In this document: piece after piece, positions 1 through 37,616 of the stretch
Numbering within the stretch: the first letter of the stretch is position 1
Layout of the letters: every line of letters starts with the position of its first letter
DNA from: Candidatus Woesearchaeota archaeon
GTDB taxonomy: Archaea; Nanobdellota; Nanobdellia; Woesearchaeales; GCA-2687795
Length of the DNA: 37,616 nt
Direction of reading: 5' to 3'
NCBI GenBank assembly: GCA_030753365.1
Contig: JASMCJ010000050.1
Span: 1 to 37,616 of the forward strand
Position numbers and translations under genes: made by a program
Notes under the pieces: model-generated
The model's database searches: none
Told to the model about the DNA's origin: nothing
The model's input: only the letters and a program-made list of their open reading frames with translations

Positions 1-168
1 ATATTTTTCCATAGGCTTACCGTTATATAATATTTCAAGTTTTTTAGAAGTAAGAGTCATTTCTATTCCTTTTAGGTCTATTTCATCAACCTTATCAAAA
101 TATTTCCTCATAGCCTTAGCTATCCATTTTGAGCTTACTGATCCAAGACTAATTAATGCTGCTTTCAT
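1..168 (-). CDS. N-terminus of RimK-like ATP-grasp ligase (partial, runs off window)
   Basis: Minus-strand translation MKAALISLGSVSSKWIAKAMRKYFDKVDEIDLKGIEMTLTSKKLEILYNGKPMEKY from ATG at 168; next to a retropepsin-like RimK-associated gene. Confidence 0.6.
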   Translation of the reverse strand, partial: MKAALISLGSVSSKWIAKAMRKYFDKVDEIDLKGIEMTLTSKKLEILYNGKPMEKY

Positions 169-187
169 TTTAAAAATCATCAATATT

Positions 188-535
188 CTATTTTGAAGGG
201 TCTATTAAAAAGTTCTTTTTCAGCATATTCTGCCCCACCAACACTCTATACTTCATATGAGACCTGTCTGCAATTGTAAATTCAGAGTCAAAGGTATCAT
301 TAGCCAATTTTATCTTAGCCTTAACAACAGGCCTAATAGTGCTTCCATGGGCAGATTTAACTAACCGCTTTCCAACAATCTCACTAAGGTTTAATTCTTT
401 TACTAACGCTTTATCAATACTGCTCTTTGTTGCACCAGTATCTATTCTTGCTTTAACTAATTTCTTCTTATTATCACCAAAAATAGTTACTTCTTCAACC
501 AACCCTATTATAGCCTTATTTTTAAATTCACCCAT
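188..535 (-). CDS. Retropepsin-like aspartic protease / RimK-associated 'ATP-dependent zinc protease' family
   Basis: ARIDTGATKSSID motif (DTGA active-site signature) and C-terminal VLVGQNMLKKNFLIDPSK. Confidence 0.8.
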   Translation of the reverse strand: MGEFKNKAIIGLVEEVTIFGDNKKKLVKARIDTGATKSSIDKALVKELNLSEIVGKRLVKSAHGSTIRPVVKAKIKLANDTFDSEFTIADRSHMKYRVLVGQNMLKKNFLIDPSK

Positions 536-932
536 TTTTTTTCTTCAAACCACCTTCTTTTTTTAGTTTTTTAAAGCTCTGAATCAAATCAACCATATAT
601 TTTCCATCTTCCAGCTTGAACACTAAAGGTTCACCCTTAAACAAATGCAACAAATCAAGCTCATATTTACCTGACTTTATAACTTTTATAGCTTCTAAAT
701 CAAGAACAACAGGTGAATCATCATTATCTTCTCCAACCAGTTCCCTTACATCCTGTTCTATCTGTTTTTTATCTGTATCTGTTAACTCAGCTTCTTCTGT
801 TATCTTCTTTGCTTTATCAACATTAGACTTTTTAACATAAAAAAAGAACTTACCGCCACAAGGGCAGCCTTTAAGTATCTCTTCAGCTCCATCATCATAA
901 AAAGTGCTACAAACAACACATTGGTGTGGCAT
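528..932 (-). CDS. Archaeal Zn-ribbon protein (DUF2072 family)
   Basis: N-terminal CVVC...CPCGG zinc ribbon; precedes DUF2073-like and Era-like GTPase genes, a recurrent archaeal gene order. Confidence 0.75.
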   Translation of the reverse strand: MPHQCVVCSTFYDDGAEEILKGCPCGGKFFFYVKKSNVDKAKKITEEAELTDTDKKQIEQDVRELVGEDNDDSPVVLDLEAIKVIKSGKYELDLLHLFKGEPLVFKLEDGKYMVDLIQSFKKLKKEGGLKKKNG

Positions 933-935
933 AAT

Positions 936-1328
936 TTACCTCTTCCTTGCTCTCTTCTTATTAGATTCTTTAGTAAGCAATTCTATTTTATTAGGATTTT
1001 TCTTGATTTCTTTCACTATGGATGCAGGCCCTATGATGGTCATTCCATTCCTGTTCCCTAATAACATTTTAACAAAATTCTTCTTAAGCTTATTGATAAA
1101 AACATCGTCGCCTTTTTCATTCTCAAAAACGCCAAGTTCTATCCCTTTGAATTTATTGCTAATTTGCTGCATAGTAGCTTGTATAAGGTTAGCTTCTTCT
1201 TCTCGACTCAGCCTTCCTTCAAGCAGAACTATTTTATTCTCCTTTACCACTTCTAAAATTCTTTTAATTCTATCATCCGAATTAAGGTGTTCAATTTCCG
1301 AATAAGCCATAAATTGTAGAGTAAGCAT
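936..1328 (-). CDS. DUF2073-family archaeal protein
   Basis: Sequence pattern IVLLEGRLSREEEANLI...GIELG...MTIIGPASIVKEIKKNPNKIELLTK; cluster context. Confidence 0.75.
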   Translation of the reverse strand: MLTLQFMAYSEIEHLNSDDRIKRILEVVKENKIVLLEGRLSREEEANLIQATMQQISNKFKGIELGVFENEKGDDVFINKLKKNFVKMLLGNRNGMTIIGPASIVKEIKKNPNKIELLTKESNKKRARKR

Positions 1329-1369
1329 TTTTCAAGTTTATACCAATCAAACCTCCTTTTTTATGTCTA

Positions 1370-2014
1370 TTAGCTTGTTATTACAAACAATGCTTCATAA
1401 AACTTGTCAACATTTTTTCCGTATTTGGCTGAGATACCTATTACATCATACTGGGGAAATGCCGCTTCTATCTTCTTAATACTTGCCTTTTTTAAATCTA
1501 TCTTATTTGCAACTATCAGCACAGGTATGTTTCTTGCTTGAAGATTACCAACAATAGTTATATTTACCTGCGAATAAGGATCTTTTGTTCCATCAATAAC
1601 AATAATCACTGTATCCATATCATCCAACCATTTGATAGAGTCAATAACACCTTTAGTCGCTTCTTTAGCTCTTTTCTTCGCTTCACTCTGCTTTAAGCCA
1701 GCTTTGATAAAATCTTCATAATCAATTCTTGTGGCTATCCCTGGAGTATCAACAAGGTTAAATGACAGTTCTCTTCCTTTGTGCTTGATATTGATTTGCT
1801 CTTTTATCTGGATTTCTCTTGTTTCATGAGCAACATTAGACACGCTTCCCATGTCTTCTCCTAACCAATCCTGACATATTTTATTCGCAAGAGTGGTCTT
1901 TCCACTGTTAGGAGCTCCATATAATCCTAATTTAATATGCTTTTTATTCTTAAAAAGATTCTTAAGAATTTTATTGACAAACTGCTTTAAAAAACTTATC
2001 ATTCTTTTCCCCAA
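1370..2014 (-). CDS. Era-like small GTPase
   Basis: Walker A GAPNSGKTTL, G3 DTPG, G4 NKID; clustered with DUF2072/DUF2073. Confidence 0.88.
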   Translation of the reverse strand: MGKRMISFLKQFVNKILKNLFKNKKHIKLGLYGAPNSGKTTLANKICQDWLGEDMGSVSNVAHETREIQIKEQINIKHKGRELSFNLVDTPGIATRIDYEDFIKAGLKQSEAKKRAKEATKGVIDSIKWLDDMDTVIIVIDGTKDPYSQVNITIVGNLQARNIPVLIVANKIDLKKASIKKIEAAFPQYDVIGISAKYGKNVDKFYEALFVITS

Positions 2015-2080
2015 AAACAGTTTAAAGTATTTTGTTTAAATACTTTTCTATATTCCATAAGTATGTATTCAGGGAGATAT

Positions 2081-2300
2081 ATAGCAAACGCACTAAATAT
2101 TCGTACATCAAATATGCGTTTGCTATCATAGAAATTGTTATACAATTTCTAGGATCCTAAGAAAAACCAAAGGTTTTTCTGGGACACTGAGAAACTTCTT
2201 AGAGTTTCTGGTGTGCTCAGAAATGTTTTGCATTTCTGACAAACCAAAAAATATGCAAGACTGATTTTTCAGTTCACCAGAAATTCCTATAGAATTTCTG
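2081..2300. repeat. Tandem array of short hairpins (perfect and near-perfect inverted repeats)
   Basis: Inverted repeats read by eye: 2081-2092/2115-2126, 2129-2138/2142-2151, 2160-2168/2172-2180, 2190-2196/2203-2209, 2217-2225/2231-2239, 2260-2264/2269-2273, 2278-2286/2292-2300. Confidence 0.85.
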
Positions 2301-2413
2301 CGTGTGTTAGAAGAATTAAAAAATATTATGTTCTTAGTTCTTCCGCTATATTTATATAAAAATTAATAAATAACTGGTATATATCTATTATAAAACATAT
2401 ATAACAAACTAGA

Positions 2414-2959
2414 ATGACAGAATACAAGTATGAACTAAAAATTCCTAAGGAAAGAATTGCTGTATTAATCGGCAAGGAAGGCACTATTAAGAAAAAAATA
2501 GAGACTGCTACTTCCACAAAGATAGATATAGATTCAAAAGAGGGTGATATTTTCATTTCTGGCACTGACAGCATTAAACTTTATACAACACAAGAGATTA
2601 TTAAGGCTATTGGAAGGGGATTCAACCCAGAAGTAGCTCTTCTGCTCCTTAAAAGCGATTATGCTTTCGAACTTGTAAATATTAATGATTACATCAAAAG
2701 TGAAAAAAGCCTTACAAGATTAAAAGGGAGAGCTATAGGCAAAGAAGGCAAAAGCAGGAGGATTATAGAAGATCTTACTGACACCCATATTTCAGTTTAT
2801 GGCAAGACAGTAGGTATTATTGGAGAAGTAGGAAATGTTATGATTTCCAAAAAGGCTGTTGAATCCTTATTGAATGGCTCTAAGCACAGCAATGTTTATA
2901 GCTGGCTGGAGAAGCAAAAGAAGAGTATGAAAGAACTTGTTGAAGAGGATTTTAAGTAA
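2414..2959 (+). CDS. KH-domain RNA-binding protein, Dim2/Pno1-like
   Basis: Two KH-like motifs (RIAVLIGKEGTIKKKIE and LKGRAIGKEGKSRRIIEDLT); length typical of archaeal Dim2/Pno1 homologues. Confidence 0.85.
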   Translation: MTEYKYELKIPKERIAVLIGKEGTIKKKIETATSTKIDIDSKEGDIFISGTDSIKLYTTQEIIKAIGRGFNPEVALLLLKSDYAFELVNINDYIKSEKSLTRLKGRAIGKEGKSRRIIEDLTDTHISVYGKTVGIIGEVGNVMISKKAVESLLNGSKHSNVYSWLEKQKKSMKELVEEDFK

Positions 2960-2976
2960 GATAAAAACATCCAAAA

Positions 2977-3076
2977 CGAAAATCCTTATAGATTTTCGGT
3001 CATTACAACTTGGACAGAAAGCCGTAGAATATTAAGCCCAAGTTGTAATAAAACGAAAACCTTAAAAAGGGTTTTC
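2977..3076. repeat. Second hairpin cluster downstream of KH gene
   Basis: CGAAAATC/GATTTTCG (2977-2984/2991-2998), ATTACAACTTGG/CCAAGTTGTAAT (3002-3013/3038-3049), GAAAACC/GGTTTTC (3055-3061/3070-3076). Confidence 0.8.
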
Positions 3077-3151
3077 TACAATTCAATTTTTCTAAATAAG
3101 AAGAATAAACCTACGCATCAAAACTAACTACAAGATTAGAGACGATATAAC

Positions 3152-4930
3152 ATGGCAGAAGAACAAAATAAACTTAATCAACCAGACACCACAGAAGAGC
3201 CTATTGCTGTTGAACTTGCAAAAAAGCAGCGCGAAGTTTCTATCTCGCAGTTCTTTGAAAGGAACAGGCATCTATTAGGGTTTGATAACAAAAGAAAGGC
3301 CTTGATGACTACTATTAAGGAAGCTGTTGATAATAGCTTAGATGCTTGCGAAGAAGCAGATATCCTACCTGAGATATATGTAAATGTTGTTGATATGAAT
3401 AATGACAGGTTTAACATCACTATTGAAGATAACGGTCCAGGTATTGTAAAGAAACAAATACCTCACATTTTTGCAAGATTGCTTTATGGTTCTAAATTTT
3501 TTAAGCTTTCACAATCAAGAGGTCAGCAAGGTATAGGAATCTCAGCTTCTGTTATGTATGCGCAGTTGACTACAGGAAAGCCAGCTAAGATAACTTCTAA
3601 GATTGACAAGAAGCATCCAACGCATTATTATGAGCTTCACATAGACACCCAAAAGAATACTCCTGAGATTGTAAGAGAAGAGATAGTAGAAGAATGGAGT
3701 GACAAAGACCATGGAACTAAGATAGAGCTTGATTTAGAAGGCTCTTATCAAAAAGGCGACCAAAGTATTGACCAATATCTAAAGCAAACCGCTATTGCAA
3801 ATCCTCATATTACATTAATCTATCAACCTCCAAAAGGTGAACAGCTTATATTTGCTAGAGCAACTGACAAAATGCCTAGAAGACCTGTTGAAATTAAGCC
3901 TCATCCTTATGGGGTTGAACTTGGCAGATTATTCCAAATGGCTAAGCTTACAGAAGCAAAAACCTTGCAAAGTTTTCTTATGAAGGAGTTTTCAAGGGTT
4001 GGTTCAGGCACTGCAAAACAGATTTGCGAGAATGCAGCGCTTCTTCCTAAGACAAAGCCAAAAACAATGAGCAGAGAAATGGTTGAAAGCCTTATGAAAG
4101 GCATCAATGAGACTAGAATAATTTCTCCTCCTACTGATTGCATATCTCCTATAGGAAATGATTTGCTTGAAAAAAGCTTAAGGAAAGAAATAAATGCAGA
4201 GTTTTATACTGCTGCCGTAAGACCTCCTAGTGTATATAGAGGAAATCCCTTTATTGTAGAAGTTGCCTGCGCTTATGGCGGAGAACAGCCAGCTGATCAG
4301 TCCATGAAGATATACAGATTCGCAAACCGTGTACCTTTACTCTATCAACCTGGAGGCTGCGGAATAACAAAGAGTGTCATAGCAACTAACTGGCGCTCAT
4401 ATGGCTTGAGCCAAAGTTCTGGCGCTTTGCCTGTAGGACCTATTACTTTAGTTGTTCATTTAGCTTCTGTCTGGGTTCCTTATACCTCTGAGAGCAAGGA
4501 AGCTATTGCGCATTATCCTGAGATTATTAAAGAGATTAAGCTTGCCGTGCAGGAGTGCGGAAGAAAGCTTGCAATGTATATAAGGAAGAAGAGAAGAATT
4601 CAGGATGAGTCAAAGAAACGAGATTATATTCAGATTTATATTCCTCATATTGGAAGCGCTTTAAAAGAGATAATTGGATTGAAAGACAGCCAGGAAGAAA
4701 GAGTCAATAAGCTTTTGAAAAGCGTGCTTGAGAAGAAGAGAGGAGAACTTGAAGAGATTAAGGTTGACAATCCAGAATATGATGCAGAATGGGCAAAGAT
4801 AGGAAAGGAAAAGAAAGAAAGAGAGAAAGGAAAAGAGAAAAAAGAAGAAAAGGAAGGAAAAGACAAAAGTAATAAAGGAAAACAGGAAGGAAAAGAGAGA
4901 GAAAAGAAAGAAGATAAGAAAAAGAAATAA
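3152..4930 (+). CDS. top6B: DNA topoisomerase VI subunit B
   Basis: GHKL ATPase motifs (EAVDNSLDACEEA, IEDNGPGI, RGQQGIGISASVMYAQ) and the Top6B transducer region; Lys/Glu-rich C-terminal tail. Confidence 0.96.
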   Translation: MAEEQNKLNQPDTTEEPIAVELAKKQREVSISQFFERNRHLLGFDNKRKALMTTIKEAVDNSLDACEEADILPEIYVNVVDMNNDRFNITIEDNGPGIVKKQIPHIFARLLYGSKFFKLSQSRGQQGIGISASVMYAQLTTGKPAKITSKIDKKHPTHYYELHIDTQKNTPEIVREEIVEEWSDKDHGTKIELDLEGSYQKGDQSIDQYLKQTAIANPHITLIYQPPKGEQLIFARATDKMPRRPVEIKPHPYGVELGRLFQMAKLTEAKTLQSFLMKEFSRVGSGTAKQICENAALLPKTKPKTMSREMVESLMKGINETRIISPPTDCISPIGNDLLEKSLRKEINAEFYTAAVRPPSVYRGNPFIVEVACAYGGEQPADQSMKIYRFANRVPLLYQPGGCGITKSVIATNWRSYGLSQSSGALPVGPITLVVHLASVWVPYTSESKEAIAHYPEIIKEIKLAVQECGRKLAMYIRKKRRIQDESKKRDYIQIYIPHIGSALKEIIGLKDSQEERVNKLLKSVLEKKRGELEEIKVDNPEYDAEWAKIGKEKKEREKGKEKKEEKEGKDKSNKGKQEGKEREKKEDKKKK

Positions 4931-4948
4931 TTCTAATAGTTCACAAAA

Positions 4949-5140
4949 ATGGAATGCAGAAAAGAATCTAATCTAGAAAATTGCAATTGTTCTTATCCAG
5001 GCTGCCCCAGAAAGGGAATCTGCTGCGAGTGTGTTACTCATCACAGAGAAAGGAAAGAACTGCCTGCATGTTTCTTTAGTGATGATGTTGAGAAAGGTTA
5101 TGATAGAAGTATTGAGAAGTTTGTTGAGGTTAATAGTTAA
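4949..5140 (+). CDS. Small Cys-rich protein (DUF6485-like)
   Basis: [43 protein letters not shown]; characteristic Cys pattern. Confidence 0.7.
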
Positions 5141-6066
5141 ACCTTCTTTATTTTCACAACAAAAAATCCTTCTGTATCATTATCCTGTGGCCAGATTCTT
5201 AAACACTTCTTTACTTCAGGATTATAAGTATTACCATCAAACTCCATCACAGGCTCACCTCTCTTTATATCAATCTCAATCTCTTCCAACTTTGCATCCC
5301 CACACTTGCTCAGAAAATAATCAATCACAGCTTCATCTTCCTCAGGTTCAAGTGAGCATGTAGAATACACCATTGTTCCACCTTTCTTAAGGCAAGAAAA
5401 TGCCTGACATATAAGCTGTTTTTGAGTTCCAGCCAACCTTCTTATCATGTTAGGGTTCCACATTCTCAAGGTTTTCAGGCTTTTCCTGATTGTGCCAGTG
5501 CCTGAGCAAGGAGCATCTACAAGGATTCTGTCAAACTTAATATCCTTGAACCATCTCCCTTCCATCAGGGTAATTATATTGTTCGTTATGCCGCATCTTT
5601 GAAGGTTTAATGACAAAGGCTTCATCCTTAATGTTTTGTAATCATTAGCTACAAAAACCCCTTTATTTTTCATCATTGCTGCTATCTGGCTTGCCTTTGA
5701 ACCAGGGGATGCGCACATATCCAACACTATCTCACCAGGTTTAGCTCCAAGAACAATAGGAGGTATCATTGAAACTGCCTCCTGAATATAGAAATAACCT
5801 AAAGAATGTTCTGGCAGGTTGCCTATATCCCTTCTTCCAGTTTTTATATTTTTTATCCAGAACCCTTCTTTGCACCAGGGTATTGGCACCAATTCCCATT
5901 CTTCTTCAAGCCTTTTCTTTAGCTCTTCAACACTCATTTTTAAAGTGTTTACTCTTATAGAACGCCTTAGATACATAAGAGAATATTTCTTAAAGCTCTC
6001 CCAGTCTGTAAGAGAAGAATACCTTTCCTTGAATTTTGGCTTAATTTCTATTTTGTCTGCTTCCAT
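5137..6066 (-). CDS. NOL1/NOP2/Sun-family RNA m5C methyltransferase
   Basis: [40 protein letters not shown] motifs. Confidence 0.93.
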
Positions 6067-6278
6067 TCAAAGAAAATGTATTTTAGGCTATATAAACTTA
6101 ATTATTGGATATAGGTTTAATAGTAGATTGTCCAATTTGGCTATACGTATTTTTGATGATTCATATAATTTAGTTTCAAGGCAGGATTTTAAAGATTTTA
6201 AGGCAGATATTTCTCTTTATGCTCCAATAGATACAGGTTTGTCTTCAAGGATTGGCCTTAAGGATTTTTATGAGTAAG

Positions 6279-6401
6279 TTATTCTATCTTATGCCCGCAG
6301 TTCAGGCAGACATGAGTCTTAAGCTTTTCATTATATTTGGTTGTTATTCCATACTCTATTTTATTCTTACATTCTGGACACTTTAACTCTAAGTAATCCA
6401 T
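6279..6401 (-). CDS. 40-aa zinc-ribbon microprotein (absent from ORF track)
   Basis: ATG at 6401 to TAA at 6279: MDYLELKCPECKNKIEYGITTKYNEKLKTHVCLNCGHKIE; CPEC...CLNC. Confidence 0.65.
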   Translation of the reverse strand: MDYLELKCPECKNKIEYGITTKYNEKLKTHVCLNCGHKIE

Positions 6402-6494
6402 CGAATTAAAGAAATTAATAGCCCCCATTACCCCTAATATTAACTTCCTAGATAACTAAGTTTATAAATTTATCTATGCTCTAATAGCTATCTA

Positions 6495-7505
6495 ATGAAA
6501 CTAGCCCTTTATTTTGAAAAACTGAAAAATAAGCTTGTGCAGTGCCAGCTCTGTCCAAGATTTTGTAAGCTTAAGCCAGAGGATATTGGAGATTGCAGGG
6601 CAAGAGGTAATATAGATGGTAAATTGTTTTCTCTTGTTTATGGCAAGGCTGTGTCCAATAGTATTGACCCTATTGAGAAGAAGCCATTGTTTCATTTTCT
6701 ACCAGGCACTACTGCTTATAGTATTGGCACAACTGGCTGCAATCTTCATTGTGCACATTGCCAGAACTGGGAGACATCTCAAGGAGAAGTTGGAGAGTAC
6801 CCAGTCAAGGAGCTGCCTCCTGAGAAGGTTGTTGAAGAAGCTATCAATAATGACTGTAAGTCAATTGCCTTTACTTATAACGAGCCAACTATTTTCTATG
6901 AATATGCACTCGATACTGCAAAGCTCGCAAAGAAGAAAGGCCTGAAGTCTATTATTGTCTCAAACGGTTTTATCAATAAAGAGCCTTTAGAAAAATGGAG
7001 TAAATATATTGATGCCGCTAACATTGACCTTAAGGCTTTTGATGATAAGTTTTATAGAAAGATTACAACCGCATGGCTTGAGCCTATATTAGAAAACCTT
7101 AAGATTTTAAAGAAGAATAAGGTTTGGCTTGAGATTACTTATCTTATCATTCCTAAATTGAATGATGATTTTAAGGATATAGAGAAGATGTGTGAATGGA
7201 TTAAGGACAATTTAGGAACAAACATCCCTTTGCATTTTAATGCTTTTTATCCATGCTATAATCTTAAAGATATTCAGCCTACTCCTATTGAAACTCTTAT
7301 TAAGGCAAGAGAGATTGCCATACAAACAGGCTTGAATTTTGTTTATATAGGAAACATCAATGAAGATAATTTTCTGAATACTTACTGCCCCAAGTGTAAG
7401 AGTTCATTAATAGAAAGGAGCGCAGGTTATGGGGCTGAGATTAGAAATATTGAAAAAGGAAAGTGCGGAGAATGTGGAGAGAAGGTTGAAGGTATTTGGG
7501 AATAA
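6495..7505 (+). CDS. amrS: AmmeMemoRadiSam system radical SAM enzyme
   Basis: CQLCPRFCKLKPEDIGDCRAR N-terminus, GCNLHCAHCQNWETSQ radical SAM motif, C-terminal CPKC...CGECG. Confidence 0.92.
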   Translation: MKLALYFEKLKNKLVQCQLCPRFCKLKPEDIGDCRARGNIDGKLFSLVYGKAVSNSIDPIEKKPLFHFLPGTTAYSIGTTGCNLHCAHCQNWETSQGEVGEYPVKELPPEKVVEEAINNDCKSIAFTYNEPTIFYEYALDTAKLAKKKGLKSIIVSNGFINKEPLEKWSKYIDAANIDLKAFDDKFYRKITTAWLEPILENLKILKKNKVWLEITYLIIPKLNDDFKDIEKMCEWIKDNLGTNIPLHFNAFYPCYNLKDIQPTPIETLIKAREIAIQTGLNFVYIGNINEDNFLNTYCPKCKSSLIERSAGYGAEIRNIEKGKCGECGEKVEGIWE

Positions 7506-7584
7506 ATTTAATAAATACTTGCGATAAGTTTTTAAAAAGATACATTCTACTTTATGATATTATTGTGATTAAAGGGGGTTGAAG

Positions 7585-8076
7585 ATGATTGGTCTTATAT
7601 CTGATACGCATGACAATGTGCCAAACATCATAAAAGCAGTGGAAATTTTCAAAGAAAAGGGTGTTGAATTTGTTCTGCACTTAGGAGATGTTGTCGCTCC
7701 TTCAAGCATTAGGTTCTTTAAAGGGCTTGATATGAGATTCATTAAGGGTAACTGTGACGGAGATGTAGAAACATTAAAAAAGAAAATTGATGAAATTAAT
7801 GGCAAGTTTTATAATGTGCTCAAAAAGTTGAAGCATAAAGATAAAGTTTTTATGCTGTTTCATGGCAAGCCTGAAGAAGAGCTTGACGAAATGATTAACA
7901 GGCAGGCTTACGATTATGTCATTCATGGGCATACTCATAGCAAAAGGGATGACAAGTTTGAAAACACAAGAGTTATCAATCCAGGTGCACACTACACTGC
8001 TCCTGACCAGAAAGAACACACAATAGCTATACTTGATGTTGAGAAAGACAAGCTGGAGTTTATTGAGATAACATGA
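7585..8076 (+). CDS. YfcE/MJ0936-type metallophosphoesterase
   Basis: SDTHDNVPN, HLGDVV, GNCDGD, HGHTHS motifs; ATG at 7585 preceded by GGGGG. Confidence 0.9.
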   Translation: MIGLISDTHDNVPNIIKAVEIFKEKGVEFVLHLGDVVAPSSIRFFKGLDMRFIKGNCDGDVETLKKKIDEINGKFYNVLKKLKHKDKVFMLFHGKPEEELDEMINRQAYDYVIHGHTHSKRDDKFENTRVINPGAHYTAPDQKEHTIAILDVEKDKLEFIEIT

Positions 8077-8711
8077 TAAAAGGAATAATATTTGACTTTT
8101 GGGGAACTTTAGTGGAGAACGGAGTTTTTCCTTCTCCTGTAAGGCAGGTTAGATTTATGCTTAACCTTAGGATACCCTTTTCAGAGTTTATAGTAAAGTT
8201 TGAAGAGTCTTTTATGATGAGCGAGCCTGAAAGCCTTACTGAAGCGTTTACTAATGTTTGCAAAGTATTTAACATTGAGCCTAAGAAAGAAATTATTGAG
8301 AATCTTGTTGGCATGTGGAACAAGAACATGCTTTTGGCAAAGCCATATCCAGAAACAATAGAAACATTAGAAAGATTGAAGAAGGATTATAAGATTGGGT
8401 TGATATCTAATACAGACAAGTTCTCACTTGAGCCTTTGCTCGAAAAGTTTGGGCTTGACAAATATTTTGATTATACTGCTTTGTCTTATAAGATGACTAT
8501 GCTTAAAACAAATCCTAAGATGTTCGAAGATGTTTTGTCTAATCTTGGCATTAGCAAGGAAGAAGCTATCATGGTTGGGGATAGTATGGAGACTGATATT
8601 AAGGGAGCTATCAACGCAGGAGTAAAGCCAATCTTAATTGACAGAAGAAATGTGAGAACATATGAAAATAAGATTAGAGACCTTAAGGAGATTGATAAGT
8701 TCCTAAAGTAA
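8073..8711 (+). CDS. HAD-superfamily hydrolase
   Basis: FDFWGTLVE motif, LISNTDK, VGDSMETDIKGAINAGVKPI. Confidence 0.88.
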   Translation: MIKGIIFDFWGTLVENGVFPSPVRQVRFMLNLRIPFSEFIVKFEESFMMSEPESLTEAFTNVCKVFNIEPKKEIIENLVGMWNKNMLLAKPYPETIETLERLKKDYKIGLISNTDKFSLEPLLEKFGLDKYFDYTALSYKMTMLKTNPKMFEDVLSNLGISKEEAIMVGDSMETDIKGAINAGVKPILIDRRNVRTYENKIRDLKEIDKFLK

Positions 8712-8770
8712 GACTTCTTATAAAATGAACAGATATCTTTATATATTTACAGTTTTATGAGCATTATTAT

Positions 8771-9487
8771 ATGGATCCTATCATAGCAGCTAACTGGAAG
8801 ATGAATAAGACAGTTAAGGAAGCTGTCTCTTTTATTAAAGATTTTAAGGAACTTGTTAAGGCTATAACTAATGTTAACATTATTATTTGCCCATCTTCCA
8901 CTTCACTTTATCCTATACATGAAGAATTAGGAGATTCTAATATAAACTTAGGAGCACAGAACATCTATTTTGAAAAGGAAGGCGCTTTTACTGGAGAGCT
9001 TTCTCCTTTGATGGCTAAAGAACTATGCAAGTATGTTATCATAGGCCATTCTGAAAGGCGTGGAATTTTTAATGAAGACAATTCTTTGATTAATAAGAAG
9101 CTCACTGCAGCTTTAGATAACAATCTTACACCAATCTTCTGCATTGGAGAAAGCCTTGAAGAGAAAGAAGCTGGCAAGAGCAAGGACGTTGTAAAGAAAC
9201 AGATCAAAGAAGGGCTTAAAGGCATTGACACAAAAAAGATAATCATAGCATACGAACCAATCTGGGCGATTGGCACTGGCAAGACTGCAACGCCTGATAT
9301 TGCTCAAGACATGCATTCTTTTATCAAAGAAATTGTTGGCAATGTTCCTGTGCTTTATGGCGGCTCTGTAAAGCCTGAAAACATCGTTGAACTCATCAAA
9401 GAGAAAGATATTGATGGCGCTTTGGTTGGTGGAGCTTCATTGGATGCGAAGAGTTTTAGTGAGATTGTGAAGGGTTCTATGAGTTAG
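8771..9487 (+). CDS. tpiA: Triosephosphate isomerase
   Basis: AANWKMNKT, IIGHSERR, IAYEPIWAIGTGKTAT, VLYGGSVKPEN. Confidence 0.97.
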   Translation: MDPIIAANWKMNKTVKEAVSFIKDFKELVKAITNVNIIICPSSTSLYPIHEELGDSNINLGAQNIYFEKEGAFTGELSPLMAKELCKYVIIGHSERRGIFNEDNSLINKKLTAALDNNLTPIFCIGESLEEKEAGKSKDVVKKQIKEGLKGIDTKKIIIAYEPIWAIGTGKTATPDIAQDMHSFIKEIVGNVPVLYGGSVKPENIVELIKEKDIDGALVGGASLDAKSFSEIVKGSMS

Positions 9488-9553
9488 AAAATATTTCTGG
9501 TTTGTTTAAAAAGTGGCATTAAGTTTATAAATATGCCAAAACTCCACTGAATT

Positions 9554-10114
9554 ATGACAGATTCAAAGGTTGAAGAGCAGCAGATAACATCCAGATTGAT
9601 AGATCATCTAGATAGAGTAAAAGAAAAAATCAACTGGAGAAGGTCATATTGGAAAGATGGAAGAGATTATCAGGAAGATGATTTAAATGGAAAGCTAGAT
9701 TCTGATTTTTCATCTAGCAATTATTTTACGAGACTTCTGTCAGGAGAAATGAGCCTTGATTATCATATTAACTGGGATAATCAATCGTCCTATTTTAGTT
9801 TGAAATTTTCTAAATGGGTTCGAATAGGTCTTAAACCTAAACCAGAAGATATTGTTTTATTCTCTAATAATCCTTATTCTGAAGAAAAAGAAACAAAAGG
9901 TCATCTTCCAATATTTCAAGCAACATACCACACAATGTTTACCTTAGAATTTAAAGAAGCAAAAGTGGCAATGCAAGACTTTGTGGACAATGGAATAAGG
10001 TTTGAAGAATATTTTGTTAATATGCAAGATGAAGCAATGAAACAATATTTTGCACTTGTCAAAAGATTTCAAGAGTTCAGAGATGCTGAAGAAGTTGTTA
10101 GAGTAGGTTTCTGA
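9554..10114 (+). CDS. Hypothetical protein
   Basis: 186-codon ORF with plausible start and no competing ORF; no family recognised. Confidence 0.6.
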   Translation: MTDSKVEEQQITSRLIDHLDRVKEKINWRRSYWKDGRDYQEDDLNGKLDSDFSSSNYFTRLLSGEMSLDYHINWDNQSSYFSLKFSKWVRIGLKPKPEDIVLFSNNPYSEEKETKGHLPIFQATYHTMFTLEFKEAKVAMQDFVDNGIRFEEYFVNMQDEAMKQYFALVKRFQEFRDAEEVVRVGF

Positions 10115-10258
10115 ATAATGAATAAATATATTTTTTCTATTAAGGCAGCAACCTCTTTTAATAAATCCACACGACGATTGAATATAATTTTTTAAATGTG
10201 CTCACTAAAGATAATGAGCGGTTTTTGACAAATAGAAAGTTTTATATATGTGTATTCA

Positions 10259-10276
10259 CACCTATCCACATAGGTG
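10259..10276. promoter_or_regulatory. Candidate operator palindrome for vapB
   Basis: CACCTAT-CCAC-ATAGGTG, 7-bp perfect arms, between TATA-like TTTATATATG and the ATG at 10283. Confidence 0.5.
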
Positions 10277-10282
10277 ATAAAT

Positions 10283-10507
10283 ATGCCAAATTTAACATTA
10301 GCAATACCAAATGAATTGCATCATAAAATGAAACAACATACGGAAATTAGATGGAGTGATGTAGTTAGAAAGACTATCTCACAGAAAATAGAAGACTTAG
10401 ATATGATGGATAAACTAACAAGAAGGAGTAAGCTTACACAAAAGGATGTTGATGAGATAGCGCAGAGAATAGATAGTGATGTTGCTAAAAAATTAGGTTT
10501 TAAATGA
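10283..10507 (+). CDS. vapB: VapB-like antitoxin
   Basis: MPNLTLAIPNELHHKMKQHTEIRWSDVVRKTISQKIEDL typical of archaeal VapB; 4-bp ATGA overlap with downstream PIN ORF. Confidence 0.85.
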   Translation: MPNLTLAIPNELHHKMKQHTEIRWSDVVRKTISQKIEDLDMMDKLTRRSKLTQKDVDEIAQRIDSDVAKKLGFK

Positions 10508-10929
10508 TATTTATCATTGACACTAATATACTTATTTCTGCCTTGATTAAAGATTCAACTACAAGAAAAATAATTGTTGAATTAGATTGGGATTTTTGTT
10601 ATCCAGAAAAAGCATTTCATGAAGTTCGTAAATATAAGAACCTTGTATTGGAAAAATAAGGAATGAATCAGAAGGAATATACAGAAATGCTCAATTACTT
10701 ACTAAAACACATTACATTAATTCCAGAGGAAGTTGTGCAGCAGAAACATGATGAGGCGTATGAGTCGCTTGGAAAAATTGATCCAAATGATGTTATCTTT
10801 TTGGCAACTGCGTTAAGTTTGGATAATTCTAAAATCTGGTCAGATGACGGTCACTTCGAGAAACAGGATAAAGTAAGAGTGTTTAAGACAAAACATATGG
10901 TTGGATTATTCTTCTTATCTGGTTCTTAA
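10504..10929 (+). pseudogene. vapC: VapC-like PIN-domain toxin interrupted by an in-frame TAA at 10657-10659
   Basis: MIFIIDTNILISALIKDSTTRK...FHEVRKYKNLVLEK* GMNQKEYTEML...IDPNDVIFLATALSLDNSKIWSDDGHFEK; both halves in the same frame. Confidence 0.85.
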
Positions 10930-11022
10930 TGCCATAATATGATTATTGAGTAAAAAACGCCGAAAGTGATAATTACTAAATTCCCCATTACATTTATATA
11001 ATCTAATAGGAAATCAAACCAT

Positions 11023-11487
11023 ATGAAAGAAAGATATTCAATCAAAGATGGTAGAACTGAAGCTGTAATGTGGATATTGTATAAAGATAATAAGATTCTT
11101 ATAGAAGATAGGCCACAGGATGAACAAGGAGAATCAAGATGCATTCCTTGCGGACATATTGATCTGAATAGAGATAAAGAAGATAATTATATTGAATCTG
11201 CATTTCTAAGAGAGTGTCAAGAAGAGTTTGAATCAGGAAATTTTAAACCAATAAAATATGATTTTTTGACAACTGTTGATTTTGATGAGCCAAATAAACA
11301 AGGTGGAATTGACAGATTAAGATTACACTATTTTGTGATTACTGAATGGACTGGAGATATTCCAGAGTATACTGTTGAAGATAACAAGAAACATGCAGAC
11401 TTAGTTTGGCTCCCTATTTCTAAGTATAAGGAATTGCCTCAATCTTGTGACAGGCAAGCATTGGAAGAATTATTAAAGCGAGTTTAG
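11023..11487 (+). CDS. NUDIX hydrolase
   Basis: GHIDLNRDKEDNYIESAFLRECQEEF Nudix-box-like, RECQEE core. Confidence 0.8.
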   Translation: MKERYSIKDGRTEAVMWILYKDNKILIEDRPQDEQGESRCIPCGHIDLNRDKEDNYIESAFLRECQEEFESGNFKPIKYDFLTTVDFDEPNKQGGIDRLRLHYFVITEWTGDIPEYTVEDNKKHADLVWLPISKYKELPQSCDRQALEELLKRV

Positions 11488-11543
11488 CAATTAAAGATAA
11501 TCTTCTAAAAACCTTTATATAACTAAACTAATAACCACATAGT

Positions 11544-12677
11544 ATGTTTTGCCCAAACTGCAATAAAGATATTGATGATGATGCCTTATTCTGTCCTGAC
11601 TGTGGAACTAATTTAAAGAAACCAGATGAAACTATAAGTCAGGACAAGCCTATTGAAGAGATTACACCTGAACCTGTTAAGAAAAAGTTCAGCTTCAAAG
11701 ACCATAAGGCAAAACTGTTTACTATTATTACATTATCTTTATTATTAGTTCTCATGATCCTTATGAAGCCAGGCAAAGTCATCCCTGTTGATGTTGACTT
11801 AGAATTTAGCATCTATCAAGATAATTATACTAAGATTGTTATGCCTATTCTATATCTTGACTCAAACATCAATCAATCAAGCTTAGAAGAACTGTTTGAA
11901 CTAAGCAATAGATATAACATTCCTTATACTGCATTCATTGCTGCTGATGCCTTAAGCGATGAAGAGTTCATGACGGAACTTACATTCATATCAAAGAAGT
12001 CTGGAGTAATTCTTAACATCGAGTCTGCTGGCTATAAACACACACAATATAAGCAGCTTGAATACGGCAGGCAGGAAATCCTTATCAAAAATTCAAAGAG
12101 ATTGTTTAAGGACAATGGCATAAAGATTACAGGCTTCTTCCCTATTAGCTTTTCCTATGATTACAATACTATTTTAGCTGCTGAGAATAATAATATCAAA
12201 TACATCACACTACCAGATAATAAAATAAGGCCTTACCATCCAATGTCTCCTTTGGATATGAAGATGAGCATATTAATTTTCCCATTATATCAGGATAATG
12301 ATTGGGTTACAAGAAACAATGGAACATTCTCAGTGCTTATGAATCCTAATGCTGACTTGAAAGAATATGAAAACCTGTTCAGAGGGCTTAAGAAGGATAA
12401 CATAATGCTTACAACAATGAATGACATGAATGAACATATCAGAACAATGGAAAAGATGGAAGCAGAGATTACAACTGATTATAAGAAGCTCAAGTCAAAT
12501 ATAAGATTCTTTAACACTATAAACAATACAAGGATAGATTTCAAGACAATGTTAAAGCCAAGGAATATTACACTTAATAATGCTTCAACTGACTGGCAGC
12601 CTTACGGAGAAGGATTTTATATCTTTTTGAATGAGAATGATAAAAGAGTATTAATAGAATGGCAGGAAATTAATTAG
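11544..12677 (+). CDS. Zn-ribbon, transmembrane, polysaccharide-deacetylase-like (NodB/DUF2334-like fold) protein
   Basis: N-terminal CPNCNKDIDDDALFCPDCG, TM segment LFTIITLSLLLVLMIL, then a deacetylase-like alternating pattern; TATA-like CTTTATATAAC upstream. Confidence 0.6.
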   Translation: MFCPNCNKDIDDDALFCPDCGTNLKKPDETISQDKPIEEITPEPVKKKFSFKDHKAKLFTIITLSLLLVLMILMKPGKVIPVDVDLEFSIYQDNYTKIVMPILYLDSNINQSSLEELFELSNRYNIPYTAFIAADALSDEEFMTELTFISKKSGVILNIESAGYKHTQYKQLEYGRQEILIKNSKRLFKDNGIKITGFFPISFSYDYNTILAAENNNIKYITLPDNKIRPYHPMSPLDMKMSILIFPLYQDNDWVTRNNGTFSVLMNPNADLKEYENLFRGLKKDNIMLTTMNDMNEHIRTMEKMEAEITTDYKKLKSNIRFFNTINNTRIDFKTMLKPRNITLNNASTDWQPYGEGFYIFLNENDKRVLIEWQEIN

Positions 12678-13084
12678 GTTTTCTTTATATCAAGCGGCGG
12701 CTTCCTTAACTCCTGAAGCCACATAAGACCAACTCTTATCATTTCCTTGTTAAAACTGTCAGAAAGTTTGTATGTTTTCTTGTATAAATCATAATTAATA
12801 AGCCCCATGCTCTTCAAAGGTGTAAGAATCCTGTCATAGAATTGCCTTTTATTGTATGATATCTTAACCTTCTTTCCAAGGTAAGGCTCTTCATCAATGG
12901 TTGTTATAAGGTTTCCTTCATGAAGCCTGTTTGCAAAAAGGCTCATCTCTGTCTTTGTCACTTCATTATCTTTTTCTTTTAAATCAAGAATCAGCAACTT
13001 TGCAACTATTATTTGCTGTTTTGTAGCAAATATAACTTCATAAATGCTTTCAGGCATGTTGAATCTATCAAATAGTATTACCAT
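12674..13084 (-). CDS. Putative winged-helix-type regulator or hypothetical
   Basis: 136-aa ORF from ATG at 13084 with SD-like GGGGGA; helix-rich with YDRILTPLKSMGLINYDLYKKTYKLS wing-like segment. Confidence 0.5.
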   Translation of the reverse strand: MVILFDRFNMPESIYEVIFATKQQIIVAKLLILDLKEKDNEVTKTEMSLFANRLHEGNLITTIDEEPYLGKKVKISYNKRQFYDRILTPLKSMGLINYDLYKKTYKLSDSFNKEMIRVGLMWLQELRKPPLDIKKT

Positions 13085-13207
13085 ACTGAATTCCCCCAAA
13101 ATTAATTCTAGTTAGAAAATAGATACAATAGTATATAAATGTTGCTTTTTGGTATATTAGGGTAGAATATATTAGTTAAGGTACACTATTATCCCATTCT
13201 TTTTCTA

Positions 13208-14557
13208 CTAATTCTGTTTAGGGATTTTATCATAATGCTTAGCAACAGAAATAGGCACAAAAGCTGCTCCTTCTTCTTTATTTTTTACCAATCCCACATC
13301 CCTTCCATATTTATCAAAATCAAAGTACTGTTGAGGGTTCCCTGCCATTCCAGTAACTAATGTTTTAACTAAATCCTGATAAAACAGGGTTGCCCAGTTA
13401 TTCAAATATTGTTCCTCAGAATTAAACATATCAGGCTTTGTCACATGAGCACCATCCCCTCGTACATTTAAAGGGGTTTTAAGTGGCTGGTTTTTTATAA
13501 GATTTATATAAGGCTCTAACAAACCATTAAATTGTTCAGTCTTGTTTAAGAATTTTAATTTCTTTTCAAGTGATTCTCTATCACATTGTTTTCCACTTAT
13601 TGCATTATATAATTCACTAACAAGATATTCTGTAGCTATTGCCGCATACATGCATGAAGGCTGTTCTCCTTCTGTACCTCTCCTAAACGCGCTTCCAAGC
13701 TCACCAAAAGAGCCTATTATCTTATTCATATTCAACGGTCTTTGTAATTCTCCAAAATGAAACCATGGCGAATCAGAAACAAGTACAGACTTTAACTCCT
13801 TGATACTACCAATAACCTCACTTTCTTTCACTTTGTCAGAAGTATATTGTGGGAGAGGCAAAGCAAAACCTACAATTAAAGCATTTCTCTCAGGCACAAG
13901 ACCTTTCACACCCACTAATACTTTTGAGCCAGACAGGTCTGCAAATTCACCTAACAGATACAAAGAAGCTAAATGAGCAAAATACTTCTGAACTTCTCGA
14001 ATATTGTTTGTGATATCAGAAAAGCCTTGATTCAATTGTCTAAACTGATTATAATGCTGAGGATCCATAGTGGTAAGAGGATGGCTTCCATTTGATTTGC
14101 CATATCGTTCTGCAATCTCAAGTAAAACTTTCCCTTCATCATTAATAATACCATCTTCATCCTGCCTGATAATGTCCACCAGTTTTCTTGTTTCTTTTAC
14201 ATTAGGCGGAAGTATGAGAAAATCAGTAAAATTGCTGTCTCTATATGTCCAAATAGTATATGACTTAAAGCTCAATTCTTGTTTTCCATCTGGATTATGA
14301 GTTTCATAATTATAGAAAACTTTGAAGATTTCATCTTCAGGTAAAGGGATAACTAATGACCTTCCTAAACCAAAAATGGTATAATTCCTCATATTCAAAG
14401 AAGATAACGTCTGATTAATTTCATCAGAAAAACTGGTTTCATCAAAGCCAATGTCCCTAATCTCTTTGTCTTTTACAGCACAATCTATTAAGTTCTCTAT
14501 ACTAGATTTCTCACTTGGTTCATCCTTTTTATAAAAATGGATTCTATGTGGTAACAT
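13208..14557 (-). CDS. Hypothetical protein, about 450 aa, no family recognised
   Basis: Long uninterrupted ORF; likely start MLPHRIHFYKK at 14557. Confidence 0.65.
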   Translation of the reverse strand: MLPHRIHFYKKDEPSEKSSIENLIDCAVKDKEIRDIGFDETSFSDEINQTLSSLNMRNYTIFGLGRSLVIPLPEDEIFKVFYNYETHNPDGKQELSFKSYTIWTYRDSNFTDFLILPPNVKETRKLVDIIRQDEDGIINDEGKVLLEIAERYGKSNGSHPLTTMDPQHYNQFRQLNQGFSDITNNIREVQKYFAHLASLYLLGEFADLSGSKVLVGVKGLVPERNALIVGFALPLPQYTSDKVKESEVIGSIKELKSVLVSDSPWFHFGELQRPLNMNKIIGSFGELGSAFRRGTEGEQPSCMYAAIATEYLVSELYNAISGKQCDRESLEKKLKFLNKTEQFNGLLEPYINLIKNQPLKTPLNVRGDGAHVTKPDMFNSEEQYLNNWATLFYQDLVKTLVTGMAGNPQQYFDFDKYGRDVGLVKNKEEGAAFVPISVAKHYDKIPKQN

Positions 14558-14630
14558 AACATAGAAGGAGCAGTTTATGATATATAAATGTCTCTGTCTT
14601 TTAGTCCTTAACAGTAACAAATAAAACAAT

Positions 14631-15407
14631 TTAAATTGTGTCTTTTTTTGGTTTTATCGCCTTCAACAAAACCAATCCGCCAATAAACATAATCACTGAT
14701 AACACCTGCCCCATTGATAAGCCAAAGATTATAAAGCCAAGCTGGGAATCAGGTACTCTTACAAATTCTACAAAGAATCTTAACGAAGAATACATGAGGA
14801 TAAAGATTGAAAATAAGTATCCTTTTGGCAGGTTTTTCTTATTTAATGTCCATAACACTGAGAATATGAATAGATTCTTAAGCGATTCATAGATTTGCGA
14901 TGGATGTCTAAAACCTTCTGCTCCTTTAAATTTAACAGCCCATGGAAGATTAGTTACTCTGCCATACAATTCTCCATTAAGGAAGTTGCCTATCCTTCCA
15001 AGAGCTAAAGCAATGCTAAGAGGTATTACTATGATATCACCTAATTCTAAAAAAGATACTTTCTTCTTTTTACAGAATATTAGGGTAGCTACAATAGAAC
15101 CTATAAAACCTCCATGGAAAGATAAGCCGCCATGCCATATTGCAAATATATCTAAAGGATGAGCTAAGAAATATTTTGGATTGTAAACAAGCACATAAAA
15201 CAACCTTGAACCTAAGATAACGCCAATCAATAGATAAAACAATAAGTCTGTGACATCATCCTTGGTTATATCCAGCCCTTTCTTTTTGATTATATAATTT
15301 ATTAAAAAATAAGCTATCACAAACCCAAGCACATAGATTATGCCATAGTACCTTATTTGGAATGGACCTAAACTAAACAATATAGGATTTATGTTATGAT
15401 AGAACAT
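14631..15407 (-). CDS. lgt: Prolipoprotein diacylglyceryl transferase (Lgt)
   Basis: GGLSFHGGFIGSIVA, ALGRIGNFLNGELYGRVTNLPWAVKF, RHPSQIYES signatures; polytopic. Confidence 0.95.
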   Translation of the reverse strand: MFYHNINPILFSLGPFQIRYYGIIYVLGFVIAYFLINYIIKKKGLDITKDDVTDLLFYLLIGVILGSRLFYVLVYNPKYFLAHPLDIFAIWHGGLSFHGGFIGSIVATLIFCKKKKVSFLELGDIIVIPLSIALALGRIGNFLNGELYGRVTNLPWAVKFKGAEGFRHPSQIYESLKNLFIFSVLWTLNKKNLPKGYLFSIFILMYSSLRFFVEFVRVPDSQLGFIIFGLSMGQVLSVIMFIGGLVLLKAIKPKKDTI

Positions 15408-15445
15408 TTTAATAGAATTATAATAGCTTTTACTAATAAAGGTTT

Positions 15446-16129
15446 CTATGATTCAAATACCCTTTCCTTATCCTTTTCTGTCAGATTCCTATATTCTTCT
15501 GGCTTTAAATTCCCAAGCTCAAGATTGCCTATTTTAATCCTTTTCAGAGAAATCACCTTAAATTCTAACTCTTCAAGTATTTTCCTTATAATTCTATTCT
15601 TGCCTTCATGGATGGTTATCTCAATCAATCTAAGACCATGCTTCTTAACCTGCGCAGGAGCAGTTTTCTCTCCTTCAAGCCTCATGCCTCGTTCAATTAG
15701 TTTAATCTTATTATAACTTATAGGATTATTTATTTCTGCCATATATGTTTTATTGACTTCATATCTTGGATGCATTACTTTGTTTGCAAAATCTCCATCA
15801 TTAGTAAGAAGCAATAAGCCTGAACTATTATAATCAAGCCTTCCTATAGGGAACACTCTTTCTTTAACATTAATAAAATCCATTACTGTTTTATATTGAG
15901 GATCTGTTAATGCTGTTACACATCCTAAAGGCTTATGAAACATAATATAGACCTTCTCCTGCTTTTTGACAAGCTTGCCATCAACAGAGATTTTATCTTC
16001 CTCAGAAGCTTTGTCTCCTATAGAGATTACTTTCCCGTTTACTTTAACCCTGCCTTCTTTTATGATTTCTTCAGCTTTCCTTCTGGATATATATCCATAG
16101 TTGCTTAATAGTTTTTGTACGCGGTCCAT
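15446..16129 (-). CDS. RsuA/RluB-family pseudouridine synthase with S4 domain
   Basis: RVQKLLSNYGYISRRKAEEIIKEGRVKVNGK S4 domain, PIGRLDYNSSGLLLLTNDG, EGKNRIIRKI. Confidence 0.93.
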   Translation of the reverse strand: MDRVQKLLSNYGYISRRKAEEIIKEGRVKVNGKVISIGDKASEEDKISVDGKLVKKQEKVYIMFHKPLGCVTALTDPQYKTVMDFINVKERVFPIGRLDYNSSGLLLLTNDGDFANKVMHPRYEVNKTYMAEINNPISYNKIKLIERGMRLEGEKTAPAQVKKHGLRLIEITIHEGKNRIIRKILEELEFKVISLKRIKIGNLELGNLKPEEYRNLTEKDKERVFES

Positions 16130-16210
16130 AATAACCAAACTGCTGGCTATAGATATAAATGTTACTGATTGAAACAAACCTTTTTAAACAACCAATGCAG
16201 ATAATACATT

Positions 16211-16963
16211 ATGAGGAAAGGATTTTGGACTGTTGCTAAGCAGATCATAAAGAAAGCTGATATTGTGCTTGAAGTGTTAGATGCAAGAATGCCAGAACTT
16301 ACAAGGAATAAACAGATGGAAAAAAATGCTGCAAAGTGCAGGAAACCTCTTATTCTCGTTATAAACAAAGGGGACCTTGTGTCATCCACTACAAAGACAT
16401 ATTTGAGGAAAAGGTATCAGAACCATCTTCTTATATCATCCAAGCTTTCAAAAGGCATAAACGAATTAGTAGAGATGATAAAAAGCAGAATAAATAGAAA
16501 AGAGATAAGGGTTGCAGTTATAGGCTATCCTAATACTGGCAAAAGCTCGCTTATTAACAGGCTGTCTAAAGGCGGCAAGGTAAGGACAAGCTCTGAGTCT
16601 GGGTTTACTAAAGGGCTCCAGTTGATTGCAGGCAAAGAAAACCTTAGGCTGTTTGACACGCCGGGAGTAGTGCCATTTGAGGAAAGGGATGATATCAGGC
16701 TTGGCCTTATGTCAGGCATAAGCCCTTCAAAATTGGAAGACCCTGAGATGGTTGCATGCGAGCTTATCAAAATATTCAAAGAGAACAATCCTAAAGCTCT
16801 TAAGAGAGCTTATGGAGTTGACCCAAAAGGTAAAATCCCCGATGACTTCTTAGTAGAATTTGGCAGGAAGAAGAACATGCTTAAGAAGAAGGGAGAAATA
16901 GATGAAAGAAGGGCTGCTATCCAACTTCTCATTGATTGGCATAAAGGTAAGATAAAGCTTTGA
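16211..16963 (+). CDS. Circularly permuted YlqF/RbgA-like GTPase
   Basis: G4 NKGD precedes G1 GYPNTGKSSLINRL and G3 DTPG. Confidence 0.9.
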   Translation: MRKGFWTVAKQIIKKADIVLEVLDARMPELTRNKQMEKNAAKCRKPLILVINKGDLVSSTTKTYLRKRYQNHLLISSKLSKGINELVEMIKSRINRKEIRVAVIGYPNTGKSSLINRLSKGGKVRTSSESGFTKGLQLIAGKENLRLFDTPGVVPFEERDDIRLGLMSGISPSKLEDPEMVACELIKIFKENNPKALKRAYGVDPKGKIPDDFLVEFGRKKNMLKKKGEIDERRAAIQLLIDWHKGKIKL

Positions 16964-17015
16964 TTCCCTCTATAAAAGAACAACTTTAATAAACACTCTT
17001 GTTTCTCACTTATTT

Positions 17016-18938
17016 ATGGAATACAAAGGATTAGTTTTAGATAAATTCCAGGAAGATGCAATAAAAGCTATTGAAGACAACCATTCTGTTGTAGTCTCAG
17101 CTCCAACAGGTTCAGGAAAAACCTTAATTGGAGATTATATTATTAACAAAGATATTAAGAAAGGAATACGAGTTATTTACACTGCTCCTATCAAAGCGCT
17201 TTCCAATCAAAAGTATAAAGAGTTCTCAACAGATTATGGTGAAAAGAATGTTGGCCTTCTTACAGGCGACATTGTAAAGAATCCTGGCGCTCCCATTCTT
17301 ATTATGACCACTGAGATTTACAGGAACATGGCGCTTATCAATGATCCAATGCTTGACTCTGTGTCTTATGTTATTTTTGATGAAATACATTTCATTAACG
17401 ATATAGAAAGGGGTTATGTTTGGGAAGAGTCTATCATTTTCTCAAAGCTTAAAGTAAGATTTCTCTGCCTTTCTGCTACTATCCCAAACGCTGAAGAGTT
17501 CGCTGACTGGATAAGGTCTATCAAAAGGCATAAGGTTGATGTGATAAAGCACACAAAGAGAAGCGTTCCTTTGCATAGAAGGTTCTATGACTCTGAACTA
17601 GGCATTTCAACATTGGAAGAAATTAAAGATGTTAAAGATATCCCTGATTACAAGTATGTAAGAGGTAGGTCAAGGAGAAGACAGCCAAAGATTATACCTC
17701 CTTCGCATGTTGAGCTTATAAAAGAGATAAAAGATAAATTGCCAGGCTTCTTTTTCAACTTTTCAAGAAAGAAGTGTCAGGATAACGCTCTTGAGCTTGC
17801 AAAAGCAAATATATTTGATATTAACCATGAGATTAATTCTATCATTAGAAATAAACTTTCAGAAGCTTCTCCTGAGATTAATAATCTCCAGTCCACAAAG
17901 ATGTTAAGACAGACTTTGCCTTATGGCATTGGCTTCCATCATGCAGGATTAATTCCTATAATGAAGGAATTGGTTGAAGAACTTTTCTCTAAAGGGCTTA
18001 TCAAAGTGCTTTACACCACTGAAACTTTTGCAGTGGGAATAAATATGCCTGCAAAGACTGTCTGCTTTGAATCTCTTAGGAAATTTGACGGTGTAAATTT
18101 CAGGTTCCTTAACTCAAAGGAATATTTCCAGATTGCAGGCAGAGCAGGAAGAAGAGGTATTGACAAGGAAGGCTTTGTGTATTCAATGGTTGACAGGAGA
18201 GACTTTGATTATGGATTGATGAAAAGGATTACAGGCTCTGATATCGAGCCTATAAAGTCACAGTTCAGGCTTTCTGTAAACACTGTGCTTAACCTTATCA
18301 AGATGCATGAACAGAAAGAGATTGAAAGGATATTGAAAAGAAATTTCTATACTTTCCAGAAGTATGGAAGAAACTTTGACAAGTCAAAGAAAGGAGAAGT
18401 GTTTTACACTTTTAATAACATAAAGAAAAAATTGTCAAGAATGAATTATATACAACAGAACTTCCTCACAGAAAAGGGTGAGTTTGCTTCAAGGATTTAT
18501 GCTGACGAAATCCTATTAGGAGAAATCTTTGCAACCGACTTTTATAAAAAGCTTAACGAATATCAAATGCTTATGCTTATTGCCTGCGTTTGTTATGAAC
18601 CAAGGAAGAGGACAGAGTTTTACAAAGAATACCCATCAAAAGATACCAAAGACCTTTTCAACAAGTTAGGCAATGACAAATATTTCCGAAAGAACAGGAA
18701 GTTCAATCATATCAAAGAGCTTACTGCAATGGTTCATCCATGCTACCATGGAAAAGATATCTTTGAAATCATGGATAACACTAACTTTCTTGAAGGCGAT
18801 TTAATAAGGTTTTTCAGGCAGATCCTTGACAGGATGGGACAGATAAAGGCTGCCACTCATGATAATGTGCTGATTGACATGCTTAACAACTGTCAAAAGA
18901 TTATCAATGATTGTTTAAGAGATATTGATATTATATAG
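17016..18938 (+). CDS. Ski2/Mtr4-like DExH helicase
   Basis: APTGSGKTLIGDY, DEIHFINDIERGYVWEE, LSATIPNAEEFADW, QIAGRAGRRGIDKEG. Confidence 0.92.
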   Translation: MEYKGLVLDKFQEDAIKAIEDNHSVVVSAPTGSGKTLIGDYIINKDIKKGIRVIYTAPIKALSNQKYKEFSTDYGEKNVGLLTGDIVKNPGAPILIMTTEIYRNMALINDPMLDSVSYVIFDEIHFINDIERGYVWEESIIFSKLKVRFLCLSATIPNAEEFADWIRSIKRHKVDVIKHTKRSVPLHRRFYDSELGISTLEEIKDVKDIPDYKYVRGRSRRRQPKIIPPSHVELIKEIKDKLPGFFFNFSRKKCQDNALELAKANIFDINHEINSIIRNKLSEASPEINNLQSTKMLRQTLPYGIGFHHAGLIPIMKELVEELFSKGLIKVLYTTETFAVGINMPAKTVCFESLRKFDGVNFRFLNSKEYFQIAGRAGRRGIDKEGFVYSMVDRRDFDYGLMKRITGSDIEPIKSQFRLSVNTVLNLIKMHEQKEIERILKRNFYTFQKYGRNFDKSKKGEVFYTFNNIKKKLSRMNYIQQNFLTEKGEFASRIYADEILLGEIFATDFYKKLNEYQMLMLIACVCYEPRKRTEFYKEYPSKDTKDLFNKLGNDKYFRKNRKFNHIKELTAMVHPCYHGKDIFEIMDNTNFLEGDLIRFFRQILDRMGQIKAATHDNVLIDMLNNCQKIINDCLRDIDII

Positions 18939-18999
18939 TTCATCTTTCTCAACGCTAAAAACAGCAATCTTTATTAAACAAACTGAATTATCTTTCTTT

Positions 19000-20151
19000 A
19001 TGACAAACTATTCGCATTCAAGGCTTAACACATTTGGGCAATGCAAATACAAGTATAAGCTTCAATATATTGACAAGGTTAAGGTTGATATTCCCACCAC
19101 TGTTGAAGCTTTCATGGGTAGTATTGTGCATAAGACACTAGAAAAACTTTACAATGACCTTAAGTATCAAAGAGTTAATGAGCTAAAAGATTTACTTGTA
19201 ATTTATAATGATAACTGGGATAAGGAATGGATTGATGACATTCTTATAGTAAAGAAAGAGTACACTGCTGACGATTATAAGAAATCAGGCGAGAAGTTTA
19301 TTACTGATTATTATAACCATTACAAACCATTTGACCAGTTGACTATCATAGGCCTTGAAACAGAGGATACTATGCTTCTTCCTGACGGAAACAGATACCA
19401 TATAAGGATTGATAAGCTTGCCTGCAAGGATGATATTTATTATGTTTGCGATTATAAGACAAACAGGTGGATGAAAGACCAGGCTGAAGCTGATGAAGAC
19501 AGCCAGTTGGCTATGTATTCCATTTGGGTTAAGAACAGGTTTAAGGATGCAAAGAAAGTTATCCTTTTATGGCACATGCTAGCCTTTGATAAGGAAGTTG
19601 TTTCTGAAAGAACTGACGAACAGCTTCAGAAACTCCAGGATGAAACTGTTGCAAAGATTAAAGAGGTTGAAGGATGCAAAGAGTTTCCTACTACTGTTAC
19701 AAAACTTTGCGATTACTGCATTTTTAAAGAATTATGCCCCGCCTTTAAGCACGAAGCAGAATTGGGAGAGAAAACAGTTGAAGAGTTCAAGGATGATGAC
19801 GGCGTTAAGATTATTGATGAATTTTCACAATTGCAGACACAGAAGAAAGAGGTTCAAACAAAGCTGGCTGATATTAAAACAAAACTAGTTAGCTTTGCCA
19901 AACAGAAAGAGCTTAGTATTGTGTATGGCTCTAACAAGAAAGCTTCTGTAAAGCAGTATTTTAAGGTTGTTTACCCTGAAGATAAGCAGGATTTTGTTAA
20001 TCTAATCAAAGAAAAAGGCTTATATGATGAGTTTTCAGGCTTGAACTATCTTAAATTAGGTCCAAGAATTATTAAGAACACAATAGATAAGGACGTTATA
20101 GGCTTAACTCACAAAGAAGAGGATTACAGGGTTTCTCTGTCCAATAGGTAA
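19000..20151 (+). CDS. PD-(D/E)XK (RecB/Cas4-like) nuclease
   Basis: YSHSRLNTFGQCKYKYKLQYID, GSIVHKTLEKL, IDKLACKDDIYYVCDYKTN, C-terminal CDYCIFKELCPAF iron-sulfur-like Cys cluster; ATG at 19000. Confidence 0.88.
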   Translation: MTNYSHSRLNTFGQCKYKYKLQYIDKVKVDIPTTVEAFMGSIVHKTLEKLYNDLKYQRVNELKDLLVIYNDNWDKEWIDDILIVKKEYTADDYKKSGEKFITDYYNHYKPFDQLTIIGLETEDTMLLPDGNRYHIRIDKLACKDDIYYVCDYKTNRWMKDQAEADEDSQLAMYSIWVKNRFKDAKKVILLWHMLAFDKEVVSERTDEQLQKLQDETVAKIKEVEGCKEFPTTVTKLCDYCIFKELCPAFKHEAELGEKTVEEFKDDDGVKIIDEFSQLQTQKKEVQTKLADIKTKLVSFAKQKELSIVYGSNKKASVKQYFKVVYPEDKQDFVNLIKEKGLYDEFSGLNYLKLGPRIIKNTIDKDVIGLTHKEEDYRVSLSNR

Positions 20152-20208
20152 TTTCTTCTATTTACTGCTAAAAAGGGACAAAACCGAAAGATTTATAAAG
20201 GATGAACC

Positions 20209-20316
20209 CCACCTAGACTATAACAAGAGAAAAAGGGATCTAGTGGCTTTAGAATAACAAGTTTAGAAGAAGCCAATTATGGAAAATGAATTCCATAAGA
20301 ACTGATTTCTTTTTTT
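20209..20316 (+). ncRNA. Candidate structured leader / attenuator or small RNA upstream of DHH gene
   Basis: TATA-like ATTTATAAAG at 20191; perfect 8-bp hairpin TTATGGAA/TTCCATAA (20277-20284/20291-20298); T-tract 20306-20316. Confidence 0.4.
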
Positions 20317-20331
20317 GAGGTAAATTAAAAT

Positions 20332-21852
20332 ATGAAAAACGAAAATAAAAATAGACCTAGTTATAATAAGGTCAAAAAGAATGTAGAATCAATAATCAAT
20401 CTTAAAGATAATGATTATTTTAAAGGTACTGTTAAGGTCCTTAGAAAGGCACAGCCAGGTCCAGTAATTCTTACTGTAAGCGATGGTTATGGTATTGTTG
20501 ATGCTGTTTCAAAGGAATGCAAGTTTGACGCAGAAGACGTTGTTGAACTTGAAGGCTATGTTAATGAAAGAGCTGGAAAGCTGCAGGTTGAAATAAAGTA
20601 TATTAAGAAGTCTGATAAAGATTTTAATGCTATAATTGACCAGAAAAGCAAGCCGGTTGAAAGAAAGTTAAGTGTTCAGTCTGATAACTTAACCATGTTG
20701 AAACCGCATTTTATAAGGATTGCTAAAAGAATAAGAAAAGCTGTTATTGAAAACCAGCCAATTATTATAAGACATCATGCTGATGCAGATGGTATCATAG
20801 CAGGGCTTTCTATTGAGAAAGCATGCAAATTATTTATGGAAGAGATTAAAGCTAATCCTGAATATAGTTTATTCAGAAGCCCTAGTAAAGCGCCTTTCTA
20901 TGAAAAGATGGACGTTTTAAGAGATATTTCTTTTACAAAGAAGCTTTTGGAAAGCCATGGGCAGAAAAAACCCTTAATTTTAGTGTTAGATAACGGTTCT
21001 ACACCAGAAGATGTGTTCGCTATGAAGACATTGAAGATATTAGGCTTTGATGTTATTGTTGTTGACCATCATAATCCAGTTGTTTTAGAGAATAATAAGA
21101 CTGCAGTATGCCCTTATGTTCTTGACCATCTTAATCCATATATGCATGGATTGGACGGCCAGTTCAGCGCAGGCATGCTTTGTTATGAAATTGGAAGACT
21201 TATTCATAAAAATTTTGAAGAGCCTTTGTTTCCAGCAGTTTCTGCTATAGGAGACAGATGCGAAATTTATGAAGCTAAAGAATACATAAAAAATTCTAAG
21301 TTAGAGTTAAGCAAGCTTCAAAAGATAGTTATTGCTATTGACTTCCTTGCATACCAGTTAAGGTTTGATAGCGGTAAAGGTATCTATAAGGATGTTTTTG
21401 ATAAGCAGGAGTTCACAGAACTTATTAATGAAGAAGTTAATAAGGGCGTTGAGACCCAGCTTCAGAGCACTCTGCCTTATCTAAGGACACAGGAAATCAA
21501 TGGAGTGATATATTCCAATATTGACATTGAGAAATATACTCTTAGGTTCACTTATCCTAATCCAGGAAAGGTTATTGGAATGATCCATGATAAAGTGGCT
21601 TTAGGCAAAGAGAATACTCCTGTGATTACCATTGGATATTTATCTGACATGGTTATCATAAGGGCTACAAAGCCAGTTCTACCTGTGGCTAAGATTATAA
21701 AGAAGCTGCAGAAGGACATTCCTCAGGCTAACCCTGATGGCGGTGGTCATGAGTGCGCTGGAAGCATTAAGTTTGTTTCTGCTCATTTAACAACCGTGCT
21801 TGAGAACATCAAGCAGCAGATAAAGGATTTGAACTTCATTGAGAAGGAATAA
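20332..21852 (+). CDS. RecJ-like DHH-family phosphoesterase with N-terminal OB-fold-like region (GAN-like)
   Basis: IIIRHHADADGIIAGL, LVLDNGS, IVVDHHNP, DGGGHECAGS motifs; SD-like GAGGT before ATG. Confidence 0.9.
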   Translation: MKNENKNRPSYNKVKKNVESIINLKDNDYFKGTVKVLRKAQPGPVILTVSDGYGIVDAVSKECKFDAEDVVELEGYVNERAGKLQVEIKYIKKSDKDFNAIIDQKSKPVERKLSVQSDNLTMLKPHFIRIAKRIRKAVIENQPIIIRHHADADGIIAGLSIEKACKLFMEEIKANPEYSLFRSPSKAPFYEKMDVLRDISFTKKLLESHGQKKPLILVLDNGSTPEDVFAMKTLKILGFDVIVVDHHNPVVLENNKTAVCPYVLDHLNPYMHGLDGQFSAGMLCYEIGRLIHKNFEEPLFPAVSAIGDRCEIYEAKEYIKNSKLELSKLQKIVIAIDFLAYQLRFDSGKGIYKDVFDKQEFTELINEEVNKGVETQLQSTLPYLRTQEINGVIYSNIDIEKYTLRFTYPNPGKVIGMIHDKVALGKENTPVITIGYLSDMVIIRATKPVLPVAKIIKKLQKDIPQANPDGGGHECAGSIKFVSAHLTTVLENIKQQIKDLNFIEKE

Positions 21853-21880
21853 GAAGTTTAAAGCAATAAAAAATCCCAAT

Positions 21881-21964
21881 CGCAGCAAGCTGCGGGGTAT
21901 TTTTAGTATTTAGTTTGCGTATTAAGCCGATGCAAGCATCGGGGTATAAAACCCAAACTAAATA
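21881..21964. repeat. REP-like double hairpin, second copy nested in an 11-bp inverted repeat
   Basis: CGCAGC-AA-GCTGCG-GGGTAT (21881-21900) and CCGATGC-AA-GCATCGG-GGTAT (21927-21947); outer TATTTAGTTTG/CAAACTAAATA (21907-21917/21954-21964). Confidence 0.75.
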
Positions 21965-22011
21965 ATCAAACTTCCGCAACCTTTTTATATTATTTCTTTT
22001 CACAAAAGAGT

Positions 22012-22566
22012 ATGAAGAAAATATATCTTTATACTTTTGCTGTTTTACTTATTCTTATTACAGGATGTAGTAATAAAACTATGAACAAAGGTGATACTAT
22101 GACAAACAGGATTGCAGTTATTGAAACCAATTATGGTGATATGGAGATTGAATTGTTTGAGAAGAGAGCTCCCATTACAACAAAGAATTTCATTGACTTA
22201 ACAAACAAAGGATTCTATAATGGGCTTGTATTCCACAGAATCATTAAAGATTTTATGGTACAAGGCGGCGACCCTAAAGGAGATGGCACAGGCGGCCCAG
22301 GATATTCTATTAAGGATGAGTTCCATCCAGAGTTAAAGCATGAAAAGGCAGGCATCCTGTCAATGGCTAACTCAGGCCCTGACACTGGAGGCAGCCAGTT
22401 CTTTATTACTTTAGTACCTACACCTTGGCTTGATAACAAGCACGCTGTGTTCGGGCAAATCATTAAAGGTGAAGACGTTCTTGAAGAGATTGGCAATGTA
22501 GCAACTGGAGCTATGGACAAGCCAGTTGAACCGGTCACTGTAAAGAAAGTAACCATAAGATCATAA
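22012..22566 (+). CDS. Cyclophilin-type peptidyl-prolyl isomerase with lipoprotein signal peptide
   Basis: [54 protein letters not shown]; lipobox LITGC. Confidence 0.95.
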
Positions 22567-22569
22567 AAA

Positions 22570-22656
22570 TCTGCCGCAAGCATATTTTTAGGATGCCAGA
22601 GTCGGTGCTATATCCCAAGCCTTTAGGCTTGAGTTTTAGCATAGACTCTCTGCAGA
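22570..22656. repeat. Long interrupted inverted repeat / candidate structured RNA
   Basis: TCTGC/GCAGA, AGAGTC/GACTCT (22598-22603/22644-22649), TGCTA/TAGCA, CAAGCC-TTTA-GGCTTG nested in order. Confidence 0.65.
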
Positions 22657-22714
22657 ACAATAAAACTTTTAAACATCCTTCTTCTCTTTTTCTCCTAAAG
22701 AGAGGTGGGAATAT

Positions 22715-23473
22715 TTGTTAAAAAATACATTCTTACATATACCGGGCATAGGCGCTGATACAGAGTGTAATATATGGAAGAATGACATTCTCAGTTGGGA
22801 TGATTTCTTAGAGAACTATCGCAAGCTGCAATTATGTTCTTCAAAGAAAGAGCTTATCCATTCTCACATCAAACGCTCTATTAACGCTTATGATAACAAA
22901 GATTATGAATTCTTCCATAGAAACATGCCAGGCAGATTGCACTGGAGAGCATACAAAGAGCTTAAGGACAAATGCTGTTTTCTCGATATTGAAACTACGG
23001 GCCTTGACAAATATCATGATGATATTACTTTGATAGGATTATATGATGGTAAAGACAGCCAATTCTTTGTTAAAGACAAGAACATTGAAGAATTTAAAGA
23101 AGCAATCAAAGATTATTCTATGATAGTCACATTTAATGGAAAGTGCTTTGATATTCCTTTTATCAAGGCAAAACATCCGGATATAAATTTTGATAAGTTC
23201 CATGTGGACTTAAGGTTTGCAATGAGAGAACTAGGCTACTCTGGCGGTCTGAAAAGGATTGAAAAGCTTATGGGCATTAACAGGTCAGATGATTTGCAGG
23301 AAGTTGACGGGTTTGAAGCCGTCAGGTTATGGCATAAATACAAAAGAGGGGATAACAGCGCTTTAGAACTCTTGCTAAGATACAATCAGGCAGATATAGA
23401 GAATCTTAAGACCTTGATGGACTTTACTTTTGAAAAATTAAAGCAGAAAGAGTTTCTTTCAGTTATTCCATAA
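22715..23473 (+). CDS. RNase H-fold 3'-5' exonuclease-like protein (YprB type)
   Basis: CCFLDIETTGLDKYHDDITLIGLYDG, FNGKCFDIPFIK, YNQADIENL; TTG start with GAGGTGGG SD-like site. Confidence 0.88.
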   Translation: MLKNTFLHIPGIGADTECNIWKNDILSWDDFLENYRKLQLCSSKKELIHSHIKRSINAYDNKDYEFFHRNMPGRLHWRAYKELKDKCCFLDIETTGLDKYHDDITLIGLYDGKDSQFFVKDKNIEEFKEAIKDYSMIVTFNGKCFDIPFIKAKHPDINFDKFHVDLRFAMRELGYSGGLKRIEKLMGINRSDDLQEVDGFEAVRLWHKYKRGDNSALELLLRYNQADIENLKTLMDFTFEKLKQKEFLSVIP

Positions 23474-23496
23474 GAAAAGAAAATAAGAAAGAAGCT

Positions 23497-23730
23497 TTAC
23501 ATATATCCTAAAGCTTTCTTTATTAAAGGCATAACTGCTTCTGCTTCTTCCTTTAACATTCTGCCAAGCTTTGCAAAGCTCCACTCACCATTCTGGTTCA
23601 TGTTTTCCCTTGAAAACTGAAGCTTCTTTTCTCCTTCATTATAGCTGTAAACTCCAACTTTAATTCTTGAAGTTTCAAAGCTAGCTGTCTCCGCAAATAT
23701 TTCCACGTCTAAGTTTTTATCAAATGCCAT
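23497..23730 (-). CDS. Small conserved-looking hypothetical protein
   Basis: 77-aa ORF in an otherwise empty gap, ATG start; no family recognised. Confidence 0.55.
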   Translation of the reverse strand: MAFDKNLDVEIFAETASFETSRIKVGVYSYNEGEKKLQFSRENMNQNGEWSFAKLGRMLKEEAEAVMPLIKKALGYM

Positions 23731-23774
23731 TGTAGAAGTAAAGAAACAGGGACGGTTTTTAAAGTTTTGCTTTA

Positions 23775-24533
23775 TTATTTCTTCTTATGAACTTTCCTTA
23801 CTTTTCCTGTAATCCTTGAAAGCTCGCTGACATTTTCTGTGAAAGTTGGCAGAATCTTCTGGAACACCTTTTCCATTGCTTTTATCTCTGTACCAACATT
23901 AAGAATGTTCTGATCATACTCATTCACTTTGCCTATAAGCGCTTTATGAAGATTTTCAAAGTCTGATTTTAAATCCTTAAACTGCTGCTCTAATTTCACT
24001 ATCTTTATTTCTGTTGAATCTTTCCATTCAATGATTTTGTTAATATTTTTAACCAATTCCTGCCATTTCTCATCAATAATTGATTCCGCTATCTCTTCAA
24101 TCGCTTCCTGGTCAACAGCTGGCGCAGGTTCTTGTTCAGGCGGCGGCATTGATGGGGACGGCATTGATGGGGGCGGCATTTCAGCTCCTGGCTGAGCTGG
24201 CGGTTGCGGAGGAAGACCTCCTGCATCAGGAGGTGGCATATCACCTGGCAGCCCTCCTGGTGGTGGCGCTCCTTGCGACGGCTGAGCTCCTCCTGGTGGA
24301 TTAACAGGACCAGCTGGTCCCATTGTATCTGCCTGATTCATTGCATCAAATATCTGAGAAGATGAAAACCCTGACTGCTGTAAAGTTTGTATTATCTGAT
24401 CATTAGGTGTTCCCTGCTGCCTCATACTCATAACTTGATCTACAGGAGAATTCGGACCTGCTGCAGGACTTGGAGCGCCTGGAGCAGCTGGAGCTTGTGC
24501 TCCTTTCTTCTTACCCTTACCAAATAATGCCAT
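23775..24533 (-). CDS. Pro/Gly-rich protein with C-terminal coiled coil
   Basis: MALFGKGKKKGAQAPAAPGAP, PNDQIIQTLQQSGFSSSQIFDAMNQA, long Pro-rich linker, heptad-like C-terminal half. Confidence 0.7.
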   Translation of the reverse strand: MALFGKGKKKGAQAPAAPGAPSPAAGPNSPVDQVMSMRQQGTPNDQIIQTLQQSGFSSSQIFDAMNQADTMGPAGPVNPPGGAQPSQGAPPPGGLPGDMPPPDAGGLPPQPPAQPGAEMPPPSMPSPSMPPPEQEPAPAVDQEAIEEIAESIIDEKWQELVKNINKIIEWKDSTEIKIVKLEQQFKDLKSDFENLHKALIGKVNEYDQNILNVGTEIKAMEKVFQKILPTFTENVSELSRITGKVRKVHKKK

Positions 24534-24629
24534 GATTCACCTCTTTTTAAATATTACAAACTAACTAATCAATAAATATTAAGATAAAGTATATTTAAAC
24601 CTTTCGTTTGATAATGTTTAAGGAAGAAG

Positions 24630-25868
24630 TCAATGAATTATCCCATAACCTATTAACCTAAACCTATTGCCTATCCTTCTTGAGATAGTAACTCTTGAGC
24701 CAACTTCAGTGCATACAGGTATTTTAAGCTTGCACTTGATTTTTTTCTTTACAAACTTGACAACCTGGCCTACTGTTGCAGTGCTGTTCACATTAAGCAT
24801 CAAAAGTTCTCCTAATTTAACTGGAGAAACTTTAAGTTCCTCTTTTGAACCTACTACTCTTTCCAATAAGTGAGGCTCTATCTCAAACTCATACCATACA
24901 TCAGGCAATTTTCCTTTTAAGCCAACAACAGAGCCTGTTAAATAATCTGATTTTACGATTGAAGGGTCTAAAGAAGTCAAGATACCTATTGTACCACCAG
25001 GTTTGACGTCTTTTACAGAAGCTCCTCCACTCTTTAATCCAGTAATCTTAGCTATGATTGGCTTATTAACAGTTTGATTCTTCTCTTCTGTGATTCTTCC
25101 AGGCTTGATTTCAATCTCCTGACCAACTTTTAACACGCCTCTCTTCAACGAACCTCCTAACACTCCCCCAGTTATATCTTTAGGCTTAATGCCTGGCTTG
25201 TTTATATCAAACGACCTTGCCACAACCATTAAAGGTGTTTCTTTAGAATCTCTTTTAGGAGTTTTAATTGTTTTTTCTATGACTTCTATTAAAGGTCTAA
25301 TGTTTACCTTATGAACTGCTGATATTGGAACGATAGGAGCATCTTTGTAGATTGTATTGCTGATAAAATTCTTTATTTCCTTATAATTCTTCTTTGCCTG
25401 CGCATCATCCACAAGGTCAACTTTATTCTGCACTATCACTATATTTTTTATACCTATGATTTCAAGCGCCATAATATGCTCTCTTGTTTGCGGCTGAGGA
25501 CAGTCTTCATTAGCTGCCACAAGCAGCAATGCTCCATCCATTAATGTAGCTCCGCTTAGCATTGTAGCCATTAAGCTTTCATGCCCAGGAGCATCTACAA
25601 AGCTTACTTTTCTTATAAACTTAGCCTTGCCTTTGCATTTCTCGCATTTATCTTTTGTAGTAAATATTTTGCATTTAGCGCACTTTCTGAAAACCGCATC
25701 CGCATAACCTAATCTAATAGTAATACCTTTCTTCAACTCTTCAGAATGAGTAGCAGCCCATTTCCCGCTCAATGCTTCAAGAAGCGTTGTTTTACCATGA
25801 TCAACATGTCCTATTAAGCCTATGTTTATCTCTGGCTGTATTTCTTCTTGTTTTTGTTTAACTGTCAT
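24630..25868 (-). CDS. Translation initiation factor aIF2 gamma subunit
   Basis: IGLIGHVDHGKTTLLEALSG, DAPGHESLMATMLSGATLMDGALL, QNKVDLV; CAKC...CEKC zinc knuckle. Confidence 0.97.
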   Translation of the reverse strand: MTVKQKQEEIQPEINIGLIGHVDHGKTTLLEALSGKWAATHSEELKKGITIRLGYADAVFRKCAKCKIFTTKDKCEKCKGKAKFIRKVSFVDAPGHESLMATMLSGATLMDGALLLVAANEDCPQPQTREHIMALEIIGIKNIVIVQNKVDLVDDAQAKKNYKEIKNFISNTIYKDAPIVPISAVHKVNIRPLIEVIEKTIKTPKRDSKETPLMVVARSFDINKPGIKPKDITGGVLGGSLKRGVLKVGQEIEIKPGRITEEKNQTVNKPIIAKITGLKSGGASVKDVKPGGTIGILTSLDPSIVKSDYLTGSVVGLKGKLPDVWYEFEIEPHLLERVVGSKEELKVSPVKLGELLMLNVNSTATVGQVVKFVKKKIKCKLKIPVCTEVGSRVTISRRIGNRFRLIGYGIIH

Positions 25869-25918
25869 CTAGAACATAAGAAAGCTGGATTGTTTATAAA
25901 TGTAACGACATATTCTGT

Positions 25919-26461
25919 TTATACAACTTTTTCTATTTCTTCGATTACTGTTTCAAGCTCTTTTTTACTATGCCTTTTCATTAGCTCAGCTCCAACTGCA
26001 ATACCAGTTAACATAACACATCCTATTACTGCTAAAGTTGAAGGTATTTTAGATGTTAAATATATTTGGTAAGCAGTCCATTCAGCAGAAAAATTTCTGA
26101 GTAATCCCCAAACAGGAGAATCGTTTTCAAGATGTATTATTGTATCTCTATTAGGATTATTATAATATTTAGCAACTACTGCAGAACCTGTTACAAGAGA
26201 ATCTAATCCTGGACCAAAGACACCACCAGCCATACCTCCATAAACTACATAATTTCTAGTATTTTGCATTGACTCATTAAAAATCAACCTATCAGAATCA
26301 CCTAAAGCAACACCAGCTGCACAAGAAGTAACTAATCTACCCTAATCAAATGCTAAATTACATAGTTTCAAATATGCTGTACCATAAGACTTTCTCCAGA
26401 AATTCATTATTTTATCTTCTTTGTATGCTGTATTAGAATCAGAAATTCTATGTTTGTGCAT
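25919..26461 (-). pseudogene. Small membrane protein interrupted by an in-frame TAG at 26342-26344
   Basis: Minus-strand frame from ATG at 26461: MHKHRISDSNTAYKEDKIMNFWRKSYGTAYLKLCNLAFD*GRLVTSCAAGVALGDSDRLIFNESMQNTRNYVVYGGMAGG...; TATA-like sequence upstream. Confidence 0.7.
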
Positions 26462-26509
26462 ATAATTTGAGAAATCTATATAATATAAATAATTTTCTAC
26501 TCTTAAGTA

Positions 26510-26839
26510 CTATAATAATTTATTTTTATAAGGAAACCTCATGAACTTCTTGCATTTAAGGCAGTAATACACAACCTTTTCCTTTTGCAGCCTTACTCTG
26601 CAGTTCACACTTGGCTTTAGGTAAGAATAGCAGTGCTTGCAAAACCTTTTCTTAAGAGGAGAGGGTATTTTCACTTTATACTTCATTGCAATCTTCCTTG
26701 CAAGGCTTACATACCTGTTAGAAAGCTTCTTGTCTTCTTTGAAAGCTGAAGCTGCTTCTTTGAACAGTTTTCTAATCCTTTCCAAAGCTGTTTTTGTTTG
26801 ATAAGCAGGTTTTGGCTTGTACGCTCTCTTGTTTGCCAT
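26510..26839 (-). CDS. rnp4: RNase P protein subunit, Rpr2/Rpp21 family (component 4)
   Basis: CKHCYSYLKPSVNCRVRLQKEKVVYYCLKCKKFMRFPYK zinc-ribbon signature. Confidence 0.85.
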   Translation of the reverse strand: MANKRAYKPKPAYQTKTALERIRKLFKEAASAFKEDKKLSNRYVSLARKIAMKYKVKIPSPLKKRFCKHCYSYLKPSVNCRVRLQKEKVVYYCLKCKKFMRFPYKNKLL

Positions 26840-26840
26840 A

Positions 26841-28079
26841 TTATCTCCCCAGCTCTTCTTCAATCCTCAAAAGCTGATTATACTTAGCCAATCTATCACT
26901 TCTACAAGGAGCTCCTGCCTTGATTTGTCCGCAGCTTATGCCTACTGCCAAGTCTGCTATAAAACTATCAGAGGTTTCACCTGAACGGTGGCTTACCATT
27001 ACGTTCCAGTTATTATCCATTGCAAGCTTTGCAGCATCCAATGCTTCTGTCAAAGTTCCGATTTGGTTTACTTTTAGAAGCAGAGCATTACAAGCCTTAG
27101 TCTCAACCGCTTTTTTAATCCTTTCCACATTTGTTACAAGAGAATCATCTCCAACAATCTGAACCTTTCTTCCTAAATTTTCTGTTATTGCAACAAAGCC
27201 TTCAGTATCATCCTGGCTGAAAGGGTCTTCTAATGAAATTATAGGAAACTCATCAACAAGCGATTCATATACTTTCAGCAGTTTGTTTTGTGAAAGATAC
27301 TTGTCGTCAACTAAATAACCTTTTCTTGAATAAAACTCTGAAGCTGCTGCATCAATTGCAATCTTTATCCTTTTTCCATAGCCTATTTCATCAATAGCCT
27401 TTGTTATAAGCTTCAAAGGTTCTCTTACTTTGTTTAGGTTAGGCGCAAAACCACCTTCATCTCCAACATTTGTTGAAGATTTGCCATATTTCTTGCCAAT
27501 AAGCTTTTTTAATGTATGATACGTCTCAGACCCTGCTCTCAATGATTCTCTAAATGTTTTGAACTTTGGAACTATCATAAACTCCTGGAATTGCAATCTA
27601 TTATCTGCATGCTTTCCGCCGTTTATGATGTTCATATACGGTGTTGGCAAAATGAACTTTTTATTTTGGAAGAGTGCACCAATGTATTTATAGAGAGGAG
27701 TTCTCTGGGTTTTTGAAGCTAATCTGCATGCTGCCAAGCTAACGCCAAGAATAGCATTTGCACCAAGCTTTTTCTTATTAGATGTTCCATCAAGTTTTAG
27801 CATTAATTCATCAATAAGCTTCTGATTTCCACAATTCTTGTTCCTTAATCTGGGAGCAATCTTTTTATTTACATTGTTAACAGCTTTTAGAACTCCTTTG
27901 CCAAGGTATCTTTTGGTTTTGTCCCTTAGCTCTAAAGCTTCATGGATTCCTGTGCTTGCTCCTGAGGGTACTTCTTCCCTTCCACGCTTATTTTTAGAAT
28001 AAACATCAACCTCAACTGTAGGGTTGCCTCTTGAGTCAAGGATTTCCCTTGCTTTGATTCTTGTAATCTTAGAATACAT
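26841..28079 (-). CDS. eno: Enolase
   Basis: AREILDSRGNPTVEVDV, SGASTGIHEALELRD, ISLEDPFSQDD, VSHRSGETSDSFIADLAV, KAGAPCRSDRLAKYNQLLRIE. Confidence 0.98.
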   Translation of the reverse strand: MYSKITRIKAREILDSRGNPTVEVDVYSKNKRGREEVPSGASTGIHEALELRDKTKRYLGKGVLKAVNNVNKKIAPRLRNKNCGNQKLIDELMLKLDGTSNKKKLGANAILGVSLAACRLASKTQRTPLYKYIGALFQNKKFILPTPYMNIINGGKHADNRLQFQEFMIVPKFKTFRESLRAGSETYHTLKKLIGKKYGKSSTNVGDEGGFAPNLNKVREPLKLITKAIDEIGYGKRIKIAIDAAASEFYSRKGYLVDDKYLSQNKLLKVYESLVDEFPIISLEDPFSQDDTEGFVAITENLGRKVQIVGDDSLVTNVERIKKAVETKACNALLLKVNQIGTLTEALDAAKLAMDNNWNVMVSHRSGETSDSFIADLAVGISCGQIKAGAPCRSDRLAKYNQLLRIEEELGR

Positions 28080-28142
28080 TAAGTTCGCCTCTTTTTATGT
28101 TATTCTAATTTAGTTAGTTTATATATTTTTCTGCAAAAAGAT

Positions 28143-30194
28143 TTATTTATCAACAAGCTCAGCCTTTTTTATAGCAAGCCTTGCAGTGTTTTCATCTTCT
28201 TTAACAACTTCTGAGCTAATAATTTTTATTTTCTTACTAAATAAAGGACAATCAAGAACAAGACTCTCAAACTCACCACCTTCTCCTGCAACATTAAGCC
28301 TTATTTTCTTATTCAGTTCTATTAGTTTGTTTAAATCTTTTTCTGTAATTTTCTTTCTTAACCAGTTTTCATCAAGCCCTTCAGCAGCAATACTACTGAA
28401 CACGATTTCAAATTTTTTTTCTAAAATCTCTTTCATTTCTGTTTCCTGATTAAGATGCCATAAGGGAGAGAATATCTTTAAACTTAACTTGTCTGCTACT
28501 CTTTCTATTCTTTCCCTTTGATAGTTTGAGAATAATGCGCCTGTTATAACCCCTTCAACATTATATTCTTTTTTTGCTTTCTTTAGCGCTTTTTCAAAGT
28601 CTTTTAGCTCCAGTTCTTTCTTTCCTTCTGTAGCTTGTTCAATTAGTGGGATATCCATTGCTTTTGATTGTAGTTTTACTATGTCAATATTAGGAGTATG
28701 GAACATATAAGAATCAGGGTTTTTACTTTTTATTGAAACTAAGCAACTTATGTCATAGTTCTGTCTCTTCATGACATAGGTTGCATAAATACTATCTTTC
28801 CCTCCTGAAACCAAAGCAGCTAGTCTTAAGTTATGTTCAGGATAGAATCTTCTTAGATATTCTGATTTATACTTTAATCCTGCTTTCTTTGTTAGTTTTG
28901 AAATGCCCCTGTCGAATTTGCTACCATATTGAGCAGCAATCTTTTTTCTCCATGCAAATTCTTTTTTTATTTTGAGTTTTTCAGCTAGCTCTCTTAGGAT
29001 TACTTTTTTATGAGAATCATTTATCTTATAAGACGCCGGGATTCTAAGTGAATATTCTATGAGTGATTTATCTAAGAATGGCACTCTAAGTTCAAGGTTG
29101 TTATGCATCGTGATCACATCATCCCTGTATGTGTCTCTTTCATACATTTTTAATAGGCCTGATACACATTCCTTGTTTATGTCAAGGGAATTCTTATGCC
29201 GTTCATAACCAGCAAAGATTTCCTCGCTTCCTAAGCCAGAGAAGATCACTTTACAGCCACCTTTCTTTGCTTGTTTACAGGCTGCATAGAATGTCAATGC
29301 AACGCCTGCTTTAACAACATTCGAATCTTCTATTAAAGGGATAATTGTTTTGAGATGTTTTTCTATGTCTTTAAGCTTAATTCTTATTATCTTAAGGTCT
29401 AAGCCTAGTTCCTTAGCTACTTTCTTTGATGATTGTAAATCTTTAGGTTCTTCCATGTTTGGATCATCTAAAGCTGCGGTATAACATGTGAATCTATGGC
29501 CTAGTTTCTTTAGTATGAATGCTATCAGTGTGCTGTCAATGCCGCCTGAGAATAAAAGACCGAATTTTCTTTTAGGAATCCTTTTCCTTATTGAGTCTGT
29601 TAATAATTTGTTTAATTGTTCTATTATCTTATCTTTATTATCTTTTATTTCATGTGTTATATCGAAGAAAGGCCTTTCAATGAATTCTATCTTGTTTTCT
29701 TTGATATTATAGATTAATATTTTTCTTGGATTTAATTCATTAATATCAAGGAAGCCAAGTTTCTCTAATACTTTCTTTTCTGATGCAAATGAAAAGCCAT
29801 TGTTATGAGAATACCATACTGGCTTTATCCCTATAATATCTCTGGCCAGATAAAGTTTGTTACCTTTTTTATATGCAAATGAGTATACGCCGTCAAGATC
29901 GTCTAATGCTTTGATTCCTTTCTCTTCTAATATCTTAAATAATAGTTCAGAATCGTTCTTTGCTTTGTATTTATTTAATGTTTCCCAGTTATAGATTTCA
30001 CAGTTAGAGACAAACTTTCCTTGTATTGGCTGTTTTACAGAACCAACAACTGAATGTAGAGTATGGCCTAAGGTAAACTTGTCTTCATTATGAAGATTGG
30101 TTCCATCCTTGCCTCGTTCCTTTAGGATTGTTAATCCTTTTTTTACTAATCCCAATGAATCCTCATTGTTGAAGATTCCTATTATGCCGCACAT
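28143..30194 (-). CDS. Fusion: class-II glutaminase + asparagine-synthetase-like PP-loop domain + Dph6-like (diphthine-ammonia ligase) domain
   Basis: N-terminal MCGIIGIFNNED, first PP-loop LLFSGGIDSTLIA, second PP-loop LAALVSGGKDSIYATYVM followed by Dph6-type EGVITGALFSNYQRERIERV and NVAGEGGEFESLVLDCPLF. Confidence 0.92.
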   Translation of the reverse strand: MCGIIGIFNNEDSLGLVKKGLTILKERGKDGTNLHNEDKFTLGHTLHSVVGSVKQPIQGKFVSNCEIYNWETLNKYKAKNDSELLFKILEEKGIKALDDLDGVYSFAYKKGNKLYLARDIIGIKPVWYSHNNGFSFASEKKVLEKLGFLDINELNPRKILIYNIKENKIEFIERPFFDITHEIKDNKDKIIEQLNKLLTDSIRKRIPKRKFGLLFSGGIDSTLIAFILKKLGHRFTCYTAALDDPNMEEPKDLQSSKKVAKELGLDLKIIRIKLKDIEKHLKTIIPLIEDSNVVKAGVALTFYAACKQAKKGGCKVIFSGLGSEEIFAGYERHKNSLDINKECVSGLLKMYERDTYRDDVITMHNNLELRVPFLDKSLIEYSLRIPASYKINDSHKKVILRELAEKLKIKKEFAWRKKIAAQYGSKFDRGISKLTKKAGLKYKSEYLRRFYPEHNLRLAALVSGGKDSIYATYVMKRQNYDISCLVSIKSKNPDSYMFHTPNIDIVKLQSKAMDIPLIEQATEGKKELELKDFEKALKKAKKEYNVEGVITGALFSNYQRERIERVADKLSLKIFSPLWHLNQETEMKEILEKKFEIVFSSIAAEGLDENWLRKKITEKDLNKLIELNKKIRLNVAGEGGEFESLVLDCPLFSKKIKIISSEVVKEDENTARLAIKKAELVDK

Positions 30195-30313
30195 CTTGTA
30201 TAAGAAAGTATACTGTTTTAAAAACTTATTTCTTTCTCTCTATGAATATTAAGGATATAAAATCTCTCTCTAATTACCATAACTTTATAAATCAACATTA
30301 ATTTATTCAGCAT

Positions 30314-30820
30314 ATGATTTATCAAATATTAGTGTTAATACTTTTAACATTTGTACCCTTTATTGAGTTAAGGTTTAGCATACCTTTAGGTATCCTTAGC
30401 TCTAGAGTAGAACTACCTTTTGGCATAGTGTTCAACGGTTTTGGCATGAACTGGCTTTTGGTTTATGTTGTGTGTGTTGCAACTAATGCTTTGCTTGGAA
30501 TAATGATTTACTTCCTGTTGGACAAGTTTGTACATATTTTCACAAGAATAGGTTTTATAGGAAACTTGTATAACAAAATAATTGTTAAAACTCAGAACAA
30601 GATCCATCCTTATGTTGAAAAGTATGGTTTGATAGGTTTAGCATTGTTTATTGGTATGCCAATCCCAGGTTCCGGCTCTTATTCAGGTGCTTTAGGAGCC
30701 TATCTTTTAGGTGTTGGCTATAAGAAGTTTGCTTGGGTTAATTTTATTGGTGTTGTTATTGCAGGCACTTTGGTTACTATTATTACGCTTGCAGGTAAAG
30801 GCATTTTCGCTTTGTTTTGA
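30314..30820 (+). CDS. Small multidrug export-like membrane protein (COG2426 type)
   Basis: FIELRFSIPLGI and FIGMPIPGSGSYSGALGAYLLG motifs. Confidence 0.8.
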   Translation: MIYQILVLILLTFVPFIELRFSIPLGILSSRVELPFGIVFNGFGMNWLLVYVVCVATNALLGIMIYFLLDKFVHIFTRIGFIGNLYNKIIVKTQNKIHPYVEKYGLIGLALFIGMPIPGSGSYSGALGAYLLGVGYKKFAWVNFIGVVIAGTLVTIITLAGKGIFALF

Positions 30821-30830
30821 GAGTTAGTTT

Positions 30831-31160
30831 CTAAATTCCAACTTTAATTACTTTCCTTTCAGCTCGTTTCTTTAAATCTTCTAACATTAAAGCATCATCT
30901 ATCTCAATGAGTTTTTTTATTTTAATGTTATCTTTGTTTAATTTGTATAATTTTGCTTTCCCAATTATTCTTGTAGGTAGTATAATATTGTTTTTTATCA
31001 AATTATCCCATATCCTATACAAAGTTGACCTTCCAATTCCAGCGTTCTTTGCCATGTCCGTTATTGAGAAATCTAAATCTCTCTCTGTCAATAGATAGTC
31101 TAGTACTCTGATTGTAGGAGAATCTCCCATAAATTCTATGAATAACGATTGTTCTTCCAT
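30831..31160 (-). CDS. Winged-helix transcriptional regulator
   Basis: RVLDYLLTERDLDFSITDMAKNAGIGRSTLYRIWDNLIKNNII HTH pattern. Confidence 0.8.
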   Translation of the reverse strand: MEEQSLFIEFMGDSPTIRVLDYLLTERDLDFSITDMAKNAGIGRSTLYRIWDNLIKNNIILPTRIIGKAKLYKLNKDNIKIKKLIEIDDALMLEDLKKRAERKVIKVGI

Positions 31161-31267
31161 TTTATGTTAGGGTATATTAGCTCATATTTAAAACTTCCTA
31201 TTCTGATACAATATTGTACCAGATAAGGTGCGATAGTTTATATACACTTACTGTTAACCTTGGTGCA

Positions 31268-31537
31268 ATGGAATTTACTAAAGATGAAGTTAAGAAAAGA
31301 ATAATAATAAAATTAGTTAAATGGAGAAAATGGGGCGGTTCACATACTGAAAATATTCTTAAAGGCTTACCAACACATTTAATTGGCGCGAAAATTACAA
31401 AACAGGCATTGAAGGAATTGATTCAAGACCAATGGTTAATTCCTTCAATAAAAACAGGAGAAACTCATTACTCGCTTAATTCTGAGAAGACAGATGAAAT
31501 TCTACAGTTCTATGAAAAATATTGTAAAGAAGAATGA
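31268..31537 (+). CDS. Small helix-rich protein upstream of and overlapping NurA-like gene
   Basis: MEFTKDEVKKRIIIKLVKWRKWGGSHTENILKGLPTHLIG...; ATGA overlap with next ORF at 31534. Confidence 0.65.
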   Translation: MEFTKDEVKKRIIIKLVKWRKWGGSHTENILKGLPTHLIGAKITKQALKELIQDQWLIPSIKTGETHYSLNSEKTDEILQFYEKYCKEE

Positions 31538-32589
31538 ATCAAAATTTAATCAACCAAATAATCAACGAGTTTAAGTCAAAAGAAAATTATATAGGAGAAG
31601 ACTTGCCTAAATTCAGTGATAAGAACTATCAACCTATTAAAATAAGCAAAGATAATTTTCATTCTATTAAAGAAATCACTTCTAACAGAAACATAGCTTT
31701 CATTGATGGCGGCAATGCAGAATTGCTAAGAGCTTCAAACTTTTCATTGCATTTCATAAGGCTTTATGCTGTTATCTATAAAGACAATAAAAGAGTTAAA
31801 GCAGAGAAAAAAGAGTTTTATTGCTTGGTTAACAGCTTTGAAGATAAAGATGAGATTCATTACAAAGCTAAATTATTTAACAAGCCAGATTTCATTGATG
31901 AGAACGATTTAATTTTTAGTTCATTTGATAAGACTATTGTGAACGGCATTAACAGAGCAGAGGTTTCTAAGATTGGTTCTGTTGTAAGAAGATTTTCAGA
32001 GTTAGGATTTGCTAAAGAGATTATCATTAATTTGAATAAAGATGATGTTATTGTTTTGGATGGAAACTTACAATCAACTGTTACAAACGAGAACAAATAT
32101 CTTAACAATCTTTATGTTAAAGCTGAAGAGAAGAATGTTATTGTTTCAGCGTTCTGCAAGACTTCAACATTATTAACAGAAAAAGGTATGCCTATTCCTC
32201 CACTGTTGTCAAGGCTTAGCAACATTGATGAATCATGGTATTATCATCCTTTGGTTAATATCAATAGTTCTAATCATAAAGCAGAGATGTATTTTACAAA
32301 GCTAAACAAGAGCAGCAGTTATGTGTTTAGGTATGAACTGTATAAGAACAATGAGTATGATATTAACGAAATCCTTTCATTGTTAAAAGAGAACAGCAAA
32401 GATCCAATGTTCAGAGGCTATCCTTATGGGCTTATAGAAGCTGACAGATTTGCAAGGGTTAGCAATAATGAGAAAGAACAGTTAAAGCTAAGACTTATGA
32501 TTAGCCTTGGAAAAGAAAATAAGGAATTAATGAGTTATCTTAATACTACTAATGCGCATGATGTATTGGATGGTATGTGGAAGGGATAA
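31534..32589 (+). CDS. NurA-domain nuclease
   Basis: IAFIDGGNAELLRASNFSLHFIR, VIVLDGNLQS, C-terminal GYPYGLIEADRFARVSN. Confidence 0.85.
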   Translation: MNQNLINQIINEFKSKENYIGEDLPKFSDKNYQPIKISKDNFHSIKEITSNRNIAFIDGGNAELLRASNFSLHFIRLYAVIYKDNKRVKAEKKEFYCLVNSFEDKDEIHYKAKLFNKPDFIDENDLIFSSFDKTIVNGINRAEVSKIGSVVRRFSELGFAKEIIINLNKDDVIVLDGNLQSTVTNENKYLNNLYVKAEEKNVIVSAFCKTSTLLTEKGMPIPPLLSRLSNIDESWYYHPLVNINSSNHKAEMYFTKLNKSSSYVFRYELYKNNEYDINEILSLLKENSKDPMFRGYPYGLIEADRFARVSNNEKEQLKLRLMISLGKENKELMSYLNTTNAHDVLDGMWKG

Positions 32590-32595
32590 TTAGAC

Positions 32596-33366
32596 TTATT
32601 TATTCAAAATAATAACATTCCCTCTTCCTTTCTTAATCCTTTTAACCAAACCTTTGTGTTCTAATTCTGTTATAACCAAGCTGATTTTTGCTTCTGATAA
32701 AGGAAACTGCTTCCTTATATCCTTCTGTGTTGTTCTACCATCATTCTCTTTTATGAAGTTTAATACTTTGTCTGCAAGGTCTTCAACTAATTCTTCTGTT
32801 GAAGCTTCTTTTTTAGCTTTAGGCTCTTCTTTTAGCTTTTCTTTTTCAACACTAACCTCTTCCTTCATTTCTCCTAACTCTTTACTCTCAAGTTCTTTTC
32901 TCCTATGCTTCCTTCTTCTAAAAACAATATAATACACAATAAAAGCTGCAACCACTAACACAACAACATAAAGCCAAATCAAACTTTTCTTTTCTGTTGG
33001 ATAGAGCTCTGGAATATCAATATCTTCATCCAACAAGCTTTCTTCCTCGCTTATGTCAGGGAACAATATGATATCAACAATATATTCTCCTTCACTTTCA
33101 ATCTTAATTTCTTCTATAGAAGTATATTTTCTGAAGTCTGATTCATATACTGCTTCAATACTATAATCTCCGTTAGGAATGTTAAAAGAATAAGAACCAT
33201 CCTTTGCAACATAGGTTTGCTCAGGAATTGTGTTCACTTTTACAATAGCATTCTCTGCTTTATTTAGCTCCATGTCATACACTGTGCCATGGATAGTGGC
33301 AGCTAAGCTATAAGGAACTGCTAATAATAGGAATATTAAGCAGATTAAAGGGAATTTGTCTGTCAT
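32596..33366 (-). CDS. Membrane-anchored regulator: secreted carboxypeptidase-regulatory-like Ig-fold domain, TM, cytoplasmic winged helix
   Basis: Signal peptide, IHGTVYDMELNKAENAIVKV...DGSYSFNIPNGDYSI, TM LIWLYVVVLVVAAFIVYYIVF, C-terminal TTQKDIRKQFPLSEAKISLVITELEHKGLVKRIKKGRGNVI. Confidence 0.82.
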   Translation of the reverse strand: MTDKFPLICLIFLLLAVPYSLAATIHGTVYDMELNKAENAIVKVNTIPEQTYVAKDGSYSFNIPNGDYSIEAVYESDFRKYTSIEEIKIESEGEYIVDIILFPDISEEESLLDEDIDIPELYPTEKKSLIWLYVVVLVVAAFIVYYIVFRRRKHRRKELESKELGEMKEEVSVEKEKLKEEPKAKKEASTEELVEDLADKVLNFIKENDGRTTQKDIRKQFPLSEAKISLVITELEHKGLVKRIKKGRGNVIILNK

Positions 33367-33569
33367 ATTGATTGTTATTAAAATAGGAGTATATAAAAAT
33401 TGCTAATTTTGAGGGTATAAAGTTTCATAAAGTATTCTAACCCAAATAAAGTTTTAAGACTTTAAGCTTTAGAAAGTATGTTTATAAACAAAATGCTTAT
33501 TCTAGGAGTATGTCAATTCAAAATATGTTGGCAAACATAATTAAAAGTCAAAATTTGGAGGATTAAAAA

Positions 33570-35387
33570 ATGAAAAAATTAATAGCAATATTGGTGATGT
33601 TTTTATTTGTGATGACAGGATTTGCACAGGGTGAGGCAGATCTGAGTACAAACTTAGGATCCAGTTTGGATTCATCTACAGGAGATGATACAGATAGCGA
33701 TGATTCTGATAGTAATGATAGGGGAGACATTGTATGTACAGCGCAGTATGATCCTGTTTGTGGTGCAGATGGAAAGACTTACTCTAACAGATGCATGGCA
33801 AATGCTGCTAGTGCTGAAATAAAATGCAGTTCAAAATGTCCTTGTGAAGATACTTCAGAAGATATCAGTGTAACTGACTTGTATACTGCTGCATCTGACA
33901 TATTTCCTAAAGATATTAGTGAGAGTGATAAGGTTTCTATTAATAAAAGGTGCATTAGTTGGTTAAAAGAAAAATATCCCAGAGCACGTGAAGCAAGAAT
34001 TGTCACTGCATGCGTAAAAATAATTACAAGGGGAGCTGTCCGAAGAGTTGAGACAACTGAAACAAAGACGGTAAGAACTGTGAAATCTGGGGATATAACT
34101 TCTGATCAGGCTGTTGCAAGGTTCAAGAACATCAACGAAGATCAAAGAACAAAACTTACGAAGTTTAAGGAAAACAGGCAAGAAAAGATTTCTAAGCTTA
34201 AAGATGCTCAAATTACAAAACTGGCTAATGTAAAGTCTGAAAGACTAAGAAAGATGACTAATCTTGATGAAGCTAAGCTTTCAAAGATAGCAGGTCTTGA
34301 TGAAAGACAATTAACTAAATTATCTGTTATGAACAGAGAAAAGGTCAAAGAGTTTGCTAAGCTTGATGAATCTCAAATCAAGGCAAAACTTACAAAATTA
34401 AAAGTAAAGAAAGTAAAGAAAGTTGACTTGTTCAGAAAAAGGGTTGTAGCTGAAACTAAGTTGAAGGCTGCTAATCAAAGGTATAATTCTGCTAAAGAAA
34501 AGTTCATCAATGCTGAAAAAGTTTACAAAGAAAGAAGAAAGAATTTCTTGGATGTTAAAGAGAAACTAAAGGCATGTAAAAGCATTGATAGTGAGGAATG
34601 CACCCAACTGAACGCAGATGCATTAGCTCATGCTAAAGAGCTTTCAATAAAAGCTGCTGAAATGGCTATAGAACATCTTAACAAAATCAAAGAAAGCATT
34701 GAAGCTAATGATGACCTTGAGAAAGAGGATGCTTCTAATATGATTGCAAGCATTGATAATGCAATTTCCGAACTGGAAGCTGCTAAAGCTAATGTTGAAG
34801 CCGCAGAAACAAAGGAAGAGGTTAAGAAAGCTGCTGCTGCTATTAACAAAGCCTGGAGAAAACATTCTGCTAAAGCAAAGAGGTATGCTGCAAGGGTTGT
34901 TCATGCAAAGGTTGGAGAGATTATAACAAGGAGCGAGCAACTTGAGAGAAAGCTTGACAGAATCCTTACAAAGATGGAAAAGGATGGCATTGAAGTTGAA
35001 GGTATCGATGTAAAAGTAGATGCTTTCAGCGCTAAAGTAGAAGAGGCTAAAGAGTTGTATAAACAAAGCAGAGAAAAGTTCATTGAAGCTAAGACTAGTG
35101 AAAGTGAAGCAACTGTTCAGGAAGCCAGAAGATTAGCTAATGCTGCACACAAATCCTTGGTTGAAGCCCATAAGATATTAATGGATATCTTCAAGAGCAT
35201 TAAACAGGCTGGCGGCAGTGTTGATGTTGAAGAAGAAGAAGATGAAGTAGAAGTTATAGAAGAACAGGAGGAAGTAGAAGAGGAAGAAGAGTTGATTGAG
35301 GAAGAACCAGAGGAAGTTGATGATGAAGATACAGATGATGTTGATGAAGAGGAAGAAGAAACAGATGAAGATGACACTGAAGAATAA
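33570..35387 (+). CDS. Secreted Kazal-domain / hendecad coiled-coil protein with acidic C-terminus
   Basis: Signal peptide MKKLIAILVMFLFVMTGFAQG; Kazal-like CTAQYDPVCGADGKTYSNRCMANAASAEIKCSSKCPC; 11-residue repeats; Glu/Asp-rich tail; SD-like GGAGG. Confidence 0.85.
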   Translation: MKKLIAILVMFLFVMTGFAQGEADLSTNLGSSLDSSTGDDTDSDDSDSNDRGDIVCTAQYDPVCGADGKTYSNRCMANAASAEIKCSSKCPCEDTSEDISVTDLYTAASDIFPKDISESDKVSINKRCISWLKEKYPRAREARIVTACVKIITRGAVRRVETTETKTVRTVKSGDITSDQAVARFKNINEDQRTKLTKFKENRQEKISKLKDAQITKLANVKSERLRKMTNLDEAKLSKIAGLDERQLTKLSVMNREKVKEFAKLDESQIKAKLTKLKVKKVKKVDLFRKRVVAETKLKAANQRYNSAKEKFINAEKVYKERRKNFLDVKEKLKACKSIDSEECTQLNADALAHAKELSIKAAEMAIEHLNKIKESIEANDDLEKEDASNMIASIDNAISELEAAKANVEAAETKEEVKKAAAAINKAWRKHSAKAKRYAARVVHAKVGEIITRSEQLERKLDRILTKMEKDGIEVEGIDVKVDAFSAKVEEAKELYKQSREKFIEAKTSESEATVQEARRLANAAHKSLVEAHKILMDIFKSIKQAGGSVDVEEEEDEVEVIEEQEEVEEEEELIEEEPEEVDDEDTDDVDEEEEETDEDDTEE

Positions 35388-35786
35388 AGCACAGATTCCT
35401 CAAATGATGATATATTTTGTGCAACACTATTCGATCCTGTTTGCGGTTCAGATGGGAACACTTACTCAAACAGCTGCTTTGCAGGAAAGGAAGGAGTTAG
35501 TGTAGAATGCGAGAGTGAATGTCCTTGCGAGGAAGAACCTAAAAATAAAGCTCCTGTTTGTAAAGTTTCTTCACTAACGTCAGGTGCAACACTAACAGGA
35601 TGGTATGACGCAGTAACTGATGAATTAATCAAAGAAGCTGACTGCACAGGAAAAGTGGCTGTTTGCAGCGCATCTGGTACAAGGTCTGAAGGATGGTATG
35701 AATCTTCTTCAGTCTCGTCAGTAAGAGGAGTATTGATAAAATATGAGAATTGTGCCAGTGATGACTCTACAGATTCAACACAATAA
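35388..35786 (+). pseudogene. In-frame continuation of 33570..35387 after TAA, encoding a second Kazal-like domain and a Cys-containing C-terminal module
   Basis: STDSSNDDIFCATLFDPVCGSDGNTYSNSCFAGKEGVSVECESECPCEEEPKNKAPVCKVSSLTSGATLTGWYDAVTDELIKEADCTGKVAVCSASGTRSEGWYESSSVSSVRGVLIKYENCASDDSTDSTQ*. Confidence 0.8.
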
Positions 35787-35859
35787 AGCCTTTTTGGTTT
35801 TATTTTTCTTTAAACTAAAACAAAGGTTTATATAGATCAAAACAAAAGAGAAACTAAGA

Positions 35860-36120
35860 ATGACAAAACAATTAATTAAACTATTCGTAATCCTGATGTT
35901 AGCATTATATATTGGAGGTTGCGCATCAAAGACAGAAAAGATTACACCAGAAGCTACACAGCCAACAGAAACGCCTCAGCAGGATACTACAACACCTACA
36001 GAAGAATCACCTGCTGATCTTCCTGCAGAAGATATCACAGAGATTGACACCATTGATAATGAGCTTGATGATTCTGAAGTTGACAGTATAACAGGAGAGC
36101 TTGATGACTTGGATTGGTAA
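35860..36120 (+). CDS. Small acidic Pro/Thr-rich lipoprotein
   Basis: MTKQLIKLFVILMLALYIGGCASKTEK lipobox; low-complexity Thr/Glu/Asp-rich remainder. Confidence 0.75.
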   Translation: MTKQLIKLFVILMLALYIGGCASKTEKITPEATQPTETPQQDTTTPTEESPADLPAEDITEIDTIDNELDDSEVDSITGELDDLDW

Positions 36121-36153
36121 ATCTTTTATATTCTAACATTCTTATAGCTTAAT

Positions 36154-36684
36154 ATGAGGCTCTTTATAGCAGTAACATTGCCTGATGACATAAAGGAATA
36201 CATAAAAGATATACAGAAGCAGATTCCATTGGATAATAATAAGATTAAGCTTATTCCTGCTGAGCAGCTTCATCTTACGCTAAAATTCTTAGGAGAGGTT
36301 TCTGAGGAGAAAGTTGACAAGATTAAATCTTCTTTAAGCATTGTAAAAGTTAAACACTTTAAGGCTGCGCTTGATGGAACAGGAGCTTTCCCTTCAGAGA
36401 ATTATATAAGAGTTGTCTGGGTTGGCTTAAAGCCAAAGAATGGGTTTATTGAGCTGCAGCAGAATATTGATAAATCTTTATTGGAATTGTTTAGGCCTGA
36501 TAAGAGATTCCATCCACATGTTACTATTGCAAGAGTTAGGTTTGTTGAGGATAAAAAGAACTTTTTTGAGAAAGTAAAGAAGATTAAGGTTGAAGAGAAA
36601 GAGTTTACAGTTAAGAGCTTTAAGCTGGTTAAGAGCACTTTGACAGGTGAAGGACCGGTTTATGAAGAGATAGGAAGCTTTTAA
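36154..36684 (+). CDS. thpR: RNA 2',3'-cyclic phosphodiesterase
   Basis: MRLFIAVTLPDDIKEYI, LHLTLKFLGEV and HPHVTIARVR 2H motifs. Confidence 0.94.
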   Translation: MRLFIAVTLPDDIKEYIKDIQKQIPLDNNKIKLIPAEQLHLTLKFLGEVSEEKVDKIKSSLSIVKVKHFKAALDGTGAFPSENYIRVVWVGLKPKNGFIELQQNIDKSLLELFRPDKRFHPHVTIARVRFVEDKKNFFEKVKKIKVEEKEFTVKSFKLVKSTLTGEGPVYEEIGSF

Positions 36685-37136
36685 TAGAGAGATTCCTTTT
36701 TTCTGCTATTAAATATTATCCCTTCTGCTTCAATATAACCATCAATACTTGAATATCTCTCTAAACTAGTAATACATGCTTTTACAAGATTAGTATAAGA
36801 GATTTTACCTTCATGAGTTAGAATAAATGTTAAATAATAATCGGAATTCTTAACTAATGTAGATACTCCCGGTAAAATATATGGCTTAATCTCTCCTTCT
36901 GATTTAAAATAAATTATTTCAAACGGAAAACTTTCAGCAGCAATTAGCTCAAAACGATTGTTCCTAATGAATAATGGTATCTCTCTATGTTCTTTATTTA
37001 TAATACTTCCTTCAGACTTTTCAATAGAATATTTTGAAGATATTTCATATTCAGCTGTGCCATAAGGTACCACAATTTCAGGAATTGCAAACAATGAATA
37101 CAGCCAAAAAGCCATTGATATTAATTTTTTTTCCAT
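36681..37136 (-). CDS. Hypothetical protein with N-terminal hydrophobic segment
   Basis: 151-aa ORF, possible signal or TM MAFWLYSLFAIPEIVV; no family recognised. Confidence 0.5.
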   Translation of the reverse strand: MEKKLISMAFWLYSLFAIPEIVVPYGTAEYEISSKYSIEKSEGSIINKEHREIPLFIRNNRFELIAAESFPFEIIYFKSEGEIKPYILPGVSTLVKNSDYYLTFILTHEGKISYTNLVKACITSLERYSSIDGYIEAEGIIFNSRKKESLY

Positions 37137-37220
37137 ATATTTTAAAATTCTAAGTTGATTTATAATAATTTCCCATAAATCTTCGAAATTTATATATACA
37201 TATTAATTTTATGCACATTA

Positions 37221-37616
37221 ATGATAAGAGAACCAATTGTCTCAGGTCAGTTTTATCCTAATTCTTTTGATGGGCTTGATAAGCAGATTAAAGAGAGCTT
37301 TACTTCAAAGTTTGGGCCTGGCGAGCTGCCTGTTGAGGGGAGAACAAAGAATGTTGTTGGGATTGTTTCACCGCATGCTGGTTATACTTTTTCAGGAGCT
37401 GGCGCTGCATGGGGGTTTAAGGAGATTGCTGAAAGCAAATTTCCTGAGCTGTTTGTTATTCTTGGATTGAGCCACACAGGTTTTAATTCTTGCGTTACTT
37501 CACAGGATTTCAAAACGCCTTTTGGCTTGGTTAAGACTGATAAGGAGTTTATAGTGTCTCTTACAGAGAATTCAGAGCTGGAAGAGGATGATGAGGCTCA
37601 TAATCAAGAGCATTCT
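37221..37616 (+). CDS. amrB: MEMO1-family protein, AmmeMemoRadiSam system protein B (partial, runs off window)
   Basis: Translation from ATG at 37221: MIREPIVSGQFYPNSFDGLDKQIKESF...GIVSPHAGYTFSGAGAAWGFKEI...LFVILGLSHTGF...; missed by ORF track because it is open at the window edge. Confidence 0.9.
   Translation, partial: MIREPIVSGQFYPNSFDGLDKQIKESFTSKFGPGELPVEGRTKNVVGIVSPHAGYTFSGAGAAWGFKEIAESKFPELFVILGLSHTGFNSCVTSQDFKTPFGLVKTDKEFIVSLTENSELEEDDEAHNQEHS

Follow-up and report, generated by a model that had tools for sequence, protein, structure and literature searches.

A dense run of short hairpins between two genes of a Candidatus Woesearchaeota archaeon raises the question of what such an array is, and why its stem tips differ from one hairpin to the next and yet stay complementary. 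The initial annotation of this DNA, a 37,616-nt stretch referred to here as the window, described about seven hairpins at 2081–2300, and we found all of them in place. The first has the 12-bp arms and 22-nt loop that had been reported, and five share AGAAA/TTTCT bases (2129–2151, 2160–2180, 2190–2209, 2217–2239 and 2278–2300), with the different but complementary tips also noted there (in coordinate order, ATTGT/ACAAT, AACC/GGTT, ACT/AGT, TG/CA and TTC/GAA). A weaker seventh hairpin, ACTGA/TCAGT, lies at about 2261–2274 between these. On their outer side the array hairpins carry conserved feet, such as ATCCTA...GGGACAC. No likely CDS is overlapped, in agreement with the annotation, and the array sits between two divergent genes. 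To its left is an OapA/ArvA GTPase gene on the minus strand (start about 2002), followed by OapB and OapC in an OapC-OapB-OapA operon (528–2002); to its right a KRR1/PNO1-like KH protein gene on the plus strand (start 2414) is followed by topoisomerase VI B.

Shuffled sequence of the same composition, a control that the initial annotation had named, is far less stable than the real array: the 260-nt array region has an MFE of -86 kcal/mol, against -48.1 +/- 4.6 for dinucleotide shuffles (z -8.2, 0/200 shuffles). When we scanned 816 kb of the ~0.9-Mb genome for hairpins with a stem of at least 8 bp and a loop of 3–8 nt, the array was the sole site with four hairpins within 220 nt, and the same scan of a first-order Markov-shuffled genome gave zero hairpin triples. 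The array is thus the densest hairpin cluster in the part of the genome scanned.

Table 1. Hairpin features of the window
Feature	Position	Strand	Details
Accessory hairpin	2081..2126	.	12-bp arms ATAGCAAACGCA/TGCGTTTGCTAT, 22-nt loop
Accessory hairpin	2129..2151	.	TAGAAATTGT-TAT-ACAATTTCTA
Core two-hairpin unit, plus orientation	2155..2213	+	model R1, alignment A1
Linking hairpin	2217..2239	.	TCAGAAATG-TTTTG-CATTTCTGA
Second core unit, inverted and degenerate	2239..2304	-	model R1, 38 bits on the minus strand, 2238–2309
Second, smaller cluster of three hairpins	2977..3076	.	between the KH and topoisomerase VI B genes

The core unit and its fold

The array is built from a dispersed element with a 56–60-nt core of two hairpins, TCCTR-[AGAAA..TTTCT]-GGGA (H2) and CAC-[hairpin]-GTG (H3). 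Similar hairpins, for which a pattern search had been proposed, were found elsewhere: CTRAGAAA-N(8,22)-TTTCTGG occurs in 97 of the 292 genomes of the order, with 38 cases against 0 for the reversed control in the richest genome (G190), and 18/2, 11/0, 10/0 and 9/0 in G014, G041, G056 and G120. The longer pattern ATCCTR-AGAAA-N(4,22)-TTTCT-GGGACAC has 16 exact matches in GTDB, 16/16 in Woesearchaeota/Nanoarchaeota records. Among the intergenic hairpins of this genome and of its genus-mate G001, the linkers CATCCTA-hp-GGGA are common to contig C31 of the former and C32 of the latter around different stems (hp, hairpin), and G001 C3 has the pattern CACTR-hp-GGTGTGC-hp-CA. The foot CT[AG]-stem-GG with a further basal stem was found in 13 cases, 11 of them intergenic; ten of twelve control feet gave 0–5 cases, of which no more than one was intergenic, and the other two, composed of AT only, gave 8 and 18. 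No Rfam family matched the hairpins at the gathering threshold, and at E up to 5 only chance-level matches appeared.

Our covariance model of the core, R1, matched 139 of the 292 genomes of the order at E <= 1e-3, a count in which weak matches are uncertain because calibration was short. At E <= 1e-5 in a phylum-wide sample it matched 42 genomes of the order (the one studied here included) and three of the same class, with none beyond that class. Within the studied genome, matches are clear on contigs C31 and C43 and at window 2150–2217 (+), the C31 and window copies having been in the training alignment; they are weaker on C69, C24 and C28 and at window 2238–2309, where the minus strand scores slightly over the plus strand.

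The window array is best read as a composite of one plus unit, one degenerate inverted unit and the extra hairpins at 2081–2126, 2129–2151 and 2217–2239 (Table 1). In the plus unit, which scores 60 bits against R1 (E 7e-9) as a copy that is itself part of the training alignment, H2 (2155–2184) reads TCCT-(A bulge)-AGAAAAACC..GGTTTTTCT-GGGA and H3 (2185–2213) reads CAC-TG-AGAAACT..AGTTTCT-G-GTG. The inverted unit contains hairpin 2278–2300 (CAGAAATTC..GAATTTCTG) and a decayed AAAAA..TTTTT hairpin between ACAAACC and CAGTTCA, linkers that surround other stems on contigs C28 and C56 of the same genome. The linkers GGTGTGC..CA of hairpin 2217–2239 enclose another stem in G001 C3 (TCAAGAACCC..GGGTTCTTGA), and hairpin 2129–2151 with its neighbour gives a weak minus-strand match to R1 (27.7 bits, 2122–2182). 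The smaller cluster, which includes a 12-bp stem with a 24-nt loop, has no match to R1. Composite clusters are known among REPs/BIMEs, and the window array is of the same kind.

Stem covariation in relatives, which the annotation had suggested checking on an aligned fold, is evident. Alignment A1 consists of 15 cores, including close relatives, and because these were picked by their feet, foot invariance partly reflects search selection. The two-hairpin structure pairs 95.8% of the cells in A1 and has 12 pairs with double changes; double-changed cells number 45, against 12.8 in shuffles and at most 10 in slid structures, and RNAalifold returned the identical two-hairpin fold unprompted. Every core has TCC/GGA and the A-rich lower stem (AGAAA/TTTCT) and, at the foot of H2, a T.G wobble, whose position is the same in 15/15, together with a bulged purine; the upper stem tips and loop vary between copies, and the tips compensate. 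The 16 GTDB matches all pair for 3–5 further pairs at bases outside the search pattern and show eight distinct stem tips, a degree of pairing reached by shuffled interiors in 2.6% of trials.

Symmetric variation of this kind had been attributed to selection for secondary structure or to a hairpin-recognising factor. The covariation is genuine, lies on a conserved fold and recurs in relatives, and the recognising factor was in our judgement a good guess; the part that did not hold is selection at the window locus, where the site is empty in G001. The structure-selection reading is also incomplete in that covariation could partly stem from hairpin-templated copying: template switching or hairpin-primed copying would rewrite one arm from the other and give perfect stems without function, a process compatible with mobility that we consider a minority possibility. 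Loop inversions among otherwise near-identical copies of one clade, where the H2 loop is TTC in L247 and GAA in L252/L255 and the H4 loop is TTCA in L246 and TGAA in L253/L255/L247, are suggestive only of arms that may have been rewritten in this way. They amount, however, to about three events, and such copying leaves the constancy of the feet and bulge unexplained. Apparent loop flips between orthologues of the studied genome and G001 proved to be contig-orientation artefacts.

Filled and empty sites

Insertion was deduced by comparing filled and empty sites, and by this comparison the units appear to insert cleanly, between or inside genes. In a gene on G001 C12, the empty sequence GAGCA|CATTC has become GAGCA-[exactly 60 nt, H2+H3]-CATTC, a 20-residue in-frame insert relative to the orthologue in the studied genome, with no target duplication visible between the two. 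A 20-residue insert in a metallophosphoesterase (L242), seen against the homologues in G000 and G001, coincides with a unit, and a HicA-like gene is interrupted by another, its pieces having been looked at separately. The in-CDS unit of L215 is doubtful, and that of L241 was rejected as a start-codon artefact, the unit lying just upstream of an enolase gene. Between genes, contig C31 has a filled site whose counterpart on G001 C10 is empty, a gap on C28 measures 235 bp against 1 bp in G001, and a roughly 200-bp four-hairpin copy upstream of the KH gene in L252 occupies a site that is empty in L089. Near-identical copies with different flanks are present at different sites within one clade; orthology of the C31 and G001 C32 copies was ruled out, since gene orthology assigns them to different sites.

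The four-hairpin version of the element, roughly 200 bp long, is found in one clade (L222–L225, L245–L255), where it follows closely on stop codons, carries ATAA at either end and occasionally has inverted loops. The sense orientation of these copies in nearly all readable cases, together with the strong covariation and the T.G wobble fixed in 15/15 cores, would suit a functional structured RNA (a small RNA, or an mRNA leader or trailer module) acting through hairpins whose stems are selected at each site. Against this, unit orientation relative to neighbouring genes is mixed elsewhere, units occur inside coding sequence, the genus pair has no common site among those checked for both states, and Rfam gave no match; we consider a structured RNA unlikely. 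Given that units are scattered in both orientations with respect to genes and also insert into coding sequence, we regard the hairpin family as a mobile repeat, and not a local regulatory or small RNA, with considerable confidence. Some copies may nevertheless be kept by selection rather than reflect recent movement.

At the window locus, G001, the sole genus-mate compared (the GTDB scan lists one of its contigs under Candidatus Woesearchaeota ARS1419), shares the divergent gene pair, with OapA 90% identical, but has no array in the intergenic region; homology to that region stops at about hairpin 2081–2126. The KH-topoisomerase VI B gap is 192 bp in the window against 49 bp in G001, where the smaller hairpin cluster is missing. 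None of the analyses made gave an indication of local function for the array, most probably a neutral passenger lodged between two divergent promoters. The OapA-KH pairing is common to the window and G001; the two genes are widely separated in G011, a complete genome.

In Haloferax, oapABC adjoins a replication origin, and OapA, OapB and OapC adjoin the array, which could thus be taken for an origin element linked to these genes. This we find hardly credible. Orc1/Cdc6 is on another contig, the array is missing beside oapA in G001, and in the loci of other relatives searched no unit stands next to oapA or KH, the one match (in L140) being about 1.2 kb off; window GC skew tracks gene strand, without an origin signature. 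The marks of an archaeal origin, namely adjacent orc1/cdc6, conserved position and a skew change, are therefore missing. The oapABC operon (now ArvCBA), reported beside an origin in Haloferax, is moreover now assigned to archaeal vesicle formation as ArvABC (PMC10927574). Intrinsic terminators or 3'-end hairpins are highly improbable as well: the hairpins are short with T-rich 3' arms, and intergenic hairpins are ~2.1-2.6-fold over shuffles in this genome, but divergent, tandem and convergent gaps show this enrichment to a similar extent, units also lie inside genes, and the window array itself stands between two divergent genes.

Known systems and the route of movement

Rickettsia palindromic elements (RPE) are short palindromes that occur in intergenic DNA as well as in frame within coding regions. 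The Woesearchaeota element shares with them intergenic and in-frame coding copies (the L242 and G001 C12 genes, 20 residues each); RPE belong to different organisms and probably differ in sequence, and the likeness of our 56–60-nt hairpin pair to them is one of features. Integron attC sites are recognised in the form of a folded strand that has extrahelical bases and stems that vary with compensation, and in these respects the element can be likened to them. The RYYYAAC/GTTRRRY core boxes of attC are, however, missing from the conserved columns of A1, and no cassette arrays as in integrons were seen.

The REPINs and BIMEs of bacteria, REP doublets mobilised by RAYT/TnpA-REP transposases, resemble the element in their short palindromic units, mobile doublets, inverted pairs and clusters (PMC3116915, PMC3733652), and REPINs have conserved ends with compensatory change in the inner hairpin (PMC3116915). 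Like the element, they are mostly extragenic with some intragenic copies, and the dispersed multi-copy palindromic unit with mobile doublets that characterises REPs/REPINs was found here. A REPIN is nevertheless one long hairpin mobilised by a RAYT, whereas the Woesearchaeota element has two side-by-side hairpins with a conserved foot carrying the T.G and bulge, and no RAYT was identified for it; a GTAG- or CGTC-tagged REP was rejected, as no such tag stands in the conserved columns of A1. Minimal IS200/IS605 derivatives (end hairpins/PATE-type repeats) also have two hairpins, extrahelical bases and no expected target duplication. For this genome we rejected an IS200/IS605 end as direct source, its Y1 loci having other end hairpins; the feet of its own IS200/IS605-like end hairpins (ATACCCCGATGCTTGCATCGGCTTAATAC, at least 11 copies) differ from those of the core unit.

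By analogy, then, the element would work like a REPIN or RPE and, lacking the REP tag and an identified RAYT, would be a variant among miniature palindromic mobile elements. The window array is accordingly, in our view, probably a composite of such a REPIN/RPE-like miniature mobile palindromic element of Woesearchaeota. Searches of open-access literature for palindromic or REP-type repeats in DPANN/Nanoarchaeota/Woesearchaeota gave no description of the element, which is apparently undescribed in DPANN so far.

Copies would insert singly or as part of larger assemblies that also contain additional hairpins and inverted partners. Their feet, their bulge and their A-rich lower stem would stay constant while the upper stem and loop drift and remain complementary. 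Movement may proceed via a folded single strand, with a trans-acting enzyme recognising the constant feet, most plausibly a single-strand transposase of the HUH type, such as serves REPINs and IS200/IS605 ends; with recognition at the feet of the folded strand, only structure would be constrained in the tips. The resemblance to HUH systems lies in the constant feet, the compensating tips, unit ends at hairpin bases and the lack of visible target duplication. No autonomous relative or mobilising gene flanked by the core hairpins was found among the genomes read directly. Y1 (PF01797) is present in 36 of 64 genomes with at least five matches and in 70 of the 228 others (p 4e-4), a modest association; 15 genomes with at least eight matches have no Y1 match, some of them 96–99% complete. 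Because only IS200-class Y1 enzymes have been reported in Archaea (PMC6006769), the Y1 genes examined in this genome are flanked by hairpins other than the core unit, and the statistical link is modest with exceptions, we put an HUH-type transposition step at somewhat below an even chance. More tentatively, a minimal mobile unit might be made up of just the two adjacent hairpins (56–60 nt) and move other than by known REP/Y1 pairs, through another enzyme or through hairpin-primed copying in which the stems are rewritten as well. Such a unit would have reached a whole order of archaea and could lengthen proteins by in-frame segments of 20 residues.

A REPIN-like family across an order of Woesearchaeota would bring the DPANN archaea within the range of miniature hairpin mobile DNA, and R1 provides a handle for annotating it. 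It also warns that covarying hairpin arrays in these genomes need not be regulatory RNAs, and offers a natural test of stem covariation by selection versus hairpin-templated copying, as well as of how very reduced genomes gain coding segments.

Other repeats and genes

An unrelated second dispersed hairpin lies at about 21927–21955 of the window; its core, GTATTAAGCCGATGCAAGCATCGGGGTAT, has at least 11 identical copies in the genome. On contig C72 the same sequence neighbours a fragment of a Y1 transposase, which suggests a repeat derived from an IS200/IS605 end. The window further encodes (33570–35387) a 605-aa archaeal protein with a Kazal-type protease-inhibitor domain (PF00050, E 3e-9), unexpected in DPANN. 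In G001, ten contigs (C2, C4, C5, C11, C17, C20, C25, C27, C37 and C38) end in one and the same double hairpin, CAAAGGAAAGTTACTTCCTTTG / CCCCGCACTTTAGTGCGGGG, a further multi-copy repeat, at which the assembly probably broke. Large branched palindromic repeats, with an outer stem GCTCAG..CTGAGC around several hairpins, are present at G001 C12:17135–17425 and C9:3175–3410, where the studied genome has gaps of only 12 and 41 bp; these are further structured repeats of other types.
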